Below, piece after piece: positions 1 through 64,000 of a stretch of DNA of 64,000 bases (position 1 is the stretch's first letter; each line of letters opens with the position of its first letter). The position numbers and the translations under genes were made by a program. The DNA lies in the NCBI GenBank assembly GCA_016929065.1, contig JAFGJO010000054.1:62001-126000 (forward strand), written 5' to 3'. The DNA comes from Spirochaetales bacterium (GTDB lineage: Bacteria; Spirochaetota; Spirochaetia; SZUA-6; RPPD01). Below the pieces are notes generated by a model, which was not told where the DNA came from, did not search any database, and saw only the letters and a program-made list of their open reading frames with translations.

Positions 1-1
1 C

Positions 2-1270
2 ATCCGGGACAAGATTTATGAACAGGCGGAGAAGGCCGGAGCACAGGTACTCAAGCGCAATGTGGTTGTCGACGTATCGAAAAAGCCGGAAGAAAAAGAA
101 GACCGCTCGGTCTTCATTCTTTCCCCGGGAACATTCAGTGATATCACCGCGAAAGAAAATCGGGGACTTTTTCCCAGAATTATCGGTGACAGATTCGAAC
201 TGTTGTTCTGGAAAAAAACAAAAGAAGGCCATTTTTTGGGATGTGTCATCGATGAGGAGCTGCTGCAAGACCGGATTACCGCCATTCTTCCGGAATTGTC
301 CAACTCACGGCGGATTCTCACTGTTCTGGATGAAAATGCCGAGCCCATCGCACAACCGGAAGGCATTGATATCAACTGGCGCCAGCCTTTTGTTGCACAG
401 GAAATTCATGAAGCACTACCCCGCTGGGAAGTTGCCGCGTACATGAGTGATCCGGAATATATTCACACCGAAGCGGTCTCAACAACCAACACACTTTGGG
501 TCATCATATCCGCCCTGCTGTTTTTCCTTCTTGTCGGCGGGGTTATTATTATTTCGTTTTTAATGCAGGAAATCCGTCTGGCCGAACAAAAAACCAGTTT
601 TGTTGCAAATGTTTCCCATGAACTAAAAACCCCGCTCACCTCTATCCGGCTCTTTGCCGAGATGCTGGTCAGCGGCGTCAAAACCGCCCGGAAGAAACAG
701 GATGAGTATCTCAGGCTCATGCTGACTGAAACCGAACGTCTCTCACGCCTTATTGGTAACGTGCTGGATTTCCAGGCCATGGCCCAGCATAAAAAACGGT
801 ATAACAAGCGAACGTGTGATTTTGTCGCCTGCCTCAAACAGGCAGTTGACAGCGAAACACTGCGGCTGGAGAAGGAAGGTATCACCCTCCGGTTTACCAC
901 CCGACTGAAAAAACTCATGGGTGAATTCTGTCCGGAATCATTGATGCGGGTCATCATCAATCTTGTTTCCAATGCAGAAAAGTATGCTGAGAGCGGCAAA
1001 GAAGTAACCATCAGCCTTCAGAAGGTGGAATCCAAAGCAATAATTCAGGTCATGGACCGGGGACCCGGTATCCCCGCATGGGCGGCAAAAAAAATATTCA
1101 AGGCCTTCTACCGGATTGATGATTCATCCGAGGCAAAATCCCAGGGCAGCGGGCTCGGGCTTGCAATTGTCAACAGAATCATCCGTGATCATAATGGGAC
1201 AATCACGGTTCAAAACCGTGAAGGCGGCGGCAGCTGTTTTACCATCAGCCTTCCGCTTTCCGGATCATAA
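2..1270 (+). CDS. Sensor histidine kinase, 5' end outside window
   Basis: Membrane sensor kinase that should phosphorylate the response regulator encoded 14 bases downstream. The reading frame is open to the left edge of the window, so the GTG at 62 is not taken as the start and the true N-terminus lies upstream. The visible part has an extracytoplasmic region, one transmembrane segment (about 484-560 in the DNA, TLWVIISALLFFLLVGGVII), an H-box with NVSHELKTPLTS, an N-box (NLVSNAEKYA), a G1 box (DRGPGIP) and a G2 box (GSGLGLAIVNR). The signal sensed cannot be read from the sequence. Pairing with the next gene is inferred from adjacency and shared strand. Confidence 0.93.
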   Translation: MRDKIYEQAEKAGAQVLKRNVVVDVSKKPEEKEDRSVFILSPGTFSDITAKENRGLFPRIIGDRFELLFWKKTKEGHFLGCVIDEELLQDRITAILPELSNSRRILTVLDENAEPIAQPEGIDINWRQPFVAQEIHEALPRWEVAAYMSDPEYIHTEAVSTTNTLWVIISALLFFLLVGGVIIISFLMQEIRLAEQKTSFVANVSHELKTPLTSIRLFAEMLVSGVKTARKKQDEYLRLMLTETERLSRLIGNVLDFQAMAQHKKRYNKRTCDFVACLKQAVDSETLRLEKEGITLRFTTRLKKLMGEFCPESLMRVIINLVSNAEKYAESGKEVTISLQKVESKAIIQVMDRGPGIPAWAAKKIFKAFYRIDDSSEAKSQGSGLGLAIVNRIIRDHNGTITVQNREGGGSCFTISLPLSGS

Positions 1271-1284
1271 CACAGGAGAGAGCC

Positions 1285-1992
1285 ATGGGAAAAGTAACAA
1301 TTCTGGTTGTTGAGGATGATGCAAGTATTGTCAGGGGCCTCACTGATTTACTGTCAAGCGAAGGCTATAGCGTACATGCAGCCCGAAACGGGAGGGAAGC
1401 GCTCGAACGGTACAGAGAGCTTTCGCCGACACTTATTCTCCTTGATCTGATGATGCCCGAAAAAAGCGGATATGAAGTCTGCCGCACTATCCGGAAAAGT
1501 GATGAAGATACTCCGATCATCATGCTCACTGCGAAAGGTGAAGAAACAGACAAGGTTGTCGGACTCGAACTGGGTGCCGATGATTATATTGTAAAGCCGT
1601 TCGGGATTCAGGAACTTCTTGCGCGCGTCCGGGCTCATTTGCGGCGGGCACAAACCAACGGAGCCAAAAAAACAAAGAAAAAACAAAATGACATCCCCTT
1701 TTCATTTGGAGATGTGCATATTGACCCGAAAACATTTATTGCACAGAAGGGAAAGAAAGAGTTTAAATTAAGCGCGCGGGAAGTGTTTCTGCTTCAGTAT
1801 TTTTATATGCATGAAGGAGAGGTCCTTGACCGGAATGAACTGCTTGATGAAGTGTGGGGAATTCAGTATGCGGGGACCACACGAACACTGGACCAGCATA
1901 TCGCAAAACTGCGACAGAAGATTGAGGATGATCCTGCGGCACCAAAGCATATTTTGACAGTGCATACGATTGGATACAAGTTCGAGAAATGA
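1285..1992 (+). CDS. OmpR/PhoB-family response regulator
   Basis: DNA-binding response regulator of 235 residues. The receiver domain (about 1-120) has the acidic pocket EDD at 10-12, the phosphoacceptor Asp54 in LLDLMMP and a conserved Lys in the GADDYIVKPF segment. The C-terminal half is a winged helix typical of OmpR/PhoB (LSAREVFLLQYF, then TLDQHIAKLRQKI). ATG at 1285 is preceded by AGGAGAG at a normal distance. It follows the histidine kinase by 14 bases and is almost certainly its partner. Target genes are unknown. Confidence 0.95.
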   Translation: MGKVTILVVEDDASIVRGLTDLLSSEGYSVHAARNGREALERYRELSPTLILLDLMMPEKSGYEVCRTIRKSDEDTPIIMLTAKGEETDKVVGLELGADDYIVKPFGIQELLARVRAHLRRAQTNGAKKTKKKQNDIPFSFGDVHIDPKTFIAQKGKKEFKLSAREVFLLQYFYMHEGEVLDRNELLDEVWGIQYAGTTRTLDQHIAKLRQKIEDDPAAPKHILTVHTIGYKFEK

Positions 1993-2010
1993 AAAACGTA
2001 AAGATATTTC

Positions 2011-2036
2011 ACACAGAGACACAGAGCTCGCAGAGG
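2011..2036. repeat. Degenerate CACAGAG-type intergenic repeat
   Basis: The intergenic stretch contains tandem CACAGAG/CAGAG units resembling the degenerate dispersed repeats seen between genes in many environmental genomes. The rest of 1993-2170 shows no gene. Copy number elsewhere in the genome cannot be assessed here. Confidence 0.35.
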
Positions 2037-2170
2037 TGATGGAAGAGTATTTTTATTTTTTCAAAGCAGGCAATCCCTATTCAGTATCTATAGCAACTGG
2101 ATGGAGATACTATTACATCGGAATATAGATATTAACAAAATCTCTTAATTTTCTCTGTGAGACCACTATA

Positions 2171-2199
2171 AAAAAAGCCGCCATTCTCATGGCGGCTTT
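2171..2199 (-). terminator. Intrinsic terminator of the htrA gene
   Basis: A perfect 11-bp stem (2174-2184 with 2189-2199) closes a TCTC loop. Read on the minus strand, the stem is followed by a T-run, so it mainly serves the htrA-like gene ending at 2219. On the plus strand the following bases are poorer in T, but the site lies between convergent genes and may act in both directions. Confidence 0.85.
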
Positions 2200-2218
2200 C
2201 ATATAAAATATTCACACG

Positions 2219-3733
2219 TTAGTGTACAATACCCAGAATGAATTCTTTATCTTCCCGCCATACACGGAAACTGACTTCGTCCTGGCTCCTGTCATTGAGT
2301 GCTTTGTAGAAATCAAGCACATTCCCGACAACCTTGTTGTTTACCTTCATGATGATATCACCGGCTTTCAATCCGGCACTCTCGGCGCTGGTTCCCGCAG
2401 TAACACCGCTGACAAACATTCCCGCAATTGTGTGCGGCGCTTTCAGCCGTTTTCTGATGTCATCGGTCAGCCGTGCTGCAGTGAATCCAGGCCAGACATT
2501 TTTGTTGGAACGAACCTTTTCTTCACTCTCCCGGGCGACCAGCGTCACCCTTCTGGTGATTTCCTTCTTTTCCCGTATGAGCACAAACTCCACTGCCCTG
2601 TTCGGCGGCAGATTCCCGACTATCTGCGTCAGGTGCGTTGCATTTTTAACTGCTTTGCCGTCTACCTTGACAATATAATCACCGGGCAGAATTCCGTCCT
2701 TCTCTGCGGGTGAGCCCTTGAACAATGAAATAACAAGTGCTCCTGGTTTGTCCTTTATACCCAGGTCATCTGCTGCTCCGGGATAGGCTTCGGCAGAGGG
2801 GTCATCGATTCCCACGCCAAGCCATCCGTATTCCACACTTCCCTTGGTCAGAAAGTCATTCATCACTTTCTTGACATTATTAATGGGAATGGCAAACCCC
2901 ACACCTGCACTTGCGCCGCTCTGGGAGGCAATCCATGTATTGATGCCAATCACCTCGCCGCGCACATTCAGTAATGCGCCGCCGGAATTACCGGGATTTA
3001 TGTCGGCATCAGTCTGGATGTACTGGTTGAAATTGGCTATACCTGATCCGGGCAATGCCGACCGGCCGACCGCACTGATCACACCCACTGTCAAAGTTGA
3101 TTCAAAACCAAAGGGATTGCCGATGGCAATAGCCCAGTCTCCCACTTCCGTGTTGTCAGAATCCCCGAGTTTGGCAAGCGGTACATCCTGACTGGTCTCG
3201 AATGAAATAAGTGCAAGGTCTGTACGTTCATCCTTTGCAACAATCTTGCCGGGATAATTTCTTCCATCGTTTAACAACACTGATATTTCGCTTGCCTTGC
3301 CAACCACATGATTGTTGGTAATAACAAATACCTTGTTACCGTCACGTTTCACGATAACACCAGATCCCAGTCCGGGACGTCTGTATTCAAAATCTTCATC
3401 CTGGTCGTTCCGCTCGCCCGGGGGTGAAAAAAAGTATTCCCAGGGAGTTGCGCCCTGTGAATTACCTTTGACCACTTCCACAACATTCAATTCAACTACA
3501 ACCGGCAGGGCGACATTCGCCACATTCCGAAATGAATACTGAATGTTTTCAAGTGCCTGATAACCCTTCTCCAGAGTATCACTGTCCTGTGCAAACGCGT
3601 TTGGAAACCGGTTATTGCCCGACACGCCCCAGATAAGGAGCGTGGAAACAGTGAATCCAAGAATCACCGAAACCAGGGCAATATTGAAAATCAGGAATTT
3701 TTGTGAAGTAAAAATACTTTTCTTTTTTTCCAT
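2219..3733 (-). CDS. htrA: HtrA/DegP-family periplasmic serine protease
   Basis: Protein of 504 residues expected to act in the periplasm as a heat-shock-type protease/chaperone. The start ATG at 3733 was chosen because AGGAGGA lies just upstream and a hydrophobic signal anchor follows at residues 12-36; the frame is open further upstream but has no such features. The trypsin-like domain carries the triad His142 (ITNNHVVG), Asp172 (DERTDLALI) and Ser250 (NPGNSGGALLN). Two PDZ domains follow (about 305-395 and 415-500). The gene sits between two two-component systems; a link to envelope-stress control is plausible but is inference. Confidence 0.96.
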   Translation of the reverse strand: MEKKKSIFTSQKFLIFNIALVSVILGFTVSTLLIWGVSGNNRFPNAFAQDSDTLEKGYQALENIQYSFRNVANVALPVVVELNVVEVVKGNSQGATPWEYFFSPPGERNDQDEDFEYRRPGLGSGVIVKRDGNKVFVITNNHVVGKASEISVLLNDGRNYPGKIVAKDERTDLALISFETSQDVPLAKLGDSDNTEVGDWAIAIGNPFGFESTLTVGVISAVGRSALPGSGIANFNQYIQTDADINPGNSGGALLNVRGEVIGINTWIASQSGASAGVGFAIPINNVKKVMNDFLTKGSVEYGWLGVGIDDPSAEAYPGAADDLGIKDKPGALVISLFKGSPAEKDGILPGDYIVKVDGKAVKNATHLTQIVGNLPPNRAVEFVLIREKKEITRRVTLVARESEEKVRSNKNVWPGFTAARLTDDIRKRLKAPHTIAGMFVSGVTAGTSAESAGLKAGDIIMKVNNKVVGNVLDFYKALNDRSQDEVSFRVWREDKEFILGIVH

Positions 3734-4029
3734 ACCTCTTCCTCCTGTAATCGTTTTTTTATCGATTGAAAAACCATGATTATTGTGTCCATGGCTCAAT
3801 TCAAAAAAACCAGACAATGCATCCCTCAATGATGGAGTCATTGCTGTGTTGTAATAAAAAGAAAAACCACTATGCCCGCAAAAAGTAACATTTGATTTCA
3901 CAAATATACAAAAAACAAGATTTATCGGTCTTTGTTTTCCAGGGGCCATGTATACCTGATTATCAATATACCTATCCTTTGAAAGGTTTTCCACTATTTG
4001 ATATATTTATTTTTTTCATAATGACTTTA
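3734..4029. other. Intergenic region upstream of htrA, no gene seen
   Basis: AT-rich stretch of about 300 bases between the sensor kinase stop and the htrA start. It has several T-tracts and presumably holds the htrA promoter, but no hexamer pair stands out convincingly. No RNA gene or coding region is supported. Confidence 0.5.
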
Positions 4030-5667
4030 TCAGGTTTTATGTTTAAGCGGGAAGCGAACCGTAAAGACAGCCCCCTTGTCCTGTTTATTTGAAACACTGA
4101 TCGTCCCGTCGTACCCTTGGACAATGACCTTGACAATGGAAAGGCCCAGCCCGGTATGCAGTGAACTGCCTGTATCCTGCTTTCTGTAGGTAAAAAACCG
4201 CTCAAATATCCGGTCGATATGTTCTTCGGGAATTCCCGGCCCGTCATCACTACAAGTGATCTCGATAAATTCATCCACCGCCGAGAGGGTGATAGCAACA
4301 CAGCCGCCCTGCGGCGAAAAAGATACGGCATTATCCAGGATGTTTTCAAACACCTGTGCAAGACGTTCTTCGGTACCGTGCATATACAGATTTTTCTCCG
4401 GCAGTTCCAACGCAATCTGCTTGTTTTTTTCCCTGATTCTTGCCGCATCGGTAATATGCTGCAGAATAGAATTGACTTCCACATCGTGGACTTCCTCGGT
4501 TGCAATACTCACATCGATACGGGTGATTTCGCGTGCTCCGGAGAGAAGCCGTTCCATCCGGGCAACATCCTGATGGGCCATGAGCAGAAATTTTTTCCGT
4601 TCAGCTTTGTCATCCGCATCCATGGCAATTTCAGTTGCCGACCGTATCGAGGCGAGCGGATTTTTAAATTCATGCGACAAATCTGCGGCAAATGATTCAA
4701 TAAACCGGATATGCGATTCCAGCCGTTCGGTGAGTGTTTCCAGTGCACGGGACAGATCGCCGATTTCATCGAGGCTCCTGGATGCCTTCAACGGCCGCAT
4801 CAGCCGCCCGCGTTTGTCCATTACCGCCTCTGCTTCATTGCGCAGACGGGCAAGCGGGCGGGCAATGGTGTTTGAAAGGATAATGGTTATGCCAAAAGCG
4901 AAAACCAGACAAATCAAAAATATCTGGAGAACAACCACCCGGACTTCATAAAGATTCAGCAAAATCCGGTATGTTGATTGCGAAACCAGAACAGCACCGA
5001 TGACACTACTGCTGTTCCGTATCGGAATGGCCGAATACATGATAATTGACTCCTGCCCTCCGATCGAATAGCGGGTTGTGGCACCGTATTTGCCTTCGAG
5101 CGCAGCAACAACTTCCGGTCCCAGCAAAGGTTTGTCTTTTGTATAATAATCAGCAGTCCCCAGATCCGGCTTTGGCATGCCCATAATTTCCCGAAAAAGC
5201 CGGATAAGCGAAATCACGAGTTCATAGGTAATTTCTGAAAAACCCGATTTTTCATCAGGGGGTGTTGGCAAATCCTCATCAGTGGATGATTTGCGTGTTG
5301 ACAGGGGACTCCCGGGACCGGCATTTTCCTGTTCGGCCATCGATTCTTCCTCTTTTAACGGGTGCAATGCGCTGGAATCTGCAAGCAGCCTGCCTTCGCG
5401 GTCCACAACACGAATTCGTGAAAGCGTGCGCCCCTGTAGCCGGGTAATCAGTACAGTAATTTTTTCACCATGCAACGCGCCCTGCTGTGACACAGCAATT
5501 GACACCAGCCGCCCCTGCTGTACCATTGAATCTTCCTGGGATGACAAGAGCTGTTTTTCATAGGTATCAAGATACATGAACCCTGCAATGGGCATAATGA
5601 CAAGAAAAAAATTGAATATGAGCAGACGAAACAGAATTCTTGAAACAAAAACCAGCAGTTTGTGCAT
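4030..5667 (-). CDS. ChvG-like sensor histidine kinase with HAMP domain
   Basis: Inner-membrane sensor kinase of 545 residues. Transmembrane segments lie at about 10-32 and 243-265, enclosing a periplasmic region with a charged, Pro/Ser-rich linker (about 104-142). A HAMP linker follows (268-320), then the H-box with His332 in ADLSHEFKNPLAS, an N-box (NILDNAVSFSP), G1 (DDGPGIPEEH) and G2 (TGLGLSIVKV). The N-terminal pattern around GRLVSIAVSQQG resembles ChvG/ExoS sensors. Its ATG overlaps the stop of the upstream regulator gene by one base (TAATG), so the two are translationally coupled. The signal is unknown; similarity to ChvG is my reading of the pattern. Confidence 0.93.
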   Translation of the reverse strand: MHKLLVFVSRILFRLLIFNFFLVIMPIAGFMYLDTYEKQLLSSQEDSMVQQGRLVSIAVSQQGALHGEKITVLITRLQGRTLSRIRVVDREGRLLADSSALHPLKEEESMAEQENAGPGSPLSTRKSSTDEDLPTPPDEKSGFSEITYELVISLIRLFREIMGMPKPDLGTADYYTKDKPLLGPEVVAALEGKYGATTRYSIGGQESIIMYSAIPIRNSSSVIGAVLVSQSTYRILLNLYEVRVVVLQIFLICLVFAFGITIILSNTIARPLARLRNEAEAVMDKRGRLMRPLKASRSLDEIGDLSRALETLTERLESHIRFIESFAADLSHEFKNPLASIRSATEIAMDADDKAERKKFLLMAHQDVARMERLLSGAREITRIDVSIATEEVHDVEVNSILQHITDAARIREKNKQIALELPEKNLYMHGTEERLAQVFENILDNAVSFSPQGGCVAITLSAVDEFIEITCSDDGPGIPEEHIDRIFERFFTYRKQDTGSSLHTGLGLSIVKVIVQGYDGTISVSNKQDKGAVFTVRFPLKHKT

Positions 5668-6377
5668 TATTCACATATCCTGTAACGGTATCCCACTCCA
5701 TAGACAGTTTCGATGCAGTCAAAAGCAGAATCAACCACAGTAAACTTTTTACGAAGCCGTTTTATGTGACTGTCAATCGTCCGGTCACTGACAAAGGTGT
5801 GATCGGGATAGGCTTCTTCCATCAGTTTTTCGCGTGTTTTGACGAATCCAGGCTGCCTGATCAATGATTGCAGCAGCATGAACTCGGTGATGGTCAGATC
5901 AAGTTTTCGGTTTTGCCACCGGGCGATAAAACGCTGAAGATCAAGCTCCAGGCCGTCCATGGTCATGATTTCTGCCGGTTCTGAAGTCGTCTGTGACAGG
6001 CTTGCCCTGCGGAACAGTACTTTCACCCGCATAATCAGTTCGCGGATAGAAAACGGCTTGCACAGATAATCATCTGCACCTATCTGCAGTCCAAGAACGC
6101 GGTCAAACTCTTCGTCTTTTGACGTAAGAAAAATAACCGGCATTGCCTCGTTCATACTGCGAATTTTCCGGCACAGTTCAAGGCCGTCCATCATGGGCAT
6201 GATAATATCGAGGATGACACAATCGGGAAGTTTCAGCTGAAATGCTTCCCACGCTTCCTGACCGTTTGAATAGGTGATTGCCCGGAACCCCTCCTTGTTC
6301 AATGCATAGGAGACGGTTTCCTGAATGTTTTTTTCATCATCGACAACCGCAACTGTAAAAATGCCATGCTGATTCAT
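5667..6377 (-). CDS. OmpR-family response regulator, partner of the ChvG-like kinase
   Basis: Response regulator of 236 residues: receiver domain with Asp13/Asp14 and phosphoacceptor Asp57 (VILDIIMPMMDG), followed by an OmpR-type winged helix ending in TIDSHIKRLRKKF. ATG at 6377 is preferred because the receiver fold starts immediately after it; there is no Shine-Dalgarno sequence, and a possible promoter ends only 7 bases upstream. The gene overlaps the downstream kinase by one base. The frame extends further upstream but without family similarity. Confidence 0.93.
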   Translation of the reverse strand: MNQHGIFTVAVVDDEKNIQETVSYALNKEGFRAITYSNGQEAWEAFQLKLPDCVILDIIMPMMDGLELCRKIRSMNEAMPVIFLTSKDEEFDRVLGLQIGADDYLCKPFSIRELIMRVKVLFRRASLSQTTSEPAEIMTMDGLELDLQRFIARWQNRKLDLTITEFMLLQSLIRQPGFVKTREKLMEEAYPDHTFVSDRTIDSHIKRLRKKFTVVDSAFDCIETVYGVGYRYRICE

Positions 6378-6384
6378 GGGAGCC

Positions 6385-6413
6385 ACTGTACCATAGAAAT
6401 ACCGGAATTCCAA
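6385..6413 (-). promoter_or_regulatory. Possible sigma70 promoter of the response regulator/kinase pair
   Basis: On the minus strand TTGGAA and TACAGT are separated by 17 bp; both match consensus at four of six positions. The -10 ends 7 bases from the ATG at 6377, which would give a leaderless transcript. The match is modest. Confidence 0.35.
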
Positions 6414-6551
6414 GCACCCAATACAGTATTTTCCGGGATGAGACAGAAACAACAAAAGCAAAAAGCCTTATTTTTGCCACAATCATGCAATACAGAAAAC
6501 ACATTTTTTTTCGATAGTTACTGCTTGCGTGCGATGAAAAAGGAGAGCAAC

Positions 6552-6899
6552 ATGAGTAAATTAAAACGCCGTGCAGTCAAAATACTGGCAGTCACCGGAT
6601 TCCTTCTGACATTGCTTTTTCCATTTTTCCTTCCGGACAGCCCTCAGGCAGCGACAGAGCCGTCAACGGATGATACCGCGGTGATCATCGCTCAAAGCGC
6701 AGCTGATTCCATAAAAACCGGCCAGGCAGCAGCACCCGTTCAATCACGCCCCGCAGCCGATACTGCAGAAACAGACGGTGTATTCCCTGTTGAAAAACTG
6801 CTTATTTTCAGCGGACTGCTGATTATTGTTGTGGTTGCATTTTTAAAATGGGGCATGGGAACTGCAGAAAAAACAACAGCACCGGAAAATAAAAAATAA
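6552..6899 (+). CDS. Small exported or membrane protein, unknown function
   Basis: Protein of 115 residues with no recognised family. ATG at 6552 has AGGAGAG seven bases upstream. Residues 11-34 form a signal-peptide-like hydrophobic stretch ending in PQAA. A low-complexity Ala/Ser/Thr/Asp region follows (35-78), then a transmembrane segment (about 83-100, LLIFSGLLIIVVVAFLKW) and a short charged tail. It faces the response regulator gene divergently and ends at a strong terminator, so it is probably a single-gene unit. Confidence 0.75.
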   Translation: MSKLKRRAVKILAVTGFLLTLLFPFFLPDSPQAATEPSTDDTAVIIAQSAADSIKTGQAAAPVQSRPAADTAETDGVFPVEKLLIFSGLLIIVVVAFLKWGMGTAEKTTAPENKK

Positions 6900-6920
6900 T
6901 CCTTATTCCTGTTTAAAAAA

Positions 6921-6970
6921 AAGGCTGTTTCAAAAAGAATTATTACTTTTTAAAACAGCCCCTTTTTTAT
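6921..6970. terminator. Bidirectional intrinsic terminator between convergent genes
   Basis: GGCTGTTT plus an A-rich extension pairs with the complementary AAACAGCC across a short AT loop (arms about 6923-6936 and 6945-6960). A-runs precede and T-runs follow the stem, so it can terminate both the small membrane protein gene and the P-loop ATPase gene ending at 6980. Confidence 0.85.
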
Positions 6971-6979
6971 TTAACGTAA

Positions 6980-7690
6980 TTATTTATCATCTCCTGCGAT
7001 AAGCAGTATTTTCGGATCAAGAACCAGATGCAGATCCTCTGCCAGTTTATGATCATGGTCTTTTTTAAGCTCAAGGCGAATCTCACCCTTGTCCGGTTTC
7101 AAAAAAATCAGTATGGCAATCTCGCCAAGAAAAGGCACAAGAACTTCAGGCACGCCATCAGCATTAAAGACAAGGTCATGGTCTTTCAACGAAGAGGAAA
7201 ACCACAGTTCAATGCCCAGCTTTGCAGCGAATCCGCGGAACACCGCGAGATCTTCTGGTTTCCCGTATTTGAAATCAAACCCATCCACGATGATACAGTC
7301 AGCTGCAAATTCCGCCTGCTCGATCATGGAGTGCAGGCTTTTGACAACCTGTTCAATCGAAACACCCTTTTGGTTGAAATTCATGATCACCCGGTTGCGA
7401 ATTACCTCATCATGGATTTCCATGGTATTCTCAAGGTTCAGCCTGATTGCCAATTCCTGAAAAATGTCTTCATACCATGCAATAATATGGTCTGTTTTTC
7501 CGGCAAAAGACACATGAATAATGTGTTTTCCCTGGAAAAGTTTATCGGTTGCGATATGGACAAGGCATGCCGTTTTCCCAACACCTTCCCGTGCAGTAAA
7601 AACCCCGATATTGCCTGCTCCAACACCGCCATGGGTGGATTTTTCCAGAATCCGCAATGGACTCTTTTTAATCAGTTCATTCTTTACCAT
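6980..7690 (-). CDS. P-loop ATPase (RecA/KaiC-like fold), unknown role
   Basis: Soluble protein of 236 residues. Residues 33-40 (AREGVGKT) form a Walker A motif, and a hydrophobic strand ending in IIVDG (about 134-139) fits Walker B. No helicase, kinase or transporter signature is visible. The layout (Walker A after a short lead, then SFAGKTDHI) suggests a single RecA/KaiC-like domain. ATG at 7690 has GAGGAGC upstream. It starts 12 bases after the EF-G stop codon and should be cotranscribed with EF-G; whether it works with EF-G or the ribosome is inference. Confidence 0.8.
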   Translation of the reverse strand: MVKNELIKKSPLRILEKSTHGGVGAGNIGVFTAREGVGKTACLVHIATDKLFQGKHIIHVSFAGKTDHIIAWYEDIFQELAIRLNLENTMEIHDEVIRNRVIMNFNQKGVSIEQVVKSLHSMIEQAEFAADCIIVDGFDFKYGKPEDLAVFRGFAAKLGIELWFSSSLKDHDLVFNADGVPEVLVPFLGEIAILIFLKPDKGEIRLELKKDHDHKLAEDLHLVLDPKILLIAGDDK

Positions 7691-7702
7691 TCCGGTGCTC
7701 CT

Positions 7703-9787
7703 CTATTTATCGCTTTTCTTTGATTGTTCATATTTTTTGATGAGCTCTTCCTGAATACTCATCGGCACACGGCCATACTTGTGAAATTCCATGGTGTATT
7801 CGGCCTTTCCCTGCGAGATGGACCGCAATATCGTTGAATACCCGAACATTTCACTTAAGGGGACATCGGCTTCAACTTTTGAAAAGCTGACATCTTCGGT
7901 CGTACTCACGATGATACCGCGCCGCTGGTTGATGCTGGAGAATACATTTCCCTGAAACTCATTGGGACACTCAACCACAACCTTCATAATCGGCTCAAGC
8001 ACTTCCGGTTTTGCTTTTCTATAGGCCTCCTTGAATGCACCAACAGCCGCGGACTGGAACGCGATATCGGATGAATCGACAGCGTGTGAATTCCCGTCAA
8101 TGATGGTCACTGAAGTATTGACGACAGGAAACCCTATCAGCTGGCCTTTCGCCAGGCACTTTTTAAACCCTTTATCACAGGAGGGGATATATTCTCTGGG
8201 AATTGATCCGCCTTTTATTTCATCATGAAATGTATAATCTTCTTCTGTATTTGGTTCGATAAAACCGGCAACACGTCCGTATTGTCCTGAACCGCCAGTC
8301 TGTTTTTTGTGTGTATAATCAAAATCCGCACGCTGGGTGATTGCCTCGCGATAGGCTACTTGCGGTGCACCTGTATCTATTTCGACGCTGTATTCGCGGC
8401 GCATGCGTTCAATATAAATATCCAGATGCAGTTCACCCATTCCACGGATGATGGTTTCGTTTGATTCGGGGTCAACATAGGTCTGGAATGTCGGATCTTC
8501 TTTTGAAAAACGGTTGAGCGCTTTCCCCATGTTGTCTTCGGATTTTTTGTCTTTCGGCTTGATTGCCAGGGAAATAACCGGTTCCGGAACAAACATCGAG
8601 CTCATTGCATAATTCAGGCCACCGCCGGTAAAAGTATCACCGGAGTGACAGTCCACACCAAACAAGGCGACAATATCGCCTGATTCTGCAGAAGTAATAT
8701 CTTCCATGTTATCGGCATGCATACGGACAAGACGGCCGACTCGAATTCTGCGCTTGTTGCGTGTATTGGTAATTTCTGTACCCTTTTCGATTTTCCCCTG
8801 ATAAATTCTGATATAGGTGAGCTGTCCATACTGGCCATCTTCGAGTTTGAACGCGAGTACAATTGGCGGAAGTGTATTGTCCGCTTTCACTTCGATGGGT
8901 TCCTCATTATGATCAAGGTCAAGCGCAATATTTTTTACTTCATGGGGAGCAGGCAGGTAATGCAGCACTGAGTCAATAAGCGGCTGGACACCAATATTTT
9001 TATAGGCAGAACCCATGAACACCGGAACCAGCTGAAGTGCAAGCGTTCCCTTCCGGACTGCATCCATAATCTGTTTTTCGGTAACTGTTCCTTCAAGGTA
9101 GCTTTCTGCCAGTTCATCACTGAACATTGACGCCGCATCGAGAAGTTCCTCGCGCCGTTTGTGCGCCTCATCGGCAAGGTTTGCGGGAATATCTTTGATT
9201 TTCATTTCACCGGCATTCGCGCTGTCAAAATAGATGGCCTTCATTGCAACGAGGTCAACCACGCCTTCCATTTTATCTTCCAGACCAATGGGGATCTGCA
9301 TGAGAATGGAATTGAGGCCCAGTTTTTCCCGCAGCTGCCGGGAAACCTTGTATGGATCGGAACCGACACGGTCGCATTTGTTGACAAACGCAAGCCGGGG
9401 GACATTGTAGCGTTTCAGCTGCCGGTCAACAGTAATCGACTGCGACTGCACTCCGCCGACTGCACAGAGCACCAGGATTGCACCATCAAGCACACGGAGC
9501 GCACGCTCCACTTCAATGGTAAAGTCCACGTGGCCGGGAGTATCGATAATATTAATAGACGTATCTTTCCAGGTGACATTTGTGGATGCAGACGCGATGG
9601 TAATACCGCGTTCCCGTTCCAGGTCCATAGAATCCATTGTGGCACCCACTCCGTCTTTTCCCTTAACTTCGTGGATTGCATGGATTTTCTGACAATAAAA
9701 CAAAATGCGCTCGGTAAGCGTCGTTTTGCCGGAATCGATATGCGCGCTGATTCCAATATTGCGCATCTTGGAGATGTTGACACTCAT
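7703..9787 (-). CDS. fusA: Elongation factor G, mitochondrial/spirochaete (spdEFG1) type
   Basis: Ribosomal translocase GTPase of 694 residues. ATG at 9787 gives the standard N-terminus; the frame is open upstream but without similarity. G motifs: [15 protein letters not shown] (P-loop with Asp-Ser, as in mitochondrial EF-G1, rather than the His-Gly of canonical EF-G), DTPGHVDF, and NKCDRVGS. The stretch [16 protein letters not shown] and [11 protein letters not shown] closely follow the mitochondrial EF-G1 pattern. Domains II-V are complete, with the domain IV motif GGSGQYGRV. The gene stands apart from the str operon, which carries only rpsL, rpsG and tuf in this window. A P-loop ATPase gene follows. 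Confidence 0.95.
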
Positions 9788-10002
9788 GCGTTTTCTTTTT
9801 CCCTTTTCGTAAAAAATATGCGGCTTACAATCAGAAAGGCCATTGCCCTTCGTATAGTAATCGCCCGAAATTGCCGCTAAAACCAAAAAGCAGCTTTTTT
9901 TTGAAGACAAACACAGCTGTTTCCTGTATAAAACAATTGCTGCAGTTGATATTTGTACATTCTGTTTGCGAAGCCATAATATAATGAAATAAATTCCGAA
10001 CG

Positions 10003-10380
10003 TCAAGCGTGAAATAATGTGGCTTTTTCCAGATTCTCCTTTACCCGGTACTTCACGATGTCTGTTATCAACGCCTCCGGGAGCGGCTCATCTAACGGAA
10101 ACTGTATTGCTCCTTTTGAATATTTGTATTTCTGTAATTTTTCCTCAAATGCCGTAATCCCGCTCGGAGAAGGATAAAAACCGATGTGGCCGTCATATCC
10201 CGCGAAATGCACAAGATTTCCATACAAATAATAGGTGGGCATTTTATAGGAGATTTTCTCTTCCGCATCCGGCGCTGCTGCCCGGATGATCTTGCGGATT
10301 GCGGCAAGCTGCTCTTTTATTGTATCAGTAAAACCGGCTATGTAATTATCAATCAGTTTTCCATCAGAATTTTCTCTCAT
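10003..10380 (-). CDS. DUF1801/YdhG-like protein
   Basis: Protein of 125 residues matching the DUF1801 (YdhG/frataxin-like-fold) pattern: [20 protein letters not shown], then [20 protein letters not shown] and [13 protein letters not shown] at 10380 has GGGAGGTGG immediately upstream, so the longer upstream frame is not used. Some relatives are described as iron chaperones, but the role here is not established. It ends 215 bases before the EF-G start and may be transcribed separately. Confidence 0.85.
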
Positions 10381-10452
10381 ACCACCTCCCTGAAACACAG
10401 GATAGAAGGTACTGTGCAGGCCTTGTATGAACCGGCTGTTCCCGCCACACAA

Positions 10453-10495
10453 TTGGAAAAGAAGGCTCGCCAGTGCCGGCTGCCTCCTTTTCCAA
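10453..10495. repeat. Inverted repeat upstream of the DUF1801 gene
   Basis: Arms of 14 bases (10453-10466 and 10482-10495) pair with one mismatch, and the GC-rich loop has some inner pairing. No T-run follows on either strand, so it is not a standard terminator. It lies between the metallo-beta-lactamase-fold remnant and the DUF1801 gene. Confidence 0.5.
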
Positions 10496-10521
10496 CATTT
10501 CCCTGTTCCTCTTTTATAGTG

Positions 10522-10836
10522 CTACTGTAAATCCCGTACCCGCAAATCCACATCCATACTGTCAAGCAGAGTTTCAAGCTCTTTCACATTTGTATCGCCA
10601 TAGTGATACGGATAGACGATTTTTGGCTTAACCATCTTCACCGCATTCGCCACCTGAGCCGGGGTCATGGTGTACGGCTGGTTCATGGGCAGAAAGGCGA
10701 TATCAATATTCTCCAGATTTGCCATTTCCGGCATATCCTCAATGGTTTTATCCTCACCCGATCCCAGTGCAAATCCCTGTGCTGCCGTCAGGCATAATCC
10801 CGCGCAGAAACATCCAATTAATAATATTTTTCGCAT
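10522..10836 (-). CDS. Internally deleted metallo-beta-lactamase-fold exported protein
   Basis: Encodes 104 residues: a signal peptide (1-23, ending AQGFA) joined directly to what looks like the last third of a UlaG-like MBL-fold hydrolase (IDIAFLPMNQPYTMTP, then KPKIVYPYHYGDT). The family's HxHxDH metal site and roughly 130-150 residues that should lie between are missing; no stop or frameshift marks the junction. ATG at 10836 has GGAGG upstream, so it may still be expressed. Catalytic activity is unlikely. An alternative is a purpose-made truncated protein. Confidence 0.65.
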   Translation of the reverse strand: MRKILLIGCFCAGLCLTAAQGFALGSGEDKTIEDMPEMANLENIDIAFLPMNQPYTMTPAQVANAVKMVKPKIVYPYHYGDTNVKELETLLDSMDVDLRVRDLQ

Positions 10837-11000
10837 GGCACGCCTCCATTTTATATCTGCAGTAATGTAATTAAATATACTGAGTTTGACCGCAAAGCGT
10901 CCATGAAGAGTAACGATTTTTAAAAATTCAAAGGGTAATAATTTGGTACAAGGTGCAGAGAAATGAGTGATCCTTTCCCTGAAGTTTCACATCATGCTTA

Positions 11001-12314
11001 CTATAATAATGTTGCCGCCAGTTCAGCCAGGTCACTCCGTTCTGATTTCTTCAGCGAGATATGCCCGTACACTTCCTGCCCCTTGAATGATTCTACCAGA
11101 AATGAGAGGCCGTTTGAGTTTGAATCCAGATACGGGCTGTCAATCTGATACGGATCACCGGTCAGGACAACCTTTGTCCCCTGTCCTGCACGGCTGACAA
11201 TTGTTTTGATTTCATGCGGCGAAAGGTTCTGCGCTTCATCGATGATGATAAACTGCGCAGGAAGAGATCTTCCCCGTATGTGCGACACAGCTTCAAGCTC
11301 GATGAAATTACTTTGAAACAGATGGTCAATTGTCTTCAGATTCGTTTTTTTATAAACACTTAAAATGTATTCCAGGTTGTCAAATAACGGCTGCATCCAA
11401 TGGGTGAGCTTTTCTGATTTTGCACCAGGCAGATATCCAATATCCTTCCCCACAGGAATCACCGGCCGTGATACCAGCATTCTTGAATATTTCTTTTCTT
11501 CAATCACCTTGCAGAGCCCGGCGGCGATTGCAAGAAGTGTTTTGCCCGTGCCGGCCTTCCCTACCAGTGTGACCAGCGAAATTGAATCATCAAGAAGTGC
11601 ATGAAGCGCCATGCGCTGCCGCTCATTCAGCGGATGTATGCCGCAGACTGAATCTTCCGACTCCCTGATGTATTCGATTATCTTTTTGGTTTTATTATAA
11701 CGTGCAATATCCGCACTTTCTTCCCTGTGAAAACAAATATATTCATTGGGAAGCAGAGAATCATTCCACTCAAGAAATCCCTGCGTTTTCAGCTGCACAA
11801 GGTTTTCCGCAGAAATATCGCCCTCCCGCACCCCCGGGTACAGGCTTGTAATATCGACCTTTTGCTTTTCGTAATCCACGGCTTTTATGCCCAAAGCAGT
11901 CGCCTTTACCCGTGCGTTGATATCCTTTGAAACAAAAAATACCCTCTGGCCGTCTTTTTGCAGTGAATATGCAGTCGCGAGAATACGGTTGTCAGGGTTT
12001 GCCAGATCCAGTTCCAGTTTGAACGGACCTTCTTTCCCCGCCGAGAGCACCACCCGAAGCAGGGAACCATTATCCATTTTTACCCCCTGCTGGAGATTGC
12101 CATGTTTGGCAAGTTCGGCAATCAGCCTGATCGCCTGCCGGGCATTTCTTCCCCGCTCATCATGATATGATTTCAGTTTGTCGAGTTCTTCAAGTACCAT
12201 CAGCGGAATAATCACCTCATTGTCGCGGAATGAGTCAATGCAGTCCGGTTTATGAATGAATACATTCGTATCGATGACAAATGATTTGATGGTGTCTTTG
12301 TGTTCTGTTTTCAC
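11001..12314 (-). CDS. PIN-PhoH fusion ATPase/ribonuclease (PhoH2 type)
   Basis: Protein of 437 residues with an N-terminal PIN nuclease domain (Asp15 in VIDTNVF, acidic Glu42/Glu43, further acidic residues) and a C-terminal PhoH ATPase with Walker A GKAGTGKTLL and Walker B IIIDEAQNL followed by LTGDPYQID. PhoH2 proteins are RNA-unwinding and RNA-cleaving enzymes; the residues needed are present. Start is a GTG at 12314 with AGGA upstream. It stands alone on this strand between non-related genes. Confidence 0.93.
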   Translation of the reverse strand: MKTEHKDTIKSFVIDTNVFIHKPDCIDSFRDNEVIIPLMVLEELDKLKSYHDERGRNARQAIRLIAELAKHGNLQQGVKMDNGSLLRVVLSAGKEGPFKLELDLANPDNRILATAYSLQKDGQRVFFVSKDINARVKATALGIKAVDYEKQKVDITSLYPGVREGDISAENLVQLKTQGFLEWNDSLLPNEYICFHREESADIARYNKTKKIIEYIRESEDSVCGIHPLNERQRMALHALLDDSISLVTLVGKAGTGKTLLAIAAGLCKVIEEKKYSRMLVSRPVIPVGKDIGYLPGAKSEKLTHWMQPLFDNLEYILSVYKKTNLKTIDHLFQSNFIELEAVSHIRGRSLPAQFIIIDEAQNLSPHEIKTIVSRAGQGTKVVLTGDPYQIDSPYLDSNSNGLSFLVESFKGQEVYGHISLKKSERSDLAELAATLL

Positions 12315-12371
12315 GTATTATTCCTGTTACTGTAATTTTTTTCCGGCAGTTTGCCTGTTTTTCGTTTTGTG

Positions 12372-12417
12372 TTTTTATTGATGATCAATAAAAAACTTTC
12401 TGTATCAGACATATCAA
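12372..12417 (-). promoter_or_regulatory. Palindrome overlapping a possible phoH-gene promoter
   Basis: A perfect 11-bp inverted repeat with a one-base centre (12372-12382 and 12384-12394) overlaps the -10 of a possible minus-strand promoter: TTGATA (12412-12417), 18 bp, TTTTAT (12388-12393). The geometry suits a dimeric repressor, though a terminator for the HAD gene upstream is not excluded. Confidence 0.35.
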
Positions 12418-12507
12418 GTGCATGCTGCATATACCCCAATTGTAGCCTGAACCATCGGGAATTTCAAGAAAATCACCCTGTTGGAAGAAACGGGAAAACT
12501 TTCCATT

Positions 12508-13176
12508 TTATGTACCTGCTTTTCCAAGTGAGGACAAAAAATCTACCAGTTCTTTTGCATTTCGGCAATGAACATCAGCAATTGAATCTTTTGGTTTTCG
12601 GCCGCACAGATGTGCAGTTCTCATCCCGGCCCGTGCAGCACCAAGGACATCATAGTGGTAATTGTTCCCGATATACAATATTTCAGAGGGGGGAAGCCCA
12701 ATGCGCCTGATCAGTTCCTGAAATGGTTCCCTGTTCGGTTTCAGATACCCGGTTTCCTCTGAAGAAAAGGCGTGGTCCCAGATGCCGTCAAGCCCAAGGT
12801 ATTCAAGTTTCGCTTCCACAGGCAGATCCGACATAAGTGCCAGAATATACCCGTTTTTCTTCACTTCCCTGAGTATTTCCCGAAGGCCGTGAAAGGGGCG
12901 TATTTTCCGAATCGATGCGACCCATCGCTTGTAGACTATTTTGTCTATAATTGCACGGGCGCGGTCAACCGGGATGTTTCTGCGCTTCGCGAAAAGCCGG
13001 GCCTGCGCGTCCTTGTAATTGTCAATGGGCCTGAGATGGCGAATTTCTTTCCTCACTTCTGAAAAATGATAAAGAAATAAAGGGTGACGGATTATTGTTC
13101 CAAGCGACGGGAAAATAAGCCGGTATTCCGGATACAGGGTCCCGTCCAGGTCAAAAGCCAATGCCCGTAATTTCAT
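12508..13176 (-). CDS. HAD-superfamily hydrolase
   Basis: Haloacid-dehalogenase-type phosphatase of 222 residues. Motif I is Asp9-x-Asp11 in FDLDGTLY, motif II is LMSDLP, a Lys-containing motif III lies in TGYLKPNREPF, and motif IV is IGNNYHYDVLGAARAG. It belongs to the group with a helical cap (about 15-90). ATG at 13176 is preferred to a TTG seven codons upstream because motif I then sits at the usual distance; no clear ribosome-binding site separates the two. Substrate unknown. Confidence 0.88.
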   Translation of the reverse strand: MKLRALAFDLDGTLYPEYRLIFPSLGTIIRHPLFLYHFSEVRKEIRHLRPIDNYKDAQARLFAKRRNIPVDRARAIIDKIVYKRWVASIRKIRPFHGLREILREVKKNGYILALMSDLPVEAKLEYLGLDGIWDHAFSSEETGYLKPNREPFQELIRRIGLPPSEILYIGNNYHYDVLGAARAGMRTAHLCGRKPKDSIADVHCRNAKELVDFLSSLGKAGT

Positions 13177-13313
13177 ATGTGCGCTGATCTGCTGCAATCC
13201 TTTCGTGGTGTCATTCTTCCAAAAGATAGTATAGTCGACCGTTTAAATCAAGCATACTGGACTGATTTTTAAGGAATATTTTTTTGTAAACAAAATTGAA
13301 ACTATCGGCAGGA

Positions 13314-14627
13314 CTATTTTGGCAGAACAAGACGAAATTCCATCGAAGTATCAACACTCACAAAATGTATGTATTCATCCCTGTACATTTCAATGATTGA
13401 TTCAATGGAAGTCGCTTGATGCTGATCAAACACCCCGATATGGAATTGCCCCTCCGTATCAAAAAAGGGAAAAAACATGGCAACATGATAATATTGAGCA
13501 TAGAGTGGATTTGCAGGATAGTACCCATTGATCGTTCCAAGGTACGCTTTGCCGGGATATTTTAATGCGAGAATATACAGAAGCATTCGAATATCATTGA
13601 CCGCAAATCCCTTGTCTTCAAGATACTCATACCGGCCAATGGCCCGCACATCCATCGCCTCATAATCAAGCGATGACAAATCCCAGCGGGCCTTTTCCAG
13701 TGTGACCGCCAGATTTCGCGTCCAGTCGAGCCCAAAATATGTGTCTTTTGTCTGCTCGAACCGCTTTGTCCAGCGGGTACCCCTTTTTTCGGGATGACCT
13801 GTTTTTAATTCAGGAATGGACGTATATGTGCCGGTCAAAGGATAGTAAAATCCGTCAACAAGCCATTTTGCAAAACCGGAACAGTTCAATCCGCCTGGTG
13901 TGCTTTGCAGATTGCCGTTTTCTATAAAAACAAATCTTCCGTTTTCATCAATCGCGCCGTCTTCTTTTTCAGGGACACCAGCTCTCATCGATTCAATCTG
14001 ATGGATGATTTTTTCAACAGTTCTATCCTGAGGCCTGCGGCCTTTGGAAAAAACAAGATCCCAATCCACGACGTTTTTTGAAACATCGACAACAAGCGAA
14101 AACGGCATGGTGACCAGAGTTTCGACGGGATGAGGGAGGAGTATCCCTTTCAGAAAAACGGTTCCAAACAGATACACATCCATTTTCGATGAATTCCCCC
14201 CCGATGGGGTGATGGAAAGATAGCTTGTTGGTTGTTCCGGTGTCACAACTTCGGGCCGCAGAACAACGAGAATATTGTCAAACTTGCCTGTCTGCCTGTC
14301 GCGCCGTATTATGTAGGTACCGCCCTGATTGGGCAAATACCCCTGTTCAGTTTCATTGATAAATACAAAAAATATTTTTCTTTCACTGATGATTGCCTTG
14401 AACTGAACACGCCGATCGCTCTCCCTGTAGGAAAACACAGCTTCCTGCTGGATGATCTCGGAGACCGGTTCAACAAGGGTGTTACTGAGCCCTTCCCGTA
14501 CAATATAATTTTCCTGAATGCCGTATTTTTCAAGAAGTATTTTTCCGCTGTCCATAGCTGCACACGGTGCACCTGTCAGGACAATAAAAAAAATAATAAT
14601 GCTGCATTTTATATTGATGATAGACAT
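13314..14627 (-). CDS. Secreted protein with possible NlpC/P60-like cysteine-peptidase domain
   Basis: Protein of 437 residues with a signal peptide (1-24, ending PCAA). The first ~200 residues are beta-rich with no recognised family. Cys249 in GGLNCSGFAKWLVDG resembles the catalytic Cys motif of NlpC/P60 peptidases (xCSGxxxx), and a later His in YYHVAMFFPF (about 388) could be the partner. The order Cys then His fits, but the spacing is long, so the assignment is tentative. ATG at 14627 has GGAG nine bases upstream. It begins 38 bases after merR and probably ends the ptsI-der-merR unit. Confidence 0.7.
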   Translation of the reverse strand: MSIINIKCSIIIFFIVLTGAPCAAMDSGKILLEKYGIQENYIVREGLSNTLVEPVSEIIQQEAVFSYRESDRRVQFKAIISERKIFFVFINETEQGYLPNQGGTYIIRRDRQTGKFDNILVVLRPEVVTPEQPTSYLSITPSGGNSSKMDVYLFGTVFLKGILLPHPVETLVTMPFSLVVDVSKNVVDWDLVFSKGRRPQDRTVEKIIHQIESMRAGVPEKEDGAIDENGRFVFIENGNLQSTPGGLNCSGFAKWLVDGFYYPLTGTYTSIPELKTGHPEKRGTRWTKRFEQTKDTYFGLDWTRNLAVTLEKARWDLSSLDYEAMDVRAIGRYEYLEDKGFAVNDIRMLLYILALKYPGKAYLGTINGYYPANPLYAQYYHVAMFFPFFDTEGQFHIGVFDQHQATSIESIIEMYRDEYIHFVSVDTSMEFRLVLPK

Positions 14628-14665
14628 TACCTGCAACTCCACACTCTTTACTCCTGCCTCGCAGC

Positions 14666-14992
14666 TTACTCCTGCTTTCTTTTATTATCGGTTATTTTTG
14701 TACGAAGTTTCAATATATCTCCGCGCAGTTCATGGATGACCGATTTTAAATCGGCATTTGGTGCAGAAAGTTCCTCCCATATTTTCTGTTTTGCACCCTC
14801 CATGGTGAACCGGCGGGTGTACAAGAGGTATTTGAGACGAAACAGCAGATGCACATCGCGTTCCGAGTACACCCGGCGCCCTGTTGCGCTTTTGGCTGGT
14901 TTTAAAAACGAAAATTCTTTTTCCCAATAACGCAGCACATGTGGTTTAAGCTGAAGGATATCACTGACTTCGCCGATTGTATATTTCTTCAC
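14666..14992 (-). CDS. MerR-family transcriptional regulator
   Basis: Protein of 108 residues with an N-terminal MerR winged helix: YTIGEVSDILQLKPHVLRYWEKEF, RRVYSERDVHLLFRLKYLL. After residue 75 there is only a short charged helix, so no effector domain is present. Such short MerR proteins occur near translation and envelope genes in many bacteria. It begins 33 bases after der. Targets unknown. Confidence 0.92.
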   Translation of the reverse strand: MKKYTIGEVSDILQLKPHVLRYWEKEFSFLKPAKSATGRRVYSERDVHLLFRLKYLLYTRRFTMEGAKQKIWEELSAPNADLKSVIHELRGDILKLRTKITDNKRKQE

Positions 14993-15025
14993 TGCTTTGT
15001 CTTCCTTCCCGTCAACATGGCCGTA

Positions 15026-16366
15026 TTATTGTTTATTCGACGGCCTTACTTCAATGTGGATGGGGACATGATGAAAATTAAAATCCTCACGCAGTCTGTT
15101 CACAAGATACTGAAGATATGACTGGGGAAATCCTTTTGTTGAATTGACAAAAACAACAAATTGAACTGGATGGATTCCGACCTGCGTCATATACTTTATT
15201 TTCACTTTTGATTTCTCGGGAATATGATAACGGCTCATCCATGTACTCAATGCCCGGTTTAATTCACTCGTTTCAACCCGTTTATGAAGTTCCTTGAAAA
15301 GCCTGTATGCTGTAGTAAAGATTTTTTCAATTCCATCGCCGTTTTTGGCAGAAATGGGAAAAAGGGGAATTGTTGCCGCATACGGAAACAGAAACTCGAT
15401 CCTGTCCTGCATTGCGCGAAACTGGTTGGGCAGCTGCCGGGTCAGATCCCATTTGTTCAGGCATATGATCAGCCCCCGTCCCTTTTTATCCACTTGATGG
15501 GCAATTTTTTTATCCTGCTCTGTGAATCCTTCGAGCGCATCAATCAGCAACACGACAATGTCGCTTTCGTCGATTGATTTTATCGCCCGGTTTACAGAAT
15601 AATACTCGATGGATTCCGTGACCTTCTTTTTCCGCCGGATCCCCGCGGTATCAAGAATTGTGTATCGGGTGTTTTTATAGACAATATTTCCCTCGATAAC
15701 ATCCCGTGTTGTACCCGGCACATCCGATACGATGGACCTGTTTTCCTCAAGCAATGTATTCAGCAGGGTAGACTTTCCTGTGTTCGGTTTTCCAAGAAAA
15801 GCGATGCGGATGCTCTCGGCATGGCTGCCCTCTTCATCATGTGTCTGCTCGCGGTTGCCGATCCTCGTGATAATCGCATTTTCCAGCAGATCAATATTTT
15901 TTCCGTGCTCAGCGGAGATTGCAATAACTTCCGGGAACCCAAGACTGTACATTTCAAAAACAAGTGCTTCACGTTTCTCGTTATCAACCTTGTTCACAAC
16001 GAGGATTATTTTCTTCTGGTATTTTCGTGCCCGCTCGATAAATGCTTCGTCCTCACCGGTTTGCTGTACCGCATCCAGCAGCAGCAAGGCAACATCAGCA
16101 GAGTCAAGTGCTTCCAGGCTTTTTTCCGAAATCACACGGGGAAGTTCTTCCTTGTCAAGCGTAAGCCCGCCGGTGTCCACGAGAACAATCGGTCTCCCCA
16201 TAATGGTGCATTCAGCCTCAACCGGATCCCGGGTGACACCGGGAGTGGGATCGGTAATTGCGCGCCGTTTTTTCGTGAGACGATTAAAAAGTGTCGATTT
16301 TCCAACATTCGGGCGGCCAAGAATGACGACTCTTGGAAGTTTGGTCTTAATTGAAGACCTTAGCAA
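15026..16366 (-). CDS. der: Ribosome-assembly GTPase Der (EngA)
   Basis: Double-GTPase ribosome-assembly factor (about 446 residues). First domain: GRPNVGKSTLFN, DTGGL, NKVD; second domain: GKPNTGKSTLLN, DTAGI, NKWD; a KH-like C-terminal domain follows (from about 350). A TTG at 16366 is the preferred start: GGAGG lies six bases upstream, inside the last codons of ptsI. ATG at 16393 is possible but would add nine residues not seen in the family. The gene overlaps ptsI by 20 bases, implying translational coupling. Confidence 0.94.
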   Translation of the reverse strand: MLRSSIKTKLPRVVILGRPNVGKSTLFNRLTKKRRAITDPTPGVTRDPVEAECTIMGRPIVLVDTGGLTLDKEELPRVISEKSLEALDSADVALLLLDAVQQTGEDEAFIERARKYQKKIILVVNKVDNEKREALVFEMYSLGFPEVIAISAEHGKNIDLLENAIITRIGNREQTHDEEGSHAESIRIAFLGKPNTGKSTLLNTLLEENRSIVSDVPGTTRDVIEGNIVYKNTRYTILDTAGIRRKKKVTESIEYYSVNRAIKSIDESDIVVLLIDALEGFTEQDKKIAHQVDKKGRGLIICLNKWDLTRQLPNQFRAMQDRIEFLFPYAATIPLFPISAKNGDGIEKIFTTAYRLFKELHKRVETSELNRALSTWMSRYHIPEKSKVKIKYMTQVGIHPVQFVVFVNSTKGFPQSYLQYLVNRLREDFNFHHVPIHIEVRPSNKQ

Positions 16367-18089
16367 GGTGAGCCTCCATCCAGTTTTCCACATATTCGGT
16401 GATTTCAGCGGCGAAGCTCATGGACAATATTTTTTCCACCAGCTGCTTTGCCTCGCCAGAGTCAACCGAACGTATTATATTTTTTATTTCAGGGATAGAG
16501 AATGAACTCATACTGAAGTGGTCCAGCCCGAGTCCGAGCAGAACCACGGTCGCAGCCGGATCACCGGCCATCTCGCCGCACATGCTCACAGTGATTCCCG
16601 CCTGATGTGCATTATCGATTATTGTTTTCAGCAGACGAAGCACACCGGGATGAAACGGCTCATACAGGTAAGCTATCTTTTCATTACTGCGGTCGACCGC
16701 AATGGTGTACTGGATCAGGTCATTTGTCCCGATTGAAAAGAAATCAACCTTTTTTGCGAGAATATCAGAGGTCAGGGCAGCCGAGGGTACCTCGATCATG
16801 GCGCCGACAGAAATCTTCTCGTCGAACTGGATATTTTCCCGTTTCAAATCTTTTTTCACCTGCTGCAGAATATCCAATGTCTGCAGCAGCTCTTCAATTC
16901 CTGATATCATCGGAAACATAATTTTGCAATTCCCGTATACCGAAGCACGCAGAATGGCCCGCAGCTGAATTTTGAAAATCTCGGGCTTCGCAATACAAAA
17001 TCGTACAGCCCTCCAGCCCAGAATCGGGTTGTCCTCCTCCTGGATATCAATTCCCGGAAACACTTTTTCCCCGCCCAAATCAAGAGTCCTGATCGTAACA
17101 CTTTTACCTTTCATCGCTTCCAGCACATTCCGGTAGGTCCGAAACTGCTCTTCCTCGCTGGGCATTGTTGACGGCTGCATAAATAAAAACTCGGAACGAA
17201 ACAACCCGATGCCGCTCGCACCATACGCCAGGACAGAATTCACTTCCTCTGCAACTTCAATATTCGCTTCGAGCTGTACAACCTGGCCGTCTTTTGTTTC
17301 TGCCTGCACGGTCTTCAAATCCATGAGTTTTTTCTCATGTTTATGCCATTTGACCTGGGTTGAATGGTATTTGGCTTTTGTTTCCTTGTCCGGGGAAACA
17401 ATCACCACGCCCTTGTTCCCGTCAACGATTATTTCATCATTCTGGTTGACCTGCTGGCTTATATCCGAGAGGCCAAGTACTGCTGGAATATTAAAAGCAC
17501 GTGCAAGGATGGCGGTATGTGAGGTTTTACTCCCCAAATCCAGTGCAATTCCCTTCACCATTGCTTTATTCATACTGATTGCGTCCGATGGTAACAGATT
17601 ATGCGCAACAATAATAACTTCTTCCTGTAAATCGGCCAATGACATCCGTTCGCTCAACAGGAGATGCCGCATCACCCGTTTTGAAACATCATGAAAATCG
17701 AGTGACCGGGCCATCATATATTCATCAGAAGACTCATTCATTTTTTCAATGAAGTCATCAATTACTTGAAGGAGACTCCACTCTACATTGACCTGCTTCT
17801 CTCCGACTTTTTTTCCGATATCTTCTTTAAATACCGGATCGCTGAGCATCAGGACATGCGAATCAAGGAGTTTCTTTTCCTGTTCTCCCATCTGATGGGC
17901 ATATTTTTCCTTCAATTGACTGATCTCGGTAATTGCACTCTCGACTGCCTGTACAAACCGCTCAATTTCATGGCTGATTTGGTGCACCGCAATCGCATAT
18001 TTGGGTATGGTTATTTTTTCTTCCCGAAAAAGATATACTTTTCCAACTGAAATTCCCGGGGAGACGATAATTCCCTTGTATTCATTCAT
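16347..18089 (-). CDS. ptsI: PTS enzyme I (phosphoenolpyruvate-protein phosphotransferase)
   Basis: Full-length enzyme I of 580 residues. It takes phosphate from phosphoenolpyruvate onto His191 (GSKTSHTAILAR) and passes it to HPr; the C-terminal PEP-binding barrel keeps GIGLFRSEFLF and the reactive Cys in SMCGEMAGDP. No ptsH or EII gene is in the window, so the downstream PTS partners are elsewhere, or the protein serves regulation. There is no Shine-Dalgarno sequence, and a perfect consensus promoter ends 8 bases before the ATG, predicting a leaderless mRNA. Downstream it overlaps der. Confidence 0.97.
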   Translation of the reverse strand: MNEYKGIIVSPGISVGKVYLFREEKITIPKYAIAVHQISHEIERFVQAVESAITEISQLKEKYAHQMGEQEKKLLDSHVLMLSDPVFKEDIGKKVGEKQVNVEWSLLQVIDDFIEKMNESSDEYMMARSLDFHDVSKRVMRHLLLSERMSLADLQEEVIIVAHNLLPSDAISMNKAMVKGIALDLGSKTSHTAILARAFNIPAVLGLSDISQQVNQNDEIIVDGNKGVVIVSPDKETKAKYHSTQVKWHKHEKKLMDLKTVQAETKDGQVVQLEANIEVAEEVNSVLAYGASGIGLFRSEFLFMQPSTMPSEEEQFRTYRNVLEAMKGKSVTIRTLDLGGEKVFPGIDIQEEDNPILGWRAVRFCIAKPEIFKIQLRAILRASVYGNCKIMFPMISGIEELLQTLDILQQVKKDLKRENIQFDEKISVGAMIEVPSAALTSDILAKKVDFFSIGTNDLIQYTIAVDRSNEKIAYLYEPFHPGVLRLLKTIIDNAHQAGITVSMCGEMAGDPAATVVLLGLGLDHFSMSSFSIPEIKNIIRSVDSGEAKQLVEKILSMSFAAEITEYVENWMEAHLAKVFN

Positions 18090-18097
18090 GTAGGGAT

Positions 18098-18126
18098 ATT
18101 ATACGCAGATTTTTTTCACCTGTCAA
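18098..18126 (-). promoter_or_regulatory. Consensus sigma70 promoter of ptsI
   Basis: On the minus strand TTGACA (18121-18126), exactly 17 bp, TATAAT (18098-18103): twelve of twelve consensus positions. The -10 is 8 bases from the ptsI ATG, so transcription should start at or within about two bases of the start codon. Confidence 0.85.
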
Positions 18127-18179
18127 ACAAAAGGCATTCCAGAGCATTCTTTTTTACAGTTATTTGTCAAATTAATTCA

Positions 18180-18974
18180 ATGGAAGCCGATAATATCGAT
18201 ATGAGTAAAGGAAAAAAGGCATCACTTGGCTGTCTCTTCTGGATCGCCCTCATTTTACTGGTCGTTGTCGTATTTCTCTATAATCAGGACAATGTCAGCC
18301 AGTTTATTTCAATGATTTACAATCCGGAAACACAAGCTCCTGCGCCGGCACCTCTGGTAACGAGAGATCCGGTTGATCAACCAGAACCGTCTCCCCTGCC
18401 GCAGACAGAAACCGGTCACGATGACCGGTATGTCACCGTTACCGTTAATGATGAAGAAGAGGCAACTCCGGCGCCACAGCAGCCGGCTGTATCCCCTACA
18501 CCAAAACCGGTGACCGAAACCGAACAGCCAATTGCCCTGGATCCCGCGGGTATCTACAAAAACGCACATATTTACTTTGTTGACGCCAAAAATATCGAGC
18601 GTATGGTGTTAAAGAGTGTCGCGCGGAAGGTGAACTATAAAGACACCCCTCTTACAGAAACACTCAATTATCTGATCAAGGGCCCCAGCACTTCCGAGGT
18701 GCAAAGTTCCCTGACCAGTCTTATTCCGAAAGGCACACAGATACGAAGCATTTCCGTAAAAGGGGATACCGCTTATATCAACCTGAATGACGAATTCCGT
18801 TTCAACAACTACGGCCTCCCCGGCCTCGAAGCACAGCTGAAACAGCTTGTGTATACAACCACGGAATTTGCGAATATCACCCGTGTTCAGATTTTGATTG
18901 ACGGTAAAAAAGTGAATTATCTCGCCCAGGAAGGGATTTACGTGGGAGCGCCCATTTCGCGAAGTTCCTTTTAA
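18180..18974 (+). CDS. GerMN-domain membrane-anchored protein
   Basis: Protein of 264 residues. A single transmembrane segment lies at about 17-35 (LGCLFWIALILLVVVVFLY), followed by a Pro/Thr/Glu-rich linker (about 50-120) and a C-terminal GerMN (sporulation/spore-germination-type) domain, 120-255, with LTETLNYLIKGPSTSE and GDTAYINLNDEF. GerMN domains are extracytoplasmic and occur widely outside spore formers. ATG at 18180 and ATG at 18201 are both possible; neither has a clear ribosome-binding site. It is divergent from ptsI. Confidence 0.88.
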   Translation: MEADNIDMSKGKKASLGCLFWIALILLVVVVFLYNQDNVSQFISMIYNPETQAPAPAPLVTRDPVDQPEPSPLPQTETGHDDRYVTVTVNDEEEATPAPQQPAVSPTPKPVTETEQPIALDPAGIYKNAHIYFVDAKNIERMVLKSVARKVNYKDTPLTETLNYLIKGPSTSEVQSSLTSLIPKGTQIRSISVKGDTAYINLNDEFRFNNYGLPGLEAQLKQLVYTTTEFANITRVQILIDGKKVNYLAQEGIYVGAPISRSSF

Positions 18975-18997
18975 ATTGTATATTTTAGAAAAGGTTT

Positions 18998-19233
18998 TTC
19001 TCGCGGAGCACGCGAAGGCGCGGAAATGTTCTAACCAAAATTGATCTTCCGATCAACGCGCAACTTCCTAATGTTCATGGATCTGGAGTGTAAAAGTCCA
19101 AAGTATTCAACCCGGTGATGCAACGACCATTCCATAGAGGCCAAAGCCTCCCTTTTTACTTTATTTGTCTGTATTCGTATAATTTGTGGTTTACCTTCTT
19201 CTTCACTCCGCGATCTTTGCGTACTTCGCGAGG
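18998..19233. repeat. Segment flanked by imperfect 27-bp inverted repeats
   Basis: A CGCGGAGCACGCGAAGG-type unit at 18998-19026 recurs in inverted, slightly diverged form at 19205-19233, enclosing about 180 bases. These units belong to a class of degenerate GC-rich intergenic repeats. The interior holds only a 68-codon frame on the minus strand that I do not accept as a gene. It could be a MITE-like or palindromic repeat element; no target-site duplication is evident. Confidence 0.4.
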
Positions 19234-19255
19234 ACACTTTTCCTCACATCGTGAG

Positions 19256-20032
19256 TTATAATAGCGTTACAATCTCTTTTTTAATTTCATTGATACCAGC
19301 GGATTGCTCATTGGACAGCAGAAAAAAAAATTCCCGGTTTCCTTTTTTCCCTTTGATGGGCGATTCGGTCGCCCTTGTTATATATGTTTTTTCCCTGAAA
19401 AGACTTTCCGCGAGAGGAATCAGGATGTCATGCAGTGTTTGCGAAGAATCGATGACACCGGTAAATGATTCATCGGGATTTTTCCATTCAAACTGCGGTT
19501 TGACAAGTGCGACAAGGGTTTTATCAGAAACAATATCCAGAAGATGCCGTGCCGCGCCGCGGACGGACCGGAATGACAAATCCATCACTGCGATGTTGGG
19601 ACATACGGGGAATTGATCAATCTTGAGCTGCATGATATTGGTGCGCTCCAGTACAGTGACGGCAGGATTTTTTCTTATTACGTAATCGAGCTGGCAGTAT
19701 CCCACATCGACCGAATAGACATGAATAGCTCCGTGCTTCAGCAGACAGTCGGTGAAGCCTCCAGTAGAACTTCCCGCGTCAATGCACGCTTTGCCGGCCA
19801 CATCAAGCGAAAACGCGTCGAGCGCATGATGCAGTTTCTCACCTCCGCGCGATACATATTTTTTTGGAGGATGGATCGAAATTGTCTGTGAAGGGAGAAC
19901 AGGATATTTGGGATCACGGATACAACCCGCATCGACAAATACCTCTCCGCAGAGAATTCGTGCAAGCAGTTCATCCCTTTTCATCTGCGGATAATGTATG
20001 GAAAGATACTTCAGTAAAAGAATCTTTTTCAT
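19256..20032 (-). CDS. tlyA: TlyA-family rRNA 2'-O-methyltransferase
   Basis: Protein of 258 residues: N-terminal S4 RNA-binding domain (about 1-65) followed by an FtsJ-type methyltransferase domain with the SAM motif DAGSSTGGFTD and the MDLSF motif. TlyA proteins methylate 16S and sometimes 23S rRNA, modify capreomycin sensitivity, and were once called haemolysins. It follows ymdB by 43 bases and is probably the last gene of rny-ymdB-tlyA. No strong ribosome-binding site precedes the ATG at 20032. Confidence 0.94.
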   Translation of the reverse strand: MKKILLLKYLSIHYPQMKRDELLARILCGEVFVDAGCIRDPKYPVLPSQTISIHPPKKYVSRGGEKLHHALDAFSLDVAGKACIDAGSSTGGFTDCLLKHGAIHVYSVDVGYCQLDYVIRKNPAVTVLERTNIMQLKIDQFPVCPNIAVMDLSFRSVRGAARHLLDIVSDKTLVALVKPQFEWKNPDESFTGVIDSSQTLHDILIPLAESLFREKTYITRATESPIKGKKGNREFFFLLSNEQSAGINEIKKEIVTLL

Positions 20033-20075
20033 TTATTCAATCATCTGCCTGTCGTTTCGTTGACATCGGTGATGC

Positions 20076-20885
20076 CTATACCGAGGCATACTCCTGGACC
20101 CGCTCGATGTTGACTGTCCTGCCGTTGTTCATGTCAATACTGAAAACAACACCCATAAGCATGCCCTTGTTTTCAGCCACTTCCAGTTTTAACGGCAGCT
20201 GCGTGCAGGCACGTCTCATGGCAACATCCCTGTTCATGCCGATGACACTCCCTATTGGACCGGTCATACCAATATCGGTAATGTATCCAGTCCCTTTCGG
20301 GAATATTCGTTCATCAGCTGTCTGTACATGGGTATGAGTTCCAAACAGTACTGATATCTCTCCATCCAGGTAGACCGCAAGAGCTTCTTTTTCCGCGGCG
20401 AATTCTGCATGAAAATCAATAATAACAATGGGACTTTCTTTTTTCAGTTTTTGCAGCTTCTCTTTCGCGTGGAGGAATGGACATCGCAGGCGCGATCGGT
20501 TTAAAACACCCTCAAGGTTAAGGATGCTCACCTTTGTATCTTTCACCGGGACAGTGCAACTCCCCTTTCCGGGGACCCCGACAGGATAATTATCGGGACG
20601 CAGCATGCGGTCATCCTTCTCCAGAACGGGATAAATTTCCCTTTTTCTCCAGATATGGTTTCCCGAGGTAATGACATCGGCACCGGCCTTGTAAATATCA
20701 TTCACCAGATCAGGAGTGAGTCCCGAACCATCACTTGCGTTTTCTCCATTGACGATGACAAGATCTGCTCTGGTTTCTTTCCGGACGGATTTCAGCAGGG
20801 AAAAAAGAGCCCTGCAGCCGGGCTTTCCGACAATGTCACCGACTGCAAGTACTCGTATTACATCATGATTATCATTAGCGGGCAT
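20076..20885 (-). CDS. ymdB: YmdB-family metallophosphoesterase
   Basis: Protein of 269 residues with a calcineurin-like phosphoesterase core: [32 protein letters not shown] and [11 protein letters not shown] supply the metal ligands. The Bacillus relative is a 2',3'-cyclic-nucleotide phosphodiesterase that affects RNase Y-linked developmental choices. The ATG at 20885 overlaps the 3' end of rny by 11 bases, a conserved pairing that supports joint action. Confidence 0.95.
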
Positions 20886-22404
20886 ATTCAACGATGCGTG
20901 TTTCCCGGATAATGGTTACTTTTATCCGGCCAGGGTACCGAAGTTCATTCTCAACCTTTTTGGCAATGTCCTTTGCCATGATTTTGGCTTCTTCATCGGT
21001 GACCTTTTCATTATTCACAATAATACGCAATTCCCTTCCGGCCTGTATTGCGAACGCCTTGTCAACTCCGTCAAACGATTCTGCAATCTTTTCAAGAGAT
21101 TCCAGCCGTTTAATATAATTCTCAAGTGTTTCCTTTCGGGCACCCGGACGGGAAGCAGAAATCGCGTCAGCAATCTGCACAATCAGCGCCTCGAGGCTTT
21201 CAGGTTCAACATCATTATGATGCGAGCCAATGGCATTAATTACCATCGCATCTTCGCCCATTTTCTTGGCGAGCTCCATTCCTATTTCAGCATGATTCCC
21301 TTCACTGTTGGACTCCACACCTTTTCCAATATCATGGAGCAGAGCCGCGCGTTTTGCGAGTTCCGGGTCTGCGCCGATTTCCGAAGCAATCATCCCCGCA
21401 ATCAAGGCGACTTCTTTCGAATGATTCAACACATTCTGGCCGTAACTCGTCCGGAAATGCAGCCGCCCAAGAGAACGGACAGCTTCGGGTGACAAATTAT
21501 GAATGCCAAGATCAAACAACACTTTTTCACCCTGTTCATAAATTGTCTGATTGATTTCTTTTGTCACTTTCTGAACGATTTCCTCGATTCGTGCTGGATG
21601 AATTCTTCCATCCTGAATGAGCCGGTCCAGGGACATTCTTGCTATTTCTTTTCGGATTGGGTCAAAACAGGAGATGACCACTGCTTCCGGAGTATCATCG
21701 ATTATAATATCGACACCAATAAGAGTTTCAAGGGTACGGATGTTCCGCCCTTCACGCCCAATTATCCGCCCTTTCATTTCATCACTGGGAAGACTTACCG
21801 TCGCAACGGTCGTTTCTGAAGACACATCTGTCGCCAGCCGCTGAATCGTCGTAATGATAATATCGCGCGCTTTTTTATCGGCGGTGAGTTGTGCTTCCTG
21901 TTCTATCCTGTTAATTGATATCTGCGCATCATGGCGCGCTTCATTTTCCAAACTCTGAATAAGAAGTTTCTTTGCTTCAGCAGCAGAAAGGCCGGACAGC
22001 CTCTCCAGCTCATGTTTGCACTTTTCCTGCTCAAGTTTCAGTTTCTCTTCCCGTTCTATACACAACCTCTCACGGTCTTGAAGAGTTCTCTCTGTATTCT
22101 CAAGAGAATTAACTCGTTTTTCTAGGTTTTCCTCTTTTTGAAGGAGTCGTCGTTCATATTTTTGCAGTTCACCACGCGTCTCTCTCGTTTCACGTTCGAG
22201 CTGACTCCTTTCGCGAATAACTTGATCTTTTGCTTCTAATAAAAGCTCCCGCTTTTTTGCCTCGGATTCCTTTAATGCGTCTTGTATTATTCGTTGTGCT
22301 CTCTGTTCTGTAGAAGAGAGCTGTACTTTGGCATAAAGCCATCTTATTAACCAACCTAGAATTATACCTGTGAGAGGAAGAATGATATACAATAATATCT
22401 CCAT
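20875..22404 (-). CDS. rny: Ribonuclease Y
   Basis: Membrane-anchored endoribonuclease of 509 residues that starts mRNA decay. Order: transmembrane anchor (4-24), long charged coiled coil (about 28-190, rich in Glu/Lys/Arg), KH domain with [12 protein letters not shown], and an HD domain with [11 protein letters not shown] at 22404 is preceded by GGAGGAAG. A good promoter lies just upstream. Its presence makes an RNase E-type degradosome less likely in this organism, though that cannot be checked here. Confidence 0.97.
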
Positions 22405-22435
22405 ATCTTCCTCCCCAAAATTTATCTAATTTAAA

Positions 22436-22463
22436 AGTATACTTTTTTATACGCATTAGTCAA
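22436..22463 (-). promoter_or_regulatory. Sigma70 promoter of rny-ymdB-tlyA
   Basis: On the minus strand TTGACT (22458-22463), 16 bp, TATACT (22436-22441). A second TTGACT overlaps five bases upstream. The predicted start gives a leader of about 25 bases carrying the rny ribosome-binding site. Confidence 0.75.
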
Positions 22464-22513
22464 GTCAATTATACAATGAGAATATCTCATTTATTGGATA
22501 AATTTACGAAGGA

Positions 22514-22538
22514 TAAAAAATGGCAGTTTTCACCGCCA
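22514..22538 (-). terminator. Intrinsic terminator ending the large ribosomal/RNA polymerase gene block
   Basis: Read on the minus strand: seven-bp stem TGGCGGT/ACTGCCA (one G-T pair), GAAA tetraloop, then TTTTTTA. It lies 20 bases after the stop codon of the 900-residue protein and immediately before the rny promoter, so it marks the end of the long minus-strand unit. Confidence 0.88.
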
Positions 22539-22557
22539 GAGGACTGTTTCTTTCAGT

Positions 22558-25260
22558 TTAAGGAAGAAACACCTCAATTTTTTGCATCAAATCTGAAATT
22601 CCGTAACCAACAGTGGCAGAAAATCCCAGGAATATGTAGGCCGGTTTTTGTTCTGAAAACGCAGGGATAAATATACCAGAATCAATAAACCGCAAATCAT
22701 CCGGTGAAAAACACTCTGTAAACAGCTGAAGCTTGCTAAACCCTTCTTTTATGAAAACGATCTTTTTCTGTGCAATATATTCAGTAAAAAACGGTTCATC
22801 AGCGCCAAACTGGAACATTGCCGCACTTTTACTGGTTAAACCGATTGAAATCGATACAGACAACTGTTTCTCTTCCATAAAAAGCACCGCGTTTATCGCT
22901 TTTGATTTTTTCAGGATATCCCCAAATGCTGTAATTTTCGTTTTGTCGCTCAGGGTTTTTCCAAATGCGCGCATATACCGATCCAGATCAAGACCTTTCC
23001 CGGTCAACGGAATCCTTTTTGCTATTGAATTGAAAATTGTGTCTTCCTGGCCTGTTTGTTCTTTTTTTATAATTGTATCAAGAACAACCCCTTTCGAACC
23101 AAGCAGCTGGTCGATTCCCGAGACAACCGGTTCTTCTTCCACAACGGGTGTTTTTAGAAATGATTCAGCCCGGGCCCTCAATCCGCCTTTAAATGATTTT
23201 CCATCGCCGGCCGTTTTGTTATACAGATCTTTACGAATTCTGAAAACGCCGTCTTCCATAATGACATTCTTTCCTTTCTCGTCAAGAACGCGCAACACAT
23301 CTTCGATGGAGAGAACTTCAACCCGCTGCTTTTCTATTCCCTGCAGAATCTCGGCGAATACTCTTTCTGCCTCTTTTCTTCTTTTGTCTTCTTCCTCAAT
23401 CAAAGGAAGTTCGGGCAGTTTTTCAAAAGGAAGCGGCGGTAACGGCATTATTTCCGGAAATACTTCCAGATTCTGTATTTTACCTTCCGGTACTGCATCT
23501 TTTTTTTCAATAATTACCTGATCACTGCATTCATCAACAAAAGCAAGTTCTTCAATATTTTCTTCATCATGTTTTAAAGCTTCACGAAATAATACATCCC
23601 CTTCGCCTGCAGGCTCTTCTGCTTCTGCGAGCATCTCCAGTTCTGCTGTATCAACTTCTTCGATCGCCTCGATTTCTTCAGCCGCTTCAACATCCCCAAT
23701 CAATTCGTCTGATTCTTCAATTGTTTCCATTTCTTCGATTGTATCAAGCTCTTCAATTCCATTTGCTTCTCCGACTGTTTCCGCTTCCCCGATTGTTTCA
23801 ATTTCTTCGATCTCGTCAAGTTCTTCGACTGAATCAGCATCATCGACAACTTCAGCTTCTTCGACAGGAGCTTTTTTTCCGGATAATGGCTCATCGAGTA
23901 TGCTTTCATCAACAACCTGATATGATTGCGGCAGGCCCGGTGCTGCCGGACGCTGTGCAACGACAATGTGCCCTTCAGCAAGTATTTTCCGGAGCAACGC
24001 CTCAATACGGGCAAGATCTGTCTGCTCTTTCGGCGGCTGTTCAATTTTGCTTTTTATAACAGAAACAACTTCATTCCAGGAATTGATAATATATGCATCA
24101 ATTTCGGTTTCTTTTCCCGGATCAAGTTTTTTCAGACCCTTTTTAATCGACCGTTTCACCTCGTCACGCCGCAGATCAAGGCGATGCTGCCATGAATTGA
24201 GGTCTATTTCATCTTTTTTGTCGACAAATTCATTAAGGAATTCAGTCTGAAACTTTTTCATTCGAGCAGAAATGAGCATCAGAGGATCCTGCCGAATATT
24301 GAGAACAAGAAGAACGACCAAAAACACCGTACTGTAAAAAATAAGCAGAATGACAATTTTATCGGTCAGCTGCATTTCAAACCGGGAGGATGAATACAGC
24401 ACACCGACAAAACCGCTTTGTTTTTCAGGCAGAGAAAACAAGAATGCCTTCTCATTTGTCTTTTCAAAACGAATCACTTCCGACGAGACAGTGACAATAT
24501 TGCTGTTCCACGTACCGGTGACCGTTTTCTGTATAGTGTTGATATCTTCTGTTTTTATCAAGGCAATTTTCCCGGACACATCGATAATGATTCCGCTCGT
24601 ATGGATAACAACAATATCCCGAAAAGTAATATTGCTTATTTGTCCAAGATTATTTTCCAGATCGGAAACAAGGACATAAAACAATGCAGAACCACGAAAT
24701 ACATTCTCGGGATCCACTACAGGGAATGAATAAATCATGAGCCGGGAAACAGGATCGTATATAACTTTTGGTGCTTCACCAGCACGCGTAATAAGGATAT
24801 CTCCGGACAGCTCGCCTGGTATTTTATCAAGATTTTTATACGTAATTCTGTATAGATTTGACTGCCCTTGATCAGTGTCTGTATCCTGTGTGCTGAAATT
24901 CAATTTTCGCCCTTCAGGGCCAACCAGCCGCACCACTTTCAGTTTCGGGAACTCCTGGAGCAGACGCGATAATTCATTGCTCCGCATCTCGATATCATCT
25001 ATACTCTGATTTGCCCTGAAAGCCCTCCAGATATAGTCTCTTTTCACAATTTCACCGTATCTGGACAGGGATACTTCATGATATTCCGCGATTTTATCCC
25101 TGAATCTCCCTGCCTCGGTTTCGGCCTGTTTTTTCAGATTCGGCAGATACACACCGGTTTCGATCAAGGAAAACAAATTTGAAAATGCCAGGAATGTAAA
25201 TCCTCCGGATATAAGGAGAGAAATAAGGAGAGTAAGCGCAATTTTTACACTGTTTTTCAT
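22558..25260 (-). CDS. Large membrane sensor-like protein with acidic repeat region, unknown function
   Basis: Protein of 900 residues. A transmembrane segment (about 7-29) and a second one (301-322) enclose an extracytoplasmic domain of about 270 residues that looks like a Cache-type sensor. The cytoplasmic part has a Lys/Arg-rich helix (330-400), an extremely Glu-rich tract (about 463-575) with repeats of the type EEIETIGEAE, and a C-terminal domain (about 755-900) with a GAF-like pattern. No kinase, cyclase or methyl-accepting signature is visible. It lies 100 bases after the preceding membrane-protein gene and ends at a terminator, so it is the last gene of the ribosomal block. I do not recognise a characterised homologue. 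Confidence 0.85.
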   Translation of the reverse strand: MKNSVKIALTLLISLLISGGFTFLAFSNLFSLIETGVYLPNLKKQAETEAGRFRDKIAEYHEVSLSRYGEIVKRDYIWRAFRANQSIDDIEMRSNELSRLLQEFPKLKVVRLVGPEGRKLNFSTQDTDTDQGQSNLYRITYKNLDKIPGELSGDILITRAGEAPKVIYDPVSRLMIYSFPVVDPENVFRGSALFYVLVSDLENNLGQISNITFRDIVVIHTSGIIIDVSGKIALIKTEDINTIQKTVTGTWNSNIVTVSSEVIRFEKTNEKAFLFSLPEKQSGFVGVLYSSSRFEMQLTDKIVILLIFYSTVFLVVLLVLNIRQDPLMLISARMKKFQTEFLNEFVDKKDEIDLNSWQHRLDLRRDEVKRSIKKGLKKLDPGKETEIDAYIINSWNEVVSVIKSKIEQPPKEQTDLARIEALLRKILAEGHIVVAQRPAAPGLPQSYQVVDESILDEPLSGKKAPVEEAEVVDDADSVEELDEIEEIETIGEAETVGEANGIEELDTIEEMETIEESDELIGDVEAAEEIEAIEEVDTAELEMLAEAEEPAGEGDVLFREALKHDEENIEELAFVDECSDQVIIEKKDAVPEGKIQNLEVFPEIMPLPPLPFEKLPELPLIEEEDKRRKEAERVFAEILQGIEKQRVEVLSIEDVLRVLDEKGKNVIMEDGVFRIRKDLYNKTAGDGKSFKGGLRARAESFLKTPVVEEEPVVSGIDQLLGSKGVVLDTIIKKEQTGQEDTIFNSIAKRIPLTGKGLDLDRYMRAFGKTLSDKTKITAFGDILKKSKAINAVLFMEEKQLSVSISIGLTSKSAAMFQFGADEPFFTEYIAQKKIVFIKEGFSKLQLFTECFSPDDLRFIDSGIFIPAFSEQKPAYIFLGFSATVGYGISDLMQKIEVFLP

Positions 25261-25360
25261 TCGTGAATTACCTTTTGGTTCTGCTCCTTGCCTGTGTGTA
25301 TCCCCATCATTGAAAAAACCGGGACATAAACCTTCTATTTATTATCGGCTTTTTTTAAAA

Positions 25361-25984
25361 CTACATGATTTCCAATATAAGAAAAATACACTGAAATGCC
25401 AAGAGCAGGGACATGCCTCCCCAGCCCCAAAAGGTTGTTTTACTCTTTTTTGTGCTGTTTTCTGCAATCTTTACCAAAGAAACTTTTGTGAGTATGGCAT
25501 CCAGATTCCCGAAAAAATCTTTCCGGACAAATATTTTCTCATTCAGAAACAGATAAAGGAAAGAAAAGGACCGGGAAACAAGCCTCCCCCACTTCCCGGG
25601 GAAATTGAGATCCGGACGGATAAACGCTTTCGAATAAAAAACCAGTGTAATAAAAGTAAATGCCCTGGTCAGGCCTATATCAAGAGAATCCTTCCTCACC
25701 GGGAATCCGGCGATGCTCATCAGGGGAGTTTGCGCAGAGTTATTGAAAATAAGATGGCTCGCAACCGTGCCGGCAAACAGAATAACAATGCTGAACATTT
25801 TTTTCTGTCTTTTGCTTATCAGTACACACAATAATGCAGTAGAGGCCTGGAAGACCTTGAAAAACAGGTCGGCCTGAAAAACTGCACAGATTACGCAGAT
25901 CAGACAGACAACAAATGAAAAAGGAGAAGAGACATGCTGTTCAAGCAGTGTTTCTTCTCCCTTGATATTTTTTCCATTGGCCAA
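25361..25984 (-). CDS. Multi-spanning membrane protein, possibly EcfT/CbiQ-like
   Basis: Protein of up to 207 residues with about five hydrophobic segments (around 23-45, 47-56, 62-80, 105-120, 185-205). The segment GFPVRKDSLDIGLTRAFTFITLVFYS loosely resembles the coupling subunits of ECF transporters, but the Ala-Arg-Gly cytoplasmic motifs are not clear, so this is a weak guess. The only upstream start in frame is TTG at 25984, without a good ribosome-binding site, 11 bases after the rplQ stop; the exact start is uncertain. Confidence 0.65.
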   Translation of the reverse strand: MANGKNIKGEETLLEQHVSSPFSFVVCLICVICAVFQADLFFKVFQASTALLCVLISKRQKKMFSIVILFAGTVASHLIFNNSAQTPLMSIAGFPVRKDSLDIGLTRAFTFITLVFYSKAFIRPDLNFPGKWGRLVSRSFSFLYLFLNEKIFVRKDFFGNLDAILTKVSLVKIAENSTKKSKTTFWGWGGMSLLLAFQCIFLILEIM

Positions 25985-25995
25985 AAACGAAGAGG

Positions 25996-26652
25996 TTATG
26001 CTTTCTTCTCCTCGGCAGCAGCTTTTTTTGCTTTTGTTTTCGGGGTATCTTTCACGACAGTTTTCTCAACCGTTTTTTCTTTCGGTTTTTTTGCTGCTTT
26101 CTCTTCTGTTTTTTCTTCTGTCTTCTCATTTTTCAGCGATGCTGTCCTGACATCTTTTGCCCCTGCCGACTTTTTCGCAGGAGTTTTTTTTGCTTCTGAT
26201 TTGACAGCCGGTTTTTTCGCCGCTGCTTCCTTTGCCGGAGCTTTTTTTTCAGTTTCCTTTTCGACGGTTTTCTTTTTTGACTTTGCTGCTTTTTCTTTTC
26301 TATCAACAAGTTCAATAAATACCATATCCGCTGCGTCCGTAATACGCTGTCGTAGTTTCAGGATTCTTGTGTATCCCCCGTTCCGCTCGGCAAAACGCGG
26401 TGCAATGACCTTGAACAATTTGTCCAATACCGGCTTGTCATGGATTTTTTTTGCAATAATTCTTCTGTTATGAAGATTATCCACCTTCGCTCTGGTAATA
26501 GCCTTCTCGGCAATGCTTCTGAGAACTTTTGCCTTCTGCTTCGTTGTGCGTATACGCTCATGCTTGAAAAGGGAGATCATCATATTCCGAAGCACCGCTT
26601 TTCTGTGAGCGGTCATCATTCCCAGTTTTTTCGTTGCTACTCTATGTCTCAT
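25996..26652 (-). CDS. rplQ: Ribosomal protein L17 with long Lys/Ala/Glu-rich tail
   Basis: Residues 1-119 are an ordinary L17 ([30 protein letters not shown]). Residues 120-218 form an added tail of low complexity, rich in Lys, Ala, Glu and Pro, with PAKK/PAKE motifs like eukaryotic histone H1 tails. Normal bacterial L17 is about 115-130 residues. The ATG at 26652 lies inside rpoA: the genes overlap by 11 bases, with the L17 start codon before the rpoA stop codon. Confidence 0.95.
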
Positions 26653-27730
26653 TATCTAAATCCTTATCATCCATATCAGAATCAATATCCTGAGCAATTA
26701 TGGGTTTGTCCTTGATGGGTTTTTTAAGCCCGCTGTAGTCTTTCATTCCAAGCCGCAATCCCCATTCCTTGAGTTTGTCTTTTATTTCCTGAAGAGATTT
26801 TTTTCCGAAATTTCTGGTTTTGGAAATATCATCCTCTGTTCTTTGTGTCAAATCACCAATTGTCCTGATGTTGGCATTTTTCAGACAGTTGCTCGAGCGG
26901 ACTGAAAGTTCAAGTTCTTCAATTGGTGTGTCAAGAATGAGCCGGACTCTCCGTTCTTCTTCATCACTTTCTTCATCCTCATGAAGGCTTTCTTCGTCAA
27001 AATTGATAAAAATCGTGAAATGATCCTTCGCAATTTTGGCGGCTTCAGCAAGAGCATCTTCCGGCTTCATGGTGCCATCAGTCCATAATTCCAGGAACAG
27101 TTTGTCATAATCTGCACGTTGCCCGACCCGTGTTCCCTTGATATCATATTTCACCTTTCTGATGGGTGAAAAAATGGCATCAATAGGAATTGTTCCCACA
27201 ACATCCACAAGCTGCTGATTCCGTTCGGCAGGGACATATCCTCTGCCCAGATTTATCTGAATCTCTATTTCAAAATGGGCATCATCTGCCAACGTTGCAA
27301 TATACAGATCTTTATTCATGACTTGTATCCCGGTCTCGGACTCAAGATCCCCGCCGGTGAATGTTCCTGCACCTTTTTTTTCTACAAGGATAGTCTGTTC
27401 TTCAACTTCTTCGTCAAGTTTAAGCCGTACCTGTTTGAGATTCCCCAACAGCTGAGGTGTATCTTCCACGACTCCCGGAATAAGATCAAATTCGCTCGAG
27501 ATCACATGTGCTTTATCATCCTTTGAAAAACTAGTGATCCGCACAGCAGTAATCGCATATCCCTGGAGAGAAGAAATAAGAATTCGTCGTAATGTATTGC
27601 CGATCGTTGTGCCGAATCCACGTTCAAAAGGATAAGCGATAAATTTTCCGTAATTTACTTCAATTTCGCTGTGTTCAAAGTTGATTCCTTTTGGCCGTTT
27701 GAATCCCTTTAAAAGATTCCTTCTCGCCAT
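26642..27730 (-). CDS. rpoA: RNA polymerase alpha subunit
   Basis: Alpha subunit of 362 residues: N-terminal dimerisation domain (to about 235), acidic linker ([15 protein letters not shown]), and a C-terminal DNA-binding domain with [14 protein letters not shown] carrying the equivalent of E. coli Arg265. The C-terminus extends about 30 residues past the usual end and is acidic. ATG at 27730 has GGAG upstream; a GTG two codons earlier overlaps that site. It starts 14 bases after rpsD and overlaps rplQ. Confidence 0.97.
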
Positions 27731-27744
27731 TGTCACTCCTTACC

Positions 27745-28380
27745 TTACTTCGAGTACAACTCTACAATAAGCTGTTCATTAATATCTCTCATATCCGTAA
27801 TATCGTTTCTTCGTGGGATGGCCATTACTTTTCCCCACACCTTATCCGGATCAACTTCCAGCCAGGGCATGACACCTGTACTCGTGAATTGCTTTAGTCC
27901 TTCTTTCACAACGGTCATGTTTTTGCTTTTTTCAATTATTTCAATCTCGTCACTCTCTTTCACAAGATATGACGGAATACTTACCCTCTTTTTATTTACC
28001 AGAACATGGCCGTGCGTCACAATTTGACGGGCCTGTTTTCGTGAATTTGCAAAATGCATTCTGTATACCATATTGTCAAGTCTGCGTTCCAAAAGAGCAA
28101 AAAGATTTTCACCAGTGATACCTTTCATTTTGTTGGCTTTGTCAAAAAAGATCTTGAATTGTTTTTCAAGCATTCCGTACGATCTCTTCAATTTTTGCTT
28201 TTCGCGAAGCTGGACACCATAGTTTGATACTTTTCGCATTCGCACTTTCGGACCGCGGCCCGGAGCATTTTTTTTCCGGTGAATCGGGCACTTGTCGCTT
28301 CTGCAGCGGTCGCCTTTCAGAAACAACTTTGTTTTTTCAGTTCGGCAAAGTCTGCAGTTTGCCTGAATATATCTTCCCAT
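27745..28380 (-). CDS. rpsD: Ribosomal protein S4, zinc-binding form
   Basis: Small-subunit assembly protein of 211 residues. The N-terminus keeps four Cys (CRLC ... CRSDKC), the zinc-binding C+ form. The S4 RNA-binding domain follows (LERRLDNMVYRMHFANSRKQARQ). GGAGG precedes the ATG at 28380. It lies in the standard alpha-operon position between rpsK and rpoA. Confidence 0.98.
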   Translation of the reverse strand: MGRYIQANCRLCRTEKTKLFLKGDRCRSDKCPIHRKKNAPGRGPKVRMRKVSNYGVQLREKQKLKRSYGMLEKQFKIFFDKANKMKGITGENLFALLERRLDNMVYRMHFANSRKQARQIVTHGHVLVNKKRVSIPSYLVKESDEIEIIEKSKNMTVVKEGLKQFTSTGVMPWLEVDPDKVWGKVMAIPRRNDITDMRDINEQLIVELYSK

Positions 28381-28401
28381 TTATATTTCCTCCCTCGCCT
28401 G

Positions 28402-28782
28402 CTATACTCTTCGTGCCTTTTGAGGACGGCACCCATTGTGCGGAATCGGGGTAATATCCGCAATGCTGCGGACCTTGATCCCCAAGACACCGATTGCTCG
28501 GATTGCCGATTCACGGCCAACTCCAGGGCCCTTTACAAACACATCCACTTCCTGTATTCCCAGGTCGTTCGCTTTGCTCAAAGCCGCTTCAGTCGTGGAC
28601 TGAGCTGCGAATGGTGTGGATTTTTTTGCGCCCTTGAATCCAAGGCCGCCTGCAGACGCCCAGGATAGAGTATTCCCTGCGATATCTGTTACGGTTACTA
28701 TTGTATTGTTAAAGGTGGCTTGAATATATACCTTCGCCTCACCCACATTTCGTCGTCGTTCTTTCTTGCCCTTTTTTTTCAC
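28402..28782 (-). CDS. rpsK: Ribosomal protein S11
   Basis: Platform protein of 126 residues with the family segments [22 protein letters not shown] and PIPHNGCRP(Q)KARRV at the C-terminus. Start is GTG at 28782 with AGGAGGAG upstream. It is 12 bases from rpsM. Confidence 0.97.
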
Positions 28783-28794
28783 TTCATCTCCTCC

Positions 28795-29175
28795 TTAGTT
28801 TGGTCCTGGTGCTTTCTTTTTGCCTGCAACAGTTTTCTTTCTGCCCTTTCTCGTGCGCGCATTCGTTTTTGAACGCTGTCCGCGGACAGGGAGGCCTTTT
28901 CTGTGTCGAAGACCGCGAAAACAACCAATATCCATCAGCCGTTTAATGTTCAAACTTATCTCGGTTCGCAGCCGCCCTTCAACTTTGAATTCATTCTCAA
29001 TTTCTTTTCTCAGCGAATTCACTTCATCTGCCGTCAAATCATTAATCCGTACATTCGGATTGATACCTGTTTTCTGACAGATCTTTATTGCTGATGTTTT
29101 TCCGATTCCGTATATGCTTGTTAAGGCAATATCCACATGTTTATTGGGTAAATCTATACCCGCTATACGTGCCAT
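28795..29175 (-). CDS. rpsM: Ribosomal protein S13
   Basis: Small-subunit head protein of 126 residues contacting the P-site tRNA through its basic tail ([20 protein letters not shown]). Family segments: [21 protein letters not shown] and [17 protein letters not shown] at 29175 has GAGGAG upstream. It follows rpmJ by nine bases. Confidence 0.98.
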
Positions 29176-29184
29176 CCTCTCCTC

Positions 29185-29298
29185 CTAACGCTGGCGCTGC
29201 TTGTGTTTGGGGTTGATGCAAATAATTCGTACAACACCCCGGCGGCGAATGATTTTGCATTTATCACAAATTGGCCGTACACTGACTCTTACTTTCAT
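29185..29298 (-). CDS. rpmJ: Ribosomal protein L36, zinc-binding form
   Basis: Very short gene of 37 codons: [20 protein letters not shown] at the start and a zinc ribbon built from Cys11, Cys14, Cys27 and His32. GAGGTG lies upstream of the ATG at 29298. It sits between secY and rpsM; no infA, adk or map gene is inserted here, unlike in many bacteria. Confidence 0.96.
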
Positions 29299-29308
29299 AA
29301 AGCACCTC

Positions 29309-30712
29309 TTACAAGTTTCTTGCTTTTATTTTTCCCTTCTTTACCAGACCGTCATGATGGTGCATCCGCAGATGGCTCTCTACTTGCGACATCGTATCAA
29401 GACCGACACCCACAAGGATGATGAGGGACGTTCCGCCCATCACATTCGCAACCGAGTACGAAAACTGGAAAAGAGAAGTAATAATGTTCGGAATTATCGC
29501 TATAAAAGCCAGGAATAACGATCCCGGCAGGATAATTCTTGATAATATCCGGGACAGGTATTGCTCCATTTTTTCGGAACGAATTCCCGGAATGGATCCA
29601 CCGTTTTCCCTTATTTGTTTGGATATTTCCACTGGATTCAACGTAACCTGCGTGTAGAAATATGCAAAAAATACAATTAATAACATATAGACAACAACAT
29701 ACCAGACACCGCCCGGCCTGAAAATGACCCCGAGCTGCTGGAATATTTCAAAATCATTTCCCAGCCACTGAAAAATCTGAAGCGGTGCGATCATGATTGC
29801 ATTTGCAAAAATGATAGGAATAACACCGGATGGATTCAGTTTGAAAGGAATATAGGTATTTTGTGCTCCAAAGACCTTCCGGCCGACAACACGCTTCGCG
29901 TAATGCACCGGTATTTTTCTTTGTCCCCGCTGTTCGAAAATAATAAGCCCTACAACAACTACAAACATGACCATTGCCATCAAAACAAAAACCGCGTTGG
30001 GGCTTGATGTCGCCCTGGTAGCCAGCGGGACGAGGATTCCGGAACGCGGGATAATCCCGATCCACAGAAGAATGCCTTCAAGAAAATTGAGCAGACTTCG
30101 CAATATCCCCAGCTGGATGAACACTTCGGGGAATCTTACAACAATACCGGCAAAGATAATCAGTGAGGTTCCGTTTCCAATACCGCGCTGGGTTATCTGT
30201 TCACCAATCCACATCAGAAACATGGTTCCCGTGGTCACGGTGACCATCCCAAGCACCAAAAAGTATGGAAAATCCATGGTAATGAGGCGTTTGTCGATTG
30301 TATTATTCAGGAAAAAGAACGCCTGGAACAAACAAACCACAACCGTTGCATATCGCTGTATTCTCTGTATTTTTTTTCTGCCGCCTTCTTCCTCTGACAG
30401 TTTTTTCAGTCTCGGGAAAACAACAATTAAAAGCTGTACAATAATTGATGTGGTAATATACGGCATAACACCGAGCATGAGCAGGGATACATTTTTAAAT
30501 GCACCACCGGCGAACATGTCGATATAATCGAGGATATTGACCTGAGAATTCGATCCGCCCAATTTGAGCAATGCTCTCAGCTGGATAACATCAATACCGG
30601 GCAAAGGGATTGTTGCCCCAAGCCGAAACAGCACCAGCATGAATAGAGTAAATAATATTCTATTTCTCAATTCCTGAGTCCTGAATATGTTTACGAGTGC
30701 ATTTGCAGCCAT
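29309..30712 (-). CDS. secY: Protein translocase subunit SecY
   Basis: Ten-span channel subunit of the Sec translocon, 467 residues, slightly longer than E. coli SecY. Recognisable segments include [21 protein letters not shown] near the start, the plug region, [14 protein letters not shown] and the cytoplasmic loop before [20 protein letters not shown] at 30712 has AAGGTG upstream. Standard spc position, after rplO. Confidence 0.97.
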
Positions 30713-30731
30713 ATCACCTTACCTTCGTGCT

Positions 30732-31340
30732 TTATTTGTCAGTATCGGCAGATTCTTCTGATGTTTCAGTTTCATCCGCTGCCGTTACTTCAACTGCTTT
30801 TTCCTTGACCGATTCTTCAGAAACGGCTGATTCTACAGTCTCTTTTTTCCCTTTCGATTCTTTTTTCTTCGGGGATTTCTCCGGCTTCTCTTCGCTTTCG
30901 AATACTTTTACCGAGCCGCCGGCTTTTTCTATTTTTTCTTTTGCCTGTGCAGAAACCTTCTCGATCTCAACGATATATTTTTTGGTGCATTCACCGCGGC
31001 CGAGGATTTTGACCGCCTTCTCGGATTTTTTTATGAGTCCTTTTTCGGCAAGGCTCTCCAATGTAATGGCGGAACCGTCTTTAAAAACAGCCAGATCATC
31101 GATGTTGACCGCGACAAACTGTTTTTTGAAAATCGAGTTTGAAAATCCCCTGCGTGCAATTCTTCTATATAAAGGCATCTGCCCGCCTTCAAAACCCGGA
31201 CGAACTCCTCCGCCGGAGCGGGAATTCTGGCCTTTGTTACCACGGCCAGCTGTACAGCCTGTACCTGACGCAGCACCCCTGCCGACTCTCTTTTTTCTTT
31301 TTGTTGCACCCTTTGGCACCCGTATGCTAAATTCACTCAT
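30732..31340 (-). CDS. rplO: Ribosomal protein L15 with charged C-terminal extension
   Basis: The first ~148 residues are a normal L15 (KGATKRKKRVGRG, NKGQNSRSGGGVRPGFEGGQ). A tail from about 149 to 202 is rich in Lys/Glu/Ser and then strongly acidic near the end. The ATG at 31340 overlaps the rpmD stop by one base (TGATG), so translation is coupled. Confidence 0.95.
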   Translation of the reverse strand: MSEFSIRVPKGATKRKKRVGRGAASGTGCTAGRGNKGQNSRSGGGVRPGFEGGQMPLYRRIARRGFSNSIFKKQFVAVNIDDLAVFKDGSAITLESLAEKGLIKKSEKAVKILGRGECTKKYIVEIEKVSAQAKEKIEKAGGSVKVFESEEKPEKSPKKKESKGKKETVESAVSEESVKEKAVEVTAADETETSEESADTDK

Positions 31341-31534
31341 CACTTCATCTCCTCAACCTTAACCAGATGACCGACTGTACGAACCATTCCCAGAATCTGT
31401 GCGCTCGATTCCTGAACCACATTCGAATTCAATTTACCAAGGCCAAGCGCCTTTACTGTTTTTTTTTGGTTCGGCTTTTGGCCGATAGTGCTTCGCACAA
31501 GGGTAATTTTTATTTTTTTCGCTTTTGCAGCCAT
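31340..31534 (-). CDS. rpmD: Ribosomal protein L30
   Basis: Large-subunit protein of 64 residues with the L30 pattern [29 protein letters not shown] at 31534, two bases after the rpsE stop, is preferred over an upstream GTG because GGGG lies at the right distance. It is coupled to rplO downstream. Confidence 0.94.
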
Positions 31535-31536
31535 TG

Positions 31537-32034
31537 TTATCCCCACATCTCTTTTATGGTCTTGCCCCGGCTCTCTGATATTTTCCTGGCATCCAGCAGG
31601 TTGTCAAGACAGCGGAATGTCGCTTTGACAATGTTGGTCGCATTGGCACTGCCAAGCGATTTGCTTAAAATATCATGAACGCCCACTGCTTCCATCACCG
31701 CACGAACCGGCCCGCCGGCAATAATACCGGTACCGGGAGCGGCAGGTTTCAACAGAACACGGGCACCCTTGAATTTTTCTTCGATAAAATGTGGAATTGT
31801 ACTCTTTTTTACCGAATACTTCTTCACATTTCTTCTGGCTTTTTCCAGGCTTTTCCGGATCGCCTCGGAAACATCATTGGCTTTTCCAAAACCGAATCCG
31901 GCGTTTCCTTTCCGGTCACCCACTACAGAAAGAGCAGAAAAAGAAAATCTGCGTCCGCCTTTTACAACTTTCGCAACTCTGTTCAATTTTACAAGTTTTT
32001 CCACATATTCATTTGCATTATTGTCTTGTTCCAC
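31537..32034 (-). CDS. rpsE: Ribosomal protein S5
   Basis: Small-subunit fidelity protein of 165 residues: [22 protein letters not shown], then [14 protein letters not shown] and the C-terminal [16 protein letters not shown]. Start is GTG at 32034 with a run of G residues upstream. Confidence 0.97.
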
Positions 32035-32043
32035 AAACTCCCC

Positions 32044-32403
32044 CTAAAATTCAATGCCGGCTTTTCGTATGCCGTCAGCGACAGCTTTTACGAGTCCGTG
32101 ATATGCATAACCGTTTCTGTCGAATGCAATCGCCTGTATATTTTTTTTCTTCAACCGGGCACCGAATTCTTCTCCAATTTTACCAATCGATTCAACAGTA
32201 TTTTTTACCACCTTCAAATCCTTTTCAAGATTTGAAATTGAAGCGATCGTGGTTCCGTTCAGATCATCAATTGCCTGCAAATACGTGTATTTATTACTCT
32301 TGAAAATGGTCACTCTCGGCCGTTCAGCCGACGCTTTCAGCCTTTTTCTGATACTCATTTTTCGTCGATTTCTGCGACGTATCTTCTCTAGCTGCTTTTT
32401 CAT
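32044..32403 (-). CDS. rplR: Ribosomal protein L18
   Basis: 5S rRNA-binding protein of 119 residues. The basic N-terminus (KKQLEKIRRRNRRKMSIRKR) is followed by RPRVTIFKSNKYTYLQAIDD and GYAYHGLVKAVADGIRKAG. ATG at 32403 is used, with GAGG five bases upstream. Confidence 0.96.
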   Translation of the reverse strand: MKKQLEKIRRRNRRKMSIRKRLKASAERPRVTIFKSNKYTYLQAIDDLNGTTIASISNLEKDLKVVKNTVESIGKIGEEFGARLKKKNIQAIAFDRNGYAYHGLVKAVADGIRKAGIEF

Positions 32404-32414
32404 AGACACCTCAA

Positions 32415-32951
32415 CTATTTAACACCTGTTTTTCCGACTTTCTTTCGGACATGTTCATCTTCATACCGGATGCCCTTGCCTTTATACGGCTCCGGCGGTC
32501 TAAAACTTCGAATTTCAGAACAAACCTGTCCCAATCTCTGCTTGTCAATCGAGCTGACAACGACTTTATTTTGTTCAATATCTATTGTCACATCTTCAGG
32601 TATTGGATATTCAATGGGAAGTGAAAACCCCAGGTTAAAAATAACCGCATTTCCCTTTTTTTCCGCACGGTATCCAACACCATTAATAATCAGTACTTTC
32701 CTGAAACCTTCAGAAACACCATGCACCATATTGAACACGAGCTTCCTGTACAGGCCATGAAGCGAACGTACTTTGCCTATATCGCTTGAACGGGTCACAA
32801 TAACCTGTCCGTCAACAAGTTCAATGGTTATATCAGGTTTATACTGTAATTCAAGTTTTCCCTTCGGCCCTTCTACTTTAACAAGATTATTTGCAATTTC
32901 AACCTTGACACCCTGGGCAACAGGGACCGGCAGTTTACCAATTCTTGACAT
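32415..32951 (-). CDS. rplF: Ribosomal protein L6
   Basis: Large-subunit protein of 178 residues near the sarcin-ricin loop, with the L6 duplicate fold: MSRIGKLPVPV at the start, GVGYRAEKKGN in the middle and PEPYKGKGIRYEDEHVRKKVGKT at the end. Confidence 0.98.
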   Translation of the reverse strand: MSRIGKLPVPVAQGVKVEIANNLVKVEGPKGKLELQYKPDITIELVDGQVIVTRSSDIGKVRSLHGLYRKLVFNMVHGVSEGFRKVLIINGVGYRAEKKGNAVIFNLGFSLPIEYPIPEDVTIDIEQNKVVVSSIDKQRLGQVCSEIRSFRPPEPYKGKGIRYEDEHVRKKVGKTGVK

Positions 32952-32969
32952 TATACTCCCCTTTTTGCC

Positions 32970-33368
32970 TTACCATACACTGCAGATAAGTTCGCCACCA
33001 AGCTTTTTGTCTACAGCTTTTTTTCCGGTGGTCACTCCCTGCGATGTAGAGACAATCAATACACCAAACCCGTTAAACACACGGGGCATTTTTTCATATC
33101 CGGAATAAAACCGTCTGCCCGGCGTAGAATATCTTTTAATTCCATGGATAACAGGATTCAGTTTCTCATCATATTTTAAAAATATACGAATAAAATTCTT
33201 TCCTTCTTCAACATGCTTTTTGAAATTCTTGATATATCCTTCATTCTTCAAAATCTTCACGATTTCAAGTTTTATCTTTGATGGTGAAATATCAACCTTT
33301 TCAAATTTCGCATGAATTCCGTTACGGATTTTCGTAAGCATGTCCGCGATTGGATCAGATACGCTCAT
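32970..33368 (-). CDS. rpsH: Ribosomal protein S8
   Basis: 16S rRNA-binding protein of 132 residues. [13 protein letters not shown] marks the N-terminus; the C-terminal [19 protein letters not shown] is typical. In E. coli S8 is the spc-operon feedback regulator; whether that holds here cannot be read. Confidence 0.98.
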
Positions 33369-33385
33369 TCTTCAACTCCTTGCTT

Positions 33386-33571
33386 TTACCAGCTCGATTT
33401 TGTGACACCGGGCAACTTGCCTTCGTGAGCAAGCTGTCTGAAACACAGTCTGCACATCTGAAATTTTCTCATAAATGCCCTTTGTCTTCCACATATTTTA
33501 CAGCGATTTACCTTCCGTGTTTTATACTTGGGCTTCCGCTGTGATTTTACAATCATTGCTGTTCGTGCCAT
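33386..33571 (-). CDS. rpsN: Ribosomal protein S14 type Z
   Basis: Short zinc-binding S14 of 61 residues, with two CxxC pairs (CKICGRQ and CRLCFRQ). This is the type without the N-terminal extension of E. coli S14. Standard position between rplE and rpsH. Confidence 0.98.
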
Positions 33572-33582
33572 AATCTCACTCC

Positions 33583-34140
33583 CTATTTTCTGAAGGGCAT
33601 TCCCATTTTCTGCAGAAGGCTTTTCGCCTCTGCATCGGTTTTTGCCGTTGTTCCTATTACAATATTCATACCGCTGATGCGTTCAATTTTATCGTAGTCA
33701 ATTTCCGGAAAAATGATCTGCTCCTTGATACCGAGCGCATAATTCCCGTGCCCGTCAAAAGCATTCGGATTGATACCGCGGAAGTCCTTGACACGCGGCA
33801 ATGCAACATTAACCAGCCGGTCATAAAACTCGTACATGCGTGTTCCGCGCAATGTCACCATTGCACCGATTTCCATACCCTGGCGCAGTTTGAACGCAGC
33901 AATCGATTTTTTTGCTTTCGTGGTAACTGCCTTGCTCCCGGTGATCTGACCAAGCTCCTTGACGACGGCGTCAAGCAATTTCTTGTTCGCAATCGCATCG
34001 CCACATCCGACACTGACGACTATTTTTTCCATTTTTGGAACCTGCATCGGTGTTTTGTACGTAAATTCTTCTTGCAGCTGTTTTGTGACTTTTTCATTAT
34101 AAAAAGTCTTCAGCCGTGCTGTTATTTTTTCCGCAGCCAT
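33583..34140 (-). CDS. rplE: Ribosomal protein L5
   Basis: 5S rRNA-binding protein of 185 residues: [39 protein letters not shown]-like segment and the C-terminal [20 protein letters not shown] at 34140 overlaps the rplX stop by one base (TAATG), giving coupled translation. Confidence 0.97.
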
Positions 34141-34466
34141 TACAGTTGCTCCCCACATTTTTTGCAAATTCTGCTTTTCAGATCCTTGTCGAGTTTAAAC
34201 CCGATCCGGGTCGGTCCGCATTTTTTACACATGATCATGACATTTGACAGTTTGATCGGTGCCTCAATCTCCTTGATACCGCCTTTTTCATTCTGCTTTC
34301 TTTGTTTCATGGCCTTTTTAACGAGATTGAGCCCTTCCACGATAACTGTCGCGTTCACTCTATTTATACGTAAAATCCTGCCAGATTTTCCGTTTTCTTT
34401 TCCTTTAATAATTTTTACCACATCATCTTTTTTCAGTTTTGTTGTCTTGGCTTTTTCTTTTACCAT
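34140..34466 (-). CDS. rplX: Ribosomal protein L24
   Basis: Assembly-initiator protein of 108 residues with a KOW motif ([20 protein letters not shown]). The C-terminus carries two CxxC pairs (CKKCGPT and CKKCGEQ), a possible zinc ribbon. It is 10 bases from rplN. Confidence 0.97.
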
Positions 34467-34476
34467 TCTGCCCCTC

Positions 34477-34845
34477 CTATAACACTTCCGGTGCGAGTGA
34501 AACGATCTTCATGTAGTTCTTTTCACGCAACTCACGGGCAACTGGTCCAAAAATACGTTTGCCTTTTGGATTCTTGTTTGTATCAATCAAAACACACGCG
34601 TTATCATCAAATCTGATGTAACTGCCGTCAGCCCTTTTGTAACTGCTTTTTATTCTTACAATCACTGCACGTTCAACAGCACCCTTTTTTATCGGGTTGT
34701 TGGGAAGCGTGTCCTTCACTGCGACAACAATCACATCACCAATTGATGCATACTTTCTTTTTGAGCCGCCAAGGACCTTAATACACATCACTTTTTTCGC
34801 GCCGCTGTTATCAGCAACGTTCAAATATGTTCTCATCTGGATCAT
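34477..34845 (-). CDS. rplN: Ribosomal protein L14
   Basis: Intersubunit-bridge protein of 122 residues, highly conserved: [33 protein letters not shown] and [23 protein letters not shown]. No unusual feature. Confidence 0.98.
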
Positions 34846-34865
34846 AACAACACCTTTTAGAAAAT

Positions 34866-35138
34866 CTATTTCGCTCTTTCAACAATCTCAAGAAGCTTCC
34901 AACATTTTTCCTTTGAGATTGGCCGTGTTTCTATTACGCGTACGGTATCGCCAATATTACATTCGCTTTTTTCGTCATGCGCTTTTACCTTCTTGGACCG
35001 GGTCAGATACTTCTTGTAAATCGGATGAAGTTTTCTCTGCTCAACCAACACGACAATGGTCTTCTGCATTTTATTACTGACGACTTTTCCGGTAAATATC
35101 TTCTTCCCTGTCTTTGGGATAATCGTTTTCTCTTCCAC
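34866..35138 (-). CDS. rpsQ: Ribosomal protein S17
   Basis: 16S rRNA-binding OB-fold protein of 90 residues: [19 protein letters not shown], then [21 protein letters not shown]. Start is GTG at 35138 with GAGGGGAG upstream. Confidence 0.97.
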
Positions 35139-35149
35139 AGTTCTCCCCT

Positions 35150-35350
35150 CTATTGTTTCCTGATACCCAGGTCAAATTCGTGAATCAGCGTATTCAGCCG
35201 TGCTATTTTTTTCCGCATGTTCCGCTTTTCAACTTCATTATCAATATGTCCGACAACGGAATTAAACCGGTGATCTGAGTATTTTTTTACCAGCTCATCT
35301 TTTTTTGTAAGTAATTCCTTGTATGAAAGCTCGTTAAATGAATCCCGCAT
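35150..35350 (-). CDS. rpmC: Ribosomal protein L29
   Basis: Two-helix protein of 66 residues at the peptide exit tunnel: [18 protein letters not shown] and [13 protein letters not shown]. It starts one base after the rplP stop. Confidence 0.94.
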
Positions 35351-35351
35351 T

Positions 35352-35771
35352 TTATTGCTCCATATCTCTTCTCATGATAAATTTAGTCTTGATAGGGAGC
35401 TTGTTCCCGGCAAGCCGGATGGCGCTTTCAGCCAGCTCCTTTTCAACACCCGCAATCTCAAACATCACGGCGCCTTTTTGTACTACGGCGACCCAGTATT
35501 CCGGGTTGCCTTTTCCTTTTCCCATGCGTGTTTCTGCAGGTTTTTTTGTATATGGCTTGTCCGGAAATACCCGAATCCAGACCTTGCCGCCCCTTTTTAT
35601 ATGACGGGTCATGGCAATACGTGCTGCTTCGATTTGTCTGTTTGTAATCCATTTTGATTCAAGAGCAAGCAGGCCAAAGTCGCCGTACGCAATGGTATTT
35701 CCACGAGTTGCGCTGGTTTCTTTCCAGGATCTCATCTGTTTTCTGTATTTTGTTCGTTTTGGACTAAGCAT
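35352..35771 (-). CDS. rplP: Ribosomal protein L16
   Basis: Protein of 139 residues near the A-site tRNA elbow: [36 protein letters not shown] and [18 protein letters not shown]. Its start lies inside the last codons of rpsC, an eight-base overlap. Confidence 0.98.
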
Positions 35772-36474
35772 CTTCTTTAGAACTCCTTGTCTTCTGCGGC
35801 TGACTCCTTAACAGACTTCCTGCATCATCTTTCCGGTCTTTATCGTATACTTCTCCGTGGAAGACCCACACCTTGACCCCGATAACACCAAACGTGGTGT
35901 TTGCATGTTCCAGGCCGTAATCTATATCCGCCCGGAATGTGTGAAGAGGAATGCGTCCTTCTTTCTGCTCTTCATTACGGGCAATTTCTGCACCGCCAAG
36001 ACGGCCGGACAGCTTGATTTTCACGCCCTGCACACCGCTTTTCATGGCATTGGAAATAGCCATTTTCATGACACGCCGAAAAGGGGCTCTGTTTTTCAAC
36101 TGGCGTCCGACGTTCACAGCGATCAATTGTGCACATGTTTCCGGATTTTTAATTTCTTTTATTTTAATCTGTATCTTTTTTCCAATCAGCTTTTTTACGT
36201 CGTTACCGAGCTTTTCAATATTCGCGCCTTTTGCACCGATAATTGCTCCAGGTCTTCCCGCATGCATGATCACGGTAATTCGTTGCGGGTGCCGGACAAT
36301 TTCTATGTCAGCTACTTCACCGCCGGCGGTATCCGGACTTTTTTCCAGATATTTCCGTATTTTCAGGTCCTCGTGCAGTGAGTGTGCATACTCTTTCGGA
36401 TCTGCAAACCACTTTGATTTCCAATATTTATTGATATTTAACCGTAATCCGTATGGATGAACCTTTTGTCCCAT
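35764..36474 (-). CDS. rpsC: Ribosomal protein S3
   Basis: Small-subunit protein of 236 residues at the mRNA entry channel. The KH domain shows [14 protein letters not shown]; the C-terminal domain has [20 protein letters not shown]. The last ~20 residues are a basic tail. It overlaps rplP by eight bases. Confidence 0.98.
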
Positions 36475-36488
36475 ATTCTGCCTTCCTA

Positions 36489-36836
36489 TTATATTTCGCT
36501 CACGGTCACCATGACATGACTGGAACGTTTATACTGAACATCCGCTCTTCTTCTCGCACGAGCCCAAATTCTCTTTGCGCGCGGTCCATCATTAACCTGC
36601 AGCTCATGGACATACAACATATCTTCATCGATCTTTTTATTCCGATACATTGCGTTTGCAGCAGCGGATTGAATCACTTTTTTGAGGATTCTCGCGCCTT
36701 TCTGCGGCATTGTCTCGAGCAAGGCGATTGCCTCCGGATATGGTTTTTTCCGCACAATATCTGCAAGAGGACGAACCTTTGAAGGTGCAATCCAGACAAA
36801 CCGTGCTGTTGCTTTATATTCTATTTTCTCTGCCAT
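36489..36836 (-). CDS. rplV: Ribosomal protein L22
   Basis: Tunnel-wall protein of 115 residues: ARFVWIAPSKVRPLADIVR, then AAANAMYRNKKID and GPRAKRIWARARRRA. The tip loop that shapes macrolide sensitivity looks ordinary. Confidence 0.97.
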   Translation of the reverse strand: MAEKIEYKATARFVWIAPSKVRPLADIVRKKPYPEAIALLETMPQKGARILKKVIQSAAANAMYRNKKIDEDMLYVHELQVNDGPRAKRIWARARRRADVQYKRSSHVMVTVSEI

Positions 36837-36848
36837 TGTTTTTACCCG

Positions 36849-37127
36849 CTATTTTGAAGCTTTTTTATCAGAACCCGCATGACTGCGAAAAATTCTTGTC
36901 GGTGCGAATTCACCAAGTTTATGACCAACAAGGTTTTCTGTAATATATACAGGCACCCAGGTCTTTCCGTTGTATACAGAAATGGTAAGTCCTACCATTT
37001 CCGGGATAATTGTTGAACAGCGGGAGTAGGTTTTAAACATTCTCTTTTCCCCGCTCTTCTGCTGATCAACAACTCTTTTATAGAGGCTTTTCTCGATAAA
37101 TGGCCCTTTCTTGATTGATCGTGACAC
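36849..37127 (-). CDS. rpsS: Ribosomal protein S19
   Basis: Small-subunit head protein of 92 residues: [35 protein letters not shown] and [19 protein letters not shown]. Standard S10-operon position. Confidence 0.98.
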
Positions 37128-37136
37128 TGTGCTCTC

Positions 37137-37961
37137 CTATTTTCTGCGCTTTACAATAAATTTGCTCGTCGTTTTACGCTTTTTCCTGGTCTTGTAACCC
37201 TTTGTCGGTTTTCCCCAAGGAGTAACCGGATGACGGCCTCCGGAGGTTTTTCCTTCACCACCACCATGAGGATGATCGTGCGGATTCATGACAACACCGC
37301 GGACTTTCGGACGCCGGCCAAGCCAGCGAGACCTTCCGGCCTTTCCAAGGCTGACATTCATTTTGTCTTCATTACCAATTTCGCCAATAGTCGCATAGCA
37401 TTTTTTAAACACCATTCTCATTTCGCCTGACGGCAATTTAATGGTAACATAATCGCCTTCTTTAGCCACGACGGTAGCACTGGTCCCTGCTGCACGTACC
37501 AGCTGGCCGCCTCTCCCCTTTTCAAGCTCAACATTATGCACACTGATACCCAAAGGAATATTTTCCAAAGGAAGCGCGTTGCCGTTATTCAAGGGAGCCT
37601 TTGGGCCGCTGACAATCGTGTCACCTACTGCAAGACCCTTCGGGGCAACAATATACCGTTTCTCACCATCAATATAATGGATCAGGGAAATAAAGGCACT
37701 TCGGTTCGGGTCATATTCAACACTGACGACCTTTCCCTCGATGTCGTATTTGTCTCTTTTAAAGTCAATGATTCGATACAGTCTTTTGTGACGTCCGCCT
37801 CTGCGGCGCACTGAAATTCTGCCATTCGACGCACGGCCTGCTTTGCATGGCAAAGCTTCACATAAAGATTTCTCCGGATTTTTCCGGGTAATCTCTTCAA
37901 ATCCAAGACCTGTTTTATAACGTAACCCCGGCGTTACCGGTTTATACTTCTTAATACCCAC
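37137..37961 (-). CDS. rplB: Ribosomal protein L2
   Basis: Peptidyl-transferase-associated protein of 274 residues. The catalytic-region loop [16 protein letters not shown] contains the conserved His equivalent to E. coli His229, and the C-terminus is basic. A gap of 53 bases separates it from rplW, the longest within the S10 block. Confidence 0.98.
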
Positions 37962-38014
37962 GGTATTACCCTCTTTCTCCCAAAGCTTTTATACCTGACG
38001 TATAAAACGCAGTT

Positions 38015-38299
38015 TTATGCACCTTCAAAAGCAGAAATTGTTTCATCCTTCGGAAGTGTCACAATTGCCTTTTTCCAGGTTGCTGTATATCCCAGTTTAT
38101 ACCGGACTCTCTTCGGCTTTCCTTTGACATTGATAATCCGGCACTCGGTACAATGAACATTAAACATTTCCTTTAACGCCCGTTTTACCTGAAATTTATT
38201 CGCCCTTGAATCAACCCTGAACACGTATCTTTTTACTTCTTTTAACCGGTTTGTTTTTTCGGTAACAACCGGTGCAATAATTACCTTCGATGCTTCCAT
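38015..38299 (-). CDS. rplW: Ribosomal protein L23
   Basis: Exit-tunnel protein of 94 residues that docks trigger factor and SRP: IIAPVVTEKTNRLKEVKRYVF, NKFQVKRALKEMFNV and KKAIVTLPKDE. It starts two bases after the rplD stop. Confidence 0.97.
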   Translation of the reverse strand: MEASKVIIAPVVTEKTNRLKEVKRYVFRVDSRANKFQVKRALKEMFNVHCTECRIINVKGKPKRVRYKLGYTATWKKAIVTLPKDETISAFEGA

Positions 38300-38301
38300 T
38301 C

Positions 38302-38928
38302 TTACTTGCCTCCGTAAAATGTGTTCAGACTGGCTGCTGCATTTTCAAACATGATCACTTTTTTTGAATAAAACAGCGTATGTGCCGACAATTTATTGTA
38401 TGTCTGAAGCTTCAGCCAGGCAATATTGGAGCCAGCTCTTTTCAGCATGACATTGTCATCAGCGATAATAAGAATTGTTTTCTCTTTTCCAGTGACCTTT
38501 TCAAGTGTCTTGATTAAATCTTTTGTTTTTCCTGATTCCACATTAAAATCTTCAATAATTTTAAGAACATCTGTTTTATTCTTGAGACTCAATATCGACT
38601 TCATTGCCAGCCGCTTCACCTTCTTGGGAAGCGTATAACTGTAATCTCTGGGTTTGGGACCAAACGTGGTACCTCCGCCTACCCATACAGGCGATTTTTT
38701 ATCACCAGCACGCGCGCGGCCGGTCCCCTTCTGTCTCCAGGGCCGGGCATTACTGCCGTGCACTTCGGCTCTTGTTTTTGTTGAGGCAGTACCCACTCTT
38801 TTATTCGCATTTTCATTACGAATAGCGTGATAGATTGCACCTTCGCTTACTTCTCTGCCGAACACGTCATCGGCCAGTTCAATCTCTCGAGCAACGCTGC
38901 CGTCGGTCTTATAGACTTTCGCTTTCAT
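38302..38928 (-). CDS. rplD: Ribosomal protein L4
   Basis: Tunnel protein of 208 residues. The extended loop reads GSNARPWRQKGTGRARAGDKKSPVWVGGG-like and is intact. ATG at 38928 is used; GAGGG lies nine bases upstream, whereas a GTG one codon earlier has poorer spacing. Confidence 0.97.
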   Translation of the reverse strand: MKAKVYKTDGSVAREIELADDVFGREVSEGAIYHAIRNENANKRVGTASTKTRAEVHGSNARPWRQKGTGRARAGDKKSPVWVGGGTTFGPKPRDYSYTLPKKVKRLAMKSILSLKNKTDVLKIIEDFNVESGKTKDLIKTLEKVTGKEKTILIIADDNVMLKRAGSNIAWLKLQTYNKLSAHTLFYSKKVIMFENAAASLNTFYGGK

Positions 38929-38942
38929 CACCTAAATCCCTC

Positions 38943-39563
38943 TTACTTCCTCTTTGCAGTGGAAACAATAACCATATTGTTGATTGCTCCGGGTACTGAG
39001 CCGCGCAAAAGCAGCATTTTATTTTCCTGATCAACACGGACAATTTCCAGATTCTGTACAGTTCGTTTCACATTTCCCATGTGTCCGGGCATCTTTTTTC
39101 CCGGGAATACCCGTGATGGCCAGGCACATTGCCCCGTTGATCCCATTCCGCGATGAAATTTGGAACCATGCGTCGCTCTTCCGCCTCCAAATCCGTATCG
39201 TTTCATAACGCCCTGGGATCCTTTCCCCTTTGAAACTCCAATAACATCGACAAAACCGACACCGTCAAACAATTCCACACCCAGCTTGTCGCCGACTGCA
39301 CATTCTTTGCCGTAATCACGGAATTCCCGCAGATATCTGCACGGCTCGATCCCTTCCGGGTATTGCCCGGCTACAGGCTTTATTACTCTTTTCTGCTTAA
39401 TCTTATCTGCACCAAGAATAATCGCATCATATCCATTTTTTTCTTTTGTTCTCTGCCCGACAACGACATTTTCTTCTATTTGTACAACTGTTACCGGAAC
39501 GAGCGAACCATCCTCCGAGAAGACTTGCGTCATGCCGACTTTTTTACCGATCACCGCGATCAT
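38943..39563 (-). CDS. rplC: Ribosomal protein L3
   Basis: Large-subunit assembly protein of 206 residues: [15 protein letters not shown] at the start, then [17 protein letters not shown] and [23 protein letters not shown] at 39563 is preceded by AGGAAAG directly after the rpsJ stop; an upstream GTG in the overlap is less likely. Confidence 0.97.
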
Positions 39564-39571
39564 ATCTTTCC

Positions 39572-39880
39572 TCACTGCTTAATTTCAACATCCACACCGG
39601 CAGGCAATTCCAGCTTCATCAAAGCATCCATTACTGCAGATGTCGGTTCAATAATATCAATCAATCGTTTATGCGTTCGCATCTCGAATTGTTCACGAGC
39701 TTTTTTGTTTACATGCGGAGAACGAAGCACTGTAAATTTGTTTATGCGGGTCGGAAGCGGAATTGGACCAGCCACTTTCGAGCCTGCCTTAATGACAGTC
39801 TTCACAATTGATTTTGCGCTTTTGTCAATCAGCTCAACATCAAATCCCCTGAGCCGAACTCTTATACGTTCCTTTACCAT
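39572..39880 (-). CDS. rpsJ: Ribosomal protein S10 (NusE)
   Basis: Protein of 102 residues with dual roles in the 30S head and, with NusB, in antitermination. Segments: [43 protein letters not shown] at 39880 gives the family length and has GAGGAAAGG upstream. A hairpin lies between tuf and this gene. Confidence 0.97.
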
Positions 39881-39906
39881 GTCCCTTTCCTCATTCTCCA
39901 CATAAA

Positions 39907-39939
39907 AGGGTTCCTGGATCCAAAGGGCCCAGGAACCCT
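39907..39939 (-). terminator. Hairpin between tuf and rpsJ, possible attenuator
   Basis: A perfect 11-bp GC-rich inverted repeat (39907-39917 with 39929-39939) is followed on the minus strand by a short T-run (TTTTAT). This looks like a weak or partial terminator separating the str and S10 segments while allowing read-through. Confidence 0.6.
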
Positions 39940-39962
39940 GTCTGTATTAATATTTCGTCTGG

Positions 39963-41153
39963 CTACTCAATAATCTCTGTCACCGTACCAGCTGCCACAG
40001 TACGTCCGCCTTCACGAATAGCGAAGCGAAGTCCTTTTTCAATAGCAATCGTACAGATCAGTTCAATGTTCAGCTCGGCGTTATCACCGGGCATGATCAT
40101 TTGTTTTCCTTCAGGAATCGTTACTGTACCGGTCACATCAGTTGTTCTAAAATAAAACTGCGGTCTGTATCCGGTAAAAAACGGCGAATGACGCCCGCCT
40201 TCAGCGGTTGTCAGCACGTACACCTGACCCTTGAATTTTTTATGGGGAGTAATTGAACCCGGCTTTGCAAGAACCTGGCCGCGCTCAACTTCTTTCTTGT
40301 CAATACCGCGAAGAAGACAACCGACGTTATCTCCCGCCAGACCTTCATCAAGAAGCTTATTGAACATTTCAATACCGGTGACGACAGTCTTTGTTGTGTC
40401 CTTGACACCGACGATTTCAATTTCTTCCCCAAGCTTGATCACACCACGGTCAATTTTACCGGTCACCACCGTTCCACGGCCCTGAATTGAAAACACATCT
40501 TCAATCGGCATAAGGAATGGTTTGTCTGTTGCGCGTTCCGGCATCGGAAAATATGAATCCATTGCATCCAGAAGTTCGGTAATGCATTTCGTCGCTTCCG
40601 GGTCATCAGGATTTTCCATAGCCTTAAGCGCTGATCCCTTGATAATCGGAATTTCATCACCGGGGAACTGATATTCTTTGAGAACATCACGCACTTCTTC
40701 TTCCACAAGTTCAAGAAGATCCGGATCGTCAACCATGTCAACCTTGTTTAAAAACACGATAATTGCAGGTACGCCAACCTGACGTGCAAGCAGAATGTGC
40801 TCACGAGTCTGCGGCATAACCGAGTCCGGAGCGGACACAACAAGCACGGAGCCGTCCATCTGGGCAGCACCGGTAATCATGTTCTTGATATAGTCGGCGT
40901 GTCCCGGACAGTCAACATGTGCATAGTGCCGGTTGTCTGACTGATATTCAACATGACGGGTATTAATAGTAATACCACGCGCCTTTTCTTCCGGCGCATT
41001 GTCGATATCCTCATAGTTCATCAATTTATCACCGTGCTTCTTTGCACAATGCATTGTAATAGCCGCTGTAAGTGTTGTTTTTCCATGGTCAACGTGACCG
41101 ATTGTACCAACATTAATATGAGGTTTCGATCTCTCAAATTTCTCTTTAGCCAT
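39963..41153 (-). CDS. tuf: Elongation factor Tu
   Basis: Aminoacyl-tRNA delivery GTPase of 396 residues. G motifs: [35 protein letters not shown], and SALKA. Domains II and III are complete, ending [13 protein letters not shown]. It follows rpsG with a 118-base spacer rather than fusA, so the str order is rpsL-rpsG-tuf. Confidence 0.98.
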
Positions 41154-41271
41154 GAATTCCTCCTTTTATTACTTCCAATCCCATTGATTAAAAAGGAAAA
41201 CCATTCAAATAAAATATAATATTCTGCAGCACAACGTGCTGATGTTATGTATTCCCTTTATAAAAGTGAAG

Positions 41272-41742
41272 TTACCAGCGGTAATGCGCAAAAGCCTTGT
41301 TTGCTTCTGCCATACGATGGGTGTCTTCTTTTTTCTTTACCGAAGCACCGGTTGAATTCGATGCATCGATCAGTTCATTACACAAGCGCTCACTCATGGA
41401 GCGTGCACTTCTTTCGCGTGAGTACCCGATAATCCAGCGCATTGCCAAGGCTTCCCGACGGTCATCCCGTATTTCAATGGGTACCTGGTACGTTGATCCG
41501 CCGACCCGTCTCGATTTTACCTCGAGCATTGGCTTCACATTTTCCATCGCCTTGCTGAATATTTCCAATGGATCAGTATTGGTTTTTTCCTTTATAAGAT
41601 CCATTGCTTTGTAAAAAATATTTGCACTTGTCGACTTCTTGCCTGCAAGCATCATTCTTAAAATAAACTTCGCAACCACCGGATTTTTGTAAATCGGCTC
41701 AATGACGTGTCTCTTTCTTATAACAACCTGTTTTCTCGACAT
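41272..41742 (-). CDS. rpsG: Ribosomal protein S7
   Basis: 16S 3'-domain primary binder of 156 residues: [40 protein letters not shown] and [14 protein letters not shown] at the end. In the downstream 118-base spacer there is a small CAGCAC/GTGCTG hairpin but no clear promoter. Confidence 0.98.
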
Positions 41743-41766
41743 TCTGTAAAACCTCTTCTGTACCCG

Positions 41767-42141
41767 TTATGCCTTGGGCCGTTTTGCACCGTATTTCGAC
41801 CGGGCCTGTCGTCTGTCTTCCACACCAAGCGTATCTTTTGTACCGCGCACGATGTGATACCGTACACCGGGAAGGTCCTTGATTCTTCCGCCCCGGATCA
41901 GCACCACCGAGTGTTCCTGAAGATTATGACCAATCCCGGGAATATACGCTGTCACTTCAATACCGTTTACCAAACGGACACGGGCGATTTTACGGAGTGC
42001 CGAGTTTGGTTTTTTTGGTGTCATCGTCATCACACGAGTACAGACACCGCGTTTTTGAGGACAAGACTGTAAAGCCGGTGACTTTGTCTTGTTCAGTATT
42101 CTTTTGCGTCCTTTTCGGACAAGCTGATTAATAGTTGGCAT
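41767..42141 (-). CDS. rpsL: Ribosomal protein S12
   Basis: Decoding-centre protein of 124 residues: [25 protein letters not shown] and [18 protein letters not shown]. The Lys at the streptomycin position (in TPKKPNS) is the sensitive-type residue. ATG at 42141 is chosen by family length; the frame is open upstream through the promoter. GAGGAT lies somewhat far upstream. Confidence 0.97.
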
Positions 42142-42184
42142 AAAATTTACTACATCCTCTAAAATTATTATCTCGTGAAGAGAG

Positions 42185-42213
42185 AATCTACCAATTGATA
42201 AAAAAAAAGTCAA
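42185..42213 (-). promoter_or_regulatory. Proximal promoter upstream of rpsL
   Basis: On the minus strand TTGACT (42208-42213), 17 bp containing a T-tract, TAGATT (42185-42190). The expected start gives a leader of about 38 bases before rpsL. Confidence 0.65.
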
Positions 42214-42331
42214 CCCGTTTTATTTCTTTTTTTCAGGCCGAGTATTACTTGAGTTAGACAGCAGTCCACCCCTTTATACGAAAGCGAGCATGCCCCGTAT
42301 TCCGACACAACGCCGGTCCATCCCGGAGTGC

Positions 42332-42361
42332 ATACTACCCTATTGCCGACTCTTTTGTCAA
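42332..42361 (-). promoter_or_regulatory. Distal promoter upstream of rpsL
   Basis: On the minus strand TTGACA (42356-42361), 18 bp, TAGTAT (42332-42337). Together with the proximal site it suggests tandem promoters that re-boost the str-S10-spc-alpha genes. The rest of the 300-base gap has no gene. Confidence 0.6.
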
Positions 42362-42441
42362 CTGTTAAATAAAAATTAATTCTAAATTAATAGAAGAAAT
42401 CACAAAAAAACGATATATCCAGCATAAAACTTTGTCCGCAC

Positions 42442-42801
42442 CTACAGCGATATACCCTCATCAGCCAGAACATTGCTTAATAAACGGAGTGTATCAAAAA
42501 CGCGCTCGAGTTGTTCATCAATTTCCGGATTGTTCCCGGCCTTTGCTGAATTTTCGAGCTGCTTTACGGCGAATTCCACTTCCTTTTGAACCCCGTTCCA
42601 ATACCCGAGTATTTTTTCTTTTTTTTCTTCGGGATTCAACTCCCTGTTTTTTGCCAGCTCCACTATTTTATTATAATGGAAGATGATCAGGGAATCTGGC
42701 TCAGCCGGCTTTTCCTGACAACCTGCAAGCATGAGTACTGCAACCAGAGTAAAAACAACAATTCCGGCTGTTCGCTTTACAAGAAAGGGGCACTGAATCA
42801 T
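42442..42801 (-). CDS. Small lipoprotein coupled to rpoC, unknown function
   Basis: Protein of 119 residues with a lipoprotein signal peptide and lipobox LMLAGC (Cys at about 28). The mature part is mostly alpha-helical and charged ([21 protein letters not shown] ... [20 protein letters not shown]), suggesting a small helical bundle or coiled coil. Its ATG overlaps the rpoC stop (ATGA), so it is translated with RNA polymerase. It has no recognised homologue. The following 300 bases carry the rpsL promoters. Confidence 0.82.
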
Positions 42802-45800
42802 GATACCGTTTCGACCTCTTTTTCTTCTTTTTCCTCAAGGATTCGTTCTATCGTCTTGTCGATATCTTCCATATTTTCATCATACAGCTTGATACTCTTG
42901 TATTTTCTAATCCCGGTTCCCGCAGGAATAAGATGCCCGATGATGACATTTTCTTTCAAGCCGCGGAGACCATCCATCGAGCCTGCAATCGACGCATTTG
43001 TAAGGACCCTGGTCGTTTCCTGAAAGCTTGCCGCTGAAATAAAGGAATCAATATTAAGTGAAGCCCTGGTAATACCCAGGAGCAACGGCCGTGCGACAGC
43101 AGGCTGTCCGCCTTCGCGCATGACCTTCTGGTTTTCTTCATGAAATTTGAACCGTTCTACCTGCTTGCCGTAGATGAAATTTGTATCGCCGACCTGGATA
43201 ATTTCAACCTTGCGCATCATCTGGCGGATAATAATCCCGATGTGCTTGTCATTGATCTGCACACCCTGGAGACGGTACACTTCCTGAATTTCATTAACCA
43301 GGTAGGTCTGCAGCTGATTTTCTCCCAGGTTACTCAGGATGTCATGCGGATCGGTATTTCCGTCGCACAAAAGGTCACCCGCCTGAACTTCGTCACCGTC
43401 ACGGACCAACAGATGTTTTCCCATCGGGATCTGGTGTTTGAACTCTCTCCCAAACGCATCCACAATCAGGATAATCCGTTTACCCTTCACAATCCCCTTA
43501 AAGAAGACCGTACCACTGATTTTTGCAAGAACAGCGATGTTTTTCGGTTTTCGTGCTTCAAACAGTTCCCCAACACGTGGCAGACCGCCGGTGATATCCC
43601 TTGTTTTCACACTTTCCTTGAGCAGTTTCGCAATAATGCGCCCCGCTTTTACCGGATCACCGTCTTCCACATTCAGGTAGGCGCTGCCCGGCAGGAAGTA
43701 GCGCGTCAGTTCTTCACCGTTTTTGTCGGTGATGACTATACGGGGCTGAAGGGATTCAAGAGAGAACTCGGCAATTTTCTTTTCAATCTTGCCGGTATCT
43801 TCATTCAGTTCTTCCTTAAGTGTTGTCCCAAGAATAATATCTTCAAATTTGATCTTCCCGTCATGTTCCGCAATAATCGGTTCGCTGAATGGATCAAAAA
43901 ACGCAATCGTCTCTTCAGCTTCAGCAATCCCACCTTCCTTGACAAGCAGTTCAGACCCGTTCCTGATTTCCACTTTTTGCGGCTGGGCCAGAATCAGAAA
44001 CTGATTGTCAGTGATATGGACAAACCCGATCTGCGTCGTGGTGACCTTGTCTTTCCCCCGCTCAATAACTGCTTTCTCGCCATGCGCCAAAAGGCTGTCC
44101 CCGGTTTCGAAAAGCAATTTATCTGTCTTCTTGTACGGAATTCTGTCCAGCACCTTGTGCACACTGATATACCCTTTCCGGGAAAAGAGTTTATTGCCGT
44201 TATCCAGCTCGATGGTACTTCCCTTAATTTCCTGGATCACCACCGGATAACGAAGATATACACAGTTTTCCTCGCTCACCTTGGTCGCCGCACCGCCGAT
44301 ATGGAATGTTCTCATGGTCAGCTGCGTTCCAGGCTGCCCGATTGACTGGGCCGCAATAATGCCTACCGCTTCACCAATTTCAGTGGTCATATTTTTGGCC
44401 AGGTTCCGGCCGTAACATTTCACACAGACACCATGTTTCGATTCACAGGTAAGAACGGTACGGATACGGACATGCTCCACACCCGCAGCATCTATCTCCG
44501 CAGCAGTCTCCTCGGTAATTTCCTTATTAATATCTATTATAATTTCGCCGGTGATCGGATGCTTGACCCGTTCAATCGTAAATCGTCCGACAATTCTGTC
44601 AGCCAGCGGTTCAACGATTTCTTCTCCGTCTTTTACCGCACCACGCTCAATTCCGTTTATGGTTCCACAGTCTTCCTCATTGATCACCACATCCTGTGCA
44701 ATATCAACAAGACGGCGTGTCAGGTATCCTGCATCTGCTGTCTTCAACGCGGTATCTGCAAGACCTTTTCGGGCGCCATTCGTTGAAATAAAGAATTCAA
44801 TAACTGACAGGCCTTCTTTGAAGTTCGACCGGATCGGCAATTCGATAATATCACCCGACGGCTTGGCCATAAGACCGCGCATACCGCCCAGCTGACGAAT
44901 CTGTGTCCGGCTTCCGCGCGCTCCTGAATGCGCCATCATGTGAACAGGATTGAATCCTTCACGGTCCACTTTGAGTTCCTGCATCAATTCATTGGTGATC
45001 AATTCGTTGATCGCACTCCACACCTCTACAACACGGTTGTACCGTTCTTCGAAAGTAATGTGTCCCTGAAGATACTGATTCTGGATCTCGGTGACCTGAT
45101 TATTCGCTTTCTGAATCAATTCGCCTTTATGGGCGGGGATGATGATGTCATCCATACCAATGGTTGCACCAAAACGCGTTGCAAATTTGAATCCCATCGC
45201 TTTGATCGTATCAAGCATTTCAACAGTTACATACGGGCCATATTCCTTATAACAGTGGGAAATGAGTATCCGGAGCTCTTTTTCTCCCATCGATGTATTG
45301 ATAAATTCAACTTCTTCCGGGAGTTCATCATTCAACAGCACACGGCCTGCGGTCGTCTCGACAATTTTTCCATCCATTCTTACCTTGATCAGCGCCTGAT
45401 AACTCAACACACCGGCTTCGAGCGCCATGAAGATTTCCGCTTTATCAGAAAAATACTTGCCCTCTCCCGGAGAACCTTTTTTCTCTTTGGTAAGATAGTA
45501 AATACCAAGAACCATATCCTGCGTCGGGATGACAACAGGGCTGCCGCTCGCGGGGTTTAACAGGTTTTTCGAAGACAACAGGAGCGTCCAGCACTCAATC
45601 TGGGCCGCCTGGGTCAATGGAACGTGAACCGCCATCTGGTCGCCGTCAAAGTCTGCATTAAATGCATGACAGACCAGCGGATGCAGCTTTATCGCTTTGC
45701 CCTCGACAAGGACCGGTTCAAAAGCCTGAATACCAAGCCGGTGCAGTGTCGGCGCACGATTGAGCATGACCGGATGTTCCTGAACTACTTCATCCAAAAC

Positions 45801-46997
45801 CGCCCACACTTCCGGAGCTTCCTGCTCCACAAGTGTTTTTGCCTTTTTCACATTATACACAACATCTTTTTCAACAAGTTTTTTCATGATAAACGGCTTG
45901 AACAGCTCAAGCGCCATTTTCGATGGCAGTCCGCACTGGTGCAGCTGCAGGTCGGGCCCGACGACAATCACTGAACGGCCCGAATAGTCGACCCGTTTTC
46001 CAAGGAGATTCTGCCGGAACCGGCCCTGCTTCCCTTTCAACATGTCAGAGAGGGATTTCAGCGGCCTGTTCGATGCTCCTTTGACAACACGCTTTTTCTT
46101 GGAGTTGTCAAACAGGGCATCGACTGCTTCCTGCAGCATTCTTTTTTCATTCCGGATAATGATATCCGGGGCATTTAACGCCTGAAGACGCTTCAGACGG
46201 TTATTTCGGTTAATCACACGGCGGTACAGGTCATTCAAATCTGATGTTGCAAAACGGCCGCCCTCAAGCTGTACCATGGGCCGAAGCTCCGGCGGAATCA
46301 CCGGAATCACTTCAAGGATCATCCATTCAGGCTTGTTCCCGGAATCCCGGAAATTTTCCACAATTTCGATTCGTTTTAGAAGCCGCTTGTCTGACTTGAC
46401 GCCCTTCTCGATCATTTTTCGCCGAAGTTCAGAGGCCAATGCATCCAGGTCAATTCCTTCAAGCAGGGTTTTCACTGCTTCGGCACCAATTCCAGCAGTG
46501 AATGAATACCCGTAGCGCTCCTGTGCTTCATGAAACTCTTCTTCCGACAGAAGTTCCATTTTTTTGAGATCAGTATCACCCTCATCAATGACAATATATT
46601 TTTCGTAATACAGCACTGAGCGGAGCGCGGTAATGGAAAGATCGAGTAAAAGCCCCATTCGGGAGGGAACAGACCGGTAAAACCATATATGAGAGACCGG
46701 AGCGGCAAGTTCAATATGCCCCATCCGTTCGCGGCGTACCTTGAAATGAGTTACTTCAACACCGCACCGGTCACAGATGACCCCGCGGTACCGGATTGAT
46801 TTGAACTTTCCGCAGTAACACTCCCATTCCTTCGTGGTCCCGAAAATACGTTCACAAAACAAACCGTCTTTCTCCGGGCGGAGGGTGCGGTAATTGATTG
46901 TTTCCGGCTTTTTTACTTCACCGTATGACCATGCCCGAATTTGTTCGGGTGATGCAAGCTTAATTTTAATACTGTCAAAATCCTGAAAATCTCTCAT
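42798..46997 (-). CDS. rpoC: RNA polymerase beta' subunit
   Basis: Catalytic subunit of 1399 residues. The N-terminal zinc ribbon is visible ([20 protein letters not shown]), the active-site motif is [12 protein letters not shown], and the second zinc site is [16 protein letters not shown]. The length is that of the compact E. coli-like form. ATG at 46997 has GGGAGGAG upstream. It follows rpoB by 77 bases and overlaps the lipoprotein gene. Confidence 0.98.
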
Positions 46998-47074
46998 TAT
47001 AACTCCTCCCAAAAAATGGGTTATTGAAAAAATCCCGTTGTATCAGGCACACCGGTATATTACAGCGGCTGCGA

Positions 47075-50000
47075 TTAAAACCGTGTTCCCTGCCGGTTAA
47101 TCAGCTCTTCATCACGCTCTGTCAGGGCAATCTGTTTTGCCTTTGAATCGTAAATCGATATATCAAGTGCAAGGCCCCTCAATTCCTGAATGAGTACGTT
47201 AAATGATTCGGGAATACCAAATGATGTGGTTACCTCACCCTTTACAATGCTTTCATATATTTTCGCACGGCCGATCATGTCATCCGACTTGATCGTCAGA
47301 AGTTCCTGAAGGGTGTTGGCTGCACCGTATGCTTCGAGCGCCCATACTTCCATTTCACCAAGACGCTGGCCGCCGAACTGTGCCTTACCGCCGAGCGGCT
47401 GCTGGGTAACCAATGAATACGGCCCTGTGGAACGAGCGTGCATCTTGTCGTCAACAAGGTGATGGAGTTTCAGCATATACAGGTACCCGACAGTAATTTC
47501 ATTTTCAAACGGCATCCCCGACTGACCGTCAAACAACTGTATTTTTGAAGTTGGAGGCAGATTTGCTTCCTTTAACTTGTTTTCAATCATTTCATTCGAT
47601 GCAGACTGGAATACGGGGGTTGCGTACCATTCGTCAAGCGCAACAGCAGCCCAGCCGAGTTCTGTCTCAAGGATCTGTCCAATATTCATACGGGAGGGAA
47701 CACCCAGAGGATTCAAAACAATATCGATCGGTGTTCCGTCTTCCATAAACGGCATATCCTCCATCGGAAGCACGCGGGAAATAACCCCCTTGTTTCCATG
47801 GCGGCCGGCCATCTTGTCGCCCTCCTGCAGTTTTTTCTTGGTGGCAATCAGCACCTTGACGATTTCATCGACACCGGGATTCAGGTCGTTTCCGTCAGCA
47901 CGGCGAAGCCGCTGTACATCAATCACTGTCCCCTGAATGCCATGCGGCACTCGAAGGCTAGTGTCACGGACTTCTTTTGCTTTTTCACCAAAAATTGAAT
48001 TGAGCAGCTTGAATTCGGGTGTTGAATCGGTCTCACTCTTCGGTGTGACCTTCCCCACCAGTATCGAGCCTGATTTCACCTTTGCACCGACAAGGATAAT
48101 TCCCTCTTCGTCAAGGTAATCCGCCATCCGCTCATTGATATTCGGAATATCACGGGTAATTTTCTCGGGTCCGAGTTTTGTCTCCCGGACTTCGACTGCG
48201 AATTCTTTTATATGGATCGAGGTAAACATGTCTTCCTGAACAATCCGTTCAGAAATCAGGATTGCATCTTCGTAGTTGTATCCATTCCAGGGCATGAATG
48301 CCACAAGGATATTCCTTCCAAGAGCAAGTTCCCCCTGGAGTGTTGCCGGGCCGTCTGCAAGGACATCCCCTGCTTTAACCTTTTGGCCGGCTTTGACAAT
48401 CGGCCGCTGGTGAAAGCAGGTATCCTGGTTGGTGCGCTGGAATTTCAGAAGCGGATAGGAAACAGCATCCTTTCCCTTGTCCGGCATGACCCGCACTTCT
48501 GTCGACGAGACGTATTCAACCGTTCCATTCACACGACAGATAAGTACAACACCGGAATCATAGGCGGTTTTTCCTTCCATACCGGTTCCGACACGCGGTG
48601 GTTCCGGATTCAGCAGGGGTACTGCCTGACGCTGCATATTTGATCCCATGAGTGCACGGTTTGCGTCATCATGCTCCAGGAACGGAATAAGTGAGGCCGA
48701 AACCGATACGATCTGTTTCGGAGACACATCCATATACTGTACACTCTTTGGTCCGCGGGTAGAATAATCTCCGCCCTTGCGGACCGGAATCATTTTTTCC
48801 ATGAACTTGCCGTCATTATCAACCGGCGTAATCGCCTGTGCGATATAATATCTTTCCTCATCCATGGCGGAAAGGTATTCAATATCGCGAAGCACCTTGC
48901 CGTCAACAACTTTACGGTACGGTGTTTCAAGAAACCCGTATTCGTTGACACGGGTGTAGTTTGCAAGTGAGACAATAAGACCGATATTCGGGCCTTCCGG
49001 TGTTTCAATAGGGCACATTCTTCCATAATGTGTATAATGAACGTCGCGGACTTCGAATCCGGCGCGCTCACGCGAGAGCCCCCCTGGCCCAAGGGCATTC
49101 AGACGGCGCTTATGGGTCAGTTCCGACAATGGGTTTACCTGGTCCATAAATTGTGACAACTGACTTGAACCAAAAAACTCCTTGATGCTCGCGACGATCG
49201 GTTTGATCGAGATGAGTTCCTGCGGTTTGATGGTATCGATCTCCTTCAATGACATCCGTTCTTTTGCGATCCGTTCCATCCGCGAAAATGCAATTTTCAG
49301 CTGGTTGGCGAGCAATTCACCGACCGAGCGGATACGGCGGTTTCCAAGATGGTCGATATCATCGACATTTTCCTCGCCGATGTACACCTTGATAAGAAAA
49401 ATCATTGTGTTGACAATGTCTTCGACGATCAATGTCTGGTCATTAATATCAGAGCGGTAATCGAATTTTTTGTTGAGTTTGTAGCGGCCGACCCTGCCCA
49501 GATCATACCGGCGGGAAGAGAAAAACATCGCTTGCAGGTCTTTTTCGGCACTCTCGATGGTAATGGGCTCTCCCGGAAAAATAGATGAATAAAGCCGTGA
49601 AATCGCTTCTTCCCGGGTCGGTTCGTCAACTTCCGGATCATCCCGGGTAAACTTCATTTCTTCACGTTCAAAACAATTCAGGATAATATCGGTATGAAGT
49701 GAATCGGGGTGATTAAAATCGATCACCTCGATTTTGTTGACATTCATGTGAAGCAGCTCTTCGACATCATGCGGATGAATTTTTTCACCGGCACGGTAGA
49801 GTTTTTTCTCTGCATCACCTTCTTTGACGAAAATCGCCTTTGCAAAAACATTTCCGACAACCTTTTCCTTGTCGTCCCGGGTATCGGAAAGCTTCATTTT
49901 TTTTGTTTTATAGAAAATCTCGATAATTTTTTCACGTGAATCAAATCCCAGGGCCCGGAGAAAAATGGTGGCAAGAATTCGTTTTTTCCGGTCAATCTTG

Positions 50001-50569
50001 GTGTAAACAAGTTCACGTTTCTGGTCAATTTCAAATTCAAGCCATGAACCGCGGTAGGGGATGATCCGCGATGAATAGACACCCTTTTCATGGGAAAAAA
50101 TAACACCCGGAGACCGGTGTATCTGACTCACCACAACGCGTTCGGCGCCGTTGATAATGAACGTCCCCCGTTCTGTCATCAGCGGGATATCTCCCATATA
50201 AATCTCTTTCTGCCTGATTTCACCGGTCTGCAAAAAGACAAGATTGATTTTTGCCTTGATTGGCATGGAATAGGAAAGGCCCTTATGCTTGCATTCCTGC
50301 TCGGAAAACTTCAGATAGGATTCATCCAGCGTGTATCCGCAGTATTCAAGAACCATGTCCTCGTTCGGGCTTTCAAGAGGGAATATGGACTGAAACACCT
50401 CCTCAAGGCCGCGAAGCTCAAGAGGTTCATTGTTCAAAATCTTTTCCCGCTGAAGAAAGCGTTCATATGAAGACACCTGAATATCAATAAGATTCGGAAT
50501 ATCCATGACATGATGAAATTCCGACCCAATATATGTTCTTTGAATTTTTTTATGTACACTCATACTCAT
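47075..50569 (-). CDS. rpoB: RNA polymerase beta subunit with Asn at the rifampicin position 531
   Basis: Beta subunit of about 1164 residues, shorter than E. coli RpoB, with all core regions. In rifampicin cluster I the sequence reads [20 protein letters not shown] then ALGPGG: the E. coli Ser531 equivalent is Asn (codon at 49097-49099). The same residue is associated with natural rifampicin resistance in Borrelia and Treponema. ATG at 50569 has AAGGGG upstream; ATG at 50563 is also possible. The 266-base gap from rplL holds two hairpins. Confidence 0.97.
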
Positions 50570-50664
50570 CCTGGCCCCTTCTTGTTTCACAGTGCGGTTC
50601 AGCGCTTCCGCTGTCTCTCACCGGTATCAATATCGCAGGATTACCCTGCTTTTTAACGTTCTTA

Positions 50665-50707
50665 TTCTTCTATTATGAATATACACATTATATTCATAAT
50701 AGAAGAA
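50665..50707. promoter_or_regulatory. Perfect 19-bp hairpin in the rplL-rpoB spacer
   Basis: Arms 50665-50683 and 50689-50707 are exactly complementary over 19 bases around a five-base loop. The stem is AT-rich and is not followed by a T-run on the minus strand, so it is not a terminator. The rplL-rpoB junction is where E. coli has an attenuator and an RNase III site, which suggests an RNA-processing or stability element. Confidence 0.7.
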
Positions 50708-50768
50708 GGCAATGGAACCCCGGTATCCGTTCAGGAATACTGTTGTTTTTCTGCCTCAATAATAAACA

Positions 50769-50798
50769 GACCACCAAGATATAACTATCCCAGTGGTC
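50769..50798 (-). promoter_or_regulatory. Possible attenuator just after rplL
   Basis: GACCAC (50769-50774) pairs with GTGGTC (50793-50798); on the minus strand the stem is followed by TGTTTATTATT. The short stem and imperfect T-run suggest partial termination between rplL and rpoB, which would lower polymerase output relative to L7/L12. Confidence 0.4.
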
Positions 50799-50836
50799 AT
50801 GCGAGTCATAATCTGTGTGTTCCCAACATTCTGGTA

Positions 50837-51223
50837 TTATTTAACCTCAACAACACCGCCTGCAGCTTCTACCTGTTCCTTGATCTTTCCGGCTTCATCT
50901 TTTGAAACTGCGTCTTTGATTGTCTTTCCGCCCGCTTCAACCAGATCTTTGGCTTCTTTCAAGCCCAGACCGGTGATCGCACGAACTGCCTTGATAACGG
51001 CAATTTTCTTGCTGTCGTCAAAACTCTTGAGGACAACTTCGAACTCGTCCTTTTCTTCAACCGCATCAGCTGCACCAGCAGCACCGGGAGCGGCAGCGAC
51101 TGCAACGGGTGCAGCAGCAGTAACACCGAATTTTTCTTCCATAGCTTTTACAAGCTCGGAAACTTCCAATAATGACATACTGGAAATTGCATCCAGAATT
51201 TCGTCTTTTGATAGTGTTGGCAT
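50837..51223 (-). CDS. rplL: Ribosomal protein L7/L12
   Basis: Stalk protein of 128 residues: N-terminal dimerisation region ([21 protein letters not shown]), Ala/Gly-rich hinge (about 35-56), and the C-terminal factor-binding domain with [24 protein letters not shown]. Starts 64 bases after rplJ. Confidence 0.97.
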
Positions 51224-51287
51224 ATTATCTTCTCCTTATAATTTTTTTACAGCAATAGCATCCAACGAAAAGAAGACTAAGGCTGCT

Positions 51288-51821
51288 TTATTCTTTTTTT
51301 GAGTCCGCCACTGCTTTGAGTGTCCGGACAAATTTTGAAATTACCCCGGTAAGTACCAAAACCATATTGGTTGCCGGCGCATTGAGTGAACCCATAACTC
51401 TCGCGATAAGTTCTGTTCTGCTCGGCAGCTTCGACAAGGCATCAACCTCGCCGAGTCCGAAACGTTTCCCCTCGACGATACCGCCCTTCAGGCTCAGGGG
51501 AGTTTCTTTTGCGAACTCAACCAATGCCTTCGCAACCGGGCCTGCATCTTTGGTAATAAACGCAATCGCGGTGGGTCCGACAAGATAGTCAGCCACATCC
51601 GGCATTCCCATCTGATTGAGCGCGATATTCATATAGTTGTTTTTTACAACAGTCAGCTGGGCATTTTCCTCACGCAGTTTCCCCCGCAATTCGGTTATCT
51701 GTGCCACCGTCAAACCACGGTAATCCACAAAAATAAGATCATTGGATTTTTCAAGAAATTCCTTGAATTTCTTTACCGCATTCTCTTTATATTCATTAAT
51801 TCTCTGTGTTTTATCAGCCAT
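51288..51821 (-). CDS. rplJ: Ribosomal protein L10
   Basis: Stalk base protein of 177 residues that anchors L7/L12: DLIFVDYRGLTVAQITELR, TVVKNNYMNIALNQ and the C-terminal helix for L12 binding. GGAGG precedes the ATG at 51821. 21 bases separate it from rplA. Confidence 0.97.
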   Translation of the reverse strand: MADKTQRINEYKENAVKKFKEFLEKSNDLIFVDYRGLTVAQITELRGKLREENAQLTVVKNNYMNIALNQMGMPDVADYLVGPTAIAFITKDAGPVAKALVEFAKETPLSLKGGIVEGKRFGLGEVDALSKLPSRTELIARVMGSLNAPATNMVLVLTGVISKFVRTLKAVADSKKE

Positions 51822-51842
51822 TTTATTTCTCCTCCTCCCTTC

Positions 51843-52529
51843 TTACGCCAGGACCTTGGCATCTTGAGCCAATTTGATTCCGGGTCCCATTGTCGAAGAG
51901 AGCGTGATTGACTTGATAAACTCACCCTTGATATCACCCGGCTTCTTGCTGTTTACCGTCTTGATCACCGTCTTCACATTCTCTGAAATCTTGTCAATAT
52001 CCATGGACACTTTTCCGACTGCCATATGCACAACGCCCGTTTTATCGGCACGGTATTCCACGCGGCCTTTTTTCAATTCTGCAATGGCGCCCTTGATTTC
52101 AAACGTCACAGTCTGTGTCTTTGGATTCGGCATCAATCCGCGCCGGCCAAGAATCTGGCCAAGCTTTCCGACATCCTTCATGAGGTCGGGAGTTGCAACT
52201 GCAACATCAAAGTCAAGCCATCCGCCCTTGATCTTTTCGATGAGGTCGTTGTCGCCGACAAAAGTTGCACCATTCTGACGGGCTTCTTCGGCCTTTTCAC
52301 CCTTGGCAAATACCAGAATCCGTTTTTCCCTGCCGAACTGATTCGGAAACACCAGGGTATCACGAACCGTATGCGAAGATTTCAGATTGAGTTTCATTGC
52401 CAGTTCAACCGTCTCGTCGAATTTTGCAAACGCACAGCTTTTTACGAGCTCTACTGCTTTATCGAGTTGATACTGTTCCTGACGATTGATCGTTGCTGTT
52501 TTTTCAGTGTATTTTTTTCCGTGCTTCAT
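51843..52529 (-). CDS. rplA: Ribosomal protein L1
   Basis: L1-stalk protein of 228 residues: MKHGKKYTEKTATINRQEQY at the start, GRRGLMPNPKTQTVT and GKVSMDIDKISENVKTV. ATG at 52529 has AGGGGGT upstream, one base after the rplK stop. In E. coli L1 represses this operon; no L1-binding site is identified with confidence here. Confidence 0.97.
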   Translation of the reverse strand: MKHGKKYTEKTATINRQEQYQLDKAVELVKSCAFAKFDETVELAMKLNLKSSHTVRDTLVFPNQFGREKRILVFAKGEKAEEARQNGATFVGDNDLIEKIKGGWLDFDVAVATPDLMKDVGKLGQILGRRGLMPNPKTQTVTFEIKGAIAELKKGRVEYRADKTGVVHMAVGKVSMDIDKISENVKTVIKTVNSKKPGDIKGEFIKSITLSSTMGPGIKLAQDAKVLA

Positions 52530-52530
52530 G

Positions 52531-52965
52531 CTACACCCCCTCAACATTTACACCCATGCTGCGGGCTGTTCCTGCGATAATCTTGATTCCCGCTTCAATG
52601 TCATTCGCATTGATATCGGGCATTTTGGTGGTGGCAATCTCTGCAAGCTGTGCCTTGTTAATTGTTGCAACCTTTTCCTTGTTCGGTTCAGATGAACCTT
52701 TCTGGATTTTGCAGGCTTTCTTGATCAAGACTGCTGCGGGCGGCGTTTTCATGATGAATGTAAACGACTTGTCCGCATAGACGGTAATCACTACCGGAAT
52801 AGTAAGCCCCTCTTCCATTTTGCTCGTTTTGTCATTAAACTGCTGAACAAACTGAGGAGCACTCACTCCGTGCGGCCCGAGAGCGGGTCCAACCGGAGGA
52901 GCAGGAGTAGCTTTCTTTGCGGGAACCTGCAATTTAATAATTGCGGTAACCTTTTTCTTGGCCAT
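52531..52965 (-). CDS. rplK: Ribosomal protein L11
   Basis: GTPase-centre protein of 144 residues: [25 protein letters not shown] with the proline-rich thiostrepton-contact region, and the C-terminal 23S-binding domain ending [13 protein letters not shown]. Upstream lies a 243-base spacer with strong inverted repeats. Confidence 0.98.
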
Positions 52966-53097
52966 AATTTCTCCTTCCCTTGGTACAAACGCTTTTTATC
53001 AAGCTCCCACACAGGGAGGACCTTACCTGCGCCCTGAAAACTTCATAAGCGGTCAGATAAAGTGCGGTTACCGGCACGATACCGGAAACCACCTCTT

Positions 53098-53136
53098 GTT
53101 TTTCAGATCATGGAACAGTTCCATGATCTGAAAAAC
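53098..53136. promoter_or_regulatory. Perfect 19-bp inverted repeat in the nusG-rplK spacer
   Basis: Arms 53098-53116 and 53118-53136 are exactly complementary around one central base, so the RNA would form a long hairpin with a small loop. It lacks a following T-run on the minus strand. A 14-base palindrome AAAACTGCAGTTTT lies nearer nusG. The 243-base spacer codes for nothing and probably holds processing sites and the rplK leader. Confidence 0.7.
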
Positions 53137-53208
53137 ACCGGAATTCTTTTACCGAAGCAAGATTCTTCACGAAGGCAATTAAAACTGCAGTTTTTGGATA
53201 CCTTCGAT

Positions 53209-53763
53209 TTACACCTTTTCGACCTGCAAAAAATCCACTTCCACCGGGGTCGCTCTTCCAAAAATACCCACCATAACACGAAGCTTGCCTTTTTCAAGGT
53301 TCACTTCCTCAACTGTTCCGGTAAATGTATCAAACGGGCCATCCACGATCTTGACTGATTCTCCGATAGTAAATGACTGTTTTGGCTTCACCATGCGTTC
53401 AGCCTTGATTTCACCTGTTTTCTGAAGTATCGAACGGGCCTCTTCCTGCGAAATCGGCTGCGGTTTCTGATTCATACTGAATCCGACAAATCCAGTGACA
53501 CCCTGAATTTGACGAATATGCGAACAGACTTCTTTCCAGCGCAGTGAAGACAAATCCATTTCCACCAGAATATATCCCGGCAGGAATTTTTTTGTTGTCA
53601 CCTTTTTTTTACCGTCCTTGATTTCCGCGACTTCCTCCTGGGGGACCTTTATATCGAAGATAAATTCCGCCAGATCAGGATTTTTCAGCAAAACGCGAAT
53701 TTGACGCTCAACTTTATTTTCATGTCCGGAGTAGACATGAACGACATACCAACCTTTTGACAT
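53209..53763 (-). CDS. nusG: Transcription elongation factor NusG
   Basis: Protein of 184 residues: NGN domain (GWYVVHVYSGHENKVERQI), then a KOW domain with FTIGESVKIVDGPFDTFTGTVEEVN. NusG binds RNA polymerase and couples it with Rho or S10. It starts nine bases after secE. Confidence 0.98.
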   Translation of the reverse strand: MSKGWYVVHVYSGHENKVERQIRVLLKNPDLAEFIFDIKVPQEEVAEIKDGKKKVTTKKFLPGYILVEMDLSSLRWKEVCSHIRQIQGVTGFVGFSMNQKPQPISQEEARSILQKTGEIKAERMVKPKQSFTIGESVKIVDGPFDTFTGTVEEVNLEKGKLRVMVGIFGRATPVEVDFLQVEKV

Positions 53764-53772
53764 TACCGTACC

Positions 53773-53973
53773 TTATGAAAAATTTGGAATATTCTCAAAA
53801 AGGAAATCTATTCCCTGAAAAAGAATAACATCAATCAATCCAAGCAATAATGCGGTCAGCAATACCGCAACAATAACCACACGAGTTGACGCCAGAACTT
53901 CGTCTTTCGACGGCCAGGTGACCTTTCTGAGTTCTGCATAACTGTCTTTAAAAAACTGAATAATCCGCTTCAT
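53773..53973 (-). CDS. secE: Protein translocase subunit SecE
   Basis: Single-span translocon subunit of 66 residues: amphipathic helix with FFKDSYAELRKVTWPSKDEV, then a transmembrane helix (about 31-52). This is the short form. It lies just after tRNA-Trp, as in many bacteria. Confidence 0.97.
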   Translation of the reverse strand: MKRIIQFFKDSYAELRKVTWPSKDEVLASTRVVIVAVLLTALLLGLIDVILFQGIDFLFENIPNFS

Positions 53974-53992
53974 ATTGTACCTCTATAAAAAG

Positions 53993-54066
53993 CAGGCCAG
54001 GTAGGATTCGAACCTACAACATCCGGTTTTGGAGACCGGCGCTCTAGCCGTTGGAGCTACTGGCCT
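53993..54066 (-). tRNA. tRNA-Trp (anticodon CCA)
   Basis: The 74-base cloverleaf has acceptor arms AGGCCAG/CTGGCCT, a D-arm AGCTC...GAGC, an anticodon stem CCGGT/ACCGG around a loop CTCCAAA (anticodon CCA), and the T-arm GTAGGTTCGAATCCTAC. The 3' CCA is not encoded. It lies between rpmG and secE on their strand and should be processed from the same transcript. Confidence 0.95.
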
Positions 54067-54081
54067 ATCTGTTGCGCCCTG

Positions 54082-54252
54082 TTATTTTATTTTTGATTCC
54101 TTGTGAACGGTGTGCTTCCTGTCAAACCGGCAATACTTTTTCAGCTCGATTTTTCCCTGTGTGTTCCGTTTGTTTTTCTTTGTTGTATAATTCCGCCGTT
54201 TACATTCACTACATTGCAACGCAATAAGTTCTACAACTTTCGATTTGGCCAT
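54082..54252 (-). CDS. rpmG: Ribosomal protein L33
   Basis: Protein of 56 residues: [40 protein letters not shown]. The first CxxC pair is present, but the second pair is reduced to one Cys (KYCRFD), so zinc binding is doubtful. ATG at 54252 has GAGGAG upstream. Confidence 0.94.
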
Positions 54253-54435
54253 GAACATCTCCTCATATATCGGATACAAATCATATACTTTATCATTATG
54301 ATTTAAAGTATTCCCCTACCTGCTTATTATTTTCCTGTAATACCGCCTGCGGCACATGTCCGGAAGTATAGTTGAACATTGCAGACTCTTTCAGCATGAA
54401 GCGCACGCAAAAGAGACATGTACAAGCGAATGACA
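54253..54435 (-). promoter_or_regulatory. Long leader of rpmG, no gene
   Basis: About 175 bases between the predicted transcription start and the rpmG start codon. Two complementary ACATGT segments could pair, but no known leader motif is recognised. No coding region is supported. Confidence 0.4.
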
Positions 54436-54465
54436 AATATACCCACAATTTGGCGTATCTGTCAA
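54436..54465 (-). promoter_or_regulatory. Sigma70 promoter of the rpmG-secE-nusG-rpl-rpo block
   Basis: On the minus strand TTGACA (54460-54465), 18 bp, TATATT (54436-54441): eleven of twelve consensus positions. This is the probable main promoter of the long gene-expression block. Confidence 0.75.
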
Positions 54466-54671
54466 GGGCTATTGAGTCGGGAAAAAATAATTAACAAATA
54501 TGTATGTATTATTAAATCCACAAAATTAACAATCGTTCCCGACCGTTTCCATGGTGTAAAGATTCTCATTTCTGCACATATTCAGCCACGGAGTATTACC
54601 CGAAGCACGAAACTCCAAATTCACCGGGCATAGAAAACAAGCATTCCCATACTTTAAAAAACAATCAATCG

Positions 54672-54742
54672 TGCAGTTTTGCTTTGCAAAACTGCAAATA
54701 TAAGAAGGACATATTTGGGGCCTATCCAAATATGTCCTTCTT
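54672..54742 (-). terminator. Tandem hairpins downstream of tRNA-Thr
   Basis: A perfect 17-bp stem (54702-54718 with 54726-54742) and a perfect 11-bp stem (54672-54682 with 54686-54696) follow the tRNA on the minus strand; a T-run occurs about 10 bases after the second. They probably end the tRNA-Thr transcript or protect it during 3' processing. Confidence 0.65.
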
Positions 54743-54747
54743 AAAAA

Positions 54748-54820
54748 AGCCTCCGACCGGAATTGAACCGGTGACCCCCTCCTTACCATGGAGGTGCTCT
54801 GCCGACTGAGCTACAGAGGC
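54748..54820 (-). tRNA. tRNA-Thr (anticodon GGT)
   Basis: Cloverleaf of 73 bases: acceptor GCCTCTG/CGGAGGC (one G-T pair), D-arm GCTC...GAGC, anticodon stem CCTCC/GGAGG around ATGGTAA (anticodon GGT), T-arm CCGGTTCAATTCCGG. CCA is not encoded. It has its own consensus promoter, about 50 bases upstream. Confidence 0.95.
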
Positions 54821-54873
54821 GGGGATTGTGAAAAGATTTTCTTTTTTAAAGAAAAGCTTTTAAACAGACCGAC

Positions 54874-54902
54874 ATAATAATCAAAAGCTTTTCATATGTC
54901 AA
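54874..54902 (-). promoter_or_regulatory. Sigma70 promoter of tRNA-Thr
   Basis: On the minus strand TTGACA (54897-54902), 17 bp, TATTAT (54874-54879): eleven of twelve consensus positions. It lies just below the terminator of the histone gene. Confidence 0.8.
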
Positions 54903-54910
54903 TATAAAAG

Positions 54911-54951
54911 AAAAGAACCTGTCCCATCAGTGTACAGGGAGAGGCTCTTTT
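54911..54951 (-). terminator. Intrinsic terminator of the histone-like gene
   Basis: A 15-bp stem with one mismatch (54911-54925 with 54937-54951) is followed on the minus strand by a T-rich run. It lies 20 bases after the stop codon of the 62-codon gene, which is therefore a single-gene unit. Confidence 0.82.
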
Positions 54952-54971
54952 CATATTGAATGCAGGAAGTC

Positions 54972-55160
54972 TTATGAAAAATCCTTGTCCATGACTGTTT
55001 TTCTGTTTGACGCTTTTGCGTTTGCAATGGCTCCGTCACAAAGTTTTTTTATTCTCACCGACAGCTCGTTTGCGACATTCCCGGCTGTGTTCATCCCTGA
55101 TGATTTAATATACGCTTTTACTTTTGACATGACGGCCAATACTTCCTGTTTTTCGTCCAT
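54972..55160 (-). CDS. Bacterial histone (single histone fold)
   Basis: Protein of 62 residues with the layout of one histone fold: helix 1 (about 4-20, LAVMSKVKAYIKS), a long helix 2 (about 26-51, NVANELSVRIKKLCDGAIANAKASN), then loop 2 NRKTV and a very short helix 3 (MDKDFS). The Arg53/Thr55 pair and Asp60 match the RxT and Arg-Asp clamp of archaeal histones (RKTVxxxD). Length and the truncated helix 3 are like the Bdellovibrio single-fold histone. GGAG lies upstream of the ATG at 55160 and a terminator follows. DNA binding is inferred from the family pattern. Confidence 0.85.
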   Translation of the reverse strand: MDEKQEVLAVMSKVKAYIKSSGMNTAGNVANELSVRIKKLCDGAIANAKASNRKTVMDKDFS

Positions 55161-55200
55161 TGTACGCTCCTTAATGTAATTTCCCTTTACTCTACTATAC

Positions 55201-55248
55201 TTTGCAAAGTGTCACCAGCACTAATTTCAGTTTTTGCAAAATGTCAAC
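55201..55248. promoter_or_regulatory. Direct repeats in the divergent histone/activator region
   Basis: TTTGCAAAGTGTCACC (55201-55216) and TTTGCAAAATGTCAAC (55233-55248) agree at 14 of 16 positions and start 32 bp apart, about three helical turns. The first copy includes a perfect palindrome ACTTTGCAAAGT. They sit between two divergently transcribed genes and could be operator sites. Confidence 0.5.
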
Positions 55249-55343
55249 GAAAATACTTATTCAAATAAAACAGGTCAAATGGAGCTTTACAGAATAAATA
55301 TTCTCAAATTTTCAGGGATTTTGATATTTCCTGAAAACATGTA

Positions 55344-55373
55344 TTGACAAACTGTTCTCTTTGCTTCGACAAT
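55344..55373 (+). promoter_or_regulatory. Possible promoter of the GAF-sigma54 activator gene
   Basis: TTGACA (55344-55349), 18 bp, GACAAT (55368-55373). The -35 is perfect, the -10 matches at four positions. No -24/-12 element is seen. Confidence 0.45.
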
Positions 55374-55421
55374 GTAATATTATCTGTTGTTAAATACCTG
55401 ATTGAAGGAAATTAAGGATAC

Positions 55422-56966
55422 ATGGACAAAACTGAAAGAAAACTGAAAGAACTGTCACTATTGTTTGAATTAAGCCAGGAAATCGGCCAGAGCCTGAATA
55501 TACAATCCATAACAAAACCGCTGCTGAAGGTTATGGCTGAACATATGGGAATGCATCGGGGCACCATCTCTTTACGCAACCCCGAAACCGATGAAATTGA
55601 AATTGAAGAAGCGTATGGTCTTTCCGGCGATCAGCTGAAACGGGGAAAATACAAGCTTGGCGAGGGAATTACCGGAAAAGTTGTCGAAACCGGAAAACCG
55701 ATGATCATCCCGAAAATATCGGAAGAGCCGATGTTTCTGGACAGAACCGGAGCCAGAGACAGTCTTGACAAGACAGATATATCGTTTATCTGTGTCCCGA
55801 TAATATACGGAAACAAAACACTCGGCGCAATTTCTGCAGACCGGCTTTTTGATGAAAATGTGACACTCGATGAAGATGTGCGGCTTCTTTCTATTATAAG
55901 CTCCATGATTGCGCAGGCAGTTCAGCTGCGGCTCTCTGCTGAACAGGAACGGATCCGGCTGCGCAAAGAGAATGAACGCCTGCAGGAAGAACTCAAAGAC
56001 CGGTTTCGGCCTTCCAATATTATCGGCAATTCAAAAAAAATGCTCGATGTGTATGACCTGATCGCCCAGGTTTCCAGGAGTGATACCTCGGTGCTGATTC
56101 GGGGGGAAAGCGGAACGGGAAAAGAACTTGTCGCGCATGCAATCCATTACAACAGCCTGCGTGCACACAATCCGTTCATCAAGGTCAACATTGCCGCACT
56201 GCCCGAATCCATGATCGAAAGCGAGCTGTTCGGCCATGAAAAAGGATCGTTTACCGGTGCGATCACCCAGCACAAGGGGCGGTTTGAACTTGCAGAAGGC
56301 GGGACACTGTTTATTGACGAGATCGGGGATCTATCCCCTCCCCTGCAGGTAAAACTTTTACGCGTGCTGCAGGAAAAAGAGTTTGAGAGGGTCGGAGGAA
56401 CAAAAACCATCAAGGTAAAAGTGCGAATTCTGGCAGCGACGCACCAAAATCTTGAAGAAATGGTCGCTGAAAACCGTTTCCGCCAGGATCTGTTTTACCG
56501 GCTGAATGTTTTTCCCATTCTGATTCCGCCTCTCCGTGAGCGAAAAGAGGATATTCTGCTGTTGTCAGACCATTTTGTCGAGCAATACGGCGAAAAAACG
56601 CTCAAGGGAATCAAACGCATCTCAACCCCGGCAATCGACATGCTGATGAGTTATCACTGGCCGGGCAATGTCCGGGAACTGGAAAACTGCATCGAACGCG
56701 CTGTGTTGTTGTCAACCGACGGCGTTATCCATGGACATCATCTTCCTCCGTCCCTGCAGACTGCCGAAGCCACACATACCAGCTTTTCCGGAGGGCTGGA
56801 AGCAGCACTTGAACGGTACGAACGGGAACTCATTTATGAAGCGCTGAAAACAACCCGGGGAAACATGTCCAAAGCTGCAGAGGAACTGGGAATTACCGAA
56901 CGGATTATGGGACTGCGGGTAAAAAAATATGATATTGATTTCATGAAACTCCGCGGAAAGGAATAA
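55422..56966 (+). CDS. GAF-domain sigma54-dependent transcriptional activator (NifA-like)
   Basis: Enhancer-binding protein of 514 residues: GAF sensor domain (about 25-165), linker coiled coil (170-195), AAA+ domain (198-430) with Walker [10 protein letters not shown] (227-235), sigma54-contact loop GSFTGA (275-280, Ser in place of the common Ala) and Walker B FIDEIG, and a C-terminal Fis-type HTH ([23 protein letters not shown]). No receiver domain, so control is by ligand or protein binding. The layout and HTH resemble NifA, but no nif genes are nearby. ATG at 55422 has AAGGA upstream. Confidence 0.93.
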
Positions 56967-56971
56967 TTGCC

Positions 56972-57481
56972 CTACTTTACCAAAACAACATGGACAATCT
57001 CAAATCCTTCAGAATCGGAAGGCAATTCCATTGAGGCATACAAATTGGTAATGACAGAATCGGGTATCGGATCAGGCCGGTTGTGGTTGCGTAAAAGGCA
57101 TTGCTGTATCTCGATATCCAGGAAAATGGCACCGATGGTCTTGTTTATTTTCCTGGCTGTTTCGATATACACTTTCCGTTGTGCAGCGGTCAAACCGGGA
57201 TTGTCAACGAGCACTTTCTGATGCGAGAACAAAAGATGCTCATACAATTTTCGTTCGACATGGTTCACCAGGGCTTCATCTTCCTCATGGAAAAACTCTT
57301 CTTTCCATGGATCGCCGAAATTGGTCATCTCAAACAAAAGATGCCTGATTTCAGCCTGGTTAATCCGCTTTCTGCCGCTTTGCTTGAAATACTGCCGGGA
57401 AAAAACAGATTTTCCCGTGCCGGGGAGCCCGCAAACCAGTATCACGTCGCAGGCATTGTATTTTGAAAGAAGATTCTCCAT
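56972..57481 (-). CDS. P-loop kinase-like ATPase
   Basis: Protein of 169 residues with Walker A GLPGTGKS at 18-25 and a pattern (VLVDNPGLTAAQRKVYIETAR) like polynucleotide-kinase/zeta-toxin-type AAA_33 proteins. No antitoxin-like gene is beside it. ATG at 57481 has GGAGG upstream; an ATG 24 bases earlier is less likely. Its 3' end lies five bases from the convergent activator gene. Substrate unknown. Confidence 0.8.
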   Translation of the reverse strand: MENLLSKYNACDVILVCGLPGTGKSVFSRQYFKQSGRKRINQAEIRHLLFEMTNFGDPWKEEFFHEEDEALVNHVERKLYEHLLFSHQKVLVDNPGLTAAQRKVYIETARKINKTIGAIFLDIEIQQCLLRNHNRPDPIPDSVITNLYASMELPSDSEGFEIVHVVLVK

Positions 57482-57541
57482 AACAGCCTCCTTTATTCGT
57501 TCCATTAAGTATAATAAAAATATCGTGGATTAACAGAAGAA

Positions 57542-57979
57542 TTATTCTTTTGGTTTTTGTTTTCTAATGAGGATGATATGAATGGATACTGCCAAAGCGA
57601 TGACCGGCAGAATAATCCGCACTGCGATGCTGTCAAATAAAAAAACCGTGGTAAAAAGAATGCTCGTCCACAACACCGAAATTGCAAAAATCTTTACCCG
57701 CACGGGGATCCCGTTGCCCTCATGATAATTTTTGATATATTTTCCCAGGACCGGACTTGCGATTAAAAGCTGATAAAACTTTTGCGAGCTTCTTGCAAAG
57801 CAGGTTGCTGCGAGCAGCAAAAACGGAGTGGTCGGCAGTAACGGCAGAAAAATTCCCAGAACCCCCAGTCCAATAAACACGAATCCAAGCCCGATCAAAA
57901 TTACTTTCCCGATTCCGGGAAGCGGCCGCCGGAGAAAAGATTCCCGCCGGGTTTTCGCAGGGACAGGCTGGTCAAACAT
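57542..57979 (-). CDS. DUF454 (YbaN-like) inner-membrane protein
   Basis: Protein of 145 residues with three or four transmembrane segments. The DUF454 hallmark is clear: GFVFIGLGVLGIFLPLLPTT then PFLLLAATCFARSS. Family function is unknown. It starts 10 bases after the HAD gene. Confidence 0.92.
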   Translation of the reverse strand: MFDQPVPAKTRRESFLRRPLPGIGKVILIGLGFVFIGLGVLGIFLPLLPTTPFLLLAATCFARSSQKFYQLLIASPVLGKYIKNYHEGNGIPVRVKIFAISVLWTSILFTTVFLFDSIAVRIILPVIALAVSIHIILIRKQKPKE

Positions 57980-57989
57980 GATTCAGCAC

Positions 57990-58724
57990 CTACAATGAAC
58001 CAAGCAACTGCTCGGTTTCCCAGGCAGTGATGAGGGGGACGCGAAAAGCTCCCGAAAGCCACTCTTGCTGAATGTACCCCCATTCGGCAAGGCGCACATC
58101 AATGCGGGAATCGGTTACATCCAGCAGGTGGCTGATTTGGTCATCGATAAAAACCGCATGGCTGTATTCTGCCTCATCCAGGAGCGAGGTGATGATCTGC
58201 TGTTTGCACCCGGAACCTGAATAGATAATATTATCAACAGGGAATTTCATATCATTTCCGTGAAAAATCTCCGCGATAAACTCTTTTTTCTTGGTCGAAA
58301 GAATGTACAGCTGTTTCTTCCCCAACTGCTTTCGAATTCCCCGCTCCATATGCGGAAACAATGGATTTAATGAGAGCCAGGCGTCCCGGTCGCTTGAAAG
58401 CAGTTCGGTCCTTGCCTGATAAAAAACCTCCTTGTTCTCAGCCATTTGCTCTGGCCCTATACCGGCAATAAGGTCATCAAATTCTTTCTGCGATGAGATG
58501 CTTTTTCCGCCGGCTATCAATTCCTGCATGACGATATAGTCCTCCCCCGACCTGATAAAGGGCCGCAAGGCATGAAATTTCCTTCTAAAGTCAACCGGCA
58601 TTTCATTCGGCATCTCGTTTTTGATAAAGCGGTAATACGCGAGCCAGGAACTTGCCAGAGTTTCGGGCAAAGAATCGCAGACAACCCCGTCAAAATCAAG
58701 AATCAGGAGAGTTTTCTGTTTCAT
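57990..58724 (-). CDS. HAD-superfamily hydrolase
   Basis: Protein of 244 residues with motif I LDFDGVVCDS, motif II LSTKKKE (Thr/Ser), and motif IV VFIDDQISHLLD. The Lys of motif III is not obvious. It follows larC by 12 bases and precedes the DUF454 gene by 10, so it is in one unit with them. Substrate unknown. Confidence 0.87.
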   Translation of the reverse strand: MKQKTLLILDFDGVVCDSLPETLASSWLAYYRFIKNEMPNEMPVDFRRKFHALRPFIRSGEDYIVMQELIAGGKSISSQKEFDDLIAGIGPEQMAENKEVFYQARTELLSSDRDAWLSLNPLFPHMERGIRKQLGKKQLYILSTKKKEFIAEIFHGNDMKFPVDNIIYSGSGCKQQIITSLLDEAEYSHAVFIDDQISHLLDVTDSRIDVRLAEWGYIQQEWLSGAFRVPLITAWETEQLLGSL

Positions 58725-58736
58725 GGAAAAACCTTT

Positions 58737-59597
58737 CTATTGGCAATAGACCACACAGCCGTTTTGTATTGATGAGGATTGTGGAAACTGACAAGTACCA
58801 AATCCCGTACCTTTCACGCCATGAACAGCGACATCCGCAGACCATGCATCCCTGGACTTCCAGCTGCAGCCAAAGGCCGCAAGGATTGCCGCGCCGGTGG
58901 GAGTAAGAAGTTCTTTTGCGACCGGCCCCTCGGCAACAGGGATATCGAAGGCATGGACAATTTCCTTCACTGCAGGCGCCGGAACACTGAAGGTTCCGTG
59001 CGAAAAGGTAATCATCCCGCCGCCGCTGAATACCGGCGTCAGACAGACGACCTCATGCAGGTCAATGTCCATGGCCTGAAGCGCACAGGCACTTCCCGCA
59101 ATATCAACCAGGATATCCTGTGCTTCATGAAGACACGCGGCATGATAATCGTGGTTGTGCGTATGGCTGTGGCCATGGTGATGATCATGACTGTCTTCCT
59201 GATCATGCCCGTGAACATGGCCGTGTTCGTGCATGTGGTCATGATCAATGACCAGATGCGCACGCACCTCGGCTTCGGACAACACGAGCAGTACCCGCCG
59301 GGCATATTCCCTGTATTTTTCTTCAATATTGTTCTGGTCAAGCGCCTTGTCCAGATATTCAAACAATTTTCCGACAACGACACTCTCATCATTCGGCGTA
59401 TAGGACAGCGACAGCTGCTTTCCGTTTACCCCGTTTCGCTGCAGGGAGAGAATTTCCATTTCACAAGTCCCCAAAAGCCGGGCAGTATTCTCCATTACAG
59501 ACAACACGGTATCTCCCGGAGCACCCGCATCAATCAATGCCGCGATAAACATGTCGCCTGCGATCCCGCTTTGGGGATCGATAATCAACCTAGCCAT
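58737..59597 (-). CDS. larC: LarC1-type nickel-cofactor protein with His-rich insert, LarC2 part absent
   Basis: Protein of 286 residues. LarC inserts nickel into the pincer cofactor of lactate racemase. The N-terminus (IIDPQSGIAGDMFIAALID) and GGGMITFSHG match the first part of LarC. Residues 119-152 are an unusual His/Asp-rich stretch (over 15 His) likely to bind metal. The sequence ends where LarC1 ends; the ~130-residue LarC2 domain is missing and the next gene starts 12 bases on. No larA, larB or larE is in the window. ATG at 59597 has AAGGA six bases upstream. Confidence 0.85.
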   Translation of the reverse strand: MARLIIDPQSGIAGDMFIAALIDAGAPGDTVLSVMENTARLLGTCEMEILSLQRNGVNGKQLSLSYTPNDESVVVGKLFEYLDKALDQNNIEEKYREYARRVLLVLSEAEVRAHLVIDHDHMHEHGHVHGHDQEDSHDHHHGHSHTHNHDYHAACLHEAQDILVDIAGSACALQAMDIDLHEVVCLTPVFSGGGMITFSHGTFSVPAPAVKEIVHAFDIPVAEGPVAKELLTPTGAAILAAFGCSWKSRDAWSADVAVHGVKGTGFGTCQFPQSSSIQNGCVVYCQ

Positions 59598-59675
59598 GTC
59601 CATTCCTTGGATTAAGATTCTATCATTATGCGTGAAATTTGCAGTTGGTTCAAGAGAGCGGTACCTTATTGATCA

Positions 59676-61025
59676 TTATTCCCTTCTGTTTTGAAAATCA
59701 GCTGCCAGAACAGGATCAGGTTCCACGGTGTGTGCTGTCTTAAAAAACACTTTGGCCGCATACTGTGGATCGGGAAAATAACCCATACCCGCCGCAGCGA
59801 CCGCTGCATTCCCGATGAGCTCAGTGTCCTGCACAGTTGGTATTTTTACCGGTATGCCGGCGAAAGATGCCTTCAGCACATTATACGCATGACATTTCGA
59901 AAGCCCTCCGACAGCAATCAGTTCTGCTATTTCAATACCGATGGTATTGAGTTCCCGGCAGGCAGCGGCGATTTGCCCGGCTGCGAATTCCAAAAAAGCC
60001 CTCCCGTATTCCTGTAGAGAGCGATTGGCAGCACCCCCGGAAAAACAATCATTCAGGGAAATATCCCGGAATAATTCCCCGTTTTCCATCTCCGGCATAA
60101 CAAACTGTAAACCCCGCGCACCGGGCCCCGCAGTCAGTGATTCGACACACATTCTGTGTAAAGCATCCTGCCCGGGATAAAGAAGTGTGGCGAGAAACGC
60201 ATGCATTCTGCCGATGTGCGGGAGAAACCGTGCAATATTTATTGTACCGGAAAGAAAGCCGGGAACAATGCGCAAGCTGCTGTTTTTCGCGGCCTTCATC
60301 ACCACCGGGTCATTTTTTCTGCATGATGTATTTACTGCCTCAGAGGTTCCGCCCCGGACATGAACAGTTCCCGGATTGAACGCGAGTGTTCCAAGGCTGG
60401 CCGCAAGGAAATCCGGCCCTGTACAGAATACCGGAATATCAGCGGGAACGCCGAGCGCTGCTGCAGCAGCTGTGGTAAGCCGGCCAAATACAGCTGTGCA
60501 TGGAGTCAAAGGCGGCAGTTTTCCCCGCTCAATTCCCATGGCCGCGCATGCTGCATCATTCCAATAGTACGGAATAAATCCATCATGGGGAATTACTGCT
60601 TTTTTTTCTTCCGTGAGAAGAAAACACAGATATTCCGGGCAGGGAAGAAATATCTGTACCCGGCTGTAGGCATCCGGGCTGCGCAGTTTCAAATCAGCAA
60701 TTTTGGGAAGAAAATACGATGCAGAAGAAAAAGTTTCTTTTTTATAACGCTGATCAAACCAGAACAGGGGCCTGCCGGGCTGATTGTTTTTATCAAGGGG
60801 AACCAATGTGGGCCCATGCCCGCTCACCGCAATGGCTTCGATTGCGTTCCGCACATTTTCAGGGAAGGATGCAACCGCATCAAAAAGAGCCTTTTCCCAC
60901 TTTATGGCCGAAAAATCCGGCTGAAAGGTTTGGAGCGGTATTTTTATAAAGCAGACCAGCTTTCCTTCCCGGTTTATGATACCGGCTTTCAGGGAAGATG
61001 TCCCGATGTCGCAGACACAGATCAT
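59676..61025 (-). CDS. FGGY-family carbohydrate kinase
   Basis: Sugar kinase of 449 residues: VCDIGTSSLKAGI in the N-terminal ATPase domain, SGHGPTLVPLD, HDGFIPYYW near the sugar site, and the C-terminal AVGGLSKCHAYNVLKASFAGIPVKIP adenosine motif. The sugar (xylulose, ribulose, glycerol-like) cannot be told. ATG at 61025 lacks a ribosome-binding site and lies seven bases from a TATAAT, which suggests a leaderless mRNA. First gene of the FGGY-larC-HAD-DUF454-kinase unit. Confidence 0.9.
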   Translation of the reverse strand: MICVCDIGTSSLKAGIINREGKLVCFIKIPLQTFQPDFSAIKWEKALFDAVASFPENVRNAIEAIAVSGHGPTLVPLDKNNQPGRPLFWFDQRYKKETFSSASYFLPKIADLKLRSPDAYSRVQIFLPCPEYLCFLLTEEKKAVIPHDGFIPYYWNDAACAAMGIERGKLPPLTPCTAVFGRLTTAAAAALGVPADIPVFCTGPDFLAASLGTLAFNPGTVHVRGGTSEAVNTSCRKNDPVVMKAAKNSSLRIVPGFLSGTINIARFLPHIGRMHAFLATLLYPGQDALHRMCVESLTAGPGARGLQFVMPEMENGELFRDISLNDCFSGGAANRSLQEYGRAFLEFAAGQIAAACRELNTIGIEIAELIAVGGLSKCHAYNVLKASFAGIPVKIPTVQDTELIGNAAVAAAGMGYFPDPQYAAKVFFKTAHTVEPDPVLAADFQNRRE

Positions 61026-61032
61026 GAATTGG

Positions 61033-61061
61033 ATTATAGAGAAGCTCTGGTTTGTTCGCAA
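61033..61061 (-). promoter_or_regulatory. Sigma70 promoter of the FGGY kinase unit
   Basis: On the minus strand TTGCGA (61056-61061), 17 bp, TATAAT (61033-61038). The -10 is perfect and ends seven bases from the start codon. Confidence 0.7.
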
Positions 61062-61223
61062 GAGAGGAAACTTACCCAAAGGGTGCAGAGAGAAGGATAC
61101 CAGACAGAGGTATTACTGTCAGGCAGGATTAAGAGAAATAAAACCAATTACTTTTTATTTTGCTGTACACGTCCTGATACAATAATTATATTGTAGAGCA
61201 TTACTGTTTCAAACCGGGGTCGC

Positions 61224-63113
61224 ATGGCATTTATATCATTGCAGGACATTTTCGTATCATATGGAGAGTTTCCTCTACTTGATCATATCAATCTCCAGAT
61301 AGAACAAAATCAGCGTATTTGTCTGTTGGGGAGAAACGGGACGGGAAAATCAACACTCATGAAAGTCATTGCCGGAGTACTTCAGCCGGACTCCGGGCGG
61401 ATCATCTCTGACCGCAAAATCAGCACTGTCTATTTTGAACAGGAAATTCCTCAAAAAAAGGAAAGTCTTGTCTTTGATGTCATTGCAGGCGGATTCCCGG
61501 ATCATGAACACGAACTCATGCAGTATTTCCGTGATGAGGAACATATCGATAGCGGCAAAAAAGAAGCTGCAGACGATGTAAAAACAGTTCACACCCCGGA
61601 AAACTGGACACATATCCAGCAGATAATCCGGATTGCCCAGGATCTGGGGATTGAATGCAAAGCTGAATATGAATCGCTTTCCGGCGGCCAAAAGCGCCGG
61701 GCATTACTTGCTGCTGCCCTGGTCTGCAAACCCGATCTGCTTCTGCTTGATGAACCGACCAACCATCTTGATATTAAAACCATAACCTGGCTGGAAGAAT
61801 ATATCCTTAAATTCTGCCCGACTGTTTTGTTTGTCACCCATGACCGGGCTTTTCTGAAACGTCTGGCAACCAGGATCATCGAACTGGACAGGGGTCTGCT
61901 GTTCGACTATCACTGTCCGTATGATATTTTTCTTGAGCGGAAAAAAGCGTTTCTGGAGAATCAGGAAAAAGAATGGGCCAATTTTGATAAAAAATTGTCA
62001 GAGGAAGAAGCCTGGCTTCGAAAGGGAATCAGGGCACGCAGAACAAGAAATGAGGGCCGGGTAAAAGCGCTTCTTAAAATGCGGGAAGAGCGGCAGGCTC
62101 GGCAATCAGTACAGGGCAAGGCAAGGCTGGAGATTGGACGTGAAAACAAGTCCGGAAAAATCGTGATCGAAGCCGGTGAAATATCATTCTCATATACGGA
62201 AACTCCTGTTATACACAATTTTTCTACCCTGATAACCCGAGGCGATAAAATCGGCATTGTGGGGCCGAATGGTTGCGGTAAAACAACGCTGATCAATCTG
62301 CTTTTGGGAAAGCTCACAGCGGATACCGGAAGCATAAAGCAGGGGGCGAACCTCTCTGTTGCTTTCTTTGATCAAATGCGGTCACAAATCGATCCCGACA
62401 AATCGGTGCATGAAAATGTATTACCGAATGGCGATACCGTTTTTATTAATGGAAAATCAAAACACATCCTGGCGTATCTGCAGGATTTTCTTTTTTCGCC
62501 CCAACGATCCCGGTCCCCTGTTTCGCAGCTTTCCGGCGGCGAACGCAACCGGCTTCTTTTGGCAAAACTGTTTACCCAGCCGTGCAATCTTCTGGTCATG
62601 GATGAACCAACCAATGATCTGGATGCGGAAACACTTGAACTGCTGGAGGATTTGATTGTCGAGTTTGAGGGCACCGCACTGCTCATCAGCCACGACAGAA
62701 TGTTTCTGAATAACGCAACCACAAGCCTTTTTGTGTTCCAGGAGGATGGTTACATCGCGGAGATCACCGGCGGGTATGATGACTGGCTGCTGTATGAGCA
62801 AAACAAAAAAGCTTCAGCAGAGGTTGTTAAAACCACCGGCAAACAAAAACAGCCGTCGTGCCAGAATGTCAAAAAGCCGAAACGCAAACTCACCTTTTAC
62901 GAGCAGAAAGAACTGGAAGCCTTCCCGGACAAAATTGATTCGCTGGAAACAGAAATCGCGTCTCTGCACGAATACATGGCCGATCCCGCCTGCTTTACCG
63001 TTCCTGAGAAAATCAAGACAGCAAAGCTGAAACTTTCAGAACTTGAAAAAGAACTCGCTGCTTCATATAAACGATGGGAAGATCTTGAGGCCGAAGCTGC
63101 ATCCTATGGATGA
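61224..63113 (+). CDS. uup: ABC-F ATPase, Uup type
   Basis: Soluble tandem ATPase of 629 residues. First cassette: GRNGTGKST, signature LSGGQKRR, LLLDEPTNHLD. Second cassette: GPNGCGKTT, LSGGERNR, LVMDEPTNDLD. A linker between them is Arg/Glu-rich, and a C-terminal coiled coil (about 550-629) follows the Uup pattern. ABC-F proteins act on ribosomes; Uup also affects transposon excision and replication in E. coli. Divergent from the FGGY kinase. Confidence 0.92.
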   Translation: MAFISLQDIFVSYGEFPLLDHINLQIEQNQRICLLGRNGTGKSTLMKVIAGVLQPDSGRIISDRKISTVYFEQEIPQKKESLVFDVIAGGFPDHEHELMQYFRDEEHIDSGKKEAADDVKTVHTPENWTHIQQIIRIAQDLGIECKAEYESLSGGQKRRALLAAALVCKPDLLLLDEPTNHLDIKTITWLEEYILKFCPTVLFVTHDRAFLKRLATRIIELDRGLLFDYHCPYDIFLERKKAFLENQEKEWANFDKKLSEEEAWLRKGIRARRTRNEGRVKALLKMREERQARQSVQGKARLEIGRENKSGKIVIEAGEISFSYTETPVIHNFSTLITRGDKIGIVGPNGCGKTTLINLLLGKLTADTGSIKQGANLSVAFFDQMRSQIDPDKSVHENVLPNGDTVFINGKSKHILAYLQDFLFSPQRSRSPVSQLSGGERNRLLLAKLFTQPCNLLVMDEPTNDLDAETLELLEDLIVEFEGTALLISHDRMFLNNATTSLFVFQEDGYIAEITGGYDDWLLYEQNKKASAEVVKTTGKQKQPSCQNVKKPKRKLTFYEQKELEAFPDKIDSLETEIASLHEYMADPACFTVPEKIKTAKLKLSELEKELAASYKRWEDLEAEAASYG

Positions 63114-63266
63114 CCATTTATTGCATGTGCAAGTTACAGTGTTCAAAACAGAAAAAGGAATTACTGTATAAAACAAAAAGATACATTGCACTACCCAGGG
63201 TTTGTAAACCTGATATTTTTCATTAAAAAAACTGAATATGAATTAAAAGTGGCAACTTATAGATTT

Positions 63267-64000
63267 CTACAGCACTTCCTCGAGTTCTTCGAGCTGCCCT
63301 ATATCCTCGTTCGGGTCGGCGTTTTCATTGTATATCCGTTCGAACTGCTGGTGAATTTCCAGAAAGATTTTGACAAGCTCCGGGTCAAAATGCCGTTCGG
63401 ATTTCCGCTGGACAATTTCAGAGGCCTGAACATGACTCATGGCTTCCTTGTAATGCCGTTTCATGCGGAGAGCATCATAGACATCGGCGAGCGCGACAAT
63501 ACGGGCAGAAACAGGGATTTCTCCCGCGCGCAGGCGGTAGGGATACCCGCTTCCGTCCCACCGTTCATGGTGAAACAGAGCGATATCACGAGCCATTTCT
63601 CCGGCCAGTGAAGATAAAATAAAGGCGCCGTTGATGGTGTGTTCCTTGATGATGTTGAATTCATCCGATGTCAGCGGCCCCGGCTTGGTCAAGATAGAAT
63701 CGGGCGTGCCGATTTTTTCCGACATCATGCATCGCCGCGACATAGGCGATTTTATTGATAAAGAAGTGGTTCACATCAGGATACTTTGCCGGGCGGGTTT
63801 TTAGAATATGTGCCGCGATAATACGGGAATACTCATTGACGCGCTTGATGTGATTGCCGGTGTCATTGTCCTTTAAAAGACTCGCCTTGATCAGGGCATA
63901 CAGACTTTTTTCCACGATATTCTGCTCAATATCTGATGTATCCTTGAAAATTGCATAAAAGTACATATTGTCCGGTTTTGTACTTACCGGAAATACCGTC
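63267..64000 (-). pseudogene. HD-GYP-domain protein, frameshifted, 5' end outside window
   Basis: Minus-strand gene for a cyclic-di-GMP phosphodiesterase-type HD-GYP protein. The N-terminal piece (63661 to the window edge, open upstream) has DTGNHIKRVNEYSR and ends AAMHDVGK in frame; the rest (to 63267) continues as IGTPDSILTKPG, HHERWDGSGYPYRL and ALADVYDAL in another frame. The break lies in a run of six A on the minus strand (63713-63718) where five would restore the frame. The catalytic HD and GYP motifs are both present. This is a real mutation or an assembly error; it may be one intact gene. Confidence 0.8.

Follow-up and report, generated by a model that had tools for sequence, protein, structure and literature searches.

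A 62-residue histone of the 'bacterial dimer' type encoded in the genome of a Spirochaetales bacterium

To our knowledge, histones were thought to be nearly absent from bacteria until recently, and HBb and HLp are the only bacterial histones for which we know of structural detail. The binding mode of the reference protein, HBb (Bd0055) of Bdellovibrio bacteriovorus, is itself debated. HBb has been described as bending DNA by single dimers, on the evidence of tethered-particle data and simulations, and touches DNA through N22, R57, S9, T53, T8, S24, K10, K12, K52 and K16 (Hu et al., PMC11317129); Bd0055 has also been described as sheathing straight DNA and not bending it (Hocher et al., PMC10627809). 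HLp of Leptospira perolatii forms a face-to-face (FtF) tetramer that requires R49 and N53 (PMC12701072). The 'bacterial dimer' α3 histones are defined by the lack of R48 and N52, by an RKT...D motif and by three lysines in α1, and have previously been reported from Spirochaetia (Schwab et al., PMC11390915).

The window analyzed here, a stretch of 64,000 nucleotides from a Spirochaetales bacterium (Spirochaetota; genome of 3.49 Mb, 96% complete), contains a small gene that had been annotated as a histone (Table 1). The initial annotation gave its coordinates, 54972–55160, exactly and left the strand unstated; the gene lies on the minus strand, where it encodes MDEKQEVLAVMSKVKAYIKSSGMNTAGNVANELSVRIKKLCDGAIANAKASNRKTVMDKDFS, and the plus-strand reading of the interval has many stops. 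When the single sequence was searched with phmmer against all PDB chains, HBb (8cmp, E = 2.1e-8), Bd0055 (8fvx, E = 2.9e-8) and HLp (9qt0, E = 5.8e-8) were matched; a fourth, weak match was to the small protein 9f2c (0.022), and there were no further matches. The best matches were therefore solved histones and not an unrelated helical family, the outcome that had been named beforehand as counting against the annotation. A profile built from 37 relatives gave E = 2.4e-23 to HBb versus 2.4e-15 to HLp and reached archaeal histones, including HmvA and HMf. Identity is 27/58 to HBb versus 23/58 to HLp. Scans of the single sequence against Pfam, NCBIfam and PHROGs returned nothing above cut-off, but PF00808 was matched by 36 of the 37 family members (best E = 8.7e-6), so the suggested search against histone-fold models succeeded for the relatives and not for the lone sequence. 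Nine residues are invariant in the 37 sequences (S12, K13, K15, A44, A48, R53, K54, T55 and D60). Relative to a 73%-identical relative, substitutions at codon positions 1, 2 and 3 number 13, 7 and 31, a pattern that indicates purifying selection on the gene. The pseudodimeric DUF1931 type, which has two folds in a chain of ~140 residues, is ruled out by a single-fold product of 62 residues, and no DUF1931 (PF09123) paralogue was matched in the host genome.

Table 1. Features of the histone locus, with the ribosomal protein L17 gene of the same window
Feature	Coordinates	Strand	Basis or remark
Histone gene, 62 aa, single fold, HBb ('bacterial dimer') type	54972–55160	minus	phmmer, profile, tree, residue map
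Helix α1, residues 3–20, with S12-K13-x-K15-x3-K19 DNA-contact row	55101–55154	minus	AlphaFold; equivalents of HBb S9, K10, K12, K16
Helix α2, residues 28–50, dimerization helix by homology	55011–55079	minus	AlphaFold; HBb structure paper
Loop 2 RKT (53–55), Arg-Asp clamp R53/D60, stub α3 (56–61)	54978–55004	minus	Invariance in 37 relatives; HBb clamp R51/D58
Ribosome-binding site region, AAGGAGCGTACA before ATG	55161–55175	minus	Sequence; SD at the same place in relatives
Terminator-like hairpin and U-rich tail	54901–54952	minus	RNA fold versus shuffles
Two direct repeats GKTGACAYTTTGCAAA, 32 bp apart	55201–55248	minus	Possible operator; upstream of the histone gene
Ribosomal protein L17, Lys/Ala/Glu-rich C-terminal tail of about 95 residues	25996–26652	minus	

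AlphaFold monomer models place helices at residues 3–20 and 27/28–50 and a stub at 56–59/61 (mean pLDDT 70–73); confidence is moderate (pLDDT 73, pTM 0.40). The α3 histones are recognized by an α3 of 3–4 residues and a shortened α2, and the models predict a stub spanning 56–59 or 56–61 and an α2 of 23–24 residues. The structure prediction proposed with the initial annotation thus recovered the topology of helix, longer helix and stub, but only at moderate confidence, and neither Foldseek nor VIA-align found a match for the monomer models. We attribute these empty searches to the limits of modelling, as a 62-residue monomer, a protein that normally folds as an intertwined dimer, and do not count them against the fold; assignment of the histone fold is accordingly based on homology with solved structures rather than on the model. 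Together, phmmer, the profile, the residue map and AlphaFold bear out the annotation of a single-fold bacterial histone whose helix 3 is truncated like that of the Bdellovibrio protein, and the hallmarks it had listed (two helices, an RKTV loop, a conserved Asp and a stub helix 3) are all present.

Comparison of individual residues places the protein with the dimers. Seven of the ten HBb contacts with DNA are identical (S9, K10, K12, K16, N22, K52 and T53), an eighth, R57, is conservatively replaced by K, and two are altered (T8 to M, S24 to A). The HBb clamp R51/D58 corresponds to R53/D60. The FtF residues R49 and N53 of HLp (R48 and N52 in the definition of the dimer group) are N47 and S51, and of the FtF contacts R49, N53 and R55 the clamp Arg alone is retained. 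The RKT...D motif of loop 2 is present as R53, K54 and T55 with D60, and the α1 lysines 11, 13 and 17 of the group correspond, with equal spacing, to K13, K15 and K19. A 56-sequence tree separates the FtF members, recognized by their residues, from all others at 100/100, leaving the 62-residue histone and HBb opposite HLp; the sequence closest to the 62-residue histone belongs to Spirochaetes bacterium ADurb.Bin133 (72%). On this split and the presence of every feature of the group, the protein belongs, as judged from its sequence, to the published 'bacterial dimer' α3 histones.

Sequence signals around the gene argue that it is transcribed by itself. AAGGAG lies at normal spacing a short distance 5′ of the ATG, which agrees with the good ribosome-binding site annotated earlier. 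Downstream, a hairpin (54952–54910) is followed by a U-rich tract; the region 54890–54975 folds at −25.8 kcal/mol (z = −4.48), and none of 200 shuffles folded as well. A simple consensus terminator scan did not list this hairpin, probably because its loop is long. The next gene downstream on the same strand is a tRNA-Thr (54748–54820), preceded, past the hairpin, by its own σ70-like promoter (TTGACA-17-TATTAT, 11/12); the upstream neighbour, 261 bp away, is a divergent gene for a GAF/σ54 activator with a Fis-type HTH. The hairpin, the separate tRNA promoter and the divergent neighbour thus mark the histone gene as free-standing, and its annotation as a transcription unit of its own is a well-supported prediction. 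The further claim that this is a real gene and not a spurious frame holds on the histone matches, conservation in relatives, purifying selection, the ribosome-binding site and the terminator-like hairpin. The codon adaptation index is 0.785, like that of the ribosomal genes of the window, versus 0.69–0.75 for six of its non-ribosomal ORFs and 0.66 for random synonymous versions of the gene, which hints at good expression, although the gene is short. The only Rfam element near the gene is the tRNA. The two GKTGACAYTTTGCAAA repeats (14/16 identical; 1/200 shuffles as good) are spaced by about three helical turns and are a possible operator; the genome has no other copy of the exact motif, and in seven relatives the TTGCAA core is missing ahead of the histone gene.

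The initial annotation had coupled the histone with the tail of ribosomal protein L17 as a hint of unusual nucleoid organization. It is matched by solved L17 chains from other bacteria, 160–199 residues long and with extended C-termini, so the tail is ordinary and not evidence of an unusual nucleoid, and this part of the annotation was dropped.

Members of the family were detected in 20 of the 61 related genomes searched and at 19 loci from other genomes; across the phylum, 48 of 393 Spirochaetota genomes have one match each. Among 20 of the phylum-wide matches that were examined, the tetramer-contact Arg and Asn occur together in eight and not in the rest; wherever the sequence was read among the 48 genomes, the histone was of either the dimer or the FtF type, never both. 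Close dimer histones are present in Planctomycetota, Latescibacterota, Nitrospirota and Eisenbacteria. The statement that bacterial histones occur in only a few lineages has to be relaxed for this group, which is less rare and had already been described for Spirochaetia (PMC11390915). No second histone was found in the host genome, no match to the histone was found on plasmids, and beyond very near relatives no gene neighbourhood is conserved. Besides one complete HU/IHF protein, the host has a longer ORF with a second HU-like domain, and all 39 good-quality related genomes encode HU; the histone would therefore supplement HU here and not replace it. The sole PF00210 match in the host resembles, by eye, ferritin and not Dps. 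In Leptospira, both HU and Dps are reported to be absent (PMC12701072).

Both of the closest genomes, which belong to the host's family and are 93% and 78% complete, have HU and lack the histone, by loss or transfer. The nearest histone comes from another class of the phylum. Monophyly of the same-order histones could not be rejected (p-AU = 0.146), and 60 residues offer little resolution; we therefore make no claim of recent horizontal transfer. At a deltaproteobacterial locus (2060–2239), a stop interrupts the histone frame, reflecting a pseudogene or an assembly error. Two IMG/VR virus contigs of roughly 44 kb each encode (at 2995–3183 in each) a tail-less HBb-type histone with RKTVMDKD, with ThyX, an AAA ATPase and MgtC as neighbours; the one large-terminase family searched, PF03237, had no match in either. 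The published 'phage histones' known to us carry a C-terminal domain and lack the RKTVMDKD motif, so these would be a different kind of phage-borne histone, provided that the contigs are phage.

By sequence and by analogy with HBb, we consider it likely that this α3 histone of the HBb group works as a backbone-binding homodimer. Two 62-residue chains would pair through antiparallel α2 helices. The l1–l2 loops would hold the phosphate backbone through N24 and T25 of one chain and K54, T55 and K59 of the other, and the starts of the α1 helices (S12, K13, K15 and K19) would also hold it, at neighbouring minor grooves. The dimer would then, as HBb does, bend DNA without sequence preference and would compact it, acting as a nucleoid-associated protein beside HU. 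A nucleohistone filament that sheathes straight DNA and does not bend it, which is how Hocher et al. interpreted Bd0055, is unlikely in our estimate. The Bd0055–DNA crystal of this same family does show a filament (PMC10627809), but the tethered-particle data and simulations for HBb favour bending (PMC11317129); sequence cannot decide between the two, and bending is ranked before sheathing because the single-molecule data back it.

Occurrence of FtF histones in the same phylum, a loop 1 as long as that of HLp (one residue below HBb) and a Phe at the last helix position, again as in HLp, might suggest a DNA-wrapping FtF tetramer like the Leptospira protein. This is very unlikely, given that N and S replace the tetramer-contact R49 and N53 and that the protein groups with the dimers at 100/100. 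The histone fold could also have been kept for another job, as a local regulator or protein–protein adaptor, with global packaging left to HU, which is present and able to package; the missing gene in the two closest genomes would fit. The DNA-contact lysines and RKT nevertheless vary little or not at all among 37 relatives, and no conserved gene partner was found, making such a role quite unlikely. The chance of a spurious ORF or an unrelated small helical protein is negligible: the single sequence has no Pfam match and the model no Foldseek match, but sequence matches to three solved histones, wide conservation and purifying selection refute it.

It is possible, though somewhat doubtful, that each histone-bearing lineage of Spirochaetota has one histone, in some an HBb-type dimer, for which DNA bending is expected, and in others an FtF tetramer, for which wrapping is expected; no genome in our sample has the two together. 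HU is kept in the dimer lineages checked and is reported absent in Leptospira. If the pattern is true, the phylum would be a natural experiment on alternative types of bacterial chromatin. The gene itself adds one member and no new principle to a group already known in the same bacterial class. A clean HBb-type histone in an HU-bearing spirochaete nonetheless helps to show a widespread but patchy chromatin component and, taken with FtF histones from other spirochaetes, makes bending and wrapping comparable within one phylum.

Among the described systems, archaeal nucleosomal histones (HMfB) share the RKT loop and the clamp. The profile matches them weakly (E = 0.007 to HMfB/HMfA; 2e-6 to 4e-4 for others), and compared with HMfB, α3 is truncated and α2 is shorter (about 23 residues). 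The bacterial FtF histone HLp (9qt0) has the α3 fold, an identical SKVKAYIKS in α1, the Arg-Asp clamp and the terminal Phe in common with the 62-residue protein, which lacks the tetramer-interface residues R49, S52, N53 and T61 and falls in a separate clade (100/100). Set beside the 'bacterial dimer' α3 histones (PMC11390915), it is an additional member with no systematic difference seen. Relative to HBb/Bd0055 (8cmp, 8fvx), it is 47% identical, has a loop 1 one residue shorter, comes from a host of another phylum and carries M, A and S for T8, S24 and D49; the two share their length, the truncated α3, the SKxKxxxxK row in α1, the RKTVM loop, the Arg-Asp clamp and the absence of the FtF tetramer residues.
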